From NCBI RefSeq assembly GCF_024346315.1, contig NZ_JAGQCS010000002.1, positions 1 through 64,000 on the forward strand: 64,000 nucleotides of DNA, written 5' to 3'. The stretch comes from Cyanobium sp. ATX 6F1 (GTDB lineage Bacteria; Cyanobacteriota; Cyanobacteriia; PCC-6307; Cyanobiaceae). The translations under genes and the position numbers were made by a program. Position 1 is the stretch's first letter; every line of letters starts with the position of its first letter. Of the stretch, positions 1 to 64,000 are shown in pieces. The notes below the pieces were generated by a model. The model was not told the DNA's origin and made no database searches. It saw only the letters and a list, made by a program, of their open reading frames with translations.

Positions 1-286
1 AGATGGGATAGAAGTGCAGGCCGATGGCGTTGCTGGAAGGAACGACAGCGCCGGAGATGATGTTGTTGCCGTAAAGCAGGCTGCCGGCAACGGGCTCACG
101 GATGCCGTCGATGTCGACGGGGGGAGCAGCGATGAAGGCAACGATGAAGCAGGTGGTGGCCGCCAGCAGACAGGGGATCATCAGCACACCGAACCAACCC
201 AGATAGATGCGGTTGTCGGTGGAAGTGACCCACTGGCAGAAGCTTTCCCAGCTTCCAGAGCGGCCGCTGCGGATGGCAGTGGTCAT
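1..286 (-). CDS. psbA: Photosystem II D1 protein, 5' part (cut by window edge)
   Basis: This is the start of the D1 reaction-centre protein of photosystem II, which carries the cofactors for water oxidation and plastoquinone reduction in the thylakoid membrane. Ninety-five codons are visible. The N terminus begins [20 protein letters not shown], followed by [20 protein letters not shown] and the first transmembrane helix. The lumenal loop after that helix has the family pattern [20 protein letters not shown], and the visible part ends at GLHFYPI. The ATG at 286 has an AAGG-type ribosome site just upstream. The rest of the gene, including residue 130 that separates the D1:1 and D1:2 forms, lies outside the window, so the isoform cannot be read. 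Confidence 0.98.
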
Positions 287-348
287 GGGACCTTATGAGG
301 ACGGGATGGATGCCGAGGTTTCGCTACCCACAACAGGCAGGGAACATC

Positions 349-362
349 AGCCTCCAGAGGCT
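349..362. promoter_or_regulatory. Inverted repeat in the psbA leader or promoter region
   Basis: AGCCTC-CA-GAGGCT is a perfect dyad lying 63 bases upstream of the psbA start codon, within the 169-base gap between the DUF697 gene and psbA. It could fold as a short hairpin in the psbA 5' leader or act as a protein site. A TTGACG box on the minus strand at 438-443 is a possible -35 element, but I see no good -10 at normal spacing. Confidence 0.35.
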
Positions 363-455
363 AGGAAACAGTGAACGATCAGCCGAGGACAGGGATACGA
401 AACTTTCAATCCCTTCAAGCAAATTCATGGTTTTATCCGTCAACATTGCAATTCG

Positions 456-1841
456 TTACACGCCCTCGGGAAGGTACGCGGCTGGGCCGCCGCCCCCCTG
501 GCGCAGCCACCAGTCACGGCCCTGTTGCAGAAAAGCGGCCCAATCGAGCCTCTCCGCCTCGGCTGCCCTCGCCACCAGCAGCGGAGCCTGGTGCCGCAAT
601 TGCTCCAGATCCGCCGCCTCCACGCCGACGGAAAGAGCAAGCACATCGGCCATCGCATGGCTCACCACCCGGGTCAGATAGGCGGCGCTGAGGGCCTGGA
701 TCGCTCCCCCAACCAGCCAGGTGGCGCCATGGAGCTTGATCACCCCGGCCAGGGCCTGGGTGCTCCACTCCACCAATCCCATCGCCAGGGCGGCCTTGGA
801 GAGCTCCAGGGCCGTCTCCTTGAGCTGATCGCTCGACCAGGGGCAGTCCCAGAGTTGGGCCATGTCCCTGAGCATCAGCCCGTTGGCAACGCCAAGCACC
901 AGCAGATCGAGGCTGGGGAGGGGTGCGGCGAACACGCCGGCGGCCACCACCCATTGGGTGCGTTGCTGGAGCTGCTTCCAGTGGCGCCTCCGAACCGCCT
1001 CCAGATCCCCCTGGAGCTTGCCGTGAAACTGCTGCAGGCAGCGCAGCTGTGTGGATTCGAGCTGCTGACGGCCGGCTTCCGCCAGGCAGCGCCGCAGGGG
1101 TTGCAGAGCCGCAGCGAGCGTCGCCGTTTCGCCATTCCAGAACAGAAGTTGCTTGGCGAGACCCTCCGGCAGCTGGGCCAGCAACTCCTGGCGCAGGGAA
1201 GGATCGCCCCCACCGGCCGCCTGCTCCACCAGCAACCAGAGGGGCTGATCCTTCGGTAGCGATTCCAGCCAGCGCAGATCTGCGGCCTGCAGAGGCAGCT
1301 CCAGTCGATAGAGGAGTTGGTCGCAGCGCAGAAAAGATTCGGGCCAGCGCCAGTCAGCACTGGCCCGGTCCAAAGGCGCGGTGCCATGGACACGGAGCGG
1401 CAGGGATCCCCTCAGGGCGTCTGCCAGAACAGGCAGGCGTGCCGCATCCGGCGGGACAAGACCCACCAGAGCGACCTCCAGGGCGGAGCGCTGCTGCCGT
1501 TGACGCAGGGCTTCCAGCGTGCGGCGATGCCCCTCGAGGGCGGGATGCCCTGGGGCCTCCAGCCGAAGGAACTGCTCCAGCAGACCCTCGCAGCGCAGCA
1601 TCCAGGCCGCAGAGGTGCGGGGCAAGCGCGCCCGGGGCGACTGACGCCGCCTGGAGAGGAGCCACAAGCCGGCGGTGACGGCCCCCAGGGGCACCACCGC
1701 CGACAGGTGAAGGTGAAGCGCATCACCGACCACCCAACCCCCCGCCAGCACGCCGGCCAGCGGCCACCAGCGCGGCAGCCGCTCCAACGGGGTCGATCCC
1801 GGCGTCGGATCGAGAACCGGCGGGGCGGCGGGAGGTGTCAA
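456..1841 (-). CDS. DUF697 (YcjF-like) membrane protein with a degenerate GTPase-like domain
   Basis: This 461-residue protein has a hydrophobic N-terminal hairpin (about 25-63), a middle region built like a small GTPase (about 115-250) and a C-terminal DUF697 domain (about 290-440) with hydrophobic stretches around 297-323 and 365-400. In related cyanobacterial proteins the middle region is an Era-like GTPase. Here the segment ALVGLVPPDAARL (124-136) sits where the P-loop should be but has no GK[S/T], and PLWLLVEQAAG (200-210) replaces the NKxD guanine motif. I therefore infer a non-nucleotide-binding relic. Function is unknown. The gene is read toward psbA, with 169 bases between them. The ATG at 1841 gives a start just before a proline-rich tail. 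Confidence 0.8.
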   Translation of the reverse strand: MTPPAAPPVLDPTPGSTPLERLPRWWPLAGVLAGGWVVGDALHLHLSAVVPLGAVTAGLWLLSRRRQSPRARLPRTSAAWMLRCEGLLEQFLRLEAPGHPALEGHRRTLEALRQRQQRSALEVALVGLVPPDAARLPVLADALRGSLPLRVHGTAPLDRASADWRWPESFLRCDQLLYRLELPLQAADLRWLESLPKDQPLWLLVEQAAGGGDPSLRQELLAQLPEGLAKQLLFWNGETATLAAALQPLRRCLAEAGRQQLESTQLRCLQQFHGKLQGDLEAVRRRHWKQLQQRTQWVVAAGVFAAPLPSLDLLVLGVANGLMLRDMAQLWDCPWSSDQLKETALELSKAALAMGLVEWSTQALAGVIKLHGATWLVGGAIQALSAAYLTRVVSHAMADVLALSVGVEAADLEQLRHQAPLLVARAAEAERLDWAAFLQQGRDWWLRQGGGGPAAYLPEGV

Positions 1842-1949
1842 GGACGGGCCGCGGATCGGTGCATGTTTAGCTCAGCTCCCACGGGCTGCCCAGGCGTGCG
1901 TCAGCTCTGACACCTGCTCGACTCGATGGCTCGGCTGGAAGGCTCCGCC

Positions 1950-1955
1950 TAAAAT
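1950..1955 (+). promoter_or_regulatory. Possible -10 box in the divergent gap 1842-2073
   Basis: TAAAAT is the best -10-like hexamer in the 232-base gap between the divergent DUF697 gene and the plus-strand unit beginning at 2074. The matching -35 position (1927-1932, TGGCTC) is poor. Nothing else recognisable is in the gap; a 33-codon ORF from the ATG at 1980 ends across the next start and has no supporting evidence. Confidence 0.25.
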
Positions 1956-2073
1956 CAAAGAATGCAGCAGCTGGGGGCCATGGACGAAGGAGTGTCCTGC
2001 GCCGCAGGTCAACGGTCCATGCAGCCCCTCGCACTCGCCCGCGGCAAGAACGGGGGTCACGGTTACGGGATCC

Positions 2074-2598
2074 ATGGTTGACGCAGAGTTCCTATCGGTC
2101 CTGCTCCCTTTGGAGCGTCAACGCCAACGGGCCAGCGAGCAGCTGGCGTTGGTGCGACAGGCCGAAGAATTCCATGGTGACCTGCCCGTCCTGGTGCTGG
2201 ATCGTTGCTGGCTGCGGCTTGATGTGGTGGCGGTGAAGGATCTCGCCGGCCAGCTGCCCCCCGACACCAGTGCCGAGGCCCCTGAACTGGTGCGCTTCCG
2301 CCAGCTGCGGGCCGAGGGCGTCGGGGCCCTGGGGGCTGAGCAACGCTGCTGGGATGAATTCGGTCGTCAGGCCTGCCAGGGGGCCCTGCGGCGTTACTGG
2401 CACGCCCAGGACAGGGGCAACCACGGCTGGACCCTGGAGCGCTACCTGGCCTTCCTGGCCGCTTACCGCCAGACCTTCGAGGATCCGCAGCGAGCGGCAC
2501 TGCCCCTGATTGTTCTGGCGCGCCCCGGCGACGGGATGACCCATCGCTTGCTCTGGTTAGGCCAGGCCTCGACCCCCATGCGTCACACTTGCGCCTGA
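2074..2598 (+). CDS. Conserved cyanobacterial protein of unknown function
   Basis: This is a 174-residue soluble protein with no signal peptide or membrane segment. The N-terminal part (about 1-35) is charged and helical with many Glu, Arg and Gln; the middle contains VLVLDRCWLRLDVV, and the C-terminal half is rich in Trp, Arg and Tyr, with the pattern WTLERYLAFLAAYRQ. I do not recognise a domain. It leads a plus-strand unit: the next gene starts 15 bases downstream and trpS follows 3 bases after that, so co-transcription is likely. The ATG at 2074 is the first in-frame start after the divergent gap. Codon use matches its neighbours, so I consider it real. Confidence 0.75.
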   Translation: MVDAEFLSVLLPLERQRQRASEQLALVRQAEEFHGDLPVLVLDRCWLRLDVVAVKDLAGQLPPDTSAEAPELVRFRQLRAEGVGALGAEQRCWDEFGRQACQGALRRYWHAQDRGNHGWTLERYLAFLAAYRQTFEDPQRAALPLIVLARPGDGMTHRLLWLGQASTPMRHTCA

Positions 2599-2613
2599 GT
2601 GCAGGCTGTGGCA

Positions 2614-3315
2614 ATGGCCGAACAGATCAATTCCGCCCAACCCCAGGACCAGGACCGGCCGGAGGGTGAGCCCCAACCGAGCGGCGAGAACCCTGCTGGC
2701 GAGGGCAGCAGTGTCGAGCCCAGTGCTGGAACACGACGTGGTGCAGCACGAATTGTTGGACGGGGCAGTGGAGACCGGGGTGGTGGCGAACGTGGTGGAG
2801 CCAGCCGTGAAGCCGGTGGCTTCCGCATCCGCCTGAGCGACAACGAACTGCGGGCGGCCCAGGCCGTGCAGGAGGCCTTCCAGCTGCGCTCCACCGTGGC
2901 CGCCCTGGGGCTTTCGATCCGCACCGTCGCCCAGTTGCTCGAGCAGGGCCAGCTCGATGCGTTGGTGGCTCAGCACCACGCCGGCGGCGGCGGTGCCGGT
3001 GGCGGCGGTGGAGTTCGAGCCGAGGGTGGCCCGTCGGAGCGCCGCGGACCCCGCCCGGAGCGCTCGGGTGAGGGACGTGGTGAGCGCCCCTCGTCGCGGC
3101 CCAATCCTTTCGCGCGGCCCAGCCGCCCAGCCCCCCCCGTGCCGATCCAGAGCGAACCGGCGCCCCCTGAGGCCGAGGAGTCCGCTCCCGAGCTGGCCAG
3201 CGATTCAAGCGAGATCCCCAGCACCAGCAGCGAGCCAAGTGAGGCCGTTCAGGCCAGCGAGGCCAGCTCAGAAACCAGCCACGATTCCAACCCCGAGAGC
3301 GCCAGCGAGGGCTGA
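2614..3315 (+). CDS. RGG/Gly-rich protein with a single helical core
   Basis: This 233-residue protein is mostly low complexity. Residues about 1-70 are polar with RG and RGG steps (for example RGSGDRGGGERGG). A well-formed helical segment follows (about 71-120: RIRLSDNELRAAQAVQEAF, then STVAALGLSIRTVAQLLEQG) that looks like a helix-turn-helix or other small binding domain. After it come a poly-Gly stretch, an Arg/Pro-rich segment, and an acidic Ser/Glu tail from about 180 to the end. The charge layout (basic middle, acidic tail) is typical of nucleic-acid-associated disordered proteins; that role is inference. An in-frame GTG at 2599 would add five residues. trpS starts 3 bases after the stop, so the genes are probably coupled. 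Confidence 0.7.
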   Translation: MAEQINSAQPQDQDRPEGEPQPSGENPAGEGSSVEPSAGTRRGAARIVGRGSGDRGGGERGGASREAGGFRIRLSDNELRAAQAVQEAFQLRSTVAALGLSIRTVAQLLEQGQLDALVAQHHAGGGGAGGGGGVRAEGGPSERRGPRPERSGEGRGERPSSRPNPFARPSRPAPPVPIQSEPAPPEAEESAPELASDSSEIPSTSSEPSEAVQASEASSETSHDSNPESASEG

Positions 3316-3318
3316 GCG

Positions 3319-4332
3319 ATGGCACGGCCCAGGGTTCTCTCCGGTGTCCAACCCACCGGTGCGCTCCATCTCGGCAACTGGCTGGGGGCGATCCGCAACT
3401 GGGTGGAGCTGCAGGATGACCACGACACTTTTTTCTGTGTCGTCGATCTGCACGCGATCACCGTGCCCCACGACCCGGCGCTGCTGGCGGCGGACACCCG
3501 CCGCACGGCGGCCCTCTATTTGGCCTGTGGCATCGATCCAGGGCGATCCACCGTCTTCGCCCAGAGCCATGTGAGCGCCCACAGCGAACTCTGCTGGCTG
3601 CTCAACTGCGTCACGCCGCTCAACTGGGTGGAGCGGATGATTCAGTTCAAGGAGAAGGCGATCAAGCAGGGCGACAACGTCTCGGTGGGCCTGCTGGATT
3701 ACCCGGTGCTGATGGCCGCCGACATCCTTCTCTATGACGCCGACCTGGTGCCGGTGGGGGAGGACCAGAAGCAGCACCTGGAACTGGCCCGCGACATCGC
3801 CCAACAGCGCATCAACAGCCGTTTCGCCCCTGAGGACGCGCCCTTGCTCAAAGTCCCCGAGCCGCTGATTCTCAAGGCCGGCGCCCGGGTGATGAGCCTC
3901 ACCGACGGGCGCAGCAAGATGAGCAAGAGCGACCCCAACGAGGGCTCCCGCATCAACCTGCTGGATCCTCCGGAGTTGATTCTCAAGAAGATCAAGCGCG
4001 CCAAGACCGATCCGACCATCGGCCTGGTCTTCGACGACCCTGAGCGCCCTGAGGCCGACAACCTGCTGGGGCTCTATGCCCTGCTGGGCGGCCGCAGCCG
4101 TGGGCAGGCGGCGGCGGACTGTGCCGCCATGGGGTGGGGAACCTTCAAGCCCCTGCTGGCGGAGCTGGCGGTGGAGGCACTCAGGCCGTTGCAGGAGCGC
4201 TACCGCGAGCTGGAGGCTGAGGAGGGCTACATCGATCAGGTGCTGCGCCAGGGCCGCGAGCGGGCCAGCGCCGTGGCTGGGGCCACCCTGGAGCGCGTGC
4301 GCGCCGCCCTGGGCTTCCTGCCCGTCGCCTGA
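3319..4332 (+). CDS. trpS: Tryptophan--tRNA ligase
   Basis: This class Ic aminoacyl-tRNA synthetase activates tryptophan and loads it on tRNA-Trp. At 337 residues it has the usual bacterial length. The ATP-binding HIGH-type motif is PTGALHLGN (12-20), the KMSKS loop is at 200-204 within RSKMSKSDPNEGS, and the Rossmann core contains the GLLDYPVLMAADILLY pattern of the family at about 124-139. It is the third gene of a compact plus-strand unit, starting 3 bases after the RGG-rich protein. A weak hairpin, AGCC(4338-4341)/GGCT(4349-4352) followed by Ts, lies just after the stop. Confidence 0.97.
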   Translation: MARPRVLSGVQPTGALHLGNWLGAIRNWVELQDDHDTFFCVVDLHAITVPHDPALLAADTRRTAALYLACGIDPGRSTVFAQSHVSAHSELCWLLNCVTPLNWVERMIQFKEKAIKQGDNVSVGLLDYPVLMAADILLYDADLVPVGEDQKQHLELARDIAQQRINSRFAPEDAPLLKVPEPLILKAGARVMSLTDGRSKMSKSDPNEGSRINLLDPPELILKKIKRAKTDPTIGLVFDDPERPEADNLLGLYALLGGRSRGQAAADCAAMGWGTFKPLLAELAVEALRPLQERYRELEAEEGYIDQVLRQGRERASAVAGATLERVRAALGFLPVA

Positions 4333-4634
4333 GCGAGAGCCACCCAACGGCTTTTTGCGCGATCTACCGCCCTTGGAGCCCTGATCCCGAACCGGGGCAA
4401 TGATCAGCGCCGCTAATGGTTCAGCCTGAGCAGACAGCCTGGAGCGCTGCTGTTGCGTGGCGGCCGCCAGCGGCGCCGAGCCCCTGCCGTCCCAACGGTC
4501 TTGGCCGTGTCTGATCCTGAAGGGCTTGACAACGGCACAGTGCGTCGCATTTGTCCAGTTCGGCTCGAAGGGTCTCGCACCCGGGCTCGCCCAGAGGCCA
4601 ACGTCTTGGCAACTCTTCCTCTGTCTGGCTGCCC
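4333..4634. other. 302-base gap between trpS and the lysozyme-like gene
   Basis: The stretch holds a weak hairpin with a short T run at 4338-4355 that may end trpS transcripts. It also has a TTGACA hexamer at 4526-4531, 17 bases before ATTTGT (4549-4554), which is a possible though weak promoter for the gene at 4635. The downstream reading frame stays open back to 4551, but that extension reads through a GC-rich stretch with no domain and would bury the signal peptide. I see no RNA gene. Confidence 0.4.
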
Positions 4635-5264
4635 ATGCGTCTGTTGCCCCAGCTGCTCTGCTCCTGCGCCCTGGTGCTGGTACCCCTGGTGCCGGCCGCC
4701 CACTCCGAACGCCAGAGCCAGGCCAAGCCGTCGGCACCATCCGTGGCGACCGACGCCGCAGAGCGGCCGACCCAGCAGCGCTGGCTGGCGCCCTTCGCCG
4801 TGACAGCGGAGCGCAAGGCTCTGCTCAACACGATCCGCTTCGCGGAGGGCACCTGGCGCAATGGCAGCGCCGATGGCTATCGGATGATCTACGGCGGTGA
4901 GCTGGTCACCAGCCTCAACGCACACCCCGATCGGGTGGTGGTGCGCCGCTACGCCAGCGCCGCAGCCGGCGCTTACCAGTTCATGCCTGACACCTGGCAG
5001 GCCGCAGCGGGATCGTTGAAGCTCAAGGGGTTTGGTCCTGCCAACCAGGACCAGGCGGCCCTCTACCTGGTGAAGCGCAGCGGCGCCCTGGAGGCCATCG
5101 ACCGCGGCCAGCTCACCCCGGAGCTGATGGCCCGGCTGGCCCCCACCTGGGCCTCGTTTCCCGACCGTTCGGGCGCCAGCGTCTACGGCCAACCCGTGCG
5201 CCGCGGGGACGAGCTGGCGCGTTTCTATGCCAGCAACCTGGAGCAGATCCGCGCCACCAGCTGA
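4635..5264 (+). CDS. Exported lambda-lysozyme-like muramidase (GH104 type)
   Basis: This 209-residue protein has a signal peptide (about 1-24, hydrophobic LCSCALVLVPLVP, cleaved near AAHS) and a C-terminal domain that closely follows phage lambda endolysin R: RFAEGT (69-73, with Glu71 at the catalytic glutamate position), GYRMIYGGEL (81-90), HPDR, AGAYQF (111-116), and later GALEAIDRGQLTPE, APTWASFP and YGQP. Lambda R is a lytic transglycosylase cutting glycan strands of peptidoglycan. There are no holin, spanin or phage genes nearby, so I infer a host wall-remodelling enzyme acting in the periplasm. The ATG at 4635 is chosen because it precedes the signal peptide; an earlier TTG at 4551 is unlikely. 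Confidence 0.85.
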   Translation: MRLLPQLLCSCALVLVPLVPAAHSERQSQAKPSAPSVATDAAERPTQQRWLAPFAVTAERKALLNTIRFAEGTWRNGSADGYRMIYGGELVTSLNAHPDRVVVRRYASAAAGAYQFMPDTWQAAAGSLKLKGFGPANQDQAALYLVKRSGALEAIDRGQLTPELMARLAPTWASFPDRSGASVYGQPVRRGDELARFYASNLEQIRATS

Positions 5265-5280
5265 GACCGGGACGGGCTTG

Positions 5281-5296
5281 CTGGGGGGCACCCCAG
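5281..5296. terminator. GC-rich hairpin between convergent genes
   Basis: CTGGGG-GGCA-CCCCAG is a perfect 6-bp stem between the convergent lysozyme-like and DUF2752 genes. There is no T run on either side, so intrinsic termination is uncertain. Confidence 0.35.
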
Positions 5297-5306
5297 GGCA
5301 GCGTCC

Positions 5307-5729
5307 TCAGCCGGCCGGGAACGAGAAATCGCCAAGCCCATGGGCCCCCAGCAGACGCAGCAGCCAGTAGATCAACAACGCCACGGCCACGGCCAGAGCC
5401 AGCCGGCCCCAGCGCCAAGCTGGCAGCGGCCGGCCGAGCAGCCCCTGCACCAGGGCCAACCACAGCCCAGTCGCCACCAGGGGCGGGCCGAAGAGATGCA
5501 GCTCCAGCGCCTCCCCCAGGTCCCCGTGCAGGGTGGCCAGGGCTGAACGGGTCAAGAAGCAGGTGGGGCAGGGGACGCCCGTGAGCGCCCGCAGGGGGCA
5601 GCCCGGCAGGGGCAAGGGCAGTCCGTGGCTGCGCAGGGCCAACGCCACCATCAGCGCCAGGCTGCTCCAGCCGAGCTGTCGGGTCACAGGAGCGCTCCGG
5701 CGGCGCTGGGGAGCAGCGGCTGGTCCCAC
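5307..5729 (-). CDS. DUF2752 small membrane protein
   Basis: The predicted product is about 140 residues with three hydrophobic segments: one near the N terminus (SSLALMVALAL), a middle one (LVATGLWLALVQGLL) and a C-terminal one (LALAVAVALLIYWLL). The DUF2752 signature is the short loop CPLRALTGVPCPTCFLTRS, which carries three cysteines arranged C-x9-C-x2-C. Role unknown; a CPxC-like pair in a membrane protein may be redox-active or bind metal. The frame is open upstream to 5939 but would overlap thrS, so I take the GTG at 5729; GTG at 5687 is an alternative. It is divergent from thrS with about 55 bases between starts. Confidence 0.75.
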   Translation of the reverse strand: MGPAAAPQRRRSAPVTRQLGWSSLALMVALALRSHGLPLPLPGCPLRALTGVPCPTCFLTRSALATLHGDLGEALELHLFGPPLVATGLWLALVQGLLGRPLPAWRWGRLALAVAVALLIYWLLRLLGAHGLGDFSFPAG

Positions 5730-5784
5730 GGGAGGCTTCAGAGGGGAAAGAACGGGCTCATAGAATGGCTCCTCCTGGGGATCG

Positions 5785-7638
5785 ATGGTGTCAACAGTGC
5801 TCGCAGGGACGGTGTCGGACCAGCAAGGCAGCGCCCACCTGCCAGCCAGCATCGACCCGCAGGCCATCGCCCTGCCCAAGACCAGCGAGAGCGACCAGTT
5901 GCTGCGCATCCGCCACTCGATGAGCCACGTGCTGGCCATGGCGGTGCAGACCCTTCATCCCAAGGCCCAGGTCACCATCGGACCCTGGACCGAAACGGGC
6001 TTCTACTACGACTTCGACAACCCTGAACCCTTCACCGAGGCCGACCTCAAGGCGATCAAGAAGGAGATGGGCAAGATCATCGGCCGCCGCCTGCCCCTGG
6101 AGCGGATCGAGGTGAGCCGGGAGGAAGCCGAGCGCCGCATCAGCGCCTTGAACGAGCCCTACAAGCTGGAGATCCTGGCCGGGCTTCAGGAACCGATCAC
6201 CCTCTACACCCTGGGCAAGGAGTGGTGGGACCTCTGCGCCGGCCCCCACGTGGCCCACACCGGTGAACTGAATCCCAAGGCCTTCGATCTCGAAAGCGTC
6301 GCCGGGGCCTACTGGCGCGGCGACGAGACCAAGGCCCAGCTCCAGCGCATCTACGGCACCGCCTGGGAAACGCCCGAGCAGCTGGCCGAACACAAACGCC
6401 GCAAGGAAGAAGCTCTGCGCCGCGACCACCGCCGCCTTGGCACCGACCTGAACCTGTTCTCGATCGAGGACGAGGCCGGTGCCGGGCTGGTGTTCTGGCA
6501 TCCCCGTGGCGCCCGCATGCGCCTGCTGATCGAGGAGTTCTGGCGTGAGGCCCACTTCGAGGCGGGCTACGAGCTGCTCTACACCCCCCACGTGGCCGAC
6601 CTCAGCCTCTGGAAGACCTCCGGCCACCTGGACTTCTACAAAGAGAGCATGTTCGGCGCGATGGAGGTGGACGAGCGCCAGTTCCAGCTCAGGCCGATGA
6701 ACTGCCCCTTCCACGTGCTCACCTACGCCAGCACCCTTCGTTCCTACCGGGAGTTGCCGATCCGTTGGGCCGAGCTGGGCACCGTGTACCGCTACGAGCG
6801 CCCGGGGGTGATGCACGGGCTGATGCGCGTGCGTGGCTTCACCCAGGACGACGCCCACATTTTCTGCCTGCCGGAACAGATCAGCGACGAGATCCTCGGG
6901 GTGCTCAACCTCACCGAGACGATCCTCTCCACCTTCGATTTCCACTCCTATGAGGTGAACCTCTCCACCCGCCCGGAACAATCGATCGGCGAGGACGCCG
7001 TGTGGGAGCTGGCCACCCAGGGCCTGATCGATGCCTTGAAGCGCAAGGGCTGGAGCTACAAGATCGATGCAGGTGGTGGCGCCTTTTACGGGCCCAAGAT
7101 CGACATCAAGATCGAGGATGCGATCGGCCGGATGTGGCAATGCTCCACGATCCAGCTGGATTTCAACCTGCCCGAGCGCTTCGAACTGGAGTACGTGGCC
7201 GCCGACGGCCACCGGGCGCGGCCGATCATGATTCACCGGGCGATCTTCGGCTCCCTGGAACGCTTCTTCGGGATCCTGGTGGAGAACTACGCCGGTGATT
7301 TCCCCTTCTGGCTGGCGCCCGAGCAGGTGAGGTTGTTGCCGGTCACCGATGAGGTGCTCGGCTACGCCGAATCCCTCCTGAGCCAGCTGAAAGCGGCAGG
7401 CGTGCGTGCCAGCCTCGATCGCAGCGGCGAACGCCTGGGCAAGCTGATTCGCAATGGCGAGCAGCAGAAGATCCCCCTGCTCGCTGTGATCGGAACGACC
7501 GAGGCCGAAGCCGGGACGTTGAACCTGCGCAGCCGCCGGCAAGGGGATCTGGGCAGCGTGGCGGTGGCCGATCTGCTGAGCGCCGCGATCCACGCCAACG
7601 GCCAGCGGGCCGCTGGTCTCCAGCTGGCCAGCGCCTGA
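5785..7638 (+). CDS. thrS: Threonine--tRNA ligase lacking the N-terminal TGS domain
   Basis: This class II synthetase of 617 residues charges tRNA-Thr. The editing domain begins almost at once, with RHSMSHVLA (HxxxH zinc/editing pair) near residues 43-51 and the DLCAGPHV segment near 150. The catalytic core follows, with NCPFHV (family usually NCPGHV), RYERPGVMHGLMRVRGFTQD (motif 2), the zinc-site region, and the anticodon-binding domain at the C terminus. The first 40 residues show no TGS/ubiquitin-like N1 domain, which E. coli ThrS has; I believe several cyanobacterial ThrS share this. Glk starts 7 bases after the stop and thrB follows, giving a threonine-themed plus-strand unit. Confidence 0.97.
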   Translation: MVSTVLAGTVSDQQGSAHLPASIDPQAIALPKTSESDQLLRIRHSMSHVLAMAVQTLHPKAQVTIGPWTETGFYYDFDNPEPFTEADLKAIKKEMGKIIGRRLPLERIEVSREEAERRISALNEPYKLEILAGLQEPITLYTLGKEWWDLCAGPHVAHTGELNPKAFDLESVAGAYWRGDETKAQLQRIYGTAWETPEQLAEHKRRKEEALRRDHRRLGTDLNLFSIEDEAGAGLVFWHPRGARMRLLIEEFWREAHFEAGYELLYTPHVADLSLWKTSGHLDFYKESMFGAMEVDERQFQLRPMNCPFHVLTYASTLRSYRELPIRWAELGTVYRYERPGVMHGLMRVRGFTQDDAHIFCLPEQISDEILGVLNLTETILSTFDFHSYEVNLSTRPEQSIGEDAVWELATQGLIDALKRKGWSYKIDAGGGAFYGPKIDIKIEDAIGRMWQCSTIQLDFNLPERFELEYVAADGHRARPIMIHRAIFGSLERFFGILVENYAGDFPFWLAPEQVRLLPVTDEVLGYAESLLSQLKAAGVRASLDRSGERLGKLIRNGEQQKIPLLAVIGTTEAEAGTLNLRSRRQGDLGSVAVADLLSAAIHANGQRAAGLQLASA

Positions 7639-7645
7639 GCGTTCC

Positions 7646-8662
7646 ATGGGCACCTTGCTGGCCGGCGACATCGGCGGCACCAAGACACTGCTGGCCCTCT
7701 ACAGCAGCGGTCCGGGCGGGCTCGTGCAATCCCATGCCCAGCGCTACTCCTCCGCCGACTGGGACGACTTCGCCGCTCTGCTGAACCACTTCCTGGGCGA
7801 AGCGGAACAGCGGCACCCTGACCTGGGCCGACCCCGGGTGGCCTGTCTGGCCATCGCCGGCCCCGTGCAGGCCGGGAGGGTGAAGCTGACCAACCTGCCC
7901 TGGGACCTGGAGGAAACGGCCCTGGCCAGCAGCACGGGCCTCGAGCGGCTGGAACTGGTGAACGATTTCGCCGTGCTCATCTACGGGCTGCCCCATCTGG
8001 AGACCCACCAGCAGGCCGACCTGAGGGTGGGTCAGGCGGTGTTGGGGGCGCCGGTGGCCATCCTCGGCGCGGGAACCGGTCTGGGGGTGGCGATCGGAGC
8101 CCAGGGCCCCGGCGGACTGATTGCCCTGGCCAGCGAGGCGGGCCACGCCGACTTCGCCGCCCGCACACCCCAGGAATGGGATCTGAAGCAGTGGCTGCAG
8201 GCCGATCTCGGCCTTGAGAGGCTCTCGATTGAGCGCATCGTCAGTGGCACCGGCCTCGGCCATGTGTTCCGCTGGTTTGTGGCCACAGGGCAGCTCCAGG
8301 GCCGCCATCCCCTGGCTCCCACCGATCCCGACCTCCAACCCGCCGATCTGCCGGCGGCGGTGGCGGCCGCCGCCGGCCATGGTGATCCCCTCGCCGGCGC
8401 CGCCTTGGAGCTCTGGTTGGGGGCCTACGGAGCAGTGGCCGGTGATCTGGCCCTGCAGAGCCTCTGCCGAGGCGGCCTCTGGCTGGGGGGCGGCACCGCC
8501 GGCAAATTGCTGAGCCAGCTGCGTTCAGCGGCCTTCTTTGCGCCCTTTCAGGCCAAGGGCCGTCTGGGCACGGTGTTGGAGGCGATCCCCGTCAAGGCCC
8601 TGATCGATTCGGAGGCAGGGCTGTTCAGCGCCGCCTGCCGGGCGCGAGCACTGCTGGGGTGA
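7646..8662 (+). CDS. glk: Glucokinase (Glk family)
   Basis: This 338-residue ATP-dependent glucokinase phosphorylates glucose to glucose-6-phosphate in the cytoplasm. Evidence is the phosphate-1 motif GDIGGTKT (7-14), LVNDFAV with the catalytic Asp near 110, the phosphate-2 motif GAGTGLGVAIG near 139-149, and EAGHADFAARTPQE, which matches the glucose-binding region of the Glk (E. coli type) family. It starts 7 bases after thrS and is likely co-transcribed. The window carries a second, unrelated ROK-type sugar kinase at 15956-16888, so the two may differ in substrate or regulation. Confidence 0.93.
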   Translation: MGTLLAGDIGGTKTLLALYSSGPGGLVQSHAQRYSSADWDDFAALLNHFLGEAEQRHPDLGRPRVACLAIAGPVQAGRVKLTNLPWDLEETALASSTGLERLELVNDFAVLIYGLPHLETHQQADLRVGQAVLGAPVAILGAGTGLGVAIGAQGPGGLIALASEAGHADFAARTPQEWDLKQWLQADLGLERLSIERIVSGTGLGHVFRWFVATGQLQGRHPLAPTDPDLQPADLPAAVAAAAGHGDPLAGAALELWLGAYGAVAGDLALQSLCRGGLWLGGGTAGKLLSQLRSAAFFAPFQAKGRLGTVLEAIPVKALIDSEAGLFSAACRARALLG

Positions 8663-8726
8663 GCCGCTGGCGCACCCATGGGTTGGGCCCGGCGGGTGGG
8701 ACACTGTGCCGAACAGAACACAGGTC

Positions 8727-9677
8727 ATGACCCGGCCCCAGATCGGCCAGGGGGTTGTGGTGGATGTACCGGCCACCACCGCGAACCTCGGGCCCGGATT
8801 CGATTGTCTCGGCGCCGCCCTTGATCTCAACAACCACTTCGAGCTGCGCTGCATCGAAGGAGATGGTGAACACTTCGACCTGATCATCGAAGGCAGCGAA
8901 GGATCCCACCTCCGCGGCGGCCCTGACAACCTCGTCTACCGCTCAGCCCAGCGGGTCTGGAAGGAGGCGGGTGAAAAGCCCGTGGCGATCGAAGCACGGG
9001 TGCGCCTGGGGGTGCCACCGGCCCGGGGCCTGGGCAGCAGCGCCACGGCGATCGTGGCCGGCCTGATGGGCGCCAATGCCCTGGTGGGGGAACCCTTGAG
9101 CAAGGAAAAGCTGCTGGAGCTGGCGATCGACATCGAGGGCCACCCGGACAACGTGGTGCCCTCCCTGCTCGGGGGCCTGTGCATGACCGCCAAGGCCGCT
9201 TCGCACCGCTGGCGGGTGGTGCGCTGCGAGTGGTCGGAGCAGGTGATCGCGGTGGTGGCCATCCCCACGATCCGGCTCTCCACCAGCGAGGCCCGGCGGG
9301 TGATGCCCAAGCTGATCACAGTCGCCGATGCGGTCACCAATCTGGGGTCGCTCACGCTGCTTCTCCAGGGCCTGCGCACGGGCAACGGCGACCTGATCGC
9401 CGACGGCATGCACGACAAGCTGCACGAGCCCTACCGCTGGGGATTGATCCAGGGGGGCCGCCAGGTGCGCGAGGCGGCGATCAAGGCCGGGGCCTGGGGC
9501 TGTGTGATCAGCGGCGCCGGCCCCAGTCTTCTGGCCCTGGCCCCCCGCAGCAGCGCCGAGAGTGTCAGCCGGGCCATGGTGCGGACCTGGGAGAGCGAAG
9601 GCGTGGCGTCGCGGGGCTCGGTGCTGGCGTTGCAGCAGGAGGGAAGCCGCTGGCACAACCTCCCCGATCGCCCCTGA
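8727..9677 (+). CDS. thrB: Homoserine kinase
   Basis: This 316-residue GHMP kinase makes O-phosphohomoserine, the precursor of threonine. The N-terminal VDVPATTANLGPGFDCLG (about 12-29) is the homoserine-kinase form of GHMP motif 1, and the ATP-binding loop is PPARGLGSSATA (97-108). Near the C terminus, GAWGCVISGAGPSLLAL is GHMP motif 3. I take the ATG at 8727; an in-frame GTG at 8706 would add seven residues that do not match the family. It lies 64 bases downstream of glk and two genes after thrS, on the same strand. Confidence 0.96.
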   Translation: MTRPQIGQGVVVDVPATTANLGPGFDCLGAALDLNNHFELRCIEGDGEHFDLIIEGSEGSHLRGGPDNLVYRSAQRVWKEAGEKPVAIEARVRLGVPPARGLGSSATAIVAGLMGANALVGEPLSKEKLLELAIDIEGHPDNVVPSLLGGLCMTAKAASHRWRVVRCEWSEQVIAVVAIPTIRLSTSEARRVMPKLITVADAVTNLGSLTLLLQGLRTGNGDLIADGMHDKLHEPYRWGLIQGGRQVREAAIKAGAWGCVISGAGPSLLALAPRSSAESVSRAMVRTWESEGVASRGSVLALQQEGSRWHNLPDRP

Positions 9678-9768
9678 GCAGGTGTATCTGAGTACAACTA
9701 CCTAACTGATACATTCAGTGCCCAGTTGCCGGCCCACCCGGCTAAAACCAACCCTTCCGCAGCCCTGA

Positions 9769-11346
9769 ATGGACGCCAATCTGCCCCTGTCGGCCGCGTC
9801 CAGCCTCTCTGGAGAAGCGTTTCCCTGGCTCAGCCTGATTGCCCTGCTGCCGGCGGCGGGTGCCCTGCTGATGCCCTTCCTGCCGGGCGATGGCACCGAC
9901 CCCCGCGGCCCCCGCACCCTTGCCCTGGGGGTGCTGCTGGCCGATCTGCTGCTGATGCTGTGGGTCTTCAGCCAGCAGTTCGACGGCGCTCTCAGCGGCC
10001 TGCAACTGGTGGAACGGGTGCCCTGGGTGCCCCTGCTGGGCCTGGAATGGTCCCTGGCGGCCGATGGACTTTCCACTCCTCTGGTGGTCCTCAGTGGTCT
10101 GGTCACCCTGCTGGCCGTGGCCGCCAGTTGGAACATCAACCGCAAGACCCAGCTCTACTTCGGTCTGCTCTTGCTCCAGGCCTCAGCGCAGTCGCTGGTG
10201 TTCCTCTCCCAGGACTTTCTGCTCTTTTTCCTGGCCTGGGAACTGGAGTTGGTGCCGGTGTACCTGCTGATCGCCATCTGGGGCGGCCAGGCGCGCCAGT
10301 ACGCCGCCACCAAATTCATCCTCTACACGGCCACGGCATCACTGCTGATCCTGATCAGCGGCCTGGCCCTCGCCCTGGGCGGAGACAGCTACACCCTCAA
10401 CATGCAGGAGCTCAGCCAGCGCTCCTACGCCGGCAGTTTCGGCCTTCTCTGTTATCTGGGATTCCTGGTGGGCTTCGGTGTGAAACTGCCGATCTTCCCC
10501 CTGCACACCTGGCTGCCCGATGCCCACGGTGAGGCCAATGCGCCGGTGTCGATGTTGCTGGCCGGGGTGCTGCTGAAGATGGGCGGCTATGCCCTGCTGC
10601 GCTTCAACGTGCAGATGCTGCCCGACGCCCACCTGCAACTGGCGCCGGCCCTGATCGTGCTGGGGATCGTCAACATCGTCTACGGGGCCCTCAACGCCTT
10701 CGCCCAGGACAACGTCAAACGAAGGATCGCCTGCAGTTCGGTGAGCCACATGGGCTTCGTGCTGCTCGGGATCGGAGCGGTGGACAGCCTCGGGATGAGT
10801 GGAGCGATGCTGCAGATGATCAGCCACGGACTGATCGCCGCCGCGATGTTCTTCGTGACCGGGGTCTTCTACGAGCGCACCAAGACCCTCTCGATTCCCA
10901 ACATGGGCGGCCTGGCCAAGGTGCTGCCGATCACCTTCGCCTTCTTCCTGACCAGTTCCCTGGCCTCCCTGGCGCTGCCGGGCATGAGTGGGTTCATCAG
11001 TGAAATCACGGTGTTCCTGGGCATCACCAGCAACGCCGATTTCACCACCGGATTCCGTGTGATCACCGTTCTGTTGGCGGCGATCGGCCTGGTGCTCACC
11101 CCGATCTATCTGCTCTCGATGTGCCGGCGGGTGTTCTTCGGCCCCAGGATTCCTGCCCTGGCGGTGGTCGGTGACATGAGGCCCCGGGAACTGGTGATCG
11201 GCCTGAGCCTGCTGGTGCCCACCCTGGTGATCGGCTTCTGGCCCCGGGTGGCGATCGACATCTACGAGGCCACCACCACGGCCCTCTCCTGGGAGCTGGC
11301 CAACCACGCCCAGATCGCCCTCGGCCGGATCTCCACCCTGGGCTGA
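9769..11346 (+). CDS. ndhD: NDH-1 subunit 4 (NdhD)
   Basis: This is a 525-residue antiporter-like membrane subunit of the cyanobacterial NDH-1 complex, which takes electrons from ferredoxin to plastoquinone and pumps protons during respiration and cyclic electron flow. About fourteen hydrophobic segments are visible. Family motifs include [12 protein letters not shown] (conserved helix-5 glutamate), [22 protein letters not shown] (conserved Lys and His), [21 protein letters not shown], and [10 protein letters not shown]. It looks like the NdhD1/D2 respiratory type rather than the CO2-uptake NdhD3/D4 type, but this is a judgement by eye. The 91-base gap upstream has an AT-richer stretch (9680-9720) that may hold its promoter. 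Confidence 0.96.
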
Positions 11347-11420
11347 ACCGCATCGGGCGTTGAAGCTCCGCTGAAATGGAGTGAATCCGGTCGTTGCTTC
11401 CCCGGCACCCGACCAGCCCG

Positions 11421-13598
11421 ATGCTTGCAGCGATGACATCCCGTTCCGAAGTCCCCATTCCCGGCGCCGCCTCTGGGGCGACCACTGCCCCGTTGCTGAA
11501 AAGCCACGGACTTCCCGACTTCAGTGCCATCACCGCCACCCAGGTGAATGAGGGCATTCCCCTGCTGCTGGAGGCTCTTGAAGCCGATCTCACCGCCCTG
11601 GAGGAGAGCCTCGACACCCGGATGGAGGGCCAGGAGCCCCTGGATTGGCACGACGTGTTCGATCCACTCCATCGCATCGGTGAACGGCTGCGCTGGAGCT
11701 GGGGGGTCGTCAGCCACCTCAATGGGGTCTGCAACTCCAGCGAACTGCGGGACGCGCACCAGCGCCAGCAGCCGGCTGTGGTGCGCTTCGGCAACCGTCT
11801 GGGCCAGAGCCGGGCCATCTACCTGGCCCTGGCGCTGCTCAAACTTCAAGACAGCGAAGAACCCCTCGATGGCACCCGGCGTCGCATCCTGGAGGCGGAA
11901 CTGCGGGACATGCGCCTGCGCGGCGTGGGGCTCAAGGGCGAAGAGCAGGAGGCGTTCAATGCGGCCAACCAGGAGCTGGCGGAACTCTCCACCCGCTTCG
12001 GCAATCAGCTGCTGGATGCCACCAACGGCTGGTCGCTCACCCTGCGCACCCCTGAGGAGGTGGAGGGCCTGCCCGCCAGCCTTCTGGAGCTGCTGGCCCA
12101 GGCCGCCCGCGAGGCCGGTGGCACCGCTGGAGACGGCAGCGAGGCCACGGCCGAGGCCGGCCCCTGGCGCCTCGGGCTGGACTTCCCACGCTTCGGTCCT
12201 TTTCTCAAATACAGCCGCCGGCGCGACCTGCGCGAGCAGGCCTACAAGGCCCATGTGAGCCGGGCCGCCAGCGGCGAGCACGACAACAGCCCCGTGCTCG
12301 AGCGAATTCTGGAGCTGCGTCAACTCCAGGCCCAGCGCCTGGGTTACGCCAACTGGGCCGAAGTAAGCCTGGCCTCGAAGATGGCCGACTCGGAGGCGTC
12401 CGTGGAGGCGCTACTGGAACAGCTGCGGGTCGCGGCCCTGCCGGTGGCCACGGTTGAGCTCAAGGCCCTCGCAGACCTGGCGGCCGCCGAAGGTGCGCCG
12501 GAGGCCAGCGATCTCAAGCCCTGGGATGTGAGCCACTGGGCCGAGAGGCTGCGTCAGCGCAGCTTCGATCTCGACAGCGAAGCGCTGCGGCCCTGGTTCC
12601 CGCTGCCCCGGGTGCTCGATGGGCTGTTTTCCCTCTGCGGCAGGCTGTTCGGCCTCCAGATCGAGGCCGCCGATGGCGAGGCCCCGATCTGGCATGGCGA
12701 TGTGCGCTACTTCCGGGTCAGCGATGCGGCCACGAACACGCCCCTGGCGGCCTTCTACCTGGATCCCTACAGCCGGCCCGGCAGCAAGCGGGGCGGCGCC
12801 TGGATGGACGATTGCCTGGGGCGCTCGCTCGCCCCGGATGGCACGCCGGTGCTGCCGGTGGCCTACCTGATCTGCAACCAGAGCCCGCCGGTGGGAGACA
12901 CCCCCAGCCTGATGACCTTCGAGGAGGTGGAGACCCTCTTCCACGAGTTCGGCCATGGGCTGCAGCACATGCTCACCACCGTCGAGCGGCCCCAGGCGGC
13001 GGGCATCAACAACGTGGAATGGGATGCGGTCGAGCTGCCCAGCCAGTTCATGGAGAACTGGTGCTACGACCGCGCCACCCTGCTGGGCATGGCCCGCCAT
13101 TGGCAAACGGGTGAGCCCCTGCCGGAAGACGTCTTCCGCAAGCTCAAGGCCGCCCGCACCTTCATGGGTGGTTGCGCCACCCTGCGCCAGGTGTTCTTTG
13201 CCCTCACCGACCTGCGGCTGCACAGCCAGTGGCAGAGCGGCAGCGGCCGCAGCCCCGAGGATCTGCGTCGCGAGATCGCCCTCAGCTCCACGGTGCTGCC
13301 GCTGATCCCGGAAGACGCCAGTCTCTGCTCCTTCGGCCACATCTTCGCCGGGGGCTATGCCGCCGGCTACTACTCCTACAAGTGGGCCGAGGTGCTCAGC
13401 GCCGATGCCTTCAGCGCTTTCGAGGAGCTGGGCCTGGAGAACGACGACCAGATGCGCGCCACCGGACGACGGTTCCGCGAGACGGTGCTCAGCCTCGGTG
13501 GCAGCCGCCATCCCTCGGAGGTCTTCGCCGATTTCAGGGGCCGTGAGCCCAACCCTGAGGCGCTGATCCGCCATTCGGGGCTGCTGGCGACCGCCTGA
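11421..13598 (+). CDS. prlC: M3 family metallopeptidase (oligopeptidase A type)
   Basis: This 725-residue cytoplasmic zinc oligopeptidase degrades short peptides. The zinc site HEFGH is at 508-512 within TLFHEFGHGLQHML, and the downstream family glutamate lies in EWDAVELPSQFMENW. The long N-terminal helical region and the C-terminal ASLCSFGHIFAGGYAAGYYSY segment (Tyr/His/Gly substrate loop) are typical of M3A. I choose the ATG at 11421; the frame can be extended to a TTG at 11394 and another ATG lies at 11433. It is 74 bases after ndhD and convergent with the lipase gene, with 33 bases between stops. Confidence 0.94.
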   Translation: MLAAMTSRSEVPIPGAASGATTAPLLKSHGLPDFSAITATQVNEGIPLLLEALEADLTALEESLDTRMEGQEPLDWHDVFDPLHRIGERLRWSWGVVSHLNGVCNSSELRDAHQRQQPAVVRFGNRLGQSRAIYLALALLKLQDSEEPLDGTRRRILEAELRDMRLRGVGLKGEEQEAFNAANQELAELSTRFGNQLLDATNGWSLTLRTPEEVEGLPASLLELLAQAAREAGGTAGDGSEATAEAGPWRLGLDFPRFGPFLKYSRRRDLREQAYKAHVSRAASGEHDNSPVLERILELRQLQAQRLGYANWAEVSLASKMADSEASVEALLEQLRVAALPVATVELKALADLAAAEGAPEASDLKPWDVSHWAERLRQRSFDLDSEALRPWFPLPRVLDGLFSLCGRLFGLQIEAADGEAPIWHGDVRYFRVSDAATNTPLAAFYLDPYSRPGSKRGGAWMDDCLGRSLAPDGTPVLPVAYLICNQSPPVGDTPSLMTFEEVETLFHEFGHGLQHMLTTVERPQAAGINNVEWDAVELPSQFMENWCYDRATLLGMARHWQTGEPLPEDVFRKLKAARTFMGGCATLRQVFFALTDLRLHSQWQSGSGRSPEDLRREIALSSTVLPLIPEDASLCSFGHIFAGGYAAGYYSYKWAEVLSADAFSAFEELGLENDDQMRATGRRFRETVLSLGGSRHPSEVFADFRGREPNPEALIRHSGLLATA

Positions 13599-13631
13599 CA
13601 CCTGTTCAGGGGCTTGACCAGGAGATCCTGC

Positions 13632-14246
13632 TCAGGGCTCCAGCAGGGCCCTGGTCAGGATCATCACGGCGGACTCCCCACGCACCAGGTTGCGGTGGTT
13701 CCAGATCGGCAGGGGATAGGCCTTGCCCACGGGCAACCGCGCCGAGCGACCCGGCACCACCATGTGATCCGTGACGCAGTAGTAGCTGCGGCAGTCGATG
13801 CCGGCGAGGGCCGAGGGATCGTCGCCGAGGCGGCGCATCAGCGGGCTGCCCAGCTTCAGATCGGCGATGCCGGCCATCAACCAGGTGGGGCAGAGCTGGG
13901 CCGTGAGGGTGCCCTGCTGGGGGCTGCCCACGCTGATGAAGCGACGGGTGCGGGAGGCCCCACCCAGCAGCTGGATCCAGCTGCGGGCAATCACTCCCCC
14001 CATCGAGAACCCCAGCAGGTCCACAGGCTGCTCGGCACCAAAGGCGGCTTCAATCGCCTGGCCAAGGGTCTCGGCCAGCTCCAGGATCGGGGTGGCCCCG
14101 AGCCGGTGGAGCAGGTGGGGCATCAACAGGGGATCCCTTCGACCATTGAGGCTTTCCACCAGCTGGCGGAAAAGTTGCGGCGAATCCCAGAGGCCGTGCA
14201 CCAGCACCAGCGGTGGAGCCGCCGATCCGGGCGCAGCAGGCTCCAT
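13632..14246 (-). CDS. Alpha/beta hydrolase (lipase-like)
   Basis: This 204-residue hydrolase has an oxyanion-hole segment LVLVHGLW (13-20), the nucleophile elbow GFSMGG (Ser81) and a late histidine in WNHRNLV, so the serine hydrolase triad seems present. The region around MGGVIARSW and SVGSPQQGT resembles triacylglycerol lipase/acyltransferase-type proteins. There is no signal peptide, so it is probably cytoplasmic. Its ATG at 14246 shares one base with the folB stop, which decides the start over an ORF extension to 14315. It is the last gene of the minus-strand run tamB-ROK-proA-folB-lipase. The substrate is unknown. Confidence 0.85.
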   Translation of the reverse strand: MEPAAPGSAAPPLVLVHGLWDSPQLFRQLVESLNGRRDPLLMPHLLHRLGATPILELAETLGQAIEAAFGAEQPVDLLGFSMGGVIARSWIQLLGGASRTRRFISVGSPQQGTLTAQLCPTWLMAGIADLKLGSPLMRRLGDDPSALAGIDCRSYYCVTDHMVVPGRSARLPVGKAYPLPIWNHRNLVRGESAVMILTRALLEP

Positions 14247-14629
14247 CAGCGCACCACCCGGCGGAAGCGCTCCACCGCCACCCTGCCATCGAAACCACTC
14301 ACCGGAGCGCGGCACTTGATCACCTGCACCCGCAGGGGCAGCGGGCCGTAGAGCCGCTCCAGCTCATCCAACGCCCGCTCAGCGAAGTGCTCCAGGGTGA
14401 GGCAGCGCAGAGCGGCCGCCAGGGCCTGGAGCGCCGCGATGGCCTGGGCGTAGTCGTAGCTGAGCGAAAGATCGTCGCTGCCGCCAGCGGCGGCCAGGTC
14501 CGCCCAGAGGCTGAACTCCAGCTCAAACCACTGACCCAGCTGCCGCTCGGCCTCCAGCACCCCCACATGGGCCCACAGCCGCAGACCACGAACGTGAATG
14601 GCATCCGGCTCCGGGCGCTCGGCGTTCAC
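14246..14629 (-). CDS. folB: Dihydroneopterin aldolase
   Basis: This 127-residue enzyme of folate synthesis converts dihydroneopterin to 6-hydroxymethyl-dihydropterin and glycolaldehyde. Family features are [19 protein letters not shown] near the N terminus (catalytic Glu in the GVLxxER pattern), LSYDYAQAI in the middle, [13 protein letters not shown], and [10 protein letters not shown], where a Lys close to the C terminus is the expected catalytic lysine. The start is a GTG overlapping the proA stop (GTGA), consistent with translational coupling. Length is normal for FolB. Confidence 0.9.
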
Positions 14630-15930
14630 AGGGGCAGGGGCCGGTGGCTGTAGGAGCGGCCACCGCTCCCATAGTCAGCGGCAATCTGGCCGTGGCCCCT
14701 GAGCCGGTAGCGGTAGGTGACCAGGCCTTCGAGGCCCACGGGCCCCCGGGGCGGCAGGGTCTGGGTGCTGATGCCCACCTCGGCGCCGAAGCCGTAACGA
14801 AAGCCATCGGCAAAGCGGGTGGAGCAGTTGTGATAGACCCCGGCGCTGTCGACGCTGGCCAGAAAACGCTCGGCCCGCTCGGGGTCGCGGGTGCAGATGG
14901 CGTCGGTGTGGCGGGAGCCGTGGCAGGCGATGTGGGCCAGGGCCGCTTCCAGGCTGTCCACCACCTTCACCGCAAGGATGAGTTCACCGTATTCGCTGTC
15001 CCAGTCAGCGTCGGTCGCCGCCAGGGGCACACCGGCGGCCCTGGCTTCGTCGTCACCCCGCAGCTCCACCCCCGCGGCATGGAGGGCCTCGATGGCCACG
15101 GGAAGAAAGATGGCTGCGGCCTGCCGGTGCACCAGCAGGGTCTCGATCGCGTTGCAGGCCGCCGGGTAGTGGGTCTTGCTGTCCACGGCGATGCGCACCG
15201 CCGACGCCACGTCCACCTCCCGATCGACGTAGAGGTGACAGATGCCGTCGGCATGGCCCAGCACCGGGATGCGGGTGTGGTCCTGGATGAAACGCACCAG
15301 GGCATTGGAGCCCCGGGGGATGATCAGATCGACCAGGCCATCGAGCTTGAGCAGCCCGAGGCTCTCCTCCCTCGAGGTGAGCAGCTCGAGCACCTCCGGC
15401 GCCACGGCGCTGGCGGCCAGCCCCTTGCGCAGGGCGCCATGGATCGCCCGGCAACTGGCGTTGGCCTCGCGGCCCCCCTTGAGGATGGCGCCGTTGCCGG
15501 AGCGCACGGCCAACGAAGCGATCTGAATCACCGCATCGGGCCGGGCCTCGAAGATCACCCCCACCACCCCTAGGGGCACGGTGACCCGTTCCAGCTCCAG
15601 GCCGGTGTCGAGTTCAGTGTGCAGCTGGCGGCGCCCCACCGGATCGGCCAGCTCCGCCACCTGACGCACCCCTTCGATGGCGGTCGCAAGTTTGGGGCCA
15701 TCCAGCTTGAGGCGGGCCACCAGGGCGGGCACCAGCCCCTCGGCAGCGGCCGCCTCCAGGTCGCGGCGGTTGGCGGCCACGATCGCTTCGGCATCGGCCG
15801 CCAGGGCTTCCGCCATGGCCAGCACCGCCGTGCGGCGCTGCTGCCCATCAAGGCGCCCCAGCGCCATGGCGGAACGCCGCACGGCGGCGGCACGCTGCAG
15901 CAGTTCAGGGGTGGGATCCGGAACGCTCAA
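14626..15930 (-). CDS. proA: Gamma-glutamyl phosphate reductase
   Basis: This 434-residue NADPH-dependent enzyme of proline synthesis reduces gamma-glutamyl phosphate to glutamate semialdehyde. The catalytic cysteine is Cys259 in [14 protein letters not shown]. Other family marks are [35 protein letters not shown] and, near the C terminus, [18 protein letters not shown] followed by RGPVGLEGL. The frame is open to 16044, inside the ROK gene. I choose the TTG at 15930, which gives an N terminus [12 protein letters not shown] and leaves 25 bases after the ROK stop. It is coupled to folB downstream by a GTGA overlap. Confidence 0.95.
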
Positions 15931-15955
15931 GGCCAGCCAGGTCGTGCGGCATGCA

Positions 15956-16888
15956 TCATCCCAAGCCACCGGGCCCGAAGCGCTCGAGCGCCAGCCAGGC
16001 GGCTCCCAGCCGGCCGGCGCCGTTGCCAAGGGCACAGGGCTCAAGGCGCAGACCCTCCCGGCTGACCGCCAGCACCCGTTGCTCCACCTCGGCCCACACC
16101 GCCGGCAGGAAATGGCGGCTGGCCCCGCTCAGGCCACCCCCCAGCAGCACCAGCTCCGGGGTGAGCACGTAAAGCAGGGAACTCAGGCCTATGCCCAGAA
16201 AGCGTCCGTAGCGGCGCCAGACCTCCAGGGCCTCAGGATCACCGGCTTCGGCGCGGCGATCGAGTTCCTCGGGATCCAGGGGGCTGAGGCGGCCCAGCCC
16301 AGCGATGCTGCAGAACTGCTCTAGGGAGCCCCGGTTGCCACTCCGGCAGGGGGGACCTTCGGGATCGACCCCGATCAGTCCAGGCTCGGCCGCCGCCCCG
16401 TTGGGACCGGTGAACAGCTTGCCCTCAATCAACACGCCACCGCCCACGCCCGTCCCGAGGGTGAGCAGCAACACGTTGGCCTCACCGCGGGCGGCACCCT
16501 GCCAGGCCTCCCCCAGCAGGGCGCAGTTCGCGTCATTGGCCAGGGTGACCCGCCGCCCCAGGCGGGGCTCCAGCCAGGCCGCCAGCGGCACCTCCCGCCA
16601 ACCTTCGAGATTGATCGCGATCCGCGACACCCGGCCGCCCCGGTCGGTGGGTCCCGGCAGGCCGATGCCCACCCAGGGGGCCAGACGATCGGGATCGAGC
16701 TGCTCCACCCCTGCGGCGATCGCCATGGACACGGCCCCGGGCATGGCCGGCTGGGGGGTGGGCAGCTCCAACTCCGCCACGGTCCGACCTGAGCCATCGA
16801 AACGGCCGAACTTGATCGCCGTTCCTCCGAGATCGACGCCGATCAGCTGGGGCAGGGGGCGGGGGATGGAAACCGGCAAGGGAGCCAC
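15956..16888 (-). CDS. ROK family sugar kinase without the usual zinc ligands
   Basis: This 310-residue kinase has the ROK phosphate loop [11 protein letters not shown] (18-28), [11 protein letters not shown] (117-127, with Asp119 as expected catalytic base) and [14 protein letters not shown] (144-157). Most ROK proteins bind structural zinc through a GH histidine and a CxCGxxGC loop. Here the first site reads EPGL (168-171) and the loop is [10 protein letters not shown] (181-190), so the His and two of three Cys are missing. It is probably glucokinase or a related hexose kinase, but the substrate cannot be read. GTG start at 16888 directly follows the tamB stop. A second, unrelated glucokinase is at 7646-8662. 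Confidence 0.85.
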
Positions 16889-19800
16889 TCAGAAGCGCAG
16901 GAAGAGCTGCAGCTGGCTCTTCCAGCGTCCCTGGCTGTCGAGCGATCCCTGCAGACCGAACTTGTCGCTGGCCTGGTAGCGCAGGGTCACCTGGGGGGGC
17001 ACATCGCTGCGGTTCGGGGCGGCCAGCACCGAGAAGTTGAAACGCTCGCTGAGGTCGAGGCCAATCTCGGAGCCCAGCACCAGCTGGGAGGGCACCCGCC
17101 TGGAGCGGTTGCTGGCCAGGGGCCCGTCCACATTAGGAGCAACATAGGTGGGGTAGAGGGCAAAACTCACCCGTTGGCCGAGGGCATCGGTCAAGGTGCC
17201 CACGACCGGTGAGAGCAGGGATTGACCCAGCACCGTGGCGAGGGCGGCACCGGCATTGCCTCCGGTGAGGCCCGCCAGGGAGTTGCCGCCGATCAGGGCC
17301 ACGAGGCGTTCACGCGAGAGCGGCGGCGTGCTGCGCAGTTCGATCGATTCGCCCAGACGATCGGCCGGACCGCTCACTTTTACTACCACCTTCACCAGAT
17401 TGAGCTGGTCAAGGGCGGAGTCGGTGCGGTTCTGGTTGAAGTCGTAGATGGAAGAGTTGCCGACACCACCGACCGCGGAACCGAGGCTGTCGGAGACGCG
17501 GGTGCGCAGGGCCACGTCGAGGTAGGGGATCAGGCCGAGTGACGGCGTGAACACGGCCACGTTCGGAGCATCGGGATCGAGGCTGAAGTTGGTGGTGAAC
17601 AGCCCAAGCCTTCCGCTCTTGAGCCGCACGACGCCGGTGGCCCGCAGGGAGGCATCCACCGGCCCGTTGAGGGTGAGCAGACCGGCGGTGTTGAAGTTGA
17701 GCACATTGGGCACCACCACACGCAGGTCGGGGCCGAACCGCAGCCTCAGCCGATCGAGCCGCAGGAAGGGAAGGTCGGGAACGTTCGCGCTCACGGCCTC
17801 CGAGCCGGCGCTCGGCACCTCAGGGCCCAACAGCACCAAGGGTTGCTGGAAGTTCCAGCTCTCCTCGAGCAATTGACTGACACTCACCGGCCGCACCGCC
17901 GGGGCGCCCTCCAGCGCTGAGCCGGCGCGCATGGCTCCAGGATCAGGCTTCTCAGGAACAGTTGTGGCCAACTGGCCGGGGCGGATGTTCACCGTGCCCT
18001 TGCTCAGCTGGATCTCGCCGCTGAACACGGGCCTCAGCAGGCTGCCCCCCAGCAGCACTTCGCCATCGGCCAGGGCCGTGATCCGAGGCTGGCTGAAGCG
18101 CGCCTGGCGCAACTTGATCGTCAGCGGTTTCGGCTGCTCTTCAGGCTCGAACAGGCTGAGTCTGCCGGCGGCCGTGAGGCTGCCTTGGTCCCCCAGCCGC
18201 GCCTGAAGCTGCTCAACGTCCAGCGCCTGGAAATCAAACAGCACCGTGGCCTGCAGGTCGCGCACCTCCTGGTCAACCAACTTGAGCTCACCGTTCTGGA
18301 TGCGCAGAAAGCCATTGGCCACGGGTTTGAGCAGGCTGCCCCGCACGAGCAACTGCAGATCGCCGCTGCCTTTGCGCCACACCAGACCATTCCCCCCCAG
18401 GGCGGTCAGGAAGGTCAGGCCATCCCCCCTGCTGGCCAGGCGCAACTGCAGCCCCTCGGCCGTGGGATCGAGCGGAACACGGCCGCTCAGATCAATGCTG
18501 TTGCGCGCCTCGCCGACATGGAACGAGAGATCGCCGCTCAAGCCACCGCTCGCCAGCCGCAGCTCCCCACGGGTGAGATTGAGGGGCTCATCGCGGTAAC
18601 GGGCGTTCTCCAGAGCGAGCGCGAGCTCCAGGCTGGGGGCACCGCCCCCCAGTCGATAGCGACCCTTCAGGCTGAGCCCACCGCGCAGCTCTCCAGGCAC
18701 TGGGGTGGCGAGCACCAGCAGGCTGAGGGGCAGATGCTCGAGGCTGAAGCGGCCAGGACCCTCCGCCAGGGGACCCTCCAGCCTTGCCACGAAGGGCTCC
18801 AGGCCAAGGGCCACGTCCTGGTCAGCCCCATCAAGCCAGAGGTGCCCCTTGGCGGCCAGATCAAGGTTGAGCCGCTGAATCGACGGGCCCGCGATGGTGA
18901 GATCCGCATCCACCAGGCCCTTGAGTGGCTTCAGGTTGCCAGTCCGCGGCCGTCCACCGAGCCGCTGCTCGACCGTGGCGAGCCGTTGCTTGGCCAGGTC
19001 GAGGGCCAGCAGCTGGTCCGCGACCGTGCCGCCGAAGGTGTCGATCATCAGGTCACCCAGATCGCTGGCGCGGCCCCGGTCGGGCTCAGGTTGACCGCGC
19101 CAGAGGGGCCAGGCGGAGGCCAGTTGCTCAAAGAAGGGGCCCGACAGCTGGCGGCCCTCGAAACGGCTCCAGAGGCTGCCGCCCCGCTCACCTCGGATCC
19201 GCACGGCCACCTGGCCTCCCCCCTGGGGCAGGGCCTGGCCGGTGAGGTTGTAATGGCGATCGTGGAAGCGGCCCGTGGCCGTGAGCTGCTTGAGGGCCAG
19301 GCCGGCCACCGATGGGGACGTCACCCGGGCCTTGCCCTCGATCAGCAGCGGCTGAAGCTCCAGCACTCCCTTCCCCGCCAGGAGGCCGCCCAGGGGCTGG
19401 AGGCGTCCCCTGGCGCCGAGGGCCAGGTGGAGCCCGTCGAGGGGGAAGTCCCTGGAGTCCCAGTTGTAACGGCGGGGGCTGCCCTGAAAACGCAGGCGTC
19501 CGCGACCACGAACCAGCTGCGCCTCCTTGGGCAGCCAGCGGGGATCCAACAGGGCTGCGATCCTGGCCTCTCCCCCGGACCCCACCTGGGTCAGGGCCAG
19601 GTCGCCGCCACCGCCGGTTCGGGCCTTGAGTGTGCCGGCCCAGGTCTGCCAGACCCGCAGGGGGCCGGCGCCGGGCGATTCCACCCTCAGGGCCAGATCC
19701 GGGCGTAACTGGTTCAGGGGGCCGCGCAGGTGACCGAAGGCCTGCAGCTCACCCATGAGGTGGGTGCCGAGCAACGGGCTGAGTCGGGCCAGGGCATAGC

Positions 19801-21307
19801 GCAGATCCAGCGCCAGATCCGCCTCCCCCATACGCAGCCCCCCCTGAGGCGGGGTGCCTCCCGGCGGGGCGGGCGGTCGCCCCCAGCTCAGGGGCATGGT
19901 TCCGTGGGCACGCAGGCCAGCACCGGTCAAATCCTTGAGCGTGAGCAGGCCGCCGCTCCAGGCCAGGTCGAAGGCGACTCGATCCAGCAGCGGCGTGCGC
20001 GGATGCACCAGCTCGGCCCGCAGCCGGGGCTGATCCCAGCGGCCGCTGGCCGTGGCCACACCCGTCACAGGGGCACCCGTGCCCAAGAGGGTTGGGCCCC
20101 AGGCCGTGCGCCGCCAGAGATCGGGCGTCAGGGCCAGCTGCTGGGTGCGCAGGTCGAGCTTGGGCAGAATCTCCCCCCGGACCCGAGCCGTGGCGTCGCC
20201 GGAGCGCACCCGCAGGTCGCGCAGGGCCAGCCGGAAGCCCCGGCGGCCATCGAGATCGAGCTTGGCCTGCAGCTGAATCGGATCAGGGGCCAGCGACCGC
20301 GCCGCCGGTGGAGCCTGAACGGCCTCAAGGTTGGCGCTGGGGTGCCGCCAGGGTCCGGCCAGGTCCACCGTGCCCCGCCAGCTGCCCAGCCGCCAGGGGG
20401 CGCGCGCCATCGCAAGGGTGGTCCCGGAGCAGCTCAGGTCCACCCGACCCGCCTGCAGGACCTCCGGCGCCAGCGACGGCGGGCGCAGGGCGAGATCATC
20501 GAAGCGGACCTGGCCGGTGCAGCGGGGCGCCAGCCCACGACCACTGAGCCGCAGCTCCCCACCCACCTGGCCACGGACGGTGCTCGTGAGTCGACGCACC
20601 TGCGGCCAGGGCAACAAACGAGAGAGGGGTGCCAGGGCGAGCCGCTGGAAACGCAGTCGAGCCCGCCAGTCGCGGTTCGCCCAGGAGCCAGCGCCGACGA
20701 ACTGCAGCACGCCCCGATCGGCCAGGCCGGCGTTGCCGCTCAGCTTGAGGCGGCGCCGATGCAGGTTGAGATCCAACCGAGCCGCCAGGCTCGCGGGCAC
20801 ACCGGCGGGCTCGACGCGCACGCTGGCGGGCTCAGCCACGGCGATCGACAGGGCCAGTCGCGGGGGGGATCCTGTTGGCTCCTGGGGGCCAAGCACCCAG
20901 TACTGACCACGGGCATTGCGCCGCATCTGGGCCGAGGCGCCCTCCAGGCGCAGGGCCAGCACCGGAACCCCCTGGCGCAGGCTCTCGAGGGGCATCAGGC
21001 GGACGATCAACCGCTGGACAAGGACACTGGAGCCGTCCTTGGGTCCAGGAAGGAAGCGGCTTGGACCAACCTCAAAGCCCCAGGGTCGGAGACCCTCGTA
21101 GGGGCCCAGGACGAGGGGATGACCCATGGCCCGGCTGACCGGACGCTCGATCCGCGGGCGCCAGAGCTCGTAGAGGCCAGAGGCCAGATGATCGGCGCCC
21201 CACCAGGCCCCGGCGAGCCCCAAGAGCCCGATGGCAAGGGGAACGAGGTGGCGACGGGGGCCCCGGTTCGCAACGCCCCCAGGCGATCCATCCCTCTCTA
21301 ACCCCAT
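16889..21307 (-). CDS. tamB: TamB / DUF490 family inner-membrane-anchored protein
   Basis: At 1472 residues this is a long protein with one N-terminal membrane anchor (about 24-44, LVPLAIGLLGLAGAWWGADH) followed by repetitive beta-rich sequence and the DUF490 C-terminal domain (about 1150-1472). TamB-like proteins span the periplasm as a hydrophobic beta-taco groove and move phospholipids or help outer-membrane protein insertion. Supporting marks are GEIQLSKGTVNIRPGQ, GPVDASLRATGVVRLKSG, and a C terminus ending in an aromatic beta strand (QLQLFLRF), a typical outer-membrane-facing ending. No separate TamA/Omp85 gene is in the window. It begins the minus-strand run ending at the lipase and is divergent from ycf51. 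Confidence 0.92.
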   Translation of the reverse strand: MGLERDGSPGGVANRGPRRHLVPLAIGLLGLAGAWWGADHLASGLYELWRPRIERPVSRAMGHPLVLGPYEGLRPWGFEVGPSRFLPGPKDGSSVLVQRLIVRLMPLESLRQGVPVLALRLEGASAQMRRNARGQYWVLGPQEPTGSPPRLALSIAVAEPASVRVEPAGVPASLAARLDLNLHRRRLKLSGNAGLADRGVLQFVGAGSWANRDWRARLRFQRLALAPLSRLLPWPQVRRLTSTVRGQVGGELRLSGRGLAPRCTGQVRFDDLALRPPSLAPEVLQAGRVDLSCSGTTLAMARAPWRLGSWRGTVDLAGPWRHPSANLEAVQAPPAARSLAPDPIQLQAKLDLDGRRGFRLALRDLRVRSGDATARVRGEILPKLDLRTQQLALTPDLWRRTAWGPTLLGTGAPVTGVATASGRWDQPRLRAELVHPRTPLLDRVAFDLAWSGGLLTLKDLTGAGLRAHGTMPLSWGRPPAPPGGTPPQGGLRMGEADLALDLRYALARLSPLLGTHLMGELQAFGHLRGPLNQLRPDLALRVESPGAGPLRVWQTWAGTLKARTGGGGDLALTQVGSGGEARIAALLDPRWLPKEAQLVRGRGRLRFQGSPRRYNWDSRDFPLDGLHLALGARGRLQPLGGLLAGKGVLELQPLLIEGKARVTSPSVAGLALKQLTATGRFHDRHYNLTGQALPQGGGQVAVRIRGERGGSLWSRFEGRQLSGPFFEQLASAWPLWRGQPEPDRGRASDLGDLMIDTFGGTVADQLLALDLAKQRLATVEQRLGGRPRTGNLKPLKGLVDADLTIAGPSIQRLNLDLAAKGHLWLDGADQDVALGLEPFVARLEGPLAEGPGRFSLEHLPLSLLVLATPVPGELRGGLSLKGRYRLGGGAPSLELALALENARYRDEPLNLTRGELRLASGGLSGDLSFHVGEARNSIDLSGRVPLDPTAEGLQLRLASRGDGLTFLTALGGNGLVWRKGSGDLQLLVRGSLLKPVANGFLRIQNGELKLVDQEVRDLQATVLFDFQALDVEQLQARLGDQGSLTAAGRLSLFEPEEQPKPLTIKLRQARFSQPRITALADGEVLLGGSLLRPVFSGEIQLSKGTVNIRPGQLATTVPEKPDPGAMRAGSALEGAPAVRPVSVSQLLEESWNFQQPLVLLGPEVPSAGSEAVSANVPDLPFLRLDRLRLRFGPDLRVVVPNVLNFNTAGLLTLNGPVDASLRATGVVRLKSGRLGLFTTNFSLDPDAPNVAVFTPSLGLIPYLDVALRTRVSDSLGSAVGGVGNSSIYDFNQNRTDSALDQLNLVKVVVKVSGPADRLGESIELRSTPPLSRERLVALIGGNSLAGLTGGNAGAALATVLGQSLLSPVVGTLTDALGQRVSFALYPTYVAPNVDGPLASNRSRRVPSQLVLGSEIGLDLSERFNFSVLAAPNRSDVPPQVTLRYQASDKFGLQGSLDSQGRWKSQLQLFLRF

Positions 21308-21374
21308 CGACCCGTGGCTGTCACCGTCTGGGGCGGGCGCAATATAAAGGGCTCAATCCGCAGCGCCAGACCCC

Positions 21375-21857
21375 ATGACCGCCGACCCACTGCTGCTCAG
21401 CGCCGGCCGATGGCTCGGGGTCGCCGGGGGGGTTCTGGCGCTGGTCACCGTGGTGTCCTTTGTTGCCCGTTGGGGGACCCGCTTCCGCCTGGTGGGGATC
21501 ACCAGCTTCACCCTGCTGCTGGCGTTCTCCTGCGCGGCCTTCGCGATCAGCTACAGCCCGCGCGTTGTGGTGCCCGGGGCCGTGACCGTACCGATCGTGT
21601 TTGACAACGGCACCGATCTGGTGGTGGCGGCGGCCCCGTACCAACTGGAGGCCGAAGCCATTGCCCCTACCGTCGAGCAGGTGGCACGGAACCTGCGCGG
21701 GAACGCCCGCAACACCGGCAGCGGCCAGGTGCGGGTGCGCCTGCGCCGGATCGAAGCGCTGGAGCCGGGTCTCAGCCGGCCGGTGGTGCTCGCCGAGGCC
21801 GTGCGCACCCTGGCCGACGGCACAGTGGAGGTGACCGTCAGCGCCCCTGGAGCCTGA
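21375..21857 (+). CDS. ycf51: Ycf51 family protein (DUF2518)
   Basis: This 160-residue protein has two N-terminal membrane helices, VAGGVLALVTVVSFVARWG and VGITSFTLLLAFSCAAFAI, joined by the short RFRLVG linker, and a soluble C-terminal domain. The order WG-x-RFRLVGIT, PGAVTVPIVFDNG and a late EPGLSRPV segment matches my memory of Ycf51, which is found in cyanobacteria and some red-lineage plastids. Function is unknown. It starts the plus-strand run 21375-29461 and is divergent from tamB, 67 bases from its start; the DUF4332 gene begins 16 bases after the stop. Confidence 0.75.
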   Translation: MTADPLLLSAGRWLGVAGGVLALVTVVSFVARWGTRFRLVGITSFTLLLAFSCAAFAISYSPRVVVPGAVTVPIVFDNGTDLVVAAAPYQLEAEAIAPTVEQVARNLRGNARNTGSGQVRVRLRRIEALEPGLSRPVVLAEAVRTLADGTVEVTVSAPGA

Positions 21858-21873
21858 GACAACCCCGAGAGCG

Positions 21874-22266
21874 ATGCTGGAGCTACCGGCCCATTTCCGC
21901 GCTGAAGTGCTGCGACTCCAGGCCGATGGCCTCGATGACTGGGCCAGCTTGGCGGGCCTGAGTGACGGCCAGCTCAGGGCGCTGGCGGCCTCCGGCGCCG
22001 CCTCGGAACAACGGCTCCGCCGCCTGCGCGGTCAGGCCAGGCTGGTGGTGGAGCTTGAGTTGGCCCCCGCGGAGGCGGCGCTGCTGCTGCACGGGGGCAT
22101 CGCCAGTGGCCAGGCCCTGGCCGAGGCAACACCGGAGCGACTGCTGCTGCAACTGGGGCGCCTGGAGCGAAGCCTGCTCGGCCCTGGTGTGAACCGGATC
22201 GACCAGGCCACCGTGCAGGGCTGGATCCAGCGGGCCCGCCGGGTCACCGGTCGCCCGGGGAACTGA
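21874..22266 (+). CDS. DUF4332-type helix-hairpin-helix-like protein
   Basis: This 130-residue all-helical protein has alternating short segments such as DDWASLAGLSDGQLRALAA and LLHGGIASGQALAEATPERL, the repeated pattern of two helices with a small turn found in DUF4332 and helix-hairpin-helix proteins. A final segment, QATVQGWIQRARRV, is Arg-rich and could contact nucleic acid. No enzyme motif is visible. The family assignment is by pattern, not by search. It sits 16 bases downstream of ycf51 on the same strand. Confidence 0.65.
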   Translation: MLELPAHFRAEVLRLQADGLDDWASLAGLSDGQLRALAASGAASEQRLRRLRGQARLVVELELAPAEAALLLHGGIASGQALAEATPERLLLQLGRLERSLLGPGVNRIDQATVQGWIQRARRVTGRPGN

Positions 22267-22332
22267 CCCTGGCCCCCACGGAGGCGGCAGCGGCGACACT
22301 CAAATGGAGTTGTGAGCTTGGGAGGAGGTCCG

Positions 22333-22659
22333 ATGCCAACCGTCACCACCCCCGCACAGGGTCATTCATCTCTTCTGGGTTTGATGCTCCGACGAACGGG
22401 TTGGCTTGGTCTGTGGGCCCTCTCGGCCAGCCTCGCCCTGCCGGCACTGGCCGCTTCACCCCTGCTGGAATCGGTGAAACAGAACCCCCAGATCGCACGC
22501 AACCTCTGCGGCGAGCTGAGGGGCCTCAACGCCAAGGGCGTGTCGGCCACCTCGCCCCAGGCGGTCGCCCTGGTGGCCAGCCGCCAAGGCCTCAATTCCA
22601 CGGACGCCGAAATCCTCACCACCTATGTGGTCGGTCTCCACTGCCCCGACGTGCGCTGA
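22333..22659 (+). CDS. Small exported protein
   Basis: The product is 108 residues with a signal-peptide-like region (about 18-38, RRTGWLGLWALSASLALPALAA, cleaved near ALA-AS). The mature part is about 70 residues with two cysteines (NLCGEL and LHCPD) that may form a disulfide, and an Ala/Ser-rich helical middle. Similar picocyanobacterial proteins are sometimes labelled cAMP phosphodiesterase, but I see no metallo-beta-lactamase motif and do not adopt that name. The ATG at 22333 is preferred over a GTG at 22312. The next gene starts with GTG immediately after the stop. Confidence 0.65.
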   Translation: MPTVTTPAQGHSSLLGLMLRRTGWLGLWALSASLALPALAASPLLESVKQNPQIARNLCGELRGLNAKGVSATSPQAVALVASRQGLNSTDAEILTTYVVGLHCPDVR

Positions 22660-24258
22660 GTGGAGGTCGAGGCCGTCGAGGAGCGGCTGATCTGCCCGGA
22701 CGGGATTGAGCTGGTCGCGCGCGTCTGGAAGCCCAGCGCGCCGGGATCCTGGCCCGTGTTGCTGATGCGCCAGCCCTACGGCCGGGCGATCGCCTCCACC
22801 CCCACCTACGCCCACCCCCACTGGTATGCGTCCCAGGGCTACGCGGTGGTGGTGCAGGACGTGCGTGGCTGCGGCGATTCGGGCGGCAGATTCCGGGGCT
22901 TTGCCCAGGAGGCCTTCGACAGCAGCTGGACCCTGGCCTGGGCCCGCACGCTGCCCTACGCCAACGGGCGTTTGGGCTGCTACGGCTTCTCCTACCAGGG
23001 GCTGACCCAGCTGCTCGGCAACGACGCAGCCGAGCAGCCCGACTGTCTGGCCCCGGCCATGGCGGGGCTCGATGAGCGCCTGCACTGGGCCTGCAGTGGT
23101 GGGGCTCACCGCTGGGCCCTTGGCCTGGGCTGGGGCCTGCAGCTGGCGGCCGAGCGCTGCCGGCGGCGCGCTGATGCCGAGGGCTGGCGGGAGATCCGCC
23201 GCAGCCTGGAGTCGAAACGTTTCCTGGTGGAGGGCCTGGCCCTGCTCGAGCGCCTGGATCCAGAGTCGATGGTGCTGGGCTGGTTCCGCCACAACCCTCA
23301 TCAGAGCGAAGGTTGGACGCTGCACCGCCCCCCAGCTGGGCTGATGCGGCGGCCGATGCTGCTGGCCGGCGGCTGGCACGATCCCTTCCTCGATGGGGTG
23401 CTCGATCTCCATGGCCGCTCCCTCCTTGAGGGGGGCGCGCCGTTGCTGCGCCTCGGCCCCTGGACCCACCTCGACTGGGGTGGCGGCATCGACCCGTTGC
23501 AGCTGGCCTTCTTTGATCACCACCTGCGCGATCGTCCCGCCCCCAGCGAACCCCGGGAGTGGCTGTTCGATTCAGGCACCGGCCACTGGCTGGAGCGATC
23601 GCCCCAGCAGTGCCATGGCGGGCCGTGGGGACTGAGTTCCTGTGGCCTGGCTGCCATCGACCCGGAGGAAGGACGCCTGGTGCTTCCAGGAGAAGGTGGC
23701 GGCGAGGTCTGCTTCGTGCACGACCCCTGGCGCCCAAGGCCCGCCGAGGGGGGGCATCTGGGCCTGGACGCCGGGCCTCTGGACCGCCGGCACCTGGACC
23801 GCCGTAGCGATGGGGCCTGCTTCACCAGCGCACCGCTGGCGGCCGCGCTGGAGCTGCTGGGCCGCCCGGTGCTGGAGCTGGAGCTCGAAGCTGACCAGCC
23901 TGGTTTCGACCTCTGCGGAGCCCTCTCCGTTCTGCGCGGCGGCAGCGGGGCGGTGGAGCAACTCTCCACCGGCGTAGCCCGATTCCTGGGCACTGATTGC
24001 CTGCGTCGCCAGCGGCGCCGGCTGGAGCTCCAACCCCTGCTGGCCACCCTGGCGGCCGGCGATCGGCTGCGGCTGTCGCTGGCGGCCGCCGCCTGGCCCC
24101 AGATCAGCGTGAACCCCGGCACGGGTGCCTGGCCGCTGGGCGCCTGCGGTCCCGATCACCGGGTGATCACCCTGCAGCTCCAGCTCGATTCAGCCCTGCT
24201 GGCCCTCGAGCCGATGGCCTCGGGCACACTGGCCCCACTCGTTACGACCCCGCCGTGA
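22660..24258 (+). CDS. CocE/NonD (peptidase S15) family hydrolase
   Basis: This 532-residue serine hydrolase belongs to the X-Pro dipeptidyl-peptidase/cocaine-esterase group. The nucleophile elbow is GFSYQG (Ser111), the acid is Asp241 in GGWHDPFLDG and the base His270 in GPWTHLDWG, so the triad is complete. The N-terminal RGCGDSGG (69-76) is typical for the family, and the C-terminal half (about 300-532) is the beta-sandwich XPP domain. The natural substrate is unknown; ester or amide hydrolysis is expected. There is no signal peptide. It starts with GTG directly after the previous stop and overlaps the next gene by four bases (GTGA). Confidence 0.88.
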   Translation: MEVEAVEERLICPDGIELVARVWKPSAPGSWPVLLMRQPYGRAIASTPTYAHPHWYASQGYAVVVQDVRGCGDSGGRFRGFAQEAFDSSWTLAWARTLPYANGRLGCYGFSYQGLTQLLGNDAAEQPDCLAPAMAGLDERLHWACSGGAHRWALGLGWGLQLAAERCRRRADAEGWREIRRSLESKRFLVEGLALLERLDPESMVLGWFRHNPHQSEGWTLHRPPAGLMRRPMLLAGGWHDPFLDGVLDLHGRSLLEGGAPLLRLGPWTHLDWGGGIDPLQLAFFDHHLRDRPAPSEPREWLFDSGTGHWLERSPQQCHGGPWGLSSCGLAAIDPEEGRLVLPGEGGGEVCFVHDPWRPRPAEGGHLGLDAGPLDRRHLDRRSDGACFTSAPLAAALELLGRPVLELELEADQPGFDLCGALSVLRGGSGAVEQLSTGVARFLGTDCLRRQRRRLELQPLLATLAAGDRLRLSLAAAAWPQISVNPGTGAWPLGACGPDHRVITLQLQLDSALLALEPMASGTLAPLVTTPP

Positions 24259-24995
24259 TCCGACCCGCCCAGTTGATGCGTCCCGCCCTGGCCCTGGCCC
24301 TGGGCTTGAGCCTGGGCGGCGGGGCGGCGCTGCTTTCCCTGGCGGCTCCAGCGGCCGCCCAGGGCGGGCCATCGGCCCTGGGGGTGGCGGAGTCCCGCTC
24401 TCGGGCCGAAACCTTGCTGGAGGCCCTGCGCCAGCGCAATGGCCAACGCCTCTTCGCCAGCCTTGCCCCGGAGGTGCGCCGATTCACCACCGCCCAGGCG
24501 GTGCAGGCACGGATCGACCAGCTGGCCCCGTTCCAGAGCGCTCGGGTGCTGGAGGTGGAAAGCGGCGCTGATGACAGCACGATCAAAGCCGAGCTGATCG
24601 CCGGAGAGCAGCGCCGGCCGCTGACCCTGGTGATCGATCCCATGGGGCAGTTGATCGCCTGGCGCTTCGACAGCTCCCAATTGCCGATCGAAAGCCTGGC
24701 CAGGAACTTCGTGGCGGAGGTAGCCGCCGGGCAGGTGCTGACCGCCCGCAGCCGACTCTCCCTGCGTCTGCAGGAGGAGTTGCCCCCAGCCACGATCACC
24801 GCCCGCTGGCAGGGACTGGAGCGACGGGTGGGCGCCTTCAAGGACATCAAAGGCACCGTGGTGGCCCACGCGGGCGGTGAGCAGCAATTGGTGCTGGTCA
24901 CGACCCGCTTTGCCCGGCTCACCGACAACCTGTTCGTGATCTTCGACGACAGGAACCGAATCGTGGGGATTGATTTCCCGAACGACGCCCGGTGA
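24255..24995 (+). CDS. Exported DUF3887 domain protein
   Basis: This is a roughly 246-residue exported protein. A signal peptide ([18 protein letters not shown], cleaved near AAAQ) is followed by two similar alpha+beta halves of about 100 residues each: [19 protein letters not shown]...[15 protein letters not shown]-like and [19 protein letters not shown]...[14 protein letters not shown]-like. This duplicated arrangement is the DUF3887 pattern, related in fold to NTF2-like domains. The GTG at 24255 overlaps the previous stop; an ATG at 24276 is an equally good start. Function is unknown. The glgB start is 46 bases downstream. Confidence 0.75.
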
Positions 24996-25041
24996 GGCGG
25001 CACTAGGGCGCCTAACCTCAACCATCGACAGTCCTCACTCC

Positions 25042-27354
25042 ATGGTCCTCAGCCGGCTCGATTCGATCGCGGAGGACGCCCAGCGGCTGGCGGACTGCCG
25101 TCACGATGACCCGTTCGCTCTCCTGGGTCCCCACCCCCTGGCTGATGGTTCCTGGGTGGTGCGCGTCTGGATGCCTGAGGCCGAACGGGTGGAACTGCTG
25201 CTGGCAGGCCAGCGGCTGCCCCTGGACAACCCCCACCATCCCTGGATCTTCGAAACGGCTCTGGCGGCCGATCCCGGCAGCAGCTACAGGATCTGGGTGC
25301 GGCGCGGTGGCATCGAGCACGAGCAGCACGACCCCTGGGCGTTCCGGCAGGAATGGATGGGCGAGGTGGATCACCACCTGTTCAGCGAGGGCAACCACCA
25401 CCACATCTGGCGGCGCATGGGGGCCCATACGCTCGAGCGCGATTGCATCAGCGGAGTGCAGTTCTGCCTGTGGGCACCCCATGCCCGCAGCGTCGCGCTG
25501 CTCGGTGACCTCAACGGCTGGGACGGCCGCCATCACCCCTTTCAAAAGCGACTGGGGGGCTGCTGGGAACTGTTCGTGCCGGGGCTCAAGCCTGGCGATG
25601 TCTACAAGTACGAAATCCGCAGCCCAGAGGGGCACTGTTACCAGAAGGCCGACCCCTATGGCTTCCAGCACGAGGTGCGTCCCAGCACAGGCTCGGTGGT
25701 CGCCTCCCTGGAGGGATACAACTGGAACGACTTCGGCTGGATGGAGGAGCGCGACCAGCGCGATCCGCTCGATCAACCGATTTCGGTCTACGAACTGCAC
25801 CTGGGAAGCTGGATGCATGCCGCCGCCGATGCGCCCTTCATCGAGGCCGATGGTCGCGCCCGGCCGGTGGTGCCCGCCGCCGACCTCAAGCCCGGTGCCC
25901 GCCTGCTCACCTATCCCGAGCTGGCCGACAAACTCATTCCCTATGTGAAGGCCCGGGGCTTCACCCACATCGAGCTGATGCCGATCAGCGAGCACCCCTT
26001 CGATGGCTCCTGGGGCTATCAGGTGACCGGCTGGTACGCCCCCACCAGCCGCTTCGGCACCCCCGACGAATTCCGCGCCTTCGTCGACCGCGCCCACGCC
26101 GAAGGCATCGGTGTGATCCTCGACTGGGTGCCGGGCCACTTCCCCAAGGACAGCCATGGCCTGGCCTTCTTCGATGGCGTGCACCTCTATGAGCACGCCG
26201 ATCCGCGCATCGGCGAGCACAAGGAATGGGGCACGCTGATCTTCAATTACAGCCGCAACGAGGTGCGCAACTTCCTCGTGGCCAATCTTGTCTATTGGTT
26301 TGAGCAGTTCCACATCGATGGCATCCGCGTCGATGCGGTGGCCTCGATGCTCTACCGCGACTACCTGCGGCCCGATGGCGAATGGGTCGCCAATGAGCAT
26401 GGCGGCCGCGAGAACACCGAGGCGGTGCGCTTCCTGCAGCAGGCGAACCACGTGCTGTTCGAGCACTTCCCAGGAGCCCTTTCGATCGCCGAGGAATCCA
26501 CCACCTGGCCAATGGTCACCCAGCCCACCTCCATCGGCGGCCTGGGATTCAACCTCAAGTGGAACATGGGCTGGATGCACGACATGCTCGATTACTTCGA
26601 GCTCGATCCCTGGTTCCGCCAGTTCCACCAGAACAACGTCACCTTCTCAATCTGGTACACCTACACCGAGAACTTCATGCTGGCCCTCAGCCACGATGAA
26701 GTGGTGCATGGCAAGAGCCATCTCCTGCACAAGATGCCTGGCGACGACTGGCAAAAATTTGCCAACGTGCGCGCCCTGCTCGCCTACATGTGGACCCATC
26801 CGGGCAAGAAGACGATCTTCATGGGCATGGAGTTCGGCCAGCGCAGCGAATGGAACGTCTGGGGTGACCTGCAGTGGGAACTGCTGGAGCACGGCCCCCA
26901 CCAGGGGCTTCAGCATCTGGTCGACGACCTCAACCGCTTCTACAAGGAGGAGCCTGCCCTCTGGCGCGACGACTTCGATCAGTACGGGTTCCAGTGGATC
27001 GATTGCAACGACAACCGTCATTCCGTGATCAGCTTCATGCGGCGGGAGAGCACCACCGGCCGCTGGGTGGTGGTGCTCTGTAACTTCACACCCCAGAGCC
27101 ACTCCCACTACCGGATTGGGGTGCCGATGGAAGGCTTCTATGAGGAGGCCTTCAACACCGACAGCAGCCGCTACGGCGGCAGCAACCTGGGCAATCTGGG
27201 GGGCAAGTACAGCCAGGAATGGGGCATCCACGGCTATGAGCACAGCCTCGATCTCTGCCTGCCGCCCCTGAGCGTTCTGGTGTTGCGCCGCGACGATCGC
27301 CGCAGCCAGAGCCTCACCGGCGCTGGCCCAGAAACCGACAGCCCCCTCAGGTAG
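25042..27354 (+). CDS. glgB: 1,4-alpha-glucan branching enzyme
   Basis: This 770-residue GH13 enzyme adds alpha-1,6 branches to glycogen. Two N-terminal CBM48/E-set-type domains (about 25-225; for example [21 protein letters not shown]) precede the barrel. Catalytic motifs are [23 protein letters not shown] (nucleophile Asp431), AEESTTWP (acid/base Glu484) and [10 protein letters not shown]. Asp431 and Glu484 are 53 residues apart, as in E. coli GlgB. The ATG at 25042 gives the typical N terminus. hemE begins 26 bases after the stop, so the two may be read together, as I recall in other picocyanobacteria. Confidence 0.97.
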
Positions 27355-27380
27355 GTTGCCCGCTGGCATCGCACGTCCCC

Positions 27381-28439
27381 ATGGTCGACTCCCTCCCCCT
27401 GCTGCTGCGCGCCGCCCGAGGCGAGCAGGTTGAGCGTCCGCCGGTGTGGATGATGCGCCAGGCGGGCCGTTACATGAAGGTCTACCGCGACCTGCGTGAC
27501 CGTCATCCGGGCTTCCGGGAGCGTTCGGAGAACCCCGATCTCTCCTATGAGATCTCGATGCAACCCTTCCGGGCCTTCGGGCCCGATGGGGTGATCCTGT
27601 TCTCCGACATCCTCACGCCACTGCCTGGCATCGGCATCGATTTCGACATCATCGAGAGCAAGGGCCCGATCATCGAACCCCCCCTGCGCAGCCAGGCCCA
27701 GGTGGATGCCCTGCGTCCCCTGGACCCCGCCGAATCCGTGCCCTTCGTCGGTGAGGTGCTGGGGCGACTGCGCCAGAGCGTGGGCAACGAGGCGGCTGTG
27801 CTCGGCTTTGTCGGTGCCCCCTGGACCCTGGCGGCCTACGCGGTGGAGGGCAAGAGCAGCAAGAACTACGCCGTGATCAAGGCGATGGCATTCCGTGAGC
27901 CGGCGCTGCTGCACCAGCTGCTGGGCCACCTGGCTGAATCGATTGCCACCTACGTCAACTACCAGATCGAGAGCGGTGCCCAGGTGGTGCAGCTGTTCGA
28001 TTCCTGGGCTGGCCAGCTGAGCCCGATCGACTACGACGTCTTCGCTGCCCCCTATCAGAAGCGGGTGATCGACCAGGTCAAGGCCAAGCACCCAGACACC
28101 CCTTTGATCCTCTACATCTCCGGCAGCGCCGGCGTGCTGGAGCGCATGGCTACCACAGGAGTTGACTTCATCTCGCTCGACTGGACCGTGGACATGGCCG
28201 ACGGCTGTGCCCGGCTGCCTAAGCACCTCGGCGTCCAGGGCAATGTGGATCCCGGCCTGCTGTTCGGCACCCCCGAGGCGATCCGCGCCCGGATTGTCGA
28301 CACCGTGATCAAGGCCCGGGGGCGCCGCCACATCCTCAACCTCGGCCACGGCATCCTGCCCGGCACGCCCGAGGAGAACGCCCGGGTGTTTTTCGAGGCC
28401 GGCAAATCTGTGAATGAACTGAGCGGAGCGGCCGTTTGA
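27381..28439 (+). CDS. hemE: Uroporphyrinogen decarboxylase
   Basis: This 352-residue enzyme decarboxylates uroporphyrinogen III to coproporphyrinogen III on the path to heme and chlorophyll. The signature [13 protein letters not shown] near residues 20-32 contains the substrate-binding Arg residues, [12 protein letters not shown] carries the catalytic Asp, and [19 protein letters not shown] and a C-terminal [13 protein letters not shown] (His339-type) complete the family pattern. The stop overlaps a TTG start of the next gene. Confidence 0.97.
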
Positions 28440-29461
28440 GCGCGGCGGCTCCAGCTGCGGGCTCAGGCGGGCCGCAACGGATCCTGATCACAGGAGCAGC
28501 CGGTTGCGTCGGCCAGACGATCGCCGAGCAGCTCTACCGCCACAGCGATGCCCATCTGCTGCTCTGGCTGCGGGATCCCGCCAAGCTGGCCACGGTGCCC
28601 AGGGATGATCCGCGCATCACCCTGCTGGTGGGTGACCTGCGCGATCAGGAACCCCACGCCGCCGCCATCGCCTCGGCCGAGCGGATCATCCACACCGCTA
28701 CGGCCTGGGGCGATCCCCAACGCGCCCGTGCGGTGAACGTGGTGGCCGTCAAGGAGCTGCTGGGCCGGGTGGATCCCCAGCGGCTGCAGCAATTGATTTA
28801 TTTTTCGACCGCGAGCATCCTCGATCGCCAGCTCAAGCTGCTGCCGGAGGCGCTGGTGCACGGCACCGAGTACATCCAGACCAAGGCCCAGTGCCTCGGT
28901 CAGTTGGAACGCCACGGTCTGGCGGAACGGATCGTCGCCGTCTTCCCCACGGTGGTGTTCGGGGGCTCGATCCAGGCGGGCGATCCCCATCCCACCAGCT
29001 ACGCCACCGCCGGGCTGAAGGAGGCGGTGCGCTGGCTGTGGCTGGCCCAGTGGCTGCGCACCGACGCCAGCTTCCACTTCATCCACGCCGAAGACATCGC
29101 GCGGGTGTGTGTGCACCTGGCCACCACCCCCCATGGGGTCAACCCGGAGCCAGGCCAGGGTGCCATGCGCCGGCTGGTGCTGGCCCAGGAAGCGGTCACG
29201 GTGAATCAGACCGTGGCCAGCCTCGGGCGATGGCGCCGGAGCTGGCAGGCACCCTTCGGCATCGATCTGAACCCATGGTTGGTGGAGGGTTTGATCAAGC
29301 TGCTGCGCATCGAGATGACCCCCTGGGATCGCTTCTCGCTTCGCTACCGCCATTTCGTGCACGACACGATCAGTCCACCGGAGCGTTTCGGCCTGGTGAG
29401 CCATGCACCCAGCCTCGAGGCCCTGTTTGAAACGGCGGGTTTGCCCCACCGTGGGCGCTGA
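28436..29461 (+). CDS. NAD-dependent epimerase/dehydratase (extended SDR)
   Basis: This 341-residue protein has the Rossmann motif ITGAAGCVG (18-26) and a DLRD segment at the second beta strand position, and is an extended short-chain dehydrogenase. YFSTAS and EYIQTKAQ supply the serine and the YxxxK pair expected for the active site. The C-terminal substrate domain contains [13 protein letters not shown]. The substrate is not recognisable: sugar nucleotide or a tetrapyrrole/sterol-like ligand are both open. It begins at a TTG overlapping the hemE stop (TTTGA), so it is probably translated with hemE; that link hints at tetrapyrrole or photosynthesis metabolism but is not proof. Confidence 0.8.
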
Positions 29462-29522
29462 GGGGCGCCTCACGCCACCAGCCCCGAAAGGAATCACAAC
29501 AACTGTTTCGATCCCTCGGCAA

Positions 29523-29536
29523 CGACCGGCTGGTCG
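29523..29536. promoter_or_regulatory. Dyad upstream of petJ
   Basis: CGACC-GGCT-GGTCG is a perfect 5-bp-arm inverted repeat 42 bases upstream of the petJ start. A -10-like TAACTT lies at 29551-29556, placing the dyad at about the -35 region. petJ is copper-controlled in several cyanobacteria, so this is a candidate operator; the assignment is inference. Confidence 0.4.
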
Positions 29537-29577
29537 GGCCGCCGCAGTTCTAACTTTGGACGGTTGCACGAGCATCG

Positions 29578-29919
29578 ATGCGCCGTCTTCTGTCCCTTTT
29601 CGCCCTCTGTCTCGCGCTGGTTCTCGGTGCAGCTCCGAGTTTCGCCGCCGACGCCGCCCATGGCGCCCAGGTCTTCTCCGCCAACTGCGCCGCCTGCCAC
29701 ATCGGTGGCGGGAACGTGGTGAACGCCGAGCGCACCCTCAAGCAAGGTGCTCTGGAGTCGTACCTCGCCAATTACGCCGCTGGCCATGAAGAGGCCATCG
29801 GCTACCAGATCGCCAACGGCAAGAACGCCATGCCCGCCTTCGGCGGCAAGCTGAGCCCCGAGGACATCGCTGATGTGGCGGCCTACGTGGAAGCCCAGGC
29901 CGGTAAAGGCTGGGCCTGA
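29578..29919 (+). CDS. petJ: Cytochrome c6
   Basis: This 113-residue precursor of the soluble lumenal cytochrome carries electrons from cytochrome b6f to photosystem I or to cytochrome oxidase. A signal peptide (1 to about 24, RRLLSLFALCLALVLG, cleaved near SFA-AD) is followed by a mature protein of about 89 residues with the heme site CAACH (37-41) and the axial Met85 in NGKNAMPAFGG. The C terminus ends in a tryptophan (GKGWA), as in cytochrome c6 proteins. It has its own 116-base upstream gap with a dyad and a -10-like box, and a strong terminator downstream, so it is probably transcribed alone. Confidence 0.97.
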   Translation: MRRLLSLFALCLALVLGAAPSFAADAAHGAQVFSANCAACHIGGGNVVNAERTLKQGALESYLANYAAGHEEAIGYQIANGKNAMPAFGGKLSPEDIADVAAYVEAQAGKGWA

Positions 29920-29935
29920 TTGAGGCCTGTTCCCC

Positions 29936-29968
29936 AAAGCCCCCTTGTCGATGGCAGGGGGGCTTTTC
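29936..29968. terminator. Bidirectional Rho-independent terminator
   Basis: AAGCCCCC (29937-29944) pairs with GGGGGCTT (29958-29965) across a 13-base loop, followed by TTTTC on the plus strand and preceded by AAA for minus-strand transcripts. It lies between petJ and the convergent 76-codon gene, whose stop overlaps it. Confidence 0.8.
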
Positions 29969-30197
29969 ATGGGGTCAGCCCTTCGTCCGTCCCGCCTGAG
30001 GCCCTCGACCACTCCAGCACCGCCAGGAAGAGCTCCTCGGGCACCTCGCGGATGTCGTATTCGCTGGGAAGCACCCCATGCACATGGCGGTGGGCGACCC
30101 TCCAGCAATTTCGCTCCAGATCGCGGCTGGTGGCCTCAAGCTGGCGAGCCTCAACCCCAAGGCGCTGCACCAGTTCCACGGGGTAAGGCGTGCCCAT
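29967..30197 (-). CDS. Small conserved protein of unknown function
   Basis: This 76-residue soluble, charged protein begins MGTPYPVELVQRLGVEAR and contains ERNCWRVAHRHVHGVLP and EYDIREVPEELFLAVLEW. The mix of conserved-looking Trp, His and acidic helices suggests a folded domain, but I do not recognise it. The ATG at 30197 is chosen because an extension to 30308 would overlap the divergent small exported gene at 30253. It converges on petJ and ends within the shared terminator. Confidence 0.6.
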   Translation of the reverse strand: MGTPYPVELVQRLGVEARQLEATSRDLERNCWRVAHRHVHGVLPSEYDIREVPEELFLAVLEWSRASGGTDEGLTP

Positions 30198-30252
30198 TGC
30201 CTGCGGCCAACGCAGCTCGAGACGGCAGACTAAGGGCAGCGCCGCCGATCCC

Positions 30253-30531
30253 GTGACCCTGACTCCCCACCTGCACCAGGCCGCGCTGATGAGCGCCTTG
30301 GTGCTCATGGCGGGTGCGGCCCAGGCCCAGTCGCTGCTTCCCGAGCGCTACGCCAAGAGTTGCCCCCTGCTGGTGCCCGTTGATGCCCCCTACCTGCAGC
30401 CCAAGCGCCTCAAACCCAGTGAAGTGCCGCTGAAAAACGCGGCCGGTTGCCTCTCGCCCGCCGATGCGGTCTACGGGCCCGACGGTTGCCCCACCAAGCT
30501 CTGTCCCAACCCCAAGGGCCTCAACCTCTGA
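30253..30531 (+). CDS. Small exported Cys/Pro-rich protein
   Basis: The product is 92 residues from a GTG at 30253 (an ATG at 30289 is possible but would shorten the signal peptide). A hydrophobic stretch AALMSALVLMAGAAQAQS gives a signal peptide cleaved near AQA-QS. The mature part of about 67 residues is rich in Pro and Leu and has four cysteines: SCPLL, AGCLSP, DGCPT and KLCPN. Three of them sit in CP or CL/SP contexts, suggesting disulfides. There is no recognisable domain. A second protein of similar style is at 35573. Confidence 0.6.
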   Translation: MTLTPHLHQAALMSALVLMAGAAQAQSLLPERYAKSCPLLVPVDAPYLQPKRLKPSEVPLKNAAGCLSPADAVYGPDGCPTKLCPNPKGLNL

Positions 30532-30716
30532 GCGAACGTCGCCAGGGCCAGCATCAGAAACCATCGGATTCCCCAGGGGGCCAGGCCGCGATCGGGGCCT
30601 GGAGGGCTGAACCGAGAAGGCCGGTTCCCCCGCTATTTCGATGCGGTCTGCCCAACCTGTGAAGGGGGCCGTTCCCCATAGCGTTCAAGTAGTGCTGAAT
30701 CGCTGGAGTTGCCCCC

Positions 30717-33335
30717 ATGCATCCCACCGCCGAACTGTTCACGGAAAAGGCCTGGGGCGCGATCGTCGCGGCCCAACAGCTGGCCCAGCAGAAACGCCAG
30801 CAGCAGATGGAGACCGAACATCTGCTGGCGGCACTTCTTGGCCAGGACGGCCTGGCCGCCAGGATCCTCGACAAGGCCGGGGTGGATCCCCAGGACCTCT
30901 CGGGCCGGGTGGAGGCGTTCATCAATGGCCAACCCAGCCTGAGCACGCCGGCCGAGAACGTGTACATGGGCAAGGCGCTCAACGCCACGCTTGATAGTGC
31001 CGATGGCCTCAAGACCAGTTTCGGTGACAGCTACATCTCGATCGAACACCTGCTGCTGGCCCTGGCCAGCGATCAGCGCTGCGGACGCCAGCTGCTCTCC
31101 CAGGCCGGCAGCGATGCGACCAAACTGCGCGCAGCGATCGAAACCGTGCGTGGCAGCCAGAAGGTGACCGACCAGAACCCCGAGGGCACCTACGAATCCC
31201 TCGAGAAATACGGCCGCGATCTCACCAAGGCGGCCCGCGACGGCAAGCTCGACCCCGTGATTGGCCGCGACGAGGAAATCCGGCGCACGATCCAGATTCT
31301 CTCGCGCCGCACCAAGAACAACCCGGTCTTGATCGGTGAACCGGGCGTGGGCAAGACGGCGATCGTGGAGGGCCTGGCCCAGCGCATCGTCAACGGCGAT
31401 GTGCCTTCGGCCCTGCAGAACCGTCAGCTGATCTCCCTGGACATGGGGGCCCTGATCGCCGGCGCCAAGTACCGCGGCGAGTTCGAAGAGCGGCTCAAGG
31501 CGGTGCTCAAGGAGGTCACCTCCAGCGAGGGCCAGATCGTGCTCTTCATCGATGAGATCCACACCGTGGTGGGGGCCGGCGCCACCGGCGGCTCCATGGA
31601 TGCCAGCAATCTGCTCAAGCCGATGCTGGCCCGGGGCGAACTGCGCTGCATCGGTGCCACCACCCTCGATGAGCACCGCCAGCACATCGAAAAGGATCCG
31701 GCCCTGGAGCGCCGCTTCCAGCAGGTGTTCGTGGATCAGCCCACGGTGGAAGACACGATCTCGATCCTGCGCGGCCTCAAGGAGCGCTACGAGGTGCACC
31801 ACGGCGTGCGCATCGCCGACAACGCCTTAGTGGCCGCCGCCGTGCTCTCCAGCCGTTACATCGCCGATCGCTTCTTGCCCGATAAAGCGATCGATCTGAT
31901 GGATGAATCGGCCGCGCGGCTGAAGATGGTGATCACCTCCAAGCCCGAGGAGATCGATGAACTCGATCGCCGCATCCTGCAGCTGGAGATGGAGAAGCTC
32001 TCGCTCGGCCGTGAATCCGATCCCGCCAGCAAGGACCGGCTGGAGCGGATCGAGCGGGAACTCGCTGAGTTGGGGGAGCAGCAGAGCAGCCTCAATGCCC
32101 AGTGGCAGAAGGAGAAAGGCTCGATTGATGAGCTCTCAGCGATTAAAGAAGAGATCGAGCAGGTGCAGCTGCAGATCGACCAGGCCAAGCGCAGCTACGA
32201 CCTCAACAAGGCCGCGGAGCTCGAATACGGCACCCTGGCCGAACTCAACAAGAAGCTGGGCGCCAAGGAGGTCGAACTGAATGCGGGCGACGGTGAGAAA
32301 TCCCTGCTGCGTGAGGAGGTCACCGAGGAAGACATCGCCGAGGTGATCGCCAAGTGGACCGGCATCCCCGTGGCCCGGCTGGTGCAGTCGGAGATGGAGA
32401 AACTGCTCCACCTGGAAGCTGACCTGCACCAGCGGGTGATCGGCCAGGGTCAGGCGGTGACGGCGGTGGCCGATGCGATCCAGCGCTCCCGCGCCGGCCT
32501 GAGCGACCCCAACCGGCCGATCGCCAGCTTCCTGTTCCTCGGGCCCACCGGCGTGGGCAAGACGGAACTCTCCAAGGCCCTGGCCGCCCAGCTGTTCGAT
32601 TCCGAAGAAGCGATGGTGCGTATCGACATGTCCGAATACATGGAGAAGCACGCCGTCAGTCGCCTGATCGGCGCCCCTCCGGGCTACGTGGGCTACGAGG
32701 AAGGCGGCCAGCTCACCGAGGCGGTGCGGCGGCGCCCGTACGCCGTGATCCTGTTCGATGAGGTGGAAAAGGCCCACCCGGATGTGTTCAATGTGCTGCT
32801 GCAGGTGCTCGATGACGGCCGCGTCACCGATGGCCAGGGACGCACGGTGGATTTCACCAACACCGTGCTGATCCTCACCAGCAACATCGGCAGTGCCTCG
32901 ATCCTCGATCTGGCCGGCGATCCCGCCCGCCACGGCGAGATGGAGAAACGCGTGAACGAAGCCCTGCGCGGCCACTTCCGGCCCGAGTTCCTCAACCGCC
33001 TCGATGAATCGATCATCTTCCACAGCCTGCGCAGCGATGAACTGCGCCAGATCGTGGAGCTGCAGGTGAAGCGCCTCCTGGGGCGGATGGAGAGCCGCAA
33101 GCTGGGGCTCGAACTGGAGGAGGCCGCCCTCGATTGGCTCGCCAACGTGGGCTACGACCCCGTGTATGGAGCCCGGCCCCTGAAGCGCGCGATCCAGCGC
33201 GAACTGGAAACGCCGATCGCCAAGGCCATTTTGGCCGGCACCTTCCCCGAGGGCAGCGTGATTCAGGTCAAGGTGGAAAACGAGCGCTTGCGCTTCGATG
33301 CGGCCGAACCGGCCCGGCTGCCCGCCCTGGTTTGA
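30717..33335 (+). CDS. clpB: ATP-dependent disaggregase ClpB
   Basis: This 872-residue hexameric AAA+ chaperone pulls polypeptides out of aggregates with DnaK. The N domain is at about 1-145. NBD1 has Walker A GEPGVGKT (207-214) and Walker [14 protein letters not shown]; the M-domain coiled coil spans about 400-525 (Glu/Lys/Leu-rich); NBD2 has Walker A GPTGVGKT (609-616), [16 protein letters not shown] and [13 protein letters not shown]. It looks complete. The 185-base upstream gap holds a CCAGGCC/GGCCTGG inverted repeat (30581-30602) but no CIRCE element. A kinase-like gene starts four bases after the stop. Confidence 0.97.
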
Positions 33336-33339
33336 GCCG

Positions 33340-34854
33340 GTGACGGCGCAGACCAGGCCCCGGGAGGTGATCCAGACCCACATCAGCGTCGTCACCCTCA
33401 CCCCGCGGCACGCCTTCAAGCGCAAGAAGCCCCTGGCGCTCTGGGGCCTGCTTGATTACTCCACGCCCGAGCGGCGCCTGCACTGGTGCCAGGAGGAATT
33501 GCGGCTCAACCGCCGCCTGGCCAGCGACCTCTACCTGCGGGTGGCGCGGCTGGGCCCCGGCCGGGAGCCGGTGGTGGTGATGCGTCGCTTCGCCGCCACC
33601 GACACCCTTGAAGCCCGGCTCGCCAGCGGCCGGGCCGGAGCCGTGGACCTGCGACGGCTGGGTGAGCGGATCGAGCGCTTCCATCGGGAGCATCCCCTGG
33701 TGGACGCGGCCCCCCGCCCCATGGCCCGTGCCTTCGCCCGGGTGCTGCACGGCAACCTGCGCGCCACGGCCAGCTTCTGCCCGGGACTGTTTCCCTCGCC
33801 GGTGCACATGCTGCTGGAGCGGACCCTGGCGCGGCGCTTGAGGGGGCAGCGGCGGGAGCTGGTGCGGCGGATCGCCGCCGGCTGGGGGGTGGACGGCCAC
33901 GGCGATCTGCGCCTGGAGCACGTGGTGCTTGAGGACAGCCCAGGGGCTGATGAACCGCCGAAGTTGTCGATCGTCGATTGCGTTGAATTCAACCCGGCCC
34001 TGCGGCATCTGGATGGACTCTCCGATCTGGCCTTCCTGGTGATGGAGCTCCAGGCCCGTGGCCATGGTGATCTGGTGCCCGCGTTGCTGGAGGGGTATGG
34101 CCGGCCGATCGATCAGGAGCTGCTGGCGTTGTTTGGCGCCTATCGGGCCCACGTGCGCGCCAAGGTGGCGGCGGTGTCCACGGCCGAAACGGAGCTGCCG
34201 GCCAAGCAGCGAAAGCAGGCGGCGGTCTCGGCTCGGCAACACCTCAGCCTGGCCCTGGCCTACGCCCACCCGGGGCCGCCGGCCCTGATCCTGCTGCGGG
34301 GCCGCTCGGGTTCGGGCAAGAGTCACCTGGCCAGGCAACTTGCCCCCTGGCTGCTGGCGGACCACCACCGCAGCGATGTGATCCGCAAACAGGAGCATGG
34401 CTTTACGCCTCTGCAACGGCCCACGGCGGCGCAGCGCGATCAGCTCTACTCGAGCGAAGCGAACGCTCGCACCGAAGCAGCGTTGCTGGCGGCGGCCCGG
34501 CGCAGCCTGGAGCAAGGCCGCACCGTGCTGCTGGATGCCACCCACCTGGGCCAGGCCAGCCGGCAGCGGGCGATTCAGATCGCCGCCGAGCGAAGCACAC
34601 CCTGGCTGATCCTCGATCTGCAAGCCTCCGAGGCGCAGCTGGCGGCGCGGCTGGAGCAGCGCCAGCGCAGCGATGACGACCCCAGCGACGCGGACCTGGC
34701 GATCGCCCGCCAGCAGGCGGCATGGGCCGAACAGCTGGAGGTCGAGGAACGGGCCCATGCTTTGGAGCACCAGGCCGGTGATGACCCAGCGCAGCTGTTG
34801 ATGGCGATCTGGGGAGCGCTCAGCGCTGGGGCGGCGTCGCTTCGAGCGCATTGA
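33340..34854 (+). CDS. Fusion of a phosphotransferase-like and a P-loop ATPase domain
   Basis: This 504-residue two-domain protein joins an aminoglycoside-phosphotransferase-like half (about 30-290) to a P-loop kinase half (about 310-500). The first half has the Brenner-type HGDLRLEHV (187-195) and IVDCVEFNP, which correspond to the catalytic HxD and metal-binding Asp. The second half has Walker A GRSGSGKS (321-328) and VLLDATHLGQ and resembles COG0645-type kinases. Such fusions are annotated as bifunctional phosphotransferase/ATP-binding proteins; substrate unknown. The GTG start at 33340 is four bases after the clpB stop, so it is likely in the clpB operon. Its 3' end overlaps the convergent phhB gene by 35 bases. 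Confidence 0.85.
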   Translation: MTAQTRPREVIQTHISVVTLTPRHAFKRKKPLALWGLLDYSTPERRLHWCQEELRLNRRLASDLYLRVARLGPGREPVVVMRRFAATDTLEARLASGRAGAVDLRRLGERIERFHREHPLVDAAPRPMARAFARVLHGNLRATASFCPGLFPSPVHMLLERTLARRLRGQRRELVRRIAAGWGVDGHGDLRLEHVVLEDSPGADEPPKLSIVDCVEFNPALRHLDGLSDLAFLVMELQARGHGDLVPALLEGYGRPIDQELLALFGAYRAHVRAKVAAVSTAETELPAKQRKQAAVSARQHLSLALAYAHPGPPALILLRGRSGSGKSHLARQLAPWLLADHHRSDVIRKQEHGFTPLQRPTAAQRDQLYSSEANARTEAALLAAARRSLEQGRTVLLDATHLGQASRQRAIQIAAERSTPWLILDLQASEAQLAARLEQRQRSDDDPSDADLAIARQQAAWAEQLEVEERAHALEHQAGDDPAQLLMAIWGALSAGAASLRAH

Positions 34855-35122
34855 TCTGCTCGGCCAGGGCCACATCGAGGTTGGAGAGACCGCCCGTGTC
34901 ATGGGTGGTGAGCTCGATCACCACGCGCCCATAGACGTTGAACAGTTCCGGGTGGTGGTGGAGCGACTCCGCCAGCAGGGCCACGCGGCAGATGAAGCCG
35001 AACGCCTCAACAAACGAAGCAAAGCGCCATTCCCGGTGCAGCTTGCCCTCCACCACGCTCCAGAGCGGCAGGGTCTGGGGCAGGTCGGCGATCACTTCAG
35101 CGCTCAGGGGTTGGGCCGCCAT
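34820..35122 (-). CDS. phhB: Pterin-4-alpha-carbinolamine dehydratase
   Basis: This 100-residue enzyme dehydrates 4a-hydroxytetrahydrobiopterin; in bacteria lacking phenylalanine hydroxylase it may act on molybdopterin or folate intermediates. The family motif is SLHHHPELFNVYGRVVIEL, followed by TTHDTGGLSNLD; the three consecutive histidines are typical. The ATG at 35122 is preferred over an in-frame TTG at 35137. The start lies just past the stop of the upstream 108-residue protein, so the two form a minus-strand pair. Confidence 0.9.
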   Translation of the reverse strand: MAAQPLSAEVIADLPQTLPLWSVVEGKLHREWRFASFVEAFGFICRVALLAESLHHHPELFNVYGRVVIELTTHDTGGLSNLDVALAEQINALEATPPQR

Positions 35123-35133
35123 GGTTGTTGGGG

Positions 35134-35460
35134 TCAAAGGGGGTCCACCAGATCATGGAGACGATCGATCAGCAGATCGACCTCGGTGTCGCCCTCGGGA
35201 TCGAGGCCAGCGGCGGTGCGGCGGAGCACCTCGTCGTTGAGCCGCTGGGCATTGCGGCGGGCCAGCAGCGTGGTGGTCGGGGTGGCCGGTGGAGCCGGGG
35301 GTGCAGCCGGGGGATCTCCGGGTGTGTTCGGCACTCCAGAAGCTGGCGACTCCAACTGGGGAGCCAGTAACGGAAGAAGGGCTGCGAGCACCTGGCGCAA
35401 GGCACTGATCTCGCCCCGCAGGGCAGCAAGTTCAGCCGTGAGCTCGTCCATAGCCCCCAT
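35134..35460 (-). CDS. Small coiled-coil/proline-linker protein of unknown function
   Basis: This 108-residue protein has an N-terminal coiled-coil-like helix (MDELTAELAALRGEISALRQ), a low-complexity linker rich in Pro, Ala and Thr, and a C-terminal helical segment with charged residues (LLARRNAQRLNDEVLRRTA, EVDLLIDRLHDLVD). An alternative start is ATG at 35451. I do not recognise the family. The stop is next to the phhB start, suggesting one transcript. The helix-linker-helix layout suggests an adaptor or structural role, which is inference only. Confidence 0.55.
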   Translation of the reverse strand: MGAMDELTAELAALRGEISALRQVLAALLPLLAPQLESPASGVPNTPGDPPAAPPAPPATPTTTLLARRNAQRLNDEVLRRTAAGLDPEGDTEVDLLIDRLHDLVDPL

Positions 35461-35572
35461 GCCTCAGAGCAACCACACCATGCTGCGCGACGCCCTCTCC
35501 ATCAAGCTGTGGTCGGCCAAGACGGCGACGCCCAGAAGTCTGCTTACGCTTGGCTCAGCTGAGCTGTTCTCC

Positions 35573-35812
35573 ATGGCGCACCGCGCCTTGCCCCTGCTGG
35601 GCGCCCTGGCCCTGACGGCGATGACCACCCCGGCGATGGCCCAGAGGGTGGTGCCCAAGCTGGGCAACATCTGCCCCCTGGGCTACGTCGACATGCTCAA
35701 CGGCAGATGTTCCACCCTGGGCCTGATGACCTATACCGTCACGCCGACCCACGGCAAGGCCTGCCTCCCGGGCTGGATGAACGTCGGAGGGCGCTACTGC
35801 CGCCGCAAATGA
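35573..35812 (+). CDS. Small exported four-cysteine protein
   Basis: This 79-residue precursor has a signal peptide (MAHRALPLLGALALTAMTT, cleaved near AMA-QR). The mature part, about 55 residues, has cysteines in NICPLGY, GRCSTL, KACLPGW and RYCRRK, and two similar units of the form C-P-x-G-[YW]-x-x-x-x-G-x-C/ C-L-P-G-W-x-N-x-G-G-x-Y-C. This looks like an internal duplication of a short disulfide loop. The function is unknown. The stop overlaps the start of the next gene (ATGA), so it is translated with the amidotransferase-like protein. Confidence 0.65.
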   Translation: MAHRALPLLGALALTAMTTPAMAQRVVPKLGNICPLGYVDMLNGRCSTLGLMTYTVTPTHGKACLPGWMNVGGRYCRRK

Positions 35813-36564
35813 AACTCCAGATCCTGCAACATCTCGATCGGGAAGGGCCCGAATTGATCGCCGGCTGCGCGGCCGACCGGGGCTGGGAGATCAGCGTCGT
35901 GCGCCACGACCGGGGCGAGCCCCTGCCCACCACCAACCACGACGATCCATCGCTGCTGGTGGTGTTGGGTGGATCGATGGGGGTAGGCGACCTGGCGGAT
36001 CCGGCCTTCGCCTGGCTGGCTGGGGAATCCAACTTGATCGCCACCCGTCTGGCCGCCCGTCAACCGGTGCTCGGCATCTGCCTGGGCGCCCAGTTGCTGG
36101 CCCATGCCGCCGGCGGCGGCGTGGTGCCGCTCACCGCCGGCGATCCGCCGCTGCCGCTGCGGGAGGTGGGCTGGGGGGCCGTCCACTGGCTGGCGGACAC
36201 CACGGAGGAGCCCGTGCTCGACGGACTGGCCGCCAGCGAACTGGTGCTGCACTGGCACGGCGACCGCATCCAGCTGCCGCCCGGGGCCACCCTGCTGGGC
36301 TCCAGCCTCCACTGCCCGGAGCAGTTCTTCCGGCTCGGGCAGCACGCCTGGGGGCTGCAGTTCCACGTGGAGGTGGGCGCTGGGGCTCTGGAGCGTTGGC
36401 TCGAGGAAGACCACGACTACCTGCGCGGCGCCCTGGGGCCGGGCGGGGCCGACCGCCTGCGCGACGGGCAGCAGCGTTGGGGTGCGGCGGTGGCGCGCAC
36501 CGGCCGGCGCCTGATCCAGAACATCTTCGATCGCATCGAAGCGGACCAGAGCCAGGTGCACTGA
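35809..36564 (+). CDS. Class-I glutamine amidotransferase-like protein
   Basis: This 251-residue cytoplasmic protein resembles the stand-alone GMP-synthase-type GATase. It has the nucleophile loop GICLGAQ (Cys91) and the HxE pair at His186/Glu188 in GLQFHVE, so the triad is complete. VVLGGSMGVGD (51-61) forms the oxyanion region. There is no synthetase partner domain next to it. Possible roles include gamma-glutamyl peptide hydrolysis (PuuD-like) or nitrogen salvage. The ATG overlaps the preceding stop. The stop lies at the edge of an 18-bp tandem repeat. Confidence 0.87.
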   Translation: MKLQILQHLDREGPELIAGCAADRGWEISVVRHDRGEPLPTTNHDDPSLLVVLGGSMGVGDLADPAFAWLAGESNLIATRLAARQPVLGICLGAQLLAHAAGGGVVPLTAGDPPLPLREVGWGAVHWLADTTEEPVLDGLAASELVLHWHGDRIQLPPGATLLGSSLHCPEQFFRLGQHAWGLQFHVEVGAGALERWLEEDHDYLRGALGPGGADRLRDGQQRWGAAVARTGRRLIQNIFDRIEADQSQVH

Positions 36565-36598
36565 ACGGCCCACTCAGAAGGAACGGCCCACTCAGAAG
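36563..36598. repeat. Perfect 18-bp tandem duplication
   Basis: GAACGGCCCACTCAGAAG occurs twice back to back (36563-36580 and 36581-36598). It spans the end of the amidotransferase-like gene and the stop codon of the convergent DUF2721 gene. The second copy contains that stop (36592-36594); the first holds an extra TGA on the minus strand. Confidence 0.9.
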
Positions 36599-37038
36599 CG
36601 GCGGTTGACCTGGTTAGTGGCCAACTGCACCTCCCGCAGCAGCTGCAGCAGGGCGCCCATCAACGACAGCATCGCCACCACGAACAGGGGCACGACGATC
36701 GGCGCCAGATCGATCGAGGCCACCGCACTGATGAACACCACCGCCACCACCAGCGACACCAGCAGCGCCGTGACCGTGCAGCAGGTGATCGCCCCATTGA
36801 TCAGTCGGATCCGCTGCTTCTGCACCCCCAGCTCCAGCCGCAGCCGCCGGCTGCCCGACACATCGCTGTGCTCACCGGTCTCCTGGAGCACGTTGGCCCG
36901 GTCGATGATGCGGGCGAGGCGATTGCTGAGCACCCCCAGCAGTCCGGAGATGCCCGTGAGCAGGAACACCGGTGCCACCGAAAGCTGAATCGCCTTCGCC
37001 AGGCCGATCACGGGGGCATCAGGCGAGGTCAGCAACAC
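36592..37038 (-). CDS. DUF2721 membrane protein
   Basis: This 148-residue protein has three hydrophobic segments: LSVAPVFLLTGISGLLGVL, then AITCCTVTALLVSLVVAVVFISAVA, then APIVVPLFVVAMLSLMGALLQLL. Between the first two lies the charged cytoplasmic loop NRLARIIDRANVLQ, which is the DUF2721 hallmark. The function is unknown. The last codons lie inside an 18-bp tandem repeat. It is divergent from the OsmC gene with about 50 bases between starts. Confidence 0.85.
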   Translation of the reverse strand: MLLTSPDAPVIGLAKAIQLSVAPVFLLTGISGLLGVLSNRLARIIDRANVLQETGEHSDVSGSRRLRLELGVQKQRIRLINGAITCCTVTALLVSLVVAVVFISAVASIDLAPIVVPLFVVAMLSLMGALLQLLREVQLATNQVNRRF

Positions 37039-37089
37039 ATCAGGCCTAGTCGACGCCTGATGTCAGCCTATGGGTTCGCCACCGGACCC

Positions 37090-37500
37090 ATGACCACGAT
37101 CGCCTGCCACTACGACGGCCAGCTCCGCTGCCACGCCCTTCACGGTCCATCCGGCAGTGAGCTGGAGACCGATGCCCCCACCGACAACCAGGGCAAGGGG
37201 GAGCGCTTCTCCCCCACCGATCTGGTGGCCACGGCCCTGGCCACCTGCATCCTCACGATCATGGGCCTCACCGCCGACCGCCACGGCTGGAGCATCGACG
37301 GCAGCACGGCCCGGGTGGAAAAAATCATGACCAGCGCCGGCGTCCGCCGGATCGAAACCCTCAGGGTCTGGATCACGGTGCCAGGGGAGTTGGACGCCGA
37401 AGCCCAGCGGCGGCTGCGGTTGGCCGGCGAGGGCTGTCCGGTGAAGCGCAGCCTCGAGGGCGCGGTGGCCATGGAACTGCACTGGGACTTCAGGGCTTGA
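37090..37500 (+). CDS. OsmC/Ohr family peroxidase-like protein
   Basis: This 136-residue protein has the two cysteines used by OsmC/Ohr thiol peroxidases: Cys53 in LATCILTIMG and Cys116 in GEGCPVKRSL. The N-terminal beta region (HALHGPSGSELETDAP) and the FSPTDLVATAL segment fit the YhfA-like OsmC subgroup. Organic hydroperoxide reduction in the cytoplasm is the expected activity, not proven. ATG at 37090 is taken; ATG at 37060 would add ten residues. The last 11 bases overlap the convergent exported protein gene. Confidence 0.88.
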   Translation: MTTIACHYDGQLRCHALHGPSGSELETDAPTDNQGKGERFSPTDLVATALATCILTIMGLTADRHGWSIDGSTARVEKIMTSAGVRRIETLRVWITVPGELDAEAQRRLRLAGEGCPVKRSLEGAVAMELHWDFRA

Positions 37501-37888
37501 ACGTTTCGGCCGCCCGTTTCGAGGCCTCCTGCACGTAGACGTCGCTGATCTCGCAGGTCGCATTGAGACCCTTGTAGAGGTCGTCGGCGAGGCTCTCGGT
37601 GGAGGGTGCCACCACCACCCAGGCCCCATCGGGATCAAAACCCGTCTTGATGAGAATCTCCCGCGCCAGGCTGCGGGAGCGGTTCAGCCCCATGGCCAGC
37701 CGCGTGGAATAGCAGAGGGTCAGCGCCCGCGCCATGGCGAAGCCCCCCAGCTCCTGGGCCGTGGGCTGCAGGGGCGACGCGGCCAGGGGGCTGGGCGCCA
37801 GAGTCTGAATCGCCGTGGCCAGGGCAATGGCGAAACCAGCCGCTCGCCTGGAACCCCGGGCGAGCTGCGGCCGTGGCAGGTTGAGCGC
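37490..37888 (-). CDS. Exported protein of unknown function
   Basis: The predicted precursor has 132 residues. An Arg-rich start is followed by a hydrophobic segment AAGFAIALATAIQTLAPSPLAA that looks like a signal peptide, then a helical mature part with one Cys in TLCYST and one in NATCEIS, possibly a disulfide. No family is recognised. ATG at 37888 is chosen; a second ATG at 37903 gives five more residues. The start is one base away from the start of the divergent M32 gene at 37890, so each promoter must lie inside the other gene. Confidence 0.6.
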   Translation of the reverse strand, partial: ALNLPRPQLARGSRRAAGFAIALATAIQTLAPSPLAASPLQPTAQELGGFAMARALTLCYSTRLAMGLNRSRSLAREILIKTGFDPDGAWVVVAPSTESLADDLYKGLNATCEISDVYVQEASKRAAETFKP

Positions 37889-37889
37889 C

Positions 37890-39452
37890 ATGGGCAAGGC
37901 CATCGACCAACTCCGCTCCCATCTTCATGGCACCCGGCTGCTGGGGAGCATCCAGAGCACGCTCTATTTCGACCAGAACACCCTGATGCCCTCTGCTGGG
38001 GCCGACTGGCGAGGCGAGCAACTGGCCCTGCTGGCCCGCCAGCTCCATGGCCGCCAGAGCAGCGACGCCTACGCCGAGCTGATCGAAGCCGCGGCCCAGG
38101 AACTGGAGCGCGCGCACCAGGCCGATCCAGCGGCCGCTGAAGCCACCGATCCGCTCTGGCCCCGCAACCTGACGTTGCTGCGCCAGGACCTGCGGCGCCA
38201 GCGGAACCAGGACCCGGCCCTGGTGGGCCGCCTGGTGGAAGCCCAGTCACGGGGGTACAGCCTCTGGCAGGAAGCGCGTTCGCGCTCCGATTTCGCGCTC
38301 TTCGCTCCCGCCCTCACAGAACTGATCAGCCTGCGCCGCGAACAGGCCGCCCAGCTGGCGGTGGGTGAATCAGCTCCTGATGGGCAGCCCCGCAGCAGTT
38401 GGGAAACCCTGGCCCAGCCGTTCGAGCCGGAGATCAGCAAGCCACGGCTGAACGCCCTGTTCACGCCCCTGCGCCAACGTCTTCCAGCCCTGTTGGAGCG
38501 GGTCCGGGGGCGCCTGCCGAATGGGAAGGGGGGGCGAGCGCCGGTGGAACTGCCCGAGGCGATTCAGCTCGAACTCTGTCAGACCCTTTTGCAGGACTGG
38601 GGTTTCGACGGACGCATCGCCGCCCTGGCCCGCTCGCCCCATCCCTTTTCCTGCACCCTGGGGCCCTCGGATTTCCGGCTCACCACCCGGATCGTGCCCG
38701 GTTCGCCCTATTCCGCCTTCCTGGCCACCGCCCATGAATGGGGCCACTCCCTCTATGAGCAGGGGCTACCCCGCCGCGCCGACCAGTGGTTCGCCTGGCC
38801 CCTGGGGGATGCCACCTCCATGGGCGTGCATGAGAGCCAATCGCTCTTCTGGGAATGCCGGGTGGCCCGCAGCGAAGCCTTTGCGCGGCGATGGCATCCG
38901 CGCTTTGCGGCTGCGCTGGGGGCCGACCCCTGGGGATCAAGCGCCGGCTTCTGGCACGCCCTGAACCCGCTCAAGGCCGGTCTCAACCGCGTCGAGGCCG
39001 ACGAACTCAGCTACGGCCTGCACATCCTGCTGCGCTACGAGCTGGAGCTGGCCCTGGTGGAGGGCGACCTGCCCGTGGAGGCCCTGCCCAGCGAATGGAA
39101 CCGGCTGATGCAGGAGCTGCTGGGGCTCACCCCAACGGGCGACGGCGAAGGCTGCCTGCAGGACGTTCACTGGAGCGAAGGGCTGTTCGGCTACTTCCCC
39201 TCCTATCTGCTGGGGCATCTGATCTCCGCCCAGCTCAGCGCGTCGATGGAGGGCGACCTGGGGCCGATCGAGGCCCGGGTGGCCGCCGGCGAGGAGCCGG
39301 TGTTGCTGGGCTGGTTACGGGAGCAGGTTCATCCCCTGGGCCGCAGCCTCGATGGCGCAGAGCTGGTGGAGCGGGTGAGTGGCCAAGCATTGAGCGCCGA
39401 TCCGTTCCTGGCCTACCTCGAAGACAAGCTGGAACGGCTGGAGGCCGCCTGA
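37890..39452 (+). CDS. M32 family carboxypeptidase (Taq type)
   Basis: This 520-residue zinc carboxypeptidase removes C-terminal residues from peptides in the cytoplasm. The zinc motif is HEWGH (282-286) in ATAHEWGHSLYEQG, and the third ligand Glu is in GVHESQSLFWE. Other M32 features are the DxRxTT motif (SDFRLTTR) and the C-terminal YFPSYLLGHLISAQL. The ATG at 37890 gives a normal length. It is divergent from the exported protein with almost no gap, and is followed after 55 bases by the first pyrophosphatase gene. Confidence 0.94.
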   Translation: MGKAIDQLRSHLHGTRLLGSIQSTLYFDQNTLMPSAGADWRGEQLALLARQLHGRQSSDAYAELIEAAAQELERAHQADPAAAEATDPLWPRNLTLLRQDLRRQRNQDPALVGRLVEAQSRGYSLWQEARSRSDFALFAPALTELISLRREQAAQLAVGESAPDGQPRSSWETLAQPFEPEISKPRLNALFTPLRQRLPALLERVRGRLPNGKGGRAPVELPEAIQLELCQTLLQDWGFDGRIAALARSPHPFSCTLGPSDFRLTTRIVPGSPYSAFLATAHEWGHSLYEQGLPRRADQWFAWPLGDATSMGVHESQSLFWECRVARSEAFARRWHPRFAAALGADPWGSSAGFWHALNPLKAGLNRVEADELSYGLHILLRYELELALVEGDLPVEALPSEWNRLMQELLGLTPTGDGEGCLQDVHWSEGLFGYFPSYLLGHLISAQLSASMEGDLGPIEARVAAGEEPVLLGWLREQVHPLGRSLDGAELVERVSGQALSADPFLAYLEDKLERLEAA

Positions 39453-39507
39453 GGGCCCAGCCCCAGGCTCCGTAGGATGCCGGCCGGCGCCCGAACCGCA
39501 TTCCTTC

Positions 39508-40098
39508 ATGGCCAATATCGATCATCCCCCCAGCCGCTTCCAGCTCAACCTCCTGCACGTGCTGCCGGCCTTTGCCGATGAAGCGGCCGCTCGCCTGAAC
39601 GCGATCGTGGAGCTCAACTCCAACACGATCAACAAGTACGAACTGATTACCGAGACGGGCCAGCTGAAGCTCGATCGGGTGGGGTTTTCTTCCCTCGCCT
39701 ACCCCTTCGCCTATGGCTGCATTCCCCGCACCTGGGACGAGGACGGCGATCCCCTGGACATCGAGATCGTCAACGTCACCGAACCGCTGGTGCCCGGAAG
39801 CCTGGTGGAAGCCCGGATCATCGGCATCATGAAATTCGACGATGGCGGCGAGGTGGACGACAAGGTGATCGCAGTGCTGGCCGATGACAAACGCGTCGAT
39901 CACATCAGCAGCTACGAGCAACTCGGCGAGCACTGGATCAAGGAAACCACCTACTACTGGGAGCACTACAAGGACCTCAAAAAGCCCGGCACCTGCAAGG
40001 TCAACGGCTTCTTCGGCCTTGCGGAGGCTGTCAAAATCATCAAAGACTGCGAAAACCGCTACCTCGAATTGATTGACCCCCAGCTGGTGAACGGATGA
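39508..40098 (+). CDS. Inorganic pyrophosphatase, family I (first copy)
   Basis: This 196-residue family I soluble pyrophosphatase hydrolyses pyrophosphate to two phosphates. Active-site landmarks are all visible: NKYEL (Lys/Glu), DRVGF (Arg), YPFAYG, DEDGDPLDIEIV (three Asp), DGGEVDDKVIAV (Asp, Asp, Lys) and HYKDLK (Tyr-Lys). It differs from the second copy at 62841, which has the usual cyanobacterial form; this one is longer at both ends and has EDGDPLD. It is translationally coupled with the L,D-transpeptidase downstream (overlap of 4 bases). I leave the symbol blank because the copy at 62841 is the more likely ppa. Confidence 0.93.
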   Translation: MANIDHPPSRFQLNLLHVLPAFADEAAARLNAIVELNSNTINKYELITETGQLKLDRVGFSSLAYPFAYGCIPRTWDEDGDPLDIEIVNVTEPLVPGSLVEARIIGIMKFDDGGEVDDKVIAVLADDKRVDHISSYEQLGEHWIKETTYYWEHYKDLKKPGTCKVNGFFGLAEAVKIIKDCENRYLELIDPQLVNG

Positions 40099-40733
40099 CC
40101 TTCTCCCCCCTCCAACCCCGCGCCATCGCTCTGGGCCTCGGCGCCACCGCCGCCTGCCTCACCGCGGGGGCCTTCATGGCGATCCCCCTGCGGGCCGCCG
40201 AGCCGGCCACCGCCTCGGCACTGGCACCTGCTCTGGCACCTGCAGAGGCCCCCCCCGCCATTGCGCCGCCATCAACGGCGCCCATCCCGGCAACGGTGCC
40301 CCCCAGGGCCAACCCGCCCGTGGCGGCCGTCACCAGCACCAAGGTGATCATTCTTTCCCTGGGTCGCCGGGAGATCAGCCTCAAGAACGACGGCAAGCTG
40401 GTGGGCAGCTGGCCGGTGGTGATCGGCGCCCCGGAAACGCCCACCCCCACGGGGACGTTCAAGGTGCAGAACAAGGTTCTCAACCCCAAGTACCAGAGCA
40501 CCAGCAGCGGCAAGATCAACCACACCACCGGACCCTCCGGTCCCCTGGGTGATCGCTGGATGGGTTTCCACTCCAAGGGCAAGAACGATTTCGGCATCCA
40601 CGGCACCCCCTGGCCCTGGTGGGTGGACGCCCGCGCGGCCGTCAGTCATGGCTGTGTGCGCATGAAGAACGAGCACGTGAGGGTGCTGTTCGACCAGGTG
40701 GAGATCGGCACGCCCGTGGTGGTCAAACCCTGA
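40095..40733 (+). CDS. L,D-transpeptidase (YkuD domain)
   Basis: This 212-residue exported protein has an N-terminal hydrophobic segment (about 10-34, cleaved near RAA-EP), an Ala/Pro-rich linker (to about 80) and a C-terminal YkuD domain. The catalytic motif is HGT (169-171) with SHGCVRM (184-190; His185, Cys187). Such enzymes make 3-3 cross-links in peptidoglycan or attach proteins to it in the periplasm. The ATG overlaps the pyrophosphatase stop (ATGA). A terminator follows at 40824. Confidence 0.93.
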   Translation: MTFSPLQPRAIALGLGATAACLTAGAFMAIPLRAAEPATASALAPALAPAEAPPAIAPPSTAPIPATVPPRANPPVAAVTSTKVIILSLGRREISLKNDGKLVGSWPVVIGAPETPTPTGTFKVQNKVLNPKYQSTSSGKINHTTGPSGPLGDRWMGFHSKGKNDFGIHGTPWPWWVDARAAVSHGCVRMKNEHVRVLFDQVEIGTPVVVKP

Positions 40734-40823
40734 AGCAAATCTGCAAATCAGTGGCAGGCAGCCCCCAAAGCTGCGTCCAGCCCTGATCAGAAGCCCTTCA
40801 GCTCGCTACATTCTCAGCATCTA

Positions 40824-40850
40824 GGGGGTCCTCAGCGACCCTTTTTTTCT
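40824..40850 (+). terminator. Rho-independent terminator after the L,D-transpeptidase gene
   Basis: GGGTC (40826-40830) and GACCC (40837-40841) form a 5-bp stem with a six-base loop, followed by seven Ts (40842-40848). It likely ends the M32-pyrophosphatase-transpeptidase transcript. Confidence 0.75.
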
Positions 40851-40887
40851 TGTCCACCTCCTCCACCAGCAACGCGGGAGTCCGCGC

Positions 40888-41061
40888 ATGAATCAAGACA
40901 TCCCGCGGCCCCAGGTCCATTCGGTGGTGAGCACCAGCCTCAAGTGGGGCGAAGACGGCGAACTCTCACGGGTCGATCGAGATCGGCTGCTGGAATTGCT
41001 CTGCGCCGTTGATCCGGTGGCCACCGTGATGATCGATCAGCTGGGCAGCGGCAAGGCCTGA
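40888..41061 (+). CDS. Possible 57-codon gene
   Basis: A 57-residue ORF begins at an ATG preceded by an AT-poor stretch (CGGGAGTCCGCGC, with GGGAG as a possible ribosome site). It reads MNQDIPRPQVHSVVSTSLKW, then charged sequence with DRDRLLELLCAVDPVATVMI. The composition (charged helix, few low-complexity runs) looks coding, but there is no recognisable family and no signal peptide. It lies after a terminator and overlaps the 3' end of the convergent ClC gene by 25 bases. It could be a real small protein or chance. Confidence 0.45.
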   Translation: MNQDIPRPQVHSVVSTSLKWGEDGELSRVDRDRLLELLCAVDPVATVMIDQLGSGKA

Positions 41062-43022
41062 AGCTCTGATCTTGCGATCACCCGTCGGGCGATCGCCCGG
41101 GCCATGCCATCGCGGCTGGCCATTCCCTTGAGATCGGCCAGGGGTAGACCCAGAGTCGGCAGCCCATGGGGCAAGGGCGAACGCTGGGGCGCGTGCTGGA
41201 GGGCAAAGACCGGCAACTGTCTCAGATCATTGGGGAGCAGTTGATCCTCCAACTGGGCCAGGTTGGCCTCCTCGCTCAGCCACACCAGGTCGGAGCGGCG
41301 GCACTCCTCGACGCTCAGTTCACCCTTGTCGCTGCTGAGTCCCAGCTGCAGATCAATCAAGGTCACCAGAGCGATCACCTGGTCATCGCGTTCGACGATC
41401 AGGCAATGGCCATGGGCCGCCACCAATTGAGCGAGGGCTTCCCGGGCGGGGGTGTCTGCGGCGAGCACCAGTGGAGCCTCTGGATCGAAGGCCTCCTGCA
41501 CGGGCAGGGCACGCAGCTTCCGTCGGCGCTCCTGCTCCACCGGATCGGGGCCGAGCAGACCTGGATCCACCAGACCCTGCCAGCGCTCGACCAGCAGGGC
41601 GCTCAGACCTGCGGCCGCCATCAAGGGGAGCACGATCCGAATGTCGCGGGTGAGCTCGAACAGCAGCAGCAGGGCAGTGAGCGGGGCCCGGGCGCTGCCC
41701 GCCAGCACCGCGGCCATGCCCACCATCGCGTAGGCCGGAGGTTCGGCCACCGGCAGATGCAGGCCGCTGTCACCGAGGATCTGGCCGTAGCAATTGCCCA
41801 GAACCGCCCCGAGAAAGAGGGAGGGGGCAAAACCGCCGCCGACGAATCCGGTGGCGTTGCTGAGACCCGTGGCCAGCAGCTTGACGACCAGCAACGCCAA
41901 CAGGGTGGTCAGGGCCACCCCTCCCTGGTTGCCCAGCAGCGCTTCGATCGTGTCGTAGCCCACCCCCAGCACCTGGGGGAAGCCGAGGGCCATCAGCCCC
42001 ACCCCGAGGCCCCCCAGGGTGGTGATCAGCCAGCCCGGCAGTCGGCCCAGATGGCGCTGAACCCGCTCGCTGCGGCCGGCCGCCAGCAGGCTCACCAGGG
42101 CCCAGGACATCAGGCTGGCCACCACCCCCAAACCCAGGTAGAGGGGCAACTCCAGCAGTGAACGCACCTCATAGGAGGGCAGACGGAAGATCGGATCGTC
42201 CCCCAGGGCCAGCTGGGTGACCAGGGTGCTGGCAATGGCCGCCACCAGCACGGCGCGCAGGCTGGGGCGCCCGGGAATCGAGCTGTAGGAGCCCTCGAAG
42301 GCGAAGAACACGCCGGCGATCGGAGCCTTGAACCCGGCCGCAAGGCCCGCCGCCACCCCCGCGGCCACCAGGGCCTTCTGGGACTGGGGCGCCAAGGCTC
42401 CCTTGAGGCCCACCCATAAACCCAGATTTCCGCCGCTTTCCACGCTCGGACCCTCCGGCCCGAGGGAGGCGCCACTGCCCAGGCTCAAGGAGGCCGCCAC
42501 CAGCCGCAGCAGCGGCAGACGTGGGGCGGCCTTCACCGCCCCGTCGGCCATGGCCATCAAGCTGGGCAGGCTCGGACCCAGGTTGCCGCCCACCTGCCTG
42601 AGCAACCCCACCCCCAGGCCGCCGATCATCGGCACCACCACCACCGGCCAAAGGGCCAGCCAAGCCAGCGGCCCAACCGGCAGCGGCGGCGGCAGCGGCA
42701 GCGGTTCCGGTGGTGGCGGTGGTGGCGGCAACAACCCCAGGCCACCCAAACCAAGTTGCAGCAGGGCCTTGAGCGGGGTGCCGTTGTCAAGGGGCACCAG
42801 AACCTCTACGGGCAGCGGTGGCGGAGGCTCCGGGTGCCCGGCGATGCCCAGCAACAGATCGACCACCGGGCCGAACAGGACATTGTTGATGAAGCCGAGC
42901 AGTTCGTGAAAGCCCACCACCGCAGCACCGGTGAGCACCCCCACCAGGGCCGCCCAGGCCAGCAGACTCCACTGGAACGGCAACGTCAGGGACTCACCCT
43001 CAAGCTCCGGCTCCGGCTCCAT
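41037..43022 (-). CDS. ClC family chloride channel/transporter with C-terminal CBS domains
   Basis: This 661-residue membrane protein has the ClC selectivity motifs GSGAS (182-186), LGPEGPS (187-193, gating Glu190) and GFVGGGFAPS, plus a C-terminal cytoplasmic CBS pair (from about 515). The position of the internal proton glutamate of CLC-ec1 (Glu203) is Gly244 here in AFEGSYS, as judged by alignment by eye. A Pro-rich run at about 64-72 and 99-115 (PPPPPPPEPLPLPPPLP) interrupts the first membrane segments, which is unusual. ATG at 43022 is used because the ORF extension to 43127 runs into hemC. It is downstream of hemC. Confidence 0.93.
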   Translation of the reverse strand: MEPEPELEGESLTLPFQWSLLAWAALVGVLTGAAVVGFHELLGFINNVLFGPVVDLLLGIAGHPEPPPPLPVEVLVPLDNGTPLKALLQLGLGGLGLLPPPPPPPEPLPLPPPLPVGPLAWLALWPVVVVPMIGGLGVGLLRQVGGNLGPSLPSLMAMADGAVKAAPRLPLLRLVAASLSLGSGASLGPEGPSVESGGNLGLWVGLKGALAPQSQKALVAAGVAAGLAAGFKAPIAGVFFAFEGSYSSIPGRPSLRAVLVAAIASTLVTQLALGDDPIFRLPSYEVRSLLELPLYLGLGVVASLMSWALVSLLAAGRSERVQRHLGRLPGWLITTLGGLGVGLMALGFPQVLGVGYDTIEALLGNQGGVALTTLLALLVVKLLATGLSNATGFVGGGFAPSLFLGAVLGNCYGQILGDSGLHLPVAEPPAYAMVGMAAVLAGSARAPLTALLLLFELTRDIRIVLPLMAAAGLSALLVERWQGLVDPGLLGPDPVEQERRRKLRALPVQEAFDPEAPLVLAADTPAREALAQLVAAHGHCLIVERDDQVIALVTLIDLQLGLSSDKGELSVEECRRSDLVWLSEEANLAQLEDQLLPNDLRQLPVFALQHAPQRSPLPHGLPTLGLPLADLKGMASRDGMARAIARRVIARSELQALPLPS

Positions 43023-43056
43023 TGCCGCAGCTGGAAGGGAGGGGGCGGTGACGAGC

Positions 43057-44010
43057 TCAGGCCTCGGGTCGGACGATTGCAAAGATCTCCTCCAGGATCG
43101 CTCCTGCCCCCTGGCGCTTAAGGGCATGGGCCAGCGAAATCCCGATGGCCTCCGGGTCGTCCTGGGGGCCGCGGGCCTCGTCGCGAATCAGGCGCAGACC
43201 ATCGAGGCTGGCCACCATGCCGGTGAGCACCAGGTCCTCGCCCTCGAAGCGCGTGTTCACCCCGATCGGCACCTGACAGCCCCCCTCCAGTTCGCGCAGG
43301 AAGGCCCGCTCCGCCAGGCAACGCCTGGCCGTGGGCAGGTGCTCCAGCACTTTGATGCACTCGAGCACCGTGTCATCACCCTCGCGGCACTCGATACCCA
43401 GGGCCCCCTGGCCCACCGCATGGAGCGAAACGGCTGGGTCAATCAGTTCATGGATGCGATGGCCCAGTCCGAGGCGGCCCAGGCCCGCCGCCGCCAGGAT
43501 CAGGCAGTCGTAGTCGCCCGCATCCAGCTTCTCCAGACGGGTGATCACGTTGCCGCGCACGTCCTTGAAGGCGAGCTGGGGGTAGTGATGGCGCAACTGA
43601 GCCAGCCGCCTGAGCGAGCTGGTGCCCACCACACTGCCGGCCGGCAGGGTGGCCAGGGTCTTGTCCCGATGGCGTTCATGCACCACCAGGGCATCGGCGG
43701 GATCCTCCCGTTCGGTGATGCAGCCAAGGATCAGGCCCTCCGGCAGGTTCGTGGGCAGGTCCTTGAGGCTGTGAACGGCGATGTCCGCTCGATCCAGAAG
43801 CATCTGGGCCTCCAGCTCCTTGGTGAACAGGCCCTTGTCACCGATCTTGGCCAGGGCCACATCGAGGATCTTGTCCCCTTGGGTGGCCATCGCTTCGATG
43901 CTGATCTCCAGGCCCCCATGGGTCCTGGCCAGCTCATCACGCACCCAGTGGGTCTGCACCATCGCCAGCTGACTGCGGCGAGAGGCGATGCGCAACATGG
44001 AGCCAGCCAT
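43057..44010 (-). CDS. hemC: Porphobilinogen deaminase (hydroxymethylbilane synthase)
   Basis: This 317-residue enzyme joins four porphobilinogens to hydroxymethylbilane on the heme/chlorophyll path. Markers are [10 protein letters not shown] near the start, VHSLKDLP (79-86), GTSSLRR (129-135), [10 protein letters not shown] (150-159), and EGGCQVPIG with Cys245 that holds the dipyrromethane cofactor. The ATG at 44010 is chosen; 43998 is a second possible start. Upstream genes back to sigA run in the same direction, and ClC follows 34 bases downstream. Confidence 0.96.
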
Positions 44011-44080
44011 CAGATCAACCTCAACCCGGCAGCGACTGCCCGACACAGCCGTCCAGCCTAGGGACTGACCGGTCCTGAGA

Positions 44081-44488
44081 TCAGGCGAAGAAATCCAGAG
44101 GGAAGGGGCCCCAGGTGTCCTCGGCCTCAGGCGCCACGGAGCTGTGCCCGCTGATCAACACTCCCAGGCCGAGCCCGGCTTCCTGGCGCAGGCGAAAGCG
44201 GCCGGTGTTCTGGTTTCCCTTGAGGAACACACCACCGCTGGGGGTCCCAGCCGCCTCGCTTGGATCGGCCTCAAGGGGAGACCAGCCGTGTTGACGCTCA
44301 AGTTGGCGCAGGGCGGCGATGGCGGTGGCGCCATCGGCGGCCATCACTCCGATGGTGAACCACTCGCAGGCCGCCAGCTTTTCGTCGAGTTCAGCGCGCA
44401 GCCCCTGGCGCTCGGTGGCTCCCAGGGTGGGGGCAGTGCGCAAGCCGCGCAGGGCCATCAGCGACGGAAGCGAGGCAGACGTGCTCAA
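44081..44488 (-). CDS. DUF1824 family protein
   Basis: This 135-residue soluble protein has the DUF1824 pattern [17 protein letters not shown], then [19 protein letters not shown], and the final [10 protein letters not shown]. The family is nearly restricted to cyanobacteria and plastid-bearing eukaryotes; function unknown. The ATG at 44488 overlaps the PAP2 stop by four bases. It is the last gene of the sugar-transfer run that begins at 48158. Confidence 0.85.
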
Positions 44489-45180
44489 GAGGATCGGCCC
44501 AGGGAACAGTCAGTCTGTCGGGCCCCAAAGAAGCGGAGACTCACCGAGCAGAGGCTGAGCCAGATGAAGCCCACGCAAGCACCCGCAACGATGTCGGTGG
44601 GCCAATGCACCCGGCAATAGAGCGTGCTCAGCCAGATCACAGCGACCCAGAGGGCCGAACCCAGGTAGAGGGGGCGCCGCAGCTGGGGATAGCGGGCCAC
44701 AAGGATGGCGCACATCAGGAAATAGAACACCACCGCACCGGCGGCATGGCCGCTGGGGAAACTGCGGCCGAAGGCCTGCACCAGCTTGTCCTCAGGGCGG
44801 TGGCGATCGAAGAGCGGCTTGAGCCAGCGGTCGACGATCAACAGGATGCCACCGGTGCCCACCACCAGCCAGCGCAGCTCATTCCACCAACGCTTCCACC
44901 CCAGGTAGATCAGGGCTGCCGTCACCAGCACGGCGGTGAACTGAATGCCGCTCACCTTGTAGACCCTCACCAGCCAACGGCCCATGCCGACGGGGATCAC
45001 CTGACCAAGCCAACTGAGCAGAGCGTTGTCGAGGGGGGGAAGCTCGAGGGGCACCACCGTCAGCGCGATCAGCAGCACCAGTGCCAGGGCCGCCAGGCAG
45101 GCCAGCAGGCGCCAGGGGCCGAACAGCCGCATCCAGTCCTTCAGCCCTCCCAACAGCTGGAGGGACAGCGCACGCTTCAT
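44485..45180 (-). CDS. PAP2 family membrane phosphatase
   Basis: This 231-residue membrane protein has the three PAP2 motifs: KPLFDRHRP (121-129), SFPSGHA (140-146) and RVHWPTD (190-196; Arg190, His192, Asp196). Hydrophobic segments lie before and between them. PAP2 enzymes remove phosphate from lipid diphosphates such as undecaprenyl diphosphate or phosphatidate. Overlaps of four bases with the ArnT-like gene upstream and the DUF1824 gene downstream indicate one transcript and suggest recycling of a polyprenyl carrier. Confidence 0.92.
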   Translation of the reverse strand: MKRALSLQLLGGLKDWMRLFGPWRLLACLAALALVLLIALTVVPLELPPLDNALLSWLGQVIPVGMGRWLVRVYKVSGIQFTAVLVTAALIYLGWKRWWNELRWLVVGTGGILLIVDRWLKPLFDRHRPEDKLVQAFGRSFPSGHAAGAVVFYFLMCAILVARYPQLRRPLYLGSALWVAVIWLSTLYCRVHWPTDIVAGACVGFIWLSLCSVSLRFFGARQTDCSLGRSS

Positions 45181-46955
45181 GGCCTTGATTCTGCGCCCTG
45201 GGGGGGGGCGAATCGGAGCCGCCAGAGAGCCTGGCTGCCGCGGCTGGCCAGCTGCTCGATCCGCTCAGGCGGCAGGGAAAACTCCCGCAGCTTGCGCTCC
45301 TCTCCCACCACCAGAACCGATGGCGGCAGCGGTGTCCCCGGCTTGGTCTCAGCCCTGAGCTCCTCCTCGGCGCTGGCGGCGCTGTCGAAGAACCGGGCCG
45401 GATGGCCGCTGTAGAACACGACGCTGTAGCGCTTGTAGCCCACCACCAGCAGCGGTTCGCCGGGGCGGATCCACTGGCCGGCCAGGGCGGCCACCTCCCG
45501 CACGGGCTGTTGCCGTTCGCGCTCCATCAGGGGGGCCAGTCCGGGAACGACCAGCAGCAGCACCCCGGCGAAGGCCGCCAGATTCGGAAGCCACAGAGCC
45601 TGCGGCGGCCCGCCGCGGCTGAGCCGAACCACCATCGCCAGGGCGGCAGCCGCGAGCAGCGCCGCAAAGATCAAGGGCAGACCTGAGCGGGACAGGGCAG
45701 CAGCAAAGCCTGGATAGGCCGGATCACCCGCGGCCCAGCGTGGGGCGATCGCCGCCGCCACCGCCATGGCCGCCAGCAGCAGCGCGTTCAACCAGCCATA
45801 GAACCGCTGCCAGCGATCGTCCATCAGCGGGGCCTGAGACACCGACAGTGGCGCGGCCGGCAGTGGCATCCAGAACAGGGCCACCACCAGGGCGCCGGCG
45901 GGAACAAGAGGGAGGATGTATCCCGCCAACTTCGTGCTGGCGGCCGAGAAGAACAGCAGCACCACCAGAAACCAGACCAGGCAGAAGGGTGCGAACTGCA
46001 CACTGCGGGGCTGCTGACGCCAGCGCTCGAGCTGCCAGAAGCGCAGTCGCAGGGCGGCCAAGGGCAGAAACAACGACCACGGCAGGAGCAGGATCAGGCA
46101 CCAGGGCAGGTAGAAGTACCAGGGGCCGGAATGGCCATAGAGCACCGAGGTGTAACGCTGCAGGTTGCTGAAGCCGAAGAAGCCCCCGAGGAATTCGGTG
46201 CCGTTCGCCCGTGCCGCCAGCAGGTACCAGGGGCTGGCCAACGCAAGGAAGGCGACCGCCATCGGCAGCATTGGCATCTGGCGGAGCACGGAGCGCAACT
46301 GGGCCGAGCCGAGCAGGAACACCACGATCACCGCCCCCGGCAGCACCAGACCCACCGGGCCCTTGGCCAGCACCGCGATGGCGCTGAAAAGAGGCATCGC
46401 CACGTAGCCGCAGCGGCGCAGGCCAGGCCGGTCCACCTGGCTGTAGGCCAGAAAGAATCCGAACAATGACAGCGTGATCGCACTGGAGAGGAACATGTCG
46501 GTGACGGAACTGCGCCCCCAGCCCACCCAGCCAGGGTTGAACGCCAGAAGCGCGGCCCCAAGCCAGCAGCGTCGCCAACGGCTCCCGGTCGCTTCGCCCT
46601 CGGACAGCACCCAGAGCAGAGCGAAGCCCGCCACCACCACCGCGCTGGCCATGAGTGCCACGGGCAGCCGCGCCGCCCAGGCGCTCACACCGAAGAGGCG
46701 AAAGCTCAGGGCCACCATCCAGTAGCCCCAGACGGGATAGTCGAAGAACGGCTCACCGTTCCAGTGGGGCGTGATCCAGTCGTTGCGCTGCAGCATTTCC
46801 CGGCCCACCTCCACGAAGAGGGCTTCGGTCTTGTCCATCAAACTGAGCGTGCCCAGTTGGTTGAAGAAGGCCACCCAGCAGAGCAGCAGCAGACCAGCGG
46901 CTGAAAGCAGAGCCAGACGGGTGGAGCGCGCCTGCGGGATTGAAGTGAAAGCCAT
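45177..46955 (-). CDS. ArnT/PMT-like membrane glycosyltransferase
   Basis: This 592-residue polytopic protein of the GT-C/GT39-GT83 group has about a dozen hydrophobic segments. The N-terminal lumenal/periplasmic loop MDKTEALFVEVGREMLQRND (40-59) has the acidic residues typical of the ArnT/PMT catalytic loop, and WNGEPFFDYPVWGYW follows as the carrier-binding region of the family. Such enzymes move a sugar from a polyprenyl phosphate to a lipid or protein on the outer side. The C-terminal domain (about 460-592) is periplasmic. ATG at 46955 is used; the extended frame to 47006 is Pro/Cys-rich and unlikely. It overlaps PAP2 by four bases. Confidence 0.87.
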   Translation of the reverse strand: MAFTSIPQARSTRLALLSAAGLLLLCWVAFFNQLGTLSLMDKTEALFVEVGREMLQRNDWITPHWNGEPFFDYPVWGYWMVALSFRLFGVSAWAARLPVALMASAVVVAGFALLWVLSEGEATGSRWRRCWLGAALLAFNPGWVGWGRSSVTDMFLSSAITLSLFGFFLAYSQVDRPGLRRCGYVAMPLFSAIAVLAKGPVGLVLPGAVIVVFLLGSAQLRSVLRQMPMLPMAVAFLALASPWYLLAARANGTEFLGGFFGFSNLQRYTSVLYGHSGPWYFYLPWCLILLLPWSLFLPLAALRLRFWQLERWRQQPRSVQFAPFCLVWFLVVLLFFSAASTKLAGYILPLVPAGALVVALFWMPLPAAPLSVSQAPLMDDRWQRFYGWLNALLLAAMAVAAAIAPRWAAGDPAYPGFAAALSRSGLPLIFAALLAAAALAMVVRLSRGGPPQALWLPNLAAFAGVLLLVVPGLAPLMERERQQPVREVAALAGQWIRPGEPLLVVGYKRYSVVFYSGHPARFFDSAASAEEELRAETKPGTPLPPSVLVVGEERKLREFSLPPERIEQLASRGSQALWRLRFAPPQGAESRP

Positions 46956-47030
46956 GCGATCAGTGCACGGGAGGGGGAGAAAAAGACAAAACCGTACGTT
47001 CAGCAAAGAACGAGCGGCACAAAGATCAGC

Positions 47031-48158
47031 TCAGGGGGTGTTCCAGACGAAACGGGAGGAGGCGGCGTAATTCCATACGAACACGACGGTAATGCCGGCT
47101 ATCTGAGCAAAAAGGGTGTCTTTGGCCACGCTGGAATAAAAAACACTGGCCAGACCGATGTTGGCCAGCATGGGCAGAGATGCGACGATCAGAAACTTGA
47201 TCAGGCCTGCCAGCAATGGGAATCCCTTTAAGCGCAGATGGCGAAACGTGAGCGTGTTGTTCACCAGATAATTGCTGCATGCTGAAACAATCACAGCCGG
47301 AGGTAATGAGGCGACAAAAGAAAAGCCCAGCAGCATCAAAATCTTGGAGGCCAGCAACTGGACCCCGATTCCCGAAACACCGACCAAGGCGAAACTCACC
47401 GCACGCCGGGGAACCATGCGTAACAGCAGCGTATGGATGATCGACACACCAAAGTCCCAGAGGATGGAGACATCCAGCTTGGAGCTTCCGAAGCTGCGGG
47501 ATTGGAAGGTCAGCGGAGTCTCAACGGCAACAAGTTGCCCCCGACTGATCGAAAGGAGTTCGTAGAGGAACTTGAAACCCTGCGCATCCACCTGTCGAAT
47601 CATCGGCATGCAGCGATCGAGGCGCAGGGCAAAGAAGCCACTCATGAAGTCAGTGAGATGCCTGTAGCGAGGCAGGGTGAAGCGCGCCAGCTGGTTGGCC
47701 ATCACAGAACCTCCTTCGCGCTTGCTGCTCAAGCCCACAATTGAGGCAGCGTGGTGAAAGCGGCTGCCGATCACCAGATCGGCGTTCTGGGCCTGCAAGC
47801 TGTCGAGTGCCTCCGCAACGGCCGCCGGTTCATGCTGGCCGTCGCAGTCCATGACGACTGCCAGGTCGCCGGTGGCATCGAGGAGTCCCTCCTTGATCGC
47901 ACTGGACAAGCCGGATCGCCCCACCCTCCGGATCAAGCGGAGGGCGGGTTCCTGATGGGCCAGTTCCTTCACGAAATCGGCGGTTCCGTCCGCCGAGTCG
48001 TCATCAACGACAATCAGCTCCAACTGGAACCGGTTGCGAAGGGCCAGCAACTGCTGGAGGATCGGCTGAATGTTCTGCCGCTCGTTGAAGGTGGGCAGAA
48101 CGATGGTGACCCTCGCTGCCGGAGAGGTCCCGGCAGACGCGACGACCGATTCGGGCAA
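47031..48158 (-). CDS. GT2 glycosyltransferase fused to a GtrA membrane domain
   Basis: This 375-residue protein has an N-terminal DPM1/ArnC-like GT2 domain (about 15-240) with VDDDSADGT (51-59) and the metal-binding DCDG (104-107), and a C-terminal four-helix GtrA domain (about 252-372). Such fusions make polyprenyl-phosphate-sugar in the membrane and may help flip it. It fits as the donor maker for the ArnT-like enzyme encoded 75 bases downstream. Base composition differs from neighbours: about 53-54% G+C over 47041-47580 counted by eye, against about two thirds in the ArnT-like gene, suggesting transfer. It starts 27 bases after the sigA stop. Confidence 0.9.
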   Translation of the reverse strand: MPESVVASAGTSPAARVTIVLPTFNERQNIQPILQQLLALRNRFQLELIVVDDDSADGTADFVKELAHQEPALRLIRRVGRSGLSSAIKEGLLDATGDLAVVMDCDGQHEPAAVAEALDSLQAQNADLVIGSRFHHAASIVGLSSKREGGSVMANQLARFTLPRYRHLTDFMSGFFALRLDRCMPMIRQVDAQGFKFLYELLSISRGQLVAVETPLTFQSRSFGSSKLDVSILWDFGVSIIHTLLLRMVPRRAVSFALVGVSGIGVQLLASKILMLLGFSFVASLPPAVIVSACSNYLVNNTLTFRHLRLKGFPLLAGLIKFLIVASLPMLANIGLASVFYSSVAKDTLFAQIAGITVVFVWNYAASSRFVWNTP

Positions 48159-48185
48159 AGGGGAGATGCCTCAGACGCTCGGAGG

Positions 48186-49670
48186 TTACTTGATGTACTC
48201 CTTGAGCACGCCGTTGCGGTTGGGGTGACGGAGCTTGCGCAGGGCCTTGGCCTCGATCTGGCGGATGCGCTCACGGGTCACATCAAAGATCTGGCCAATC
48301 TCCTCGAGGGTCTTCATGCGGCCATCATCAAGGCCGTAGCGCAGGCGCAGCACGTCGCGTTCGCGGGGGCTGAGGGTGGCCAGAACCCCCTCAAGATCTT
48401 CCCTCAGCAGGTTCTTGGCGACATCTTGCTCTGGGTTCTCGATGTCGGCTTCGATGAAATCACCGAGGCGTGAATCTTCCTCTTTACCGATCGGTGTTTC
48501 CAGCGAGATCGGCAGCTGGGCTGATTTGGCGATGAAGCGCAGCTTCTCGATCGTCATCTCCATCGATTCAGCAATCTCCTCCTCGGTGGGTTTGCGGCCG
48601 AACTCCTGGCTGAGCACCTTGGTGGTCTTCTTGATCCGAGAGATGGTTTCGTAAAGGTGCACCGGCAGGCGAATGGTCCGGCTCTGGTCAGCGATCGCCC
48701 GGGTGATGGCCTGGCGGATCCACCAGGTGGCATAGGTGGAGAACTTGTAACCCTTTTCGTGGTCGAACTTCTCGGCGGCACGGATCAGGCCGAGGCTTCC
48801 CTCCTGGATCAGGTCCTGGAAGGAAAGACCCCGGTTCATGTATTTCTTGGCGATCGACACCACCAGCCGCAGGTTGGATTGGACCATCTTTTCCTTGGCC
48901 CGGCGGCCGAGCATCAGCCGGCGACGGAACTTGACCAGGGGCATGTCCAGGAGGACGGCCCATTCCTTGTTGTCGGGGGCATGGCCGTTGTCCTGCTCGA
49001 ACTGCGCGGCGAGTTCCTCGAGATGGAGCAGGTCGGCGATCTTGCGCGCCAGCTCGATCTCCTCATCGGGCCGCAACAGGCGAATGCGGCCGATCTCCTG
49101 CAGGTACACCCGGATCGAATCCTCGGTGTAAACGCCCTTGGGGCCGACCTTGATGCTGGCCAGGACCTTGGCGGCCTTGGGGTCCTTGCGCTCTTCAGCG
49201 CTGGCGGCCAGGAGCTCGTTGGCGGCCAGATCGAGATCCACAGCGCTCTCGGCACTGCCACTGGGGTCGGCCTTCGCTCCATCGGCCTTGCTGGCGGCAA
49301 CAGCCTTCTTGGCCGTGGCCTTGGTCGTGGCGGCCTTGGCAGCCACCGCCTTTGAGGCCGCTGCCTTCGAGGTGGTTGCCTTGGTGCCGGTGGTCTTTGC
49401 CGCTGCCGACTTGGCTGCCGCGGCCTTGGGGGTCGCCGCCTTGTGGCTGCGGCTCGGGCTCACCTTGTTCGCCGGATCAGGCTGCTCAGCGGTGTCGTTG
49501 GCGGGAGACGGCTCGGCTGCGGTGGCGTCGTCGGCCATGGGGGGGGCGATCTGCTTGCGGCTGCGGGTGCTCTTGGGCTTGGTCATCGTGACCTCGTCGC
49601 CGATGCCGTTGGCGACCAGCAGGATCTCAGACACGGGCTTGGTGACGTTGGCAGCGACAGCAGGACTCAT
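48186..49670 (-). CDS. sigA: Principal RNA polymerase sigma factor (group 1, SigA/RpoD)
   Basis: This 494-residue sigma-70 factor directs most transcription. Region 1.2 starts near residue 180 ([13 protein letters not shown]); region 2 has [15 protein letters not shown] and [19 protein letters not shown]; region 3 has [14 protein letters not shown]; and region 4 has [15 protein letters not shown] and [18 protein letters not shown]. The N-terminal third (about 75-135) is a striking Lys/Ala/Thr repeat. ATG at 49670 is used; the frame opens at a TTG at 49679, and an internal ATG at 49586 is possible. Its GT2 neighbour starts 27 bases downstream. Confidence 0.95.
49290..49442 (-). repeat. 15-bp periodic repeat coding for KxxxxK pentads in SigA
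   Basis: In the SigA N-terminal tail, lysine recurs every fifth residue for ten successive units: [50 protein letters not shown] (residues 77-127 of the 494-residue protein). The coding DNA is therefore a degenerate 15-bp tandem repeat, and resembles histone-H1-like tails. Confidence 0.85.
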
Positions 49671-49697
49671 GGCGGACAAGAACAGGAAAGGGGGGGC

Positions 49698-49709
49698 GCG
49701 TGTACACGC
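49698..49709. promoter_or_regulatory. Perfect 12-base palindrome in the sigA leader
   Basis: GCGTGTACACGC is a perfect palindrome 28 bases upstream of the sigA ATG. It might be a binding site of a dimeric regulator or a leader hairpin. The link to regulation is inference. Confidence 0.4.
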
Positions 49710-50005
49710 AAAACGGACAGCCCGGAAAGGGCGGTGACATCCGATCAGGCCAGAGTGCAGACCAGACGAACGCTGCCGACAACGGCCTGGCGATCGACCA
49801 TCGCCCAGAGACCGAAATTCATCGACGGCATCAAGCGTCCGAGGAAAGCAAACCCAACTTGAAAACGACGAGCACGGTGATCGGGGCGAAAGCCCAGCAG
49901 TGCTGTCAGGGGTGGTCTCAGACCGGGAGGACCGATGGGGAGGGAGACTCCTCCTGGCACTCTCTTCAGGTCTTCCCTCTGGACGGAACTCTGCGGGGTT
50001 CCGAC

Positions 50006-50024
50006 AGCAGCTTTAGCAGCTGCT
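50006..50024. promoter_or_regulatory. Inverted repeat near the priA start
   Basis: AGCAGCT-TTAGC-AGCTGCT is a 7-bp-arm dyad starting 45 bases upstream of the priA GTG. It could be an operator for either divergent gene. No matching regulator is recognised. Confidence 0.35.
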
Positions 50025-50050
50025 CAACATGGTCATTCTAAGAAATCGAT

Positions 50051-52372
50051 GTGGGCTTTGCAAGGTTGGAGGAATCTGAGCCGGTGCCCCCTGGCCCCAC
50101 CTGGCTTCAAATCTGGCTGGAGGCGGGACGTGAGGGACGAATCTTCACCTATGCCAACCCGCTGGGGCTGCCCCTTGCCAGCGGTGATCTTGTGCGACTG
50201 AAGCTGCGGGGCCGGCGTCATGTCGGCCTGGTGGTGGAAGGGCTCGAGCGACTGCCGCCGGAGCTGGACCCCGATCGCCTTCAACCGGTGGAGGGGCTGC
50301 ACCAGAGCGCCGCTGTGGACCCCCACTGGCGGGCCCTGCTCAGTGAGGTGGCGGCGGACTGCCACACCAGCCTGTTCAAGACCTTGAAAACGGCCCTCCC
50401 CCCCGGCTGGCTGGGGCAAAGGCCCGAGCGCCAGGGTGGGCCGGCCCGCAACCGTTGGCTGGTGGAACTGACGCCCGGCGCGGATGCCACAGGCCCATCC
50501 TCCTCCGCCCTCACCCCCCGTCAGCAGTCGCTGCTGGAGCTGCTGGAGCAACGGGGTGGCCGCGCCTGGCTGAGCACGCTCACGACCGCGGAGCGCTTCA
50601 GCCGCTCGGTGGTGGAAGGGTTGGAGCGCCAGGGGCAGCTGCGGCGCCGGGCCGTGGCCGCCGGCAGCGCTGAGTTCATGACCCTGCAGGCCGCCGGGGT
50701 GGCCGCGGTGGATGGAACCGCCGGGACCCTTGAGCCACCTCAGGCACCCAGCGCAGCCCAGCGCCAGGCTCTCGAACGCCTGGCCGCCACTCCGCCAGGC
50801 GGTGCCCTGTTGCTCTGGGGGGTGACCGGCTCGGGCAAGACCGAGGTGTATCTGCAGGCCTGCGCCCTGGCCCTGGCCGAGGGCCAGAGCGCCCTGGTGC
50901 TCACCCCCGAAATCGGACTGGTCCCCCAGCTGCTGGATCGCTTCAAGGCCCGTTTCGCCAGTTCGATCGTGGAGTACCACAGCGGATTGAGCGAAGCCCA
51001 GCGCATCGCCAGCTGGCGCCGCTGCCTGGAGGCTGACCGCGCCCAGCCGGTGGTGGTGGTGGGCACCCGCTCAGCGGTGTTCCTGCCCCTGCGGGACCTG
51101 GCGCTGATCGTCCTTGATGAGGAACACGACAGCTCCTACAAGCAGGACGCTCCGATGCCCTGTTATCACGCCCGCGATGTGGCCCGGCACCGGGCCCGAC
51201 GCAGCGGCGCCCGGTTGCTGCTGGGCAGTGCCACCCCATCGCTGGAAACCTGGCTCGCCTGTCAGCAGAGTGGCCCAGGGGCCACCGCCCTGGTGCGACT
51301 CCCCGAACGCATCGGCCAGCGCCCCCTACCGCCGGTGCGGGTGGTGGACATGCGCCAGGAACTCGCAGAAGGTCACCGCCGCCTGATCAGCCGGCCGTTG
51401 ATGGAGCGACTGGAGCGCCTGCGCGAGCAGGGGGAGCAGGCCGTGGTGCTGGTACCTCGGCGCGGTTACAGCAGCTTCCTGAGCTGCCGCAGTTGCGGTG
51501 AGGTGGTGCAGTGCCCCCACTGCGATGTGGCCCTGACGGTGCACCGCTCCGTCCGTTCCGGTGACTGGCTGCGCTGCCATTGGTGCGATCACCGTCAGGA
51601 CATCGAGCCGCGCTGCGGTGCCTGTGGCTCCACCGCCTTCAAGCCCTTCGGCGCCGGCACCCAGCGGGTGATGGAGCAACTCAGCAACGAGCTGGAGGAC
51701 CTGCGGGTGCTGCGTTTCGACCGCGACACCACCCGCGGCCAGGGGGGGCACCGGCGCCTGCTGGAGCAGTTCGCCGCCGGAGAAGCCGACGTGCTGGTGG
51801 GCACCCAGATGCTGGCCAAGGGCATGGACTTGCCTGCGGTGACCCTGGCGGCGGTGCTGGCGGCCGATGGCCTGCTGCACCGCCCCGACCTGCGCTCCAG
51901 CGAGCAGAGCCTGCAACTGCTGCTGCAGCTGGCGGGCCGGGCCGGCCGGGGCGAGCGAGCGGGGGAGGTGCTGGTGCAGACCTACTGCCCCGACCACGCC
52001 GTGATCCGCCACCTGGTGGATGGCCGTTATGAACGCTTTCTGGAGCAGGAGCTGGAGATTCGTCGCCAGGCGGGCCTGGTGCCCTTCAGCCGGGCGGCCC
52101 TGCTGCGGCTGGTGGGGGTCTCGGCCAGCGCCACCGCCACCGCCGCCACCACCCTGGCGGAGCGCATCGCCCCCCAGGTGCTGAGCGCCGGCTGGGTGAT
52201 GGTGGGGCCGGCCCCAGCACCGATCACCCGGGTGGCGGGCCGCAGCCGATGGCAACTGCTGCTGCACGGCCCATCGGGCAGCCCGCTGCCTCTGCCGCCG
52301 GAGGCGGAGCTGCGCCAGGGGTTGCCCAAGGGGGTGGGTCTGGCGATTGATCCCGATCCCCTGGAGCTCTAG
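50051..52372 (+). CDS. priA: Primosomal replication helicase PriA
   Basis: This 773-residue superfamily 2 helicase restarts stalled replication forks. A 5'-3' DNA-binding domain (about 20-105) and a winged-helix-like middle are followed by the helicase core: Walker A GVTGSGKT (257-264), the DEEH box, LLGSATPSLE, and a zinc region with cysteines in CRSCGEVVQCPHC and CHWCDHR/CGACGS. Later motifs include VLVGTQMLAKGMD and QLAGRAGRGE. It starts at a GTG; an ATG two bases earlier is out of frame. It ends with a four-base overlap onto the convergent DUF3153 gene. Confidence 0.94.
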   Translation: MGFARLEESEPVPPGPTWLQIWLEAGREGRIFTYANPLGLPLASGDLVRLKLRGRRHVGLVVEGLERLPPELDPDRLQPVEGLHQSAAVDPHWRALLSEVAADCHTSLFKTLKTALPPGWLGQRPERQGGPARNRWLVELTPGADATGPSSSALTPRQQSLLELLEQRGGRAWLSTLTTAERFSRSVVEGLERQGQLRRRAVAAGSAEFMTLQAAGVAAVDGTAGTLEPPQAPSAAQRQALERLAATPPGGALLLWGVTGSGKTEVYLQACALALAEGQSALVLTPEIGLVPQLLDRFKARFASSIVEYHSGLSEAQRIASWRRCLEADRAQPVVVVGTRSAVFLPLRDLALIVLDEEHDSSYKQDAPMPCYHARDVARHRARRSGARLLLGSATPSLETWLACQQSGPGATALVRLPERIGQRPLPPVRVVDMRQELAEGHRRLISRPLMERLERLREQGEQAVVLVPRRGYSSFLSCRSCGEVVQCPHCDVALTVHRSVRSGDWLRCHWCDHRQDIEPRCGACGSTAFKPFGAGTQRVMEQLSNELEDLRVLRFDRDTTRGQGGHRRLLEQFAAGEADVLVGTQMLAKGMDLPAVTLAAVLAADGLLHRPDLRSSEQSLQLLLQLAGRAGRGERAGEVLVQTYCPDHAVIRHLVDGRYERFLEQELEIRRQAGLVPFSRAALLRLVGVSASATATAATTLAERIAPQVLSAGWVMVGPAPAPITRVAGRSRWQLLLHGPSGSPLPLPPEAELRQGLPKGVGLAIDPDPLEL

Positions 52373-53472
52373 GCCGGCAGCTCCGGTAGTCGGAAGCCCA
52401 CCTGCCAGCGCAGCCGCTGCAGGATCAGCACCAACGCCAGCACCAGCGCGATCCCCACACTGCCCAGGCCGAGGCGGCTCCAGCGCCAGACTCTCAGCTC
52501 CAGGCGATTCACGGCACCGCTGCGCAGGGGCCAGACCACCCCCCCTCGCCCAGCAGTCAGCTCAGCGCGGGGCGCCAGGGGCTGAGCCAGGCGCACGGAG
52601 CCCAGGGCCAGGGGTTCGAAGCGCAGCTCCAGGTCCAGCCCTGGCCAGGCCCGCGTCGCAGCGAGATCCAGCTCAAGCACCAGCTGCTGACGCACGCCGA
52701 TCAACCAGTTGCGCTCCCGGAGCGACCACCCAGGCGGCGGCAGCTCCAGCCCCCCCAGCCGGGCCGCCACCGCCACGCTGTCCTGGAGCCAGGCGGCGGC
52801 GCGATCCGGAGTCAGCACCGGGCTGATCACCCGCAGATCACCACCGCGCCGTTCCAGCCGGTGGGGCAGATCAGCGATTCCCTTGACGTACTGGTCCTGC
52901 CACGGCAACCGCTGGCCGGTGGCGCTGGAGAAGCGTTGCTCCAGTTGAATCCTGCCCGGTGCGGGGAAATGCACCGCGGTGCTCACCCGCATGCACCCCC
53001 CCAAGAGCGCGGCGAGCAACAGCAGCACGCTCAGCAGAGCAGCGAAGCCCCAGGGAACTCTCGTGGGGCCCACCGGCGGTGGCGGAGGAGCCTCCTGGCG
53101 GCGAGGGTCGCTTCGGCCCAGGGAGCCGGCCCTGGCCCGACCCTGGAGTGATTCCACCTCCCCCAGGGCCGGCAGGGTGAGCGACCAGTTGCGCGGCCGC
53201 TCCAGCTCGGGGGCCTCCAGCACCATCTCGAGCGCCTTGGCCTCCAGCCGCAGGTCGGGGTCGGCGCAGGCGCGCAGGGAGCGGCAGAGACGGAGCGCCC
53301 GCTCACTTTTCCCCTGGCCCATCAGGGCCGTGGCCATCAAGAGCCGCAACCGCCCGCCGATCGCCGTGCGGGGCCCATGGAGCTCAGCCAGGGGCTCCAG
53401 CAGGGCCAAAGCGGTGCCGTAGTCGCCACGATCGAGGGCCGCGCGGGATCGATCGAGGAACTCCTCAGCCAT
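52369..53472 (-). CDS. DUF3153 protein with a fused N-terminal helical domain
   Basis: This 367-residue protein has an N-terminal TPR-like helical region (about 1-95, with repeats of the kind [19 protein letters not shown]), a Pro-rich linker (about 120-138), one membrane segment (140-159) ending in LLGGC (Cys160) and a C-terminal DUF3153 domain (about 165-355) followed by another hydrophobic segment ([17 protein letters not shown]). In relatives I recall, the DUF3153 domain follows a lipoprotein signal. The LLGGC sequence here looks like that lipobox retained inside a fusion. It overlaps argB by 8 bases, and is the last gene of a minus-strand trio. Confidence 0.8.
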
Positions 53473-54358
53473 GGGGTCGATGGCGACCCGTCACCATCGT
53501 GCCGATGCCCGCATCGGTGAACAGCTCCAGGAGCAGGGCATGGGGAACCCGGCCATCGATGATGTGGGCGGCCGCCACCCCTTGGGCAAGGGCACGGATG
53601 CAGCATTCGGTCTTGGGGGTCATGCCACCATCCACCACGCGGGTGGCGATCAGATCGCGCGCCTCCGCCAACGAGAGCTGGCGCAGCAGCGAGCCCGGAT
53701 CGTGGCGATCCCTCAGGATCCCAGGGGTGTCGGTGAGCAGGATCAGCTTTTCGGCCTGGAGGGCCGCCGCCACTTCCCCGGCCACGGTGTCGGCGTTGAT
53801 GTTGTGGGCGGCCCCCTCGGGGTTAGCCGCGACGCTGGAGATCACCGGGATGTAGCCGTTCTCCAGCAGGGGCTTGAGCACCGCGGGGTTGACCGCCGCC
53901 ACATCCCCCACCAGGCCATGGGAACCATCACCCCAGGTGCGGGCCTCCACCAGGCCTCCATCACTGCCGGAGAGGCCCACCGCCTTTCCACCCACACGGT
54001 TGAGACCGTTGACGATCTGCTTGTTGACACGGCCCACCAGGACCATCTCAACCACATCCATGGTGTCGGCGTCGGTGACCCGCAGCCCTCCCTCGAAGCG
54101 GGGTTCGATCGCCAGGCGCGTGAGCCACTGGTTGATCTCCGGCCCGCCCCCGTGGACCACCACGGGCTGGACCCCGACGCAAGCCAGCAGGGCGAGATCG
54201 CGGAACACCGCCTCGCGCAACTCCTCGCGCACCATCGCCGCGCCGCCGTACTTGACGACCACCCGCCGGCCTGCGAAGCGCTGGATGTAAGGGAGCGCCT
54301 CGCTGAGGACGGAGGCCCGCAAGCTGTCCTGGGCGCTGATGACGGGGTCGTGGCTCAA
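53465..54358 (-). CDS. argB: Acetylglutamate kinase
   Basis: This 297-residue enzyme phosphorylates N-acetylglutamate in arginine synthesis and is the PII-regulated step in cyanobacteria. Markers are [10 protein letters not shown] (33-42), [19 protein letters not shown]-like [12 protein letters not shown], and [11 protein letters not shown] toward the C terminus. A C-terminal [12 protein letters not shown] keeps the PII-contact end typical of cyanobacterial ArgB. The start is TTG at 54358, overlapping the DUF2854 stop (TTGA). Downstream overlap with DUF3153 is 8 bases. Confidence 0.95.
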
Positions 54359-54915
54359 GGCTCGCTGGGCGGGGAATCAGGAAGGGGCAGCAGCAGCAGC
54401 TCGAAGCCATCGGCGCCGCTGGGGTGGATTTCGGCCACCAGGCCAGGGGCGAAGAAGCGCCCGAGCCGCTCGCAGCGATCCTGCCAGCGCTCCAGGGGGA
54501 CCCCGCCGGTGCGGAATTGCAGGCTGAGGCCGTAGCCACCATTGCGGGCCAGTTCGCGCACGGCGATGAGTTCGGGCGGGGCCTCGTCATCCCAGAGGCG
54601 AAGGGCCTGGAGCGACGTTTCCAGGTGAGCCTTCTGGCCGTAGCGCCAGCGGGTGACGTCTTTGAAGAGTTTGCGCAGCGCCTCGGCAGCGGGGAGAGAA
54701 CCCAGCTCCTGGGCACCAGGTTCGGCCTCGAGCTTGTCCGCCGGGGGCAGTTCAGAGGATTTGAGCGCCAGGCCGCCCAGCAGCACCGGCACGCCATAAA
54801 ACACCCCCGCCAGGCTGATGTTGGGACTGTCGCTCACGTAGGCGATCGAGCCGATCACGGTGAGGGCCGCACCGGTGATGGTCACCAGGGTGCCGGGGGA
54901 GGCGAAGGCATTCAT
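54355..54915 (-). CDS. DUF2854 membrane protein
   Basis: This 186-residue protein starts with two hydrophobic segments: [18 protein letters not shown] and [19 protein letters not shown], separated by a short SDSPN turn. The long soluble C-terminal part has [23 protein letters not shown] and ends with [10 protein letters not shown]. This arrangement is the DUF2854 family, known from cyanobacteria and plastids. The function is unknown. It is the first gene of the argB trio; its divergent neighbour starts 57 bases away. Confidence 0.85.
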
Positions 54916-54972
54916 CACGCCATCTTCGGTTAAGGCCGGGCAGGATGGCCAGGATCGCCCTTGAGCTCGGCC

Positions 54973-55191
54973 ATGGCCCCTGACCCAGCAAGCGTTCCCC
55001 CTGGCGACGCCCATGGCGCGGCGGCCGAGCCCTCCAACGGCCTGTTGCTCGAGCAACTCTCCGCCGATCGCCTCTGGTTGCTGCAGCAGATCGATGCCGG
55101 CGCCTGGCCGGACCTGCGCCTGGACCTGGCCGCACTGGAGCGGGAGTTGGGCCAGTTGCTGGATCAGGCCGCCCAGCGGCTCAAGCTCTGA
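54973..55191 (+). CDS. Small conserved protein of unknown function
   Basis: This 72-residue acidic protein has an unstructured N-terminal third (Pro/Ala/Gly-rich) and a helical C-terminal part, LLLEQLSADRLWLLQQIDAG then LDLAALERELGQLLDQAAQRL, with leucine spacing suggestive of a coiled coil. I do not recognise a domain. ATG at 54973 is chosen over a TTG at 54961. It converges on ssb, with 28 bases between stops. Confidence 0.55.
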   Translation: MAPDPASVPPGDAHGAAAEPSNGLLLEQLSADRLWLLQQIDAGAWPDLRLDLAALERELGQLLDQAAQRLKL

Positions 55192-55219
55192 TGGCTGGGG
55201 CCACCCAGTGACCCACGGA

Positions 55220-55789
55220 TCAGAAGGGAATGTCGTCGTCCCCCTCGGGGAAATCGGGCACCAGCGGCGAGGTGTTCCAGGCAGGGGCGCTGGCCGATTC
55301 CGGGCTGGGGCGGGCGGGGCTGGCCGCCTGCTCGGGAGCGGCTCGGACGGCAGGGTCCCCGCCGGCGCCACTGCCCACCCGCACCGGTGCCGGCACGGAG
55401 CCCTGGCGCGGGCGCGGGGGGGCTCCCCCAGCGGCGGACCCAGCCGCCGGCGGGGGCAACACGCCTGGAGCCTCCCCTGCTGGGGCGGCAGCGATCGGGT
55501 GCAGGCGCGAGAGGGTGAATTCGGCCCGCTTCTCCTTGATGCCGTCCTGACGGGTGACGGTGTTCATGCGCAGGCGTCCCTCCACCACCAGCCGCTGGCC
55601 GGGCTGCACCCGGTTCTGCAGGTCCTGGGCGAGGCTTCCCCAGCCCACCAGCTTCAGCAGACCCGGGGGATCCTCGGGCCGGAGCCCATCGATCTGCACC
55701 GACACCTCCGCGATCGGGGTCTGATTGTCCTGGGTGTAACGGATCTGGGGCGCCTCCAGCACCTCCACTTCCAGCACGGCGTGATTCAA
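55220..55789 (-). CDS. ssb: Single-stranded DNA-binding protein
   Basis: This 189-residue protein has an OB-fold N-terminal domain (about 1-105: NHAVLEVEVLEAPQIRY, VQIDGL, LKLVGWGSLAQDL, VVEGRLRMNTV), a long Pro/Ala/Gly-rich linker, and the acidic C-terminal tip DDDIPF (184-189) that recruits partner proteins such as PriA. The start is TTG at 55789, giving M-NHAVLEVEV; the longer ORF to 56026 is an artefact. It is divergent from cobK, only 32 bases away. PriA is encoded nearby. Confidence 0.92.
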   Translation of the reverse strand: MNHAVLEVEVLEAPQIRYTQDNQTPIAEVSVQIDGLRPEDPPGLLKLVGWGSLAQDLQNRVQPGQRLVVEGRLRMNTVTRQDGIKEKRAEFTLSRLHPIAAAPAGEAPGVLPPPAAGSAAGGAPPRPRQGSVPAPVRVGSGAGGDPAVRAAPEQAASPARPSPESASAPAWNTSPLVPDFPEGDDDIPF

Positions 55790-55821
55790 GGAGCTGGGTG
55801 CTGCGGCGGTGGCCCATCTTG

Positions 55822-56664
55822 ATGCACGAACCCGCCCCAGAGCAGACGCCCCAGCGACATCTCTGGCTGGTGGCGGGCACGGGCGAGGGGCCCCTGCTGG
55901 CGGCCGCCCTGCTTGAGCGCGGATGGCGGGTTCAGGTGAGCCTGGTGGCGGCCTCCGCCGGGCGCGCCTATGACCCGCACCCCGACCTGGAGCTTGAGAT
56001 CGGTGCCCTGGGTGGGGAGGGGGCAATCGAAGCGCGGCTGGAAGCGGCGCGCGGGCGAGGCGCCGCCTTTGCCTGGGTGGTGGATGCCAGCCACCCTTTC
56101 GCCCGGGTGATCAGCGCCCAGCTGGCCGCCGCCTGCCAGCGGCAGGGCCAACCGTTGCTGCGGCTGTGGCGGCCATGGATCGGAGCCGAGGGCAGCAGCG
56201 ATGGGGCAGGCCCGGGCGTCACGCTGCTGAGGGATCTGACGGCCCTGGCCCAGGTGGATCTGGTCGCGGATCAGCTGCTGCTGGCCATCGGCGCCCGCCA
56301 GCTGGGGGCGGCCCTGGCGGCCTCCAACGCCGCTGGCCACGGGGCCCGCATCCTGCCGAGCCCCACGGCCCTGCGGCTGGCCCAGTCGGCGGGTCTCAGG
56401 GACGCTCAGATCGCCTGCCACCGGCCAGGGGCGCCTGGCCTGCCTGAGCTGGCGCTGGAGCGGGCCCTCTGCCGCCACTGGGGCAGCACCGCCGTGCTGG
56501 CCCGTCAATCCGGAGGCCTCACCGAGGCCCTCTGGCGCCAGCTGGCCCGCGAGGAGGGCCTCAAACTGCTGCTGCTGCGGCGCCCGCTTGAACCGGAAAC
56601 CATGGACGTCTTGCCGATGGAGGCCCTGCTGGAGAAGCTGAGGAGCCCAAGCGCGCGCCCATGA
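55822..56664 (+). CDS. cobK: Precorrin-6A / cobalt-precorrin-6A reductase
   Basis: This 280-residue enzyme reduces precorrin-6A in cobalamin (or pseudocobalamin) synthesis. The N terminus has WLVAGTGEGPLLAAAL (16-31), a nucleotide-binding glycine loop, then VVDASHPFARVIS (the DATHPFA-type family signature) and RLWRPW, with later GARQLGAAL and ARQSGG segments. The ATG at 55822 is chosen. It is divergent from ssb and overlaps cutA by four bases (ATGA). Confidence 0.9.
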   Translation: MHEPAPEQTPQRHLWLVAGTGEGPLLAAALLERGWRVQVSLVAASAGRAYDPHPDLELEIGALGGEGAIEARLEAARGRGAAFAWVVDASHPFARVISAQLAAACQRQGQPLLRLWRPWIGAEGSSDGAGPGVTLLRDLTALAQVDLVADQLLLAIGARQLGAALAASNAAGHGARILPSPTALRLAQSAGLRDAQIACHRPGAPGLPELALERALCRHWGSTAVLARQSGGLTEALWRQLAREEGLKLLLLRRPLEPETMDVLPMEALLEKLRSPSARP

Positions 56665-57011
56665 CCCAGGAGCAGCCCCTGGAGCTGGTGCTGACCAGCG
56701 AAGCGAATGAGGAGCTGGCCGAAACGCTGGCGCGGGATTTGCTGGAGCGGGGGCTGGTGGCCTGCGTCAGCCTGCATCCCGTGAGCTCCCATTACTTCTG
56801 GAAAGGACGGCTGGAGCGCAGTGAGGAAGTCCAGCTGCTGATCAAGACCCGCCCGGAGCACCTGGCGGAACTACGCCTGGCGCTGCAGCGCTTGCACAGC
56901 TACGACACCCCGGAATGGATCCACTGGCCCGCCCGCACAGACGGGGCCTATGGCGCCTGGGTGAGCGAGAGCTGCGCCCTCAACCTAGGTGAGCCGCCAC
57001 CAACTCCTTGA
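56661..57011 (+). CDS. cutA: Divalent-cation tolerance protein CutA
   Basis: This 116-residue small trimeric protein belongs to the CutA1 family, linked to copper tolerance and with a PII-like fold. Family marks are CVSLHPVSSHYFWKGRLERSEEV-type sequence (Ser/Tyr/Trp pocket near 37-55), LLIKTRPEHLAEL, and YDTPEWIHWPA. Start overlaps the cobK stop. The 3' end overlaps the convergent adenosine kinase gene by 32 bases. Confidence 0.92.
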   Translation: MTQEQPLELVLTSEANEELAETLARDLLERGLVACVSLHPVSSHYFWKGRLERSEEVQLLIKTRPEHLAELRLALQRLHSYDTPEWIHWPARTDGAYGAWVSESCALNLGEPPPTP

Positions 57012-57981
57012 GGGAGCCCTGGGGGCGGGGACCCAGTTGGGTCACCACCTGGCCCGCACAGAGGGAACCCAGTTGACCGCAGCGCTCCAGGGGCTGCCCC
57101 TGGGTGTAGCCGTGGAGGAAGCCGGCGGCATAGAGATCTCCGGCGCCGGTGGTGTCCACCAGATCACCGAGATGAACGGGTTCGATCCCATGGCTGCGCT
57201 CGCCTGAGAGCACCAGGGAACCCCGCTCGCTGCGGGTGAGGGCGGCCACCCGGCAGCGGCCCCGCACCTGTTCCACCGCCGCCTCGAAGCTGTCGGTTTC
57301 GTAAAGGGCGGTGATCTCCGTCTCGTTGGCGAAAAGCAGATCCACGTGGCCGTCCACCAGCTCCAGGAAACTGTCACGGTGCCGCTGCACGCAGAACGCA
57401 TCCGAGAGGCTCAGGGCCACCTCACCGCCACTGGCGCGGATCACCTCGGCGGCGGCGATGAAGGCCCGCTTGGCCGGCTCGCTGTCCCACAGGTAGCCCT
57501 CCAGGTACAGCACCTTGGCCCCCCGCACCAGCTCCAGATCCAGATCGGCCGGATCCAGATTCACCGAGGCCCCCAGGTAGGTGCACATCGTGCGTTGGGC
57601 ATCGGGGGTGACCACGATCAGGCATCGGGCCGTGGAGGGTCCCGTGCTGGCGGCCGGGGTGGTGTAGTGCGCACCCACGGCGCGGATGTCGTGGGCGAAG
57701 ATCGCCCCCAGCTGGTCATCCCGCACCCGGCCGATGAAACCGGCCCTGCCCCCGAGCTGGGCGATGCCGGCGAGGGTGTTGGCCGCCGAGCCTCCGGAGG
57801 TTTCCAGGCCGGCGCCGCTGGCGCCATAGAGCCGTTCCGCCTGCTGTTCGTCCACCAGGGCCATGGCCCCCTTGGTCAGACCGTGATCGGCCAGAAAACG
57901 ATCATCCGCCTGCACCAGCACATCGACGATGGCATTGCCAATGCCGACCACATCAAAGGTGTTGTCCATCGATTCATTCAT
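56980..57981 (-). CDS. Adenosine kinase (PfkB family)
   Basis: This 333-residue PfkB-type kinase has the N-terminal NTFDVVGIGNAIVDVLV segment, the substrate GGSAANTLAG loop and the catalytic DTTGAGD (Asp as base) near residue 277. The arrangement is that of prokaryotic adenosine kinases, which make AMP from adenosine; ribokinase-like sugar activity cannot be excluded. It starts 13 bases after the purA stop, which supports a purine role. A second ATG at 57969 is possible. Confidence 0.88.
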   Translation of the reverse strand: MNESMDNTFDVVGIGNAIVDVLVQADDRFLADHGLTKGAMALVDEQQAERLYGASGAGLETSGGSAANTLAGIAQLGGRAGFIGRVRDDQLGAIFAHDIRAVGAHYTTPAASTGPSTARCLIVVTPDAQRTMCTYLGASVNLDPADLDLELVRGAKVLYLEGYLWDSEPAKRAFIAAAEVIRASGGEVALSLSDAFCVQRHRDSFLELVDGHVDLLFANETEITALYETDSFEAAVEQVRGRCRVAALTRSERGSLVLSGERSHGIEPVHLGDLVDTTGAGDLYAAGFLHGYTQGQPLERCGQLGSLCAGQVVTQLGPRPQGSLKELVAAHLG

Positions 57982-57994
57982 CGGTTCGTTGACC

Positions 57995-59308
57995 TCAGAC
58001 GCTCAGCAGAGCCCGCTTGGGGCCATGGATGGGATCTTCCACCACGATCGTCTGATCACGGTTGGCGCCCAGGGAAACGATGGCGATCGGCACCTCCATC
58101 AGTTCGGCCAAAAAGCGCAGGTAAGCCATAGCCGTGGGGGGGAGATCCTCCAGGCGGCGGCAGTCGGCGGTGGAGCACTGCCAGCCCGGCAGGCTCTCGT
58201 AGATCGGCCGGCAGCGGGCAAAATCCTCGGCACTGCTGGGGAAATACTCAATCCGCTCGCCGTTGAGTTCGTAGGCGACGCAGACCTCGATCGAATCGAG
58301 TTCATCGAGCACATCGAGCTTGGTGATCGCCAGGCAATCGAGGCCATTGACCTGCACCGCATAGCGGCCAATCACGCCATCGAACCAGCCGCAACGCCGC
58401 CGGCGCCCGGTGGTAGTGCCGAACTCGCCGCCCCGGTCGCAGAGGTGGTCGTTGAGACTCCCCTCCAGCTCGGTGGGGAAGGGCCCTTCGCCCACCCGGG
58501 TGGTGTAAGCCTTGGCCACCCCGATCACGCGATCGATCAGGGTCGGGCCGACCCCGGCGCCGATGCAGGCCCCACCGCTCACCGGATTGGAGGAGGTGAC
58601 GTAGGGGTAGGTGCCGTGGTCAAGATCCAGCAGGGTGCCCTGGGCGCCCTCGAACAGGATGTTCTTGCGTTCGCGGGCCGCCTGGTGGATGGTGCGGGTG
58701 CAATCCACCACATGGGGCGCCAGGCGGCGTCCATAGGCGGCGTATTCAGCGATCACCTGCTCAGGATCGAGGGGCTCGAGGCCATAAATCCTCTCCAGCA
58801 GCAGGTTCTTCTCGGCCAGTGGTGCCAACAGCCGATCCCGCAGCCGGTCCGCATCGAGCAGATCGAGCACCCGGATGCCATTGCGCTCCGATTTGTCGGC
58901 GTAGGTGGGACCGATCCCCCGGCCGGTGGTGCCGATGCGGCGATCACCGCGGCGCTGCTCCATCGCCTGGTCGAGCAGACGGTGGTAGGGCATGGTCACG
59001 TGGGCGGTGGAGGCCAGACGCAACCCGGAAATATCGATGCCGTTCTCGGTGAGCATGTCGAGCTCACCGAGCATCACCTTGGGGTCCACCACCGTGCCCG
59101 ATCCGATCAGGCAGATGATCTCGGGATAAAGAATCCCCGAGGGAATCAGGTGCAGCTTGAGCACCTTGTCGTCCACGACGATCGTGTGACCGGCGTTCAC
59201 ACCGCCCTGGTAACGGACGACGACGTCGGCGGAGCGGCTCAGCAGATCGGTGATCTTGCCCTTCCCCTCGTCGCCCCACTGTGCTCCGATGACGACAACG
59301 TTGGCCAA
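57995..59308 (-). CDS. purA: Adenylosuccinate synthetase
   Basis: This 437-residue GTP-dependent enzyme makes adenylosuccinate from IMP and aspartate on the route to AMP. Marks are GDEGKGK (12-18), [13 protein letters not shown], the TTGRGIGP loop, and the GTP-binding SLGANRDQT segment near the C terminus. The TTG at 59308 gives the usual N terminus [10 protein letters not shown]; a GTG at 59314 is two codons earlier. A GCTTTAAAGC palindrome (59329-59338) lies 20 bases upstream. The gene order proS-psb27-purA-kinase is one I recall in other picocyanobacteria. Confidence 0.96.
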
Positions 59309-59413
59309 GGGCACAGCGGCCCAAAGCCGCTTTAAAGCACAATCCGTGAGCTTCTCAGATCGCCCAGCCCTTCGTCAAAGGGAACGGACGCGGCGCGTTC
59401 TGTCCGCCAGGGC

Positions 59414-59824
59414 TCAGGCGCCGCGGACGACACTTGTTTCGGCCTTTTTGAGCTCCTTGTCCAGCCGTGCCTTCAGCGCTTCCGGGATGGGGCGGTTGGC
59501 GTAGGCGGCGTAATGGGCCGCCAGGGCGTTCATGGCCGTCTGCATGGTGGTGAAGGAACTCAGGCCGTTCAGCCGAGCCTGGGGCCGATAGCGGGCGGTG
59601 TAGCTGTTGATCAGGCTGCGGGCCTCGACCTCGGCCTGCTTACGGCTGGGATCGTCCTGCGGCAGGGCGATGGTGGTCAGCAGGCTCTGGGCCACAGCCA
59701 CGGTGTCATCGACGTAGTTCCCCGTGATCGGACCACTGGCGGATGTGCAGGCGGAGAGCACCAGCACCAGGCAGAGGCAGACCGCCACCAGGGAAGCCTT
59801 GACGCGAACGAGCACCGCAGCCAT
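59414..59824 (-). CDS. psb27: Photosystem II assembly lipoprotein Psb27
   Basis: This 136-residue lipoprotein binds the lumenal side of CP43 in photosystem II repair and assembly. A signal peptide with a lipobox LSAC (23-26) is followed by a mature all-helical domain with NYVDDTVAVAQSLLTTI, DPSRKQAEVEARSLINSYTA, and a C-terminal helix with LKARLDKELKKAE, matching Psb27. The ATG at 59824 is in a pyrimidine-rich leader. It lies 94 bases downstream of proS and 105 bases upstream of purA. Confidence 0.93.
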   Translation of the reverse strand: MAAVLVRVKASLVAVCLCLVLVLSACTSASGPITGNYVDDTVAVAQSLLTTIALPQDDPSRKQAEVEARSLINSYTARYRPQARLNGLSSFTTMQTAMNALAAHYAAYANRPIPEALKARLDKELKKAETSVVRGA

Positions 59825-59848
59825 GGGGAATGCAACTAGGAGGGTTGG

Positions 59849-59854
59849 ATCTTA
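59849..59854 (-). promoter_or_regulatory. Candidate psb27 -10 box
   Basis: On the minus strand TAAGAT sits about 25 bases before the psb27 ATG, with a TTGGGG candidate -35 at 59879-59874, 19 bases upstream. The -35 lies in the perfect palindrome TTGGGGCCCCAA (59868-59879), which may instead be a regulator site. Confidence 0.3.
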
Positions 59855-59918
59855 GAAGAACTGAGCTTTGGGGCCCCAAGGGCCGGAGCTTCCCATTCAG
59901 GCAGTGTGCCTGCCTGCG

Positions 59919-61739
59919 TCAGGCCGCCCCGCTGGCCAGGCCGCGCCGTTGGTCCACCAGGCCGGAGAGCACCGTGGCCAGGAGCTCGGAGGCGGCGAGC
60001 TCCTGCTTCAGAGCGCCCTGGCGCTCCACCAGTTCCACCGTGCCTGCCTGGGCGCCCCGGCCCACCACCACCCGCCAGGGGATGCCGATCAGGTCCGCGT
60101 CCTTGAACTTCACCCCGGCCCGCTCGGGGCGATCGTCGAGCAACACATCGATGCCGGCCCGCTGGAGTTCGCCGTACAACTGCTCGGCCAGGGCCACCTG
60201 GGCCTCCTCCTGGACGTTGGCGATCACGATGATCAGCTCAAAGGGGGCGATGGCCACGGGCCAGATGATGCCGTTGCTGTCGTGGTGCTGCTCCACCGCC
60301 GCCTGGGCCAGCCTGGAGACACCAATGCCGTAACAGCCCATCCAGAGGGCCTCCTCCTCGCCGGCCTCATTGGTGAAGCGGGCCCCCAGGGCTTCGGAAT
60401 ACTTGCGCCCCAGCTGGAAAATGTGACCCACCTCGATGCCGCGGCGGGCCCCCAGCAGCTGGCTGGGGTCATGGAGGCAACGGTCGCCCGCCTGGGCCGC
60501 GCGCAGATCGAGGCTCTCAGGGGTGGTGCCCGCCTCACTCCAACGGGCCCCCACCCGGTGGGCCTCCGGCTGGTTGGCCCCGCACACAAAGATGTCGAGC
60601 GCGGCGGCGGTGGCATCCGCCAGCCGCAGGAAGGAGGGCGACCAATCCCTGGCGCCGGCGAGAACGGCATCCTCGAGCTGGGGGCCGAGATAGCCAAAGG
60701 GCAGGGGCTTGAGTCCCTGGCTCTGCAGCTGCTCGGCGCTGATCGGCTCGACATCCAGCAGGGTGCCGCGTTCCTCCCCCAGACGGGCCGTCAGGGCATT
60801 GGCCAACTTGATGGGATTGAGCTGTTGATCACCCCGCAGGCTGATCAACAGCGGCTGGGAGGGCCCTGCGGCAAAGCGGGCCAGCAGCAGCAACACCTTG
60901 ACGATCTGGCTGGGATCGAATCCGTGGGCGGCGCAGAGGGCCTCGATGCTGGTCTGGCCAGGGGTGGCCAGAAGCGTGACCTCGCCGGCGATCAGCGGCA
61001 CCGCCTCGCTGGCCAGGGAAACAGCCCGCTCCTGGTTGGCGGCATAGGTGCCGTCCGGGCTGGTCAGGATCAGATCTTCGCCGGCCTCGGCGGTGACCAT
61101 GAACTCCTGGCTGGCGGAACCACCGATGGCGCCGCTGTCGGCCTCCACGGCCACGGCCCGAAGGCCGCAGCGGCCGAAGATGCGCCGGTAGGCCCCATCA
61201 AGTTCGCCATAGGCCCGCCGCAGATCCTCTTCATGGGCGTGGAAGGAATAGGCGTCCTTCATGATGAATTCACGCCCGCGCATCAGGCCGAACCGGGGGC
61301 GGATCTCATCGCGAAACTTGGTCTGGATCTGGTAGAGGCAGACCGGCAGCTGGCGGTAGGAGCGCAACAGATCTGCGGCCAGGGCGGTGATCACCTCCTC
61401 ATGGGTGGGGCCCAGACCCAACGAACGCTGCTGACGATCCACCAGGTGGAACATGATCCCCTCGCCCGCGGTGTAGCCCTGCCAACGGCCACTGCGTTCC
61501 CAGAGGTCGGCGGGCTGCAGCTGGGGAAGCAGGGTTTCGAGACCCCCGACGGCGTTCATCTCCTCGCGCACAATCGCTGAGATCTTCTGCAGCACGCGCC
61601 AGAGCAGAGGCAGGTAGACATAGATGCCGGACGCCACCCGACGGATGTATCCCCCCCGCAGCAGCAGCTTGTGGGAGATGATTTCGGCTTCGGCGGGATC
61701 GTCCCGCAGCGTCACCAGCATCAGGCGGGAGACGCGCAT
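59919..61739 (-). CDS. proS: Proline--tRNA ligase (bacterial type with editing domain)
   Basis: This 606-residue class II synthetase charges tRNA-Pro. Motif 1 region GGYIRRVASGIYVYLPLL, motif 2 (FRDEIRPRFGLMRGREF, with the conserved Arg) and motif 3 (GCYGIGVSRL) are visible. A large insertion in the middle (about 225-400) is the editing domain that removes Ala-tRNA-Pro. ATG at 61739 is chosen over an upstream ATG at 61778. It is divergent from the DNA-binding-like gene with 139 bases between starts. Confidence 0.95.
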   Translation of the reverse strand: MRVSRLMLVTLRDDPAEAEIISHKLLLRGGYIRRVASGIYVYLPLLWRVLQKISAIVREEMNAVGGLETLLPQLQPADLWERSGRWQGYTAGEGIMFHLVDRQQRSLGLGPTHEEVITALAADLLRSYRQLPVCLYQIQTKFRDEIRPRFGLMRGREFIMKDAYSFHAHEEDLRRAYGELDGAYRRIFGRCGLRAVAVEADSGAIGGSASQEFMVTAEAGEDLILTSPDGTYAANQERAVSLASEAVPLIAGEVTLLATPGQTSIEALCAAHGFDPSQIVKVLLLLARFAAGPSQPLLISLRGDQQLNPIKLANALTARLGEERGTLLDVEPISAEQLQSQGLKPLPFGYLGPQLEDAVLAGARDWSPSFLRLADATAAALDIFVCGANQPEAHRVGARWSEAGTTPESLDLRAAQAGDRCLHDPSQLLGARRGIEVGHIFQLGRKYSEALGARFTNEAGEEEALWMGCYGIGVSRLAQAAVEQHHDSNGIIWPVAIAPFELIIVIANVQEEAQVALAEQLYGELQRAGIDVLLDDRPERAGVKFKDADLIGIPWRVVVGRGAQAGTVELVERQGALKQELAASELLATVLSGLVDQRRGLASGAA

Positions 61740-61878
61740 GGGAAGAGTCGAGGGAGCCTTTGGGCTGGACGCTATCACTCAATCCTGCGGGGTAGGCGCG
61801 GCGGCGGCCGTGGCCACCGGCGGGACCGGAAAGTTCTGCTAAGGTCCCCGGAACTCCCAATCGTCGCAAAGTCGTCTC

Positions 61879-62361
61879 ATGGTCGCCCATTCGATTCCCA
61901 CCACTGGAGTGGGTGCGTATTCGGCGGCGCCGCTCCAGGGGGGATTGCCTGAGAGCGCCCATGGGGCGACGGTGGTGGGCGATGCCCTGATCGGCATCGA
62001 TGAGGTGCAGAAAGCGCTGAACCGCTCACGGGCCTCGGTCTATCGCTACACGAACACCGACCCCCGCAACCTCAATCCCCCGTTCAACCCGCGCAAGCTC
62101 AACCCCGAGTACCGCAGCGATCAGAAGGATCCACTCCACTTCCACCCCAACGAAGTGGCCCGCTTTGCCCGGGACGTGCTGCGCATCAAGGAGGTCACCG
62201 TGGAGGTCCTCAACTCCCCCTCCACCGCGACCCATCAACTTCTTGGTTCAATCCTTGAGGAACTGCGCTTCATCCGCCAGCACCTTGGCGGCATCGAGAG
62301 CCCGCCCCTTGAGTTCAGCGCCAAGCGCGAGCGCAACGAGCAGTCGCGCCCAGCGGCCTAG
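61879..62361 (+). CDS. Conserved DNA-binding-like (helix-turn-helix) protein
   Basis: This 160-residue protein has a flexible N-terminal part, a predicted helix-turn-helix (LIGIDEVQKALNRSRASVYRY, about 38-58) and a basic segment (NPRKLNPEYRSDQKD) that could touch DNA, then HFHPNEVARFARDVL and a C-terminal helix with LLGSILEELRFIRQHLGG. Related picocyanobacterial proteins near ppa are labelled resolvase or HTH proteins, but I see no resolvase catalytic serine. The HTH call is by pattern. It is divergent from proS. Confidence 0.65.
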   Translation: MVAHSIPTTGVGAYSAAPLQGGLPESAHGATVVGDALIGIDEVQKALNRSRASVYRYTNTDPRNLNPPFNPRKLNPEYRSDQKDPLHFHPNEVARFARDVLRIKEVTVEVLNSPSTATHQLLGSILEELRFIRQHLGGIESPPLEFSAKRERNEQSRPAA

Positions 62362-62536
62362 GCCAGGTGGCCATTTGGGGACGAACTGGATCGTCCTGCC
62401 TTTAAGTGCCACAATTGAAGGTGACTGAATACGCGCCCGATGGCGTCAGGTTGCTGACCCTTCGATCCCCGCGACTCAGTTGCTTCCTCCTTCGATCCGA
62501 GCATCGCAGGTCGGGGCTGCCCCCTCACCCTCGTCC

Positions 62537-62920
62537 ATGGACTCCGACCCCCCACCCCGAACCGCCGCCAGTCACCCCTTCACCGACGACCCCACGGCAG
62601 CGGACACCGGAGAGGATCCCTTCAGTCAAAAACCATTTCAGGCCACCGGTTCCGCCCTGGCTGGGGTCTTGATCGCCCTTTTGGCCCTTGCCCTTCCGCT
62701 CGCGAGCGTGATGGGTGATCGGCCGCCCCGACTCGGCCTGGACGGCAGCGACGTCGAGCGGGACGGTTCTGGCAGTGGTGGGTCGAGAGTTAACGGAACC
62801 GAAAGTGGTGCTGTTCTCACCCTTCCGGCCAGCTTGAGCGATGGATCTCGAACGCCTGCCCCCCTCACCCGCCCCAGGGCTGGTGAATCTGGTGGTGGAG
62901 ATTCCCGCCGGCAGCCGTAA
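62537..62920 (+). CDS. Small single-membrane-segment protein of unknown function
   Basis: This 127-residue protein has a disordered N-terminal part (Asp/Pro/Thr-rich), one hydrophobic segment [21 protein letters not shown] near the middle, and a Gly/Ser/Arg-rich C-terminal part. The last 80 bases overlap the start of the ppa gene in another frame, which casts some doubt on the C terminus. The ATG at 62537 is chosen over an upstream start at 62480. No family is recognised. It could be a membrane anchor or a tail-anchored protein. Confidence 0.5.
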
Positions 62921-63422
62921 CAAGTACGAGTACATCCCCGAAGCCGGGGTGATGGCCCTTGATCGGGTGCTGCACTCCTCCGTGCGCTACCCGTTCGACT
63001 ACGGGTTCGTCCCCAACACCCTGGCGGAGGACGGCGCTCCGCTCGATGCCATGGTGATCATGGAAGAGCCCACCTTCGCCGGCTGTCTGATCGTCGCCCG
63101 GCCCATCGGTGTGCTCGACATGATCGACAGCGGCCACCCCGACGGAAAGTTGCTCTGCGTGCCGGCGGCCGATCCGCGCCAGGACGGCATCCGCAGCATT
63201 CGCCAGATCGCCACCACCCAGCTGGAGGAGGTGGCGGAGTTCTTTCGCATCTACAAGAATCTGGAGGGCCGAACCACCACGATCCTCGGCTGGCAGAATT
63301 CAGACTGCGTCGCAGCCCTGTTGGAGCGGTGCATCAGGGCAGCCCAGGGGCCGCTCAGCGGCGACGCTGAAGCAGGAAACCCTCCACATCAAGGGCCTGG
63401 AAAATCCTCGCCGGATCACTGA
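62841..63422 (+). CDS. ppa: Inorganic pyrophosphatase, family I (main copy)
   Basis: This 193-residue enzyme has the cyanobacterial PPase pattern MDLERLP...[50 protein letters not shown] (active-site Asp), [12 protein letters not shown] (Asp, Asp, Lys) and FRIYKNLEG (Tyr-Lys). It has a C-terminal extension of about 20 residues ([14 protein letters not shown]). It overlaps the upstream membrane gene by 80 bases and the convergent methyltransferase by 68 bases. A second, more divergent copy lies at 39508-40098. Confidence 0.94.
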
Positions 63423-64000
63423 AGCCGGCCGCGTTGACCAGAGCCGTGAGGCGGGCCAAGCCGATGGGGTGAAGGGCCTGGGTCAGGGGAGCCAGCTGTT
63501 CATCGCTGGCCAAGAGCCCACTGGCCCGCTGAAAGCCCAGCCAGGCGGCCTCCAGCTGCTCCTCCAGGCCACTGAGGGAGGAGCGCATCAGATCCACCAA
63601 CACCAGTTGCCCCCCGGGTTGAAGGCTCTGGGCCAGGGCCGTGAGGAAGGCCAGCTTGCTGCCGTCGTCGGGGAGCGACTGGAGCACCAGCACCGAGAGG
63701 GCTCCGGCGAACCGTCCGTTTTCCTGCAGCGATTCCACCGTGCAGGGGCGCCATTCGATCGTGGGCGCATGGCTGAGCCGTTCCTGGGCCACCTGGAGCA
63801 TGGCCGCCGAAGGGTCGATGGCCGTGAGCCGCCAGTCAGGACGCTGGGCCACCGCCTCCAGCAGCTCGGCGCCGGTGCCACAGCCGGCGACCAGCACTGC
63901 TGCGCCCTGCTGAGCGGCGCTGGGACCAGCGGCCAACAGCGCCACCGCCAGGCGCGCCAGGCTGGTGTAGCCAGGGATCAGTTGCTGCAGGATCAGGTCG
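63355..64000 (-). CDS. Class I SAM-dependent methyltransferase (N-terminal part outside window)
   Basis: At least 214 residues are visible; the reading frame is still open at the window edge ([20 protein letters not shown] precedes the first possible internal start). The SAM site is [14 protein letters not shown], the acidic loop is AIDPSAAML, and a post-motif [13 protein letters not shown] segment and VLVDLM follow. C-terminal helices contain [16 protein letters not shown]-like sequence. Substrate unknown; it resembles small-molecule methyltransferases. It is convergent with ppa, overlapping by 68 bases. Confidence 0.8.

Follow-up and report, generated by a model that had tools for sequence, protein, structure and literature searches.

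A putative surface-glycosylation cassette, old and patchily lost, between sigA and hemC in one clade of picocyanobacteria

In this study, we report that the gap between sigA and hemC in Cyanobium sp. ATX 6F1 probably, on balance, holds an old surface-glycosylation cassette, in which a GT2-GtrA protein makes the sugar donor, an ArnT-like enzyme transfers the sugar outside the cell, a PAP2 protein acts on a lipid phosphate, and DUF1824 and hemC merely share the site. The observed basis of this model consists of domains, folds, co-occurrence and site history. The cassette offers a testable trio of donor synthase, transferase and phosphatase for envelope glycans, which are poorly known in these picocyanobacteria; it also draws attention to a GT83 branch of cyanobacteria that differs from ArnT at the donor-phosphate site. 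The gap itself, which is found full, partial, decayed, empty or occupied by an alternative cassette, offers natural comparisons for surface chemistry.

Results and discussion

Organisation of the locus

The window is a stretch of 64,000 nucleotides (contig NZ_JAGQCS010000002.1, positions 1 to 64,000) from a genome of 2.96 Mb, the nearest named relative of which in our trees is Cyanobium sp. Morenito 9A2. Six genes follow one another on the minus strand in the order sigA, GT2-GtrA, ArnT-like, PAP2, DUF1824 and hemC (Table 1); the middle four are referred to here as the block. All Pfam domain scores of the six genes lie above cut-off (among them Glycos_transf_2 at 98 and GtrA_DPMS_TM at 66), and a plus-strand ORF, which we take to be priA, is located upstream of sigA. 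Four-base overlaps join the ArnT-like gene to PAP2, and PAP2 to DUF1824. The genes, coordinates, overlaps and G+C figures of a preliminary description of this DNA were all real, the ORFs lying where they had been placed and the G+C recomputing to 0.537 for positions 47041-47580 and 0.674 for the ArnT-like gene (0.677 for the window). A promoter and terminator scan returned nothing usable above chance.

As called, hemC overlaps the downstream ORF, presumably of ClC type, by 71 bases on the same strand (43057-43127), and the true start of that ORF may lie further in.

Table 1. Genes of the sigA-hemC locus in the window
Feature	Position	Strand	Evidence
sigA/rpoD, principal sigma factor, upstream flank of the site	48186-49679	-	NCBIfam PRK07406 723 bits vs cut-off 500; Sigma70 regions in Pfam
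GT2-GtrA, putative DPMS-like polyprenyl-phosphate-sugar synthase fused to GtrA membrane domain	47031-48158	-	Pfam PF00535 98 bits and PF04138 66 bits
ArnT-like GT-C (GT83-type) glycosyltransferase, DKTE/FDYP branch	45177-47006	-	PMT_2 37 bits; structure match; motifs
PAP2 membrane phosphatase without the arginine of the third motif	44485-45180	-	PF01569 59 bits; structure match
DUF1824, long-term hemC neighbour in this clade	44081-44488	-	PF08854 97 bits
hemC, hydroxymethylbilane synthase, downstream flank of the site	43057-44046	-	Porphobil_deam 282 bits; TIGR00212 343 bits vs cut-off 164

The GT2-GtrA gene and its partners

Pfam places a GT2 domain and a GtrA/DPMS membrane domain in a single chain, and the best solved relative of the protein is the P. 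furiosus dolichol-phosphate-mannose synthase (DPMS; 5mlz, phmmer E 3e-44, residues 15-374). A D.DGQH motif, of the acidic DxD..QH type and presumably catalytic, was present in 96 of 97 homologs. The gene was found in 109/200 genomes of the window's family (E <=1e-60), and a draw of 194 genomes from the phylum contained six with it (E <=1e-45), all belonging to that family.

Block ArnT (E <1e-140) occurred in 57 of the 200 family genomes; GT2 was present in all 57, vs 52/143 genomes without this ArnT (Fisher 1e-19, with genomes treated as independent). PAP2 was found in 58 of the 200, comprising 56/57 ArnT genomes and 2/143 others (Fisher 5e-46, again with genomes treated as independent); the two family genomes having PAP2 without this ArnT were G065, a relic described below, and G071. 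Tree-aware pairing of 82 genomes yielded four independent ArnT contrasts, with GT2 following on average in 1.4 of them and PAP2 in 3.5, and never the reverse; four contrasts are unable to reach significance, so the co-occurrence may largely reflect shared ancestry. Fifteen ArnT-bearing genomes had no GT2 seen at the site (the loci L044 and L054 being cut off upstream of ArnT), and 13 of these carried it elsewhere. The two others were the bins of L044, where the contig ends at ArnT, and of L046; the latter has a readable site with ArnT and PAP2 and no GT2 found in the genome bin, which counts against the pairing with a donor synthase. Because all 57 ArnT genomes have GT2, there is support for GT2-GtrA as a polyprenyl-phosphate-sugar synthase that supplies the ArnT-like enzyme.

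Since 52 genomes carry GT2 without this ArnT, GT2 serves other partners too. Twenty-four GT2 loci that lie away from the sigA site were picked by hand; a fabF-type gene was near GT2 in seven, with a transketolase between in five, and a gene of the PMT_2-type cluster adjoined GT2 or lay within two ORFs of it in ten; Pfam was used to check these neighbouring gene names at one locus and for two members of the PMT_2-type cluster.

The ArnT-like enzyme and its cyanobacterial branch

The ArnT-like protein matched the ArnT structure 5ezm with E 6.5e-30, and its predicted model (mean pLDDT 80) aligned with CmArnT (5f15) at Z 37.8 and rmsd 4.5 over 515 residues; PMT folds were the next structural matches, at Z of about 24. 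In the model, the ArnT fold spans both the membrane and the periplasmic parts, as a GT-C fold of the GT83/PMT type would. The score fell short of the curated equivalog for ArnT, the L-Ara4N transferase (PRK13279, 131 bits vs a cut-off of 567).

Loop 1 of the window enzyme reads DKTE...FFDYP. Both the loop-1 YFEKP lysine of ArnT and its RYA motif are absent, with FFDYP and LFV at the aligned places. K85 of CmArnT has been described as contacting the carrier phosphate, with D55/E56 aligning with the known active site (PMC7801869), and the matching lysine of B. cenocepacia ArnT (YFEKP) as required (PMC5377068). DKTE/FDYP was found in 63/64 ArnT members of the block, the 64th being unreadable there, and the position of the YFEKP lysine was a tyrosine in all 63 readable members. 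Motifs were counted in 55 of 58 ArnT-like genes that come from beyond the family (one was set aside for a mis-matched stretch with DETE/FDKP visible, and two were unread), giving 13 with DKTE and 42 with DETE. All 42 DETE genes carried FDKP; the DKTE genes had FDKP in six cases, YSYP in four and FDYP in three. In a quick tree the DKTE rows formed one 23-row clade (SH-aLRT 100), and the YSYP and FDYP rows a nested 17-row clade holding the block. The window enzyme thus falls in a single-origin cyanobacterial clade in which DETE...FDKP changed to DKTE first, followed by loss of the lysine that contacts the carrier phosphate in ArnT. The residue changes put forward are limited to a replacement of E by K inside the cyanobacterial family and, as aligned, of K85 by Y. 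A reading of the loop-1 change as a charge swap at CmArnT E56 was rejected, the gapless alignment setting the new lysine opposite P54 and the preceding acidic residue two places before D55.

The window's genome contains a second GT83-like gene of the DETP/YDKP type (L218; G000:C1:200514-202304). With the ArnT query, 194/200 family genomes gave a match at E <=1e-20, either to block ArnT or a weaker match roughly of this second kind. The second gene may encode a lipid A GalA transferase such as marine Synechococcus lipid A would lead one to expect. A literature search on ArnT-type polyprenyl glycosyltransferases in cyanobacteria found no paper.

The PAP2 protein

The predicted PAP2 model (mean pLDDT 86.5) has a PAP2 fold and is closest to B. 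subtilis PgpB, followed by human G6PC1 and Aquifex LpxE. Alignment with 5jki gave Z 21.0 and rmsd 2.4 over 195 residues; that with LpxE (6ebu) ranked below it, at Z 14.4 and rmsd 2.6 over 159 residues, and fold searches with the model did not separate a PgpB-like from an LpxE-like function. Phosphatases of the PAP2 type carry the motifs KX6RP, PSGH and SRX5HX3D. The first two are present here together with the His and Asp of the third, and the third-motif Arg is replaced by T in 66/66 close homologs and by S in 6/6 further ones; an R stands two residues ahead of the third-motif His in 69 of the 72.

PAP2 comes after ArnT in the block. In 5/18 loci from other families it stands immediately ahead of ArnT, an opposite gene order, and all five of these are DKTE; it adjoins ArnT by coordinates in genomes G398 and G366 too. 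A PAP2 ortholog, defined by a 200-bit line that was set after the scores had been seen (no score fell between 160.5 and 201), was present in 12/13 DKTE genomes outside the family vs 1/42 DETE genomes, the exceptions being G305 and G334. DKTE arose once, so this association represents one evolutionary event (one contrast for the DKT motif) rather than a statistical test. PAP2 was also found in 4/13 outside-family genomes with no detected ArnT.

Proposed route and alternative readings

In the proposed route, GT2-GtrA would use a nucleotide sugar to glycosylate polyprenyl phosphate at the cytoplasmic face, in the manner of dolichol-phosphate-mannose synthase and GtrB, and the donor would flip to the outer face by means of the GtrA part or another protein. 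At the periplasmic face, the ArnT-like GT-C enzyme would move the sugar to an acceptor, for which a lipid such as LPS/lipid A is the likeliest candidate; this step would release polyprenyl phosphate. The Pfam and structure matches specify neither sugar nor acceptor. PAP2 would act on a lipid phosphate, most likely that of the acceptor, as the lipid A phosphatase LpxF does in rhizobia alongside the GT83 GalA transferase RgtD. DUF1824 and hemC would take no part beyond sharing the site. The published Synechococcus lipid A structures come from marine strains (PMC4515613); none of these strains was seen here with the block, and the suggested link to lipid A is made by analogy only.

In another reading, an envelope protein or an exopolysaccharide would be the acceptor instead of lipid A, and PAP2 would be a co-transcribed general lipid phosphatase. 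The position of PMT folds next after ArnT and the other GT-C-type neighbours of GT2 elsewhere favour such a reading; however, the ArnT match stands well above PMT (Z 38 vs 24) and PAP2 accompanies ArnT in both gene orders, and we regard it as possible but doubtful.

The preliminary description had read the four block genes as one route in which PAP2 recycles the lipid carrier and DUF1824 is a pathway member. Its donor synthase and GT-C transferase are retained here, but the other two assignments are not. PgpB being the best structural match of PAP2, together with the overlap of PAP2 and DUF1824 and their spacing (at most five bases in 54 of 80 loci, a partly redundant set), would suit these assignments. 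Against recycling, a GT-C enzyme that uses a polyprenyl-monophosphate sugar releases polyprenyl phosphate, which needs no phosphatase, and the protein scored far below the curated cut-offs for PgpB (PRK10699, 24.9 vs 261 bits) and undecaprenyl-diphosphate phosphatase (PRK11837, 20.4 vs 229 bits). DUF1824 was present in 112/121 family genomes whether the block was present or absent, and because of this distribution it is set aside as a pathway gene and probably stands outside the pathway. Genomes free of the block may have it elsewhere (in G011, DUF1824 lies at 434 kb and hemC at 471 kb). Within the 60-row clade described below it stays between sigA and hemC, often touching PAP2, and a link between the two from this real close contact is possible. 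Taken together, carrier recycling with DUF1824 in the pathway is unlikely.

LpxT is likewise a PAP2 protein, and a similar phosphotransferase that adds phosphate to the acceptor can be imagined from the uniform replacement of the third-motif arginine by T in close homologs. LpxT has been described as coupling the phosphorylation of lipid A to the formation of undecaprenyl phosphate (PMC2229476). The lipid A structures described for cyanobacteria were, however, reported without phosphate (PMC4515613), and we consider addition of phosphate improbable; trimming of a lipid phosphate by PAP2 is favoured.

History of the sigA-hemC site

Eighty named loci were brought in as best hemC matches and are biased to close relatives; 64 extend to sigA or priA, and 16 end early at contig ends. 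Tblastn missed sigA in L013, L014 and L051; its C-terminal end is present in L013 and L051 (not in L014). All four block genes were present in 27 of the 64, while 13 lacked GT2, nine had GT2 and DUF1824, and 15 had DUF1824 only (including L072, which houses another cassette). A broader sample comprised 89 loci drawn from genomes of the family, and sigA and hemC were both detected on the stretch in 82 of them and not in seven. The gap held none of the four block genes in 33 of the 82 genomes (gap 27-1761 bases), DUF1824 only in 18, the full block in 18, and ArnT, PAP2 and DUF1824 in nine; the remainder comprised two with GT2 and DUF1824, one with GT2, ArnT and DUF1824, and one decayed. These loci were chosen by hand, first from ArnT-lacking and then from ArnT-bearing genomes, and the proportions are not frequencies; nor are the counts of the two sets additive, as they overlap in contig coordinates. 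The earlier statement that sigA and hemC are close neighbours in other picocyanobacteria holds for the part of the family with the empty gap.

A quick species tree was built from priA and hemC (93 rows, seven duplicates dropped). Every row with GT2, ArnT or PAP2 at the site fell in one 60-row clade (SH-aLRT 96, several inner branches weak), a picocyanobacterial clade whose named members are Cyanobium, Vulcanococcus and Synechococcus. This clade contained 23 full blocks, 13 without GT2, seven with GT2 only, one decayed and 16 with DUF1824 only, and the 33 rows outside it comprised 30 with none and three with DUF1824 only. The changes needed on the tree were six for GT2, five each for ArnT and PAP2, and two for DUF1824, a count that is by itself blind to gain versus loss. 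In genome G065 (L129:5062-6537), decayed pieces of GT2, ArnT and PAP2 lie between sigA and DUF1824, and a longer, stop-free GT2 match is present elsewhere in the genome. Given the block-free rows outside the clade and the G065 site fragments, the block is best read as one old gain followed by several losses in one clade. The idea of an inserted block thus stands in so far as the site is empty in many relatives, but not as a recent event, the clade having 23 full and 21 partial sites and five to six changes per gene.

The preliminary description named the low G+C of GT2-GtrA next to its reading of an inserted block, but low G+C as a mark of foreign origin is not supported. GC3 was 0.73 for this gene vs 0.79-0.84 for the other five, and within it 0.66 for the GtrA part and 0.76 for the GT2 part. 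Across 65 partly redundant rows, the GtrA part was more than 0.12 below hemC in GC3 in six, and the whole GT2 gene was mildly below hemC in 32/38 loci. The GT2 tree grouped the window with L009, G060, L030, L032 and G106 (SH-aLRT 99), in each of which the gene lies at the sigA site; L009 is sister to the window in the species tree, where the next step is weak (43), and the ArnT tree likewise sets the window among its species-tree relatives. Because both genes cluster in this way, the low G+C is no sign of recent import. That this genome recently received the block from a donor of lower GC, a view for which the 0.537 stretch and the existence of such a case in G090 could be cited, is therefore very improbable given the two gene trees, the presence of all or part of the block at this site in 44/60 rows of the clade, and the GC3 of the other block genes, which resembles that of sigA and hemC. 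G090 (L146) is the only carrier of block ArnT among the sampled genomes of group g63, six others with a readable site holding DUF1824 only; GC3 there is 0.47 for GT2 and 0.46 for ArnT vs 0.75 for hemC, and a recent import at the same place is probable.

A different cassette lies between sigA and DUF1824 at L072:5486-9382 and L146:2031-5830, consisting of a PMT/PMT_2 gene, a GtrA-YdjC fusion and a GT2 gene on the other strand; its GT83-like gene has a DTTEARY motif. On these two examples, the sigA-hemC gap looks like a site where modules for periplasmic sugar transfer are exchanged. We tentatively suggest, as a further possibility, a distinct cyanobacterial GT83 branch that gained the loop-1 lysine (DETE to DKTE) before losing the carrier-phosphate lysine (FDKP to FDYP or YSYP), and that, together with a PAP2 whose active site is altered, evolved as a new dephosphorylate-then-glycosylate pair; in picocyanobacteria this pair would have joined the fused GT2-GtrA at the exchange site, which is also able to house the GT83/GtrA-YdjC/GT2 cassette.

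Two further loci were observed. At L117:1877-6056 (G025), a 789-aa ORF (GC3 0.41) and an amino acid permease lie between sigA and DUF1824. L049, filed as Bifidobacterium breve, carries cyanobacterial sigA-hemC DNA, groups with cyanobacterial bins and is probably a mislabelled bin.

Comparison with known systems

With the P. furiosus dolichol-phosphate-mannose synthase, GT2-GtrA shares the GT2 and GtrA-type architecture over nearly the full length, and it differs in being bacterial. The window enzyme is like ArnT in fold, but unlike B. cenocepacia ArnT, for which the YFEKP lysine was described as required (PMC5377068), the block enzymes have a tyrosine in its place.

The second cassette alone resembles the Francisella NaxD/FlmK route, in which a YdjC-family deacetylase goes with a GT83; it differs in that YdjC is fused to GtrA in L072 and L146. 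NaxD, of the YdjC family, has been described as deacetylating a polyprenyl-linked amino sugar (undecaprenyl-P-GalNAc) before lipid A modification (PMC11279074).

RgtD and RgtF are GT83 enzymes, and LpxE and LpxF are PAP2 proteins. The block is like the Rgt/Lpx set in combining a donor synthase, a transferase (there for GalA) and a phosphatase (there for lipid A), as described in PMC7663294. The three-component Gtr system of O-antigen glucosylation (GtrB, GtrA and a serotype-specific GT-C) likewise pairs a polyprenyl-phosphate-sugar synthase with GtrA and a GT-C enzyme, GtrA being described as a proposed flippase only (PMC11127046). The same gene set is encoded together here, with GtrA as a fused domain; unlike in the Gtr system, GtrB and GtrA are one protein, the GT-C enzyme is ArnT-like, and PAP2 lies alongside. 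The cassette is real, and would represent an old, patchily lost surface-glycosylation variant of this three-component kind.
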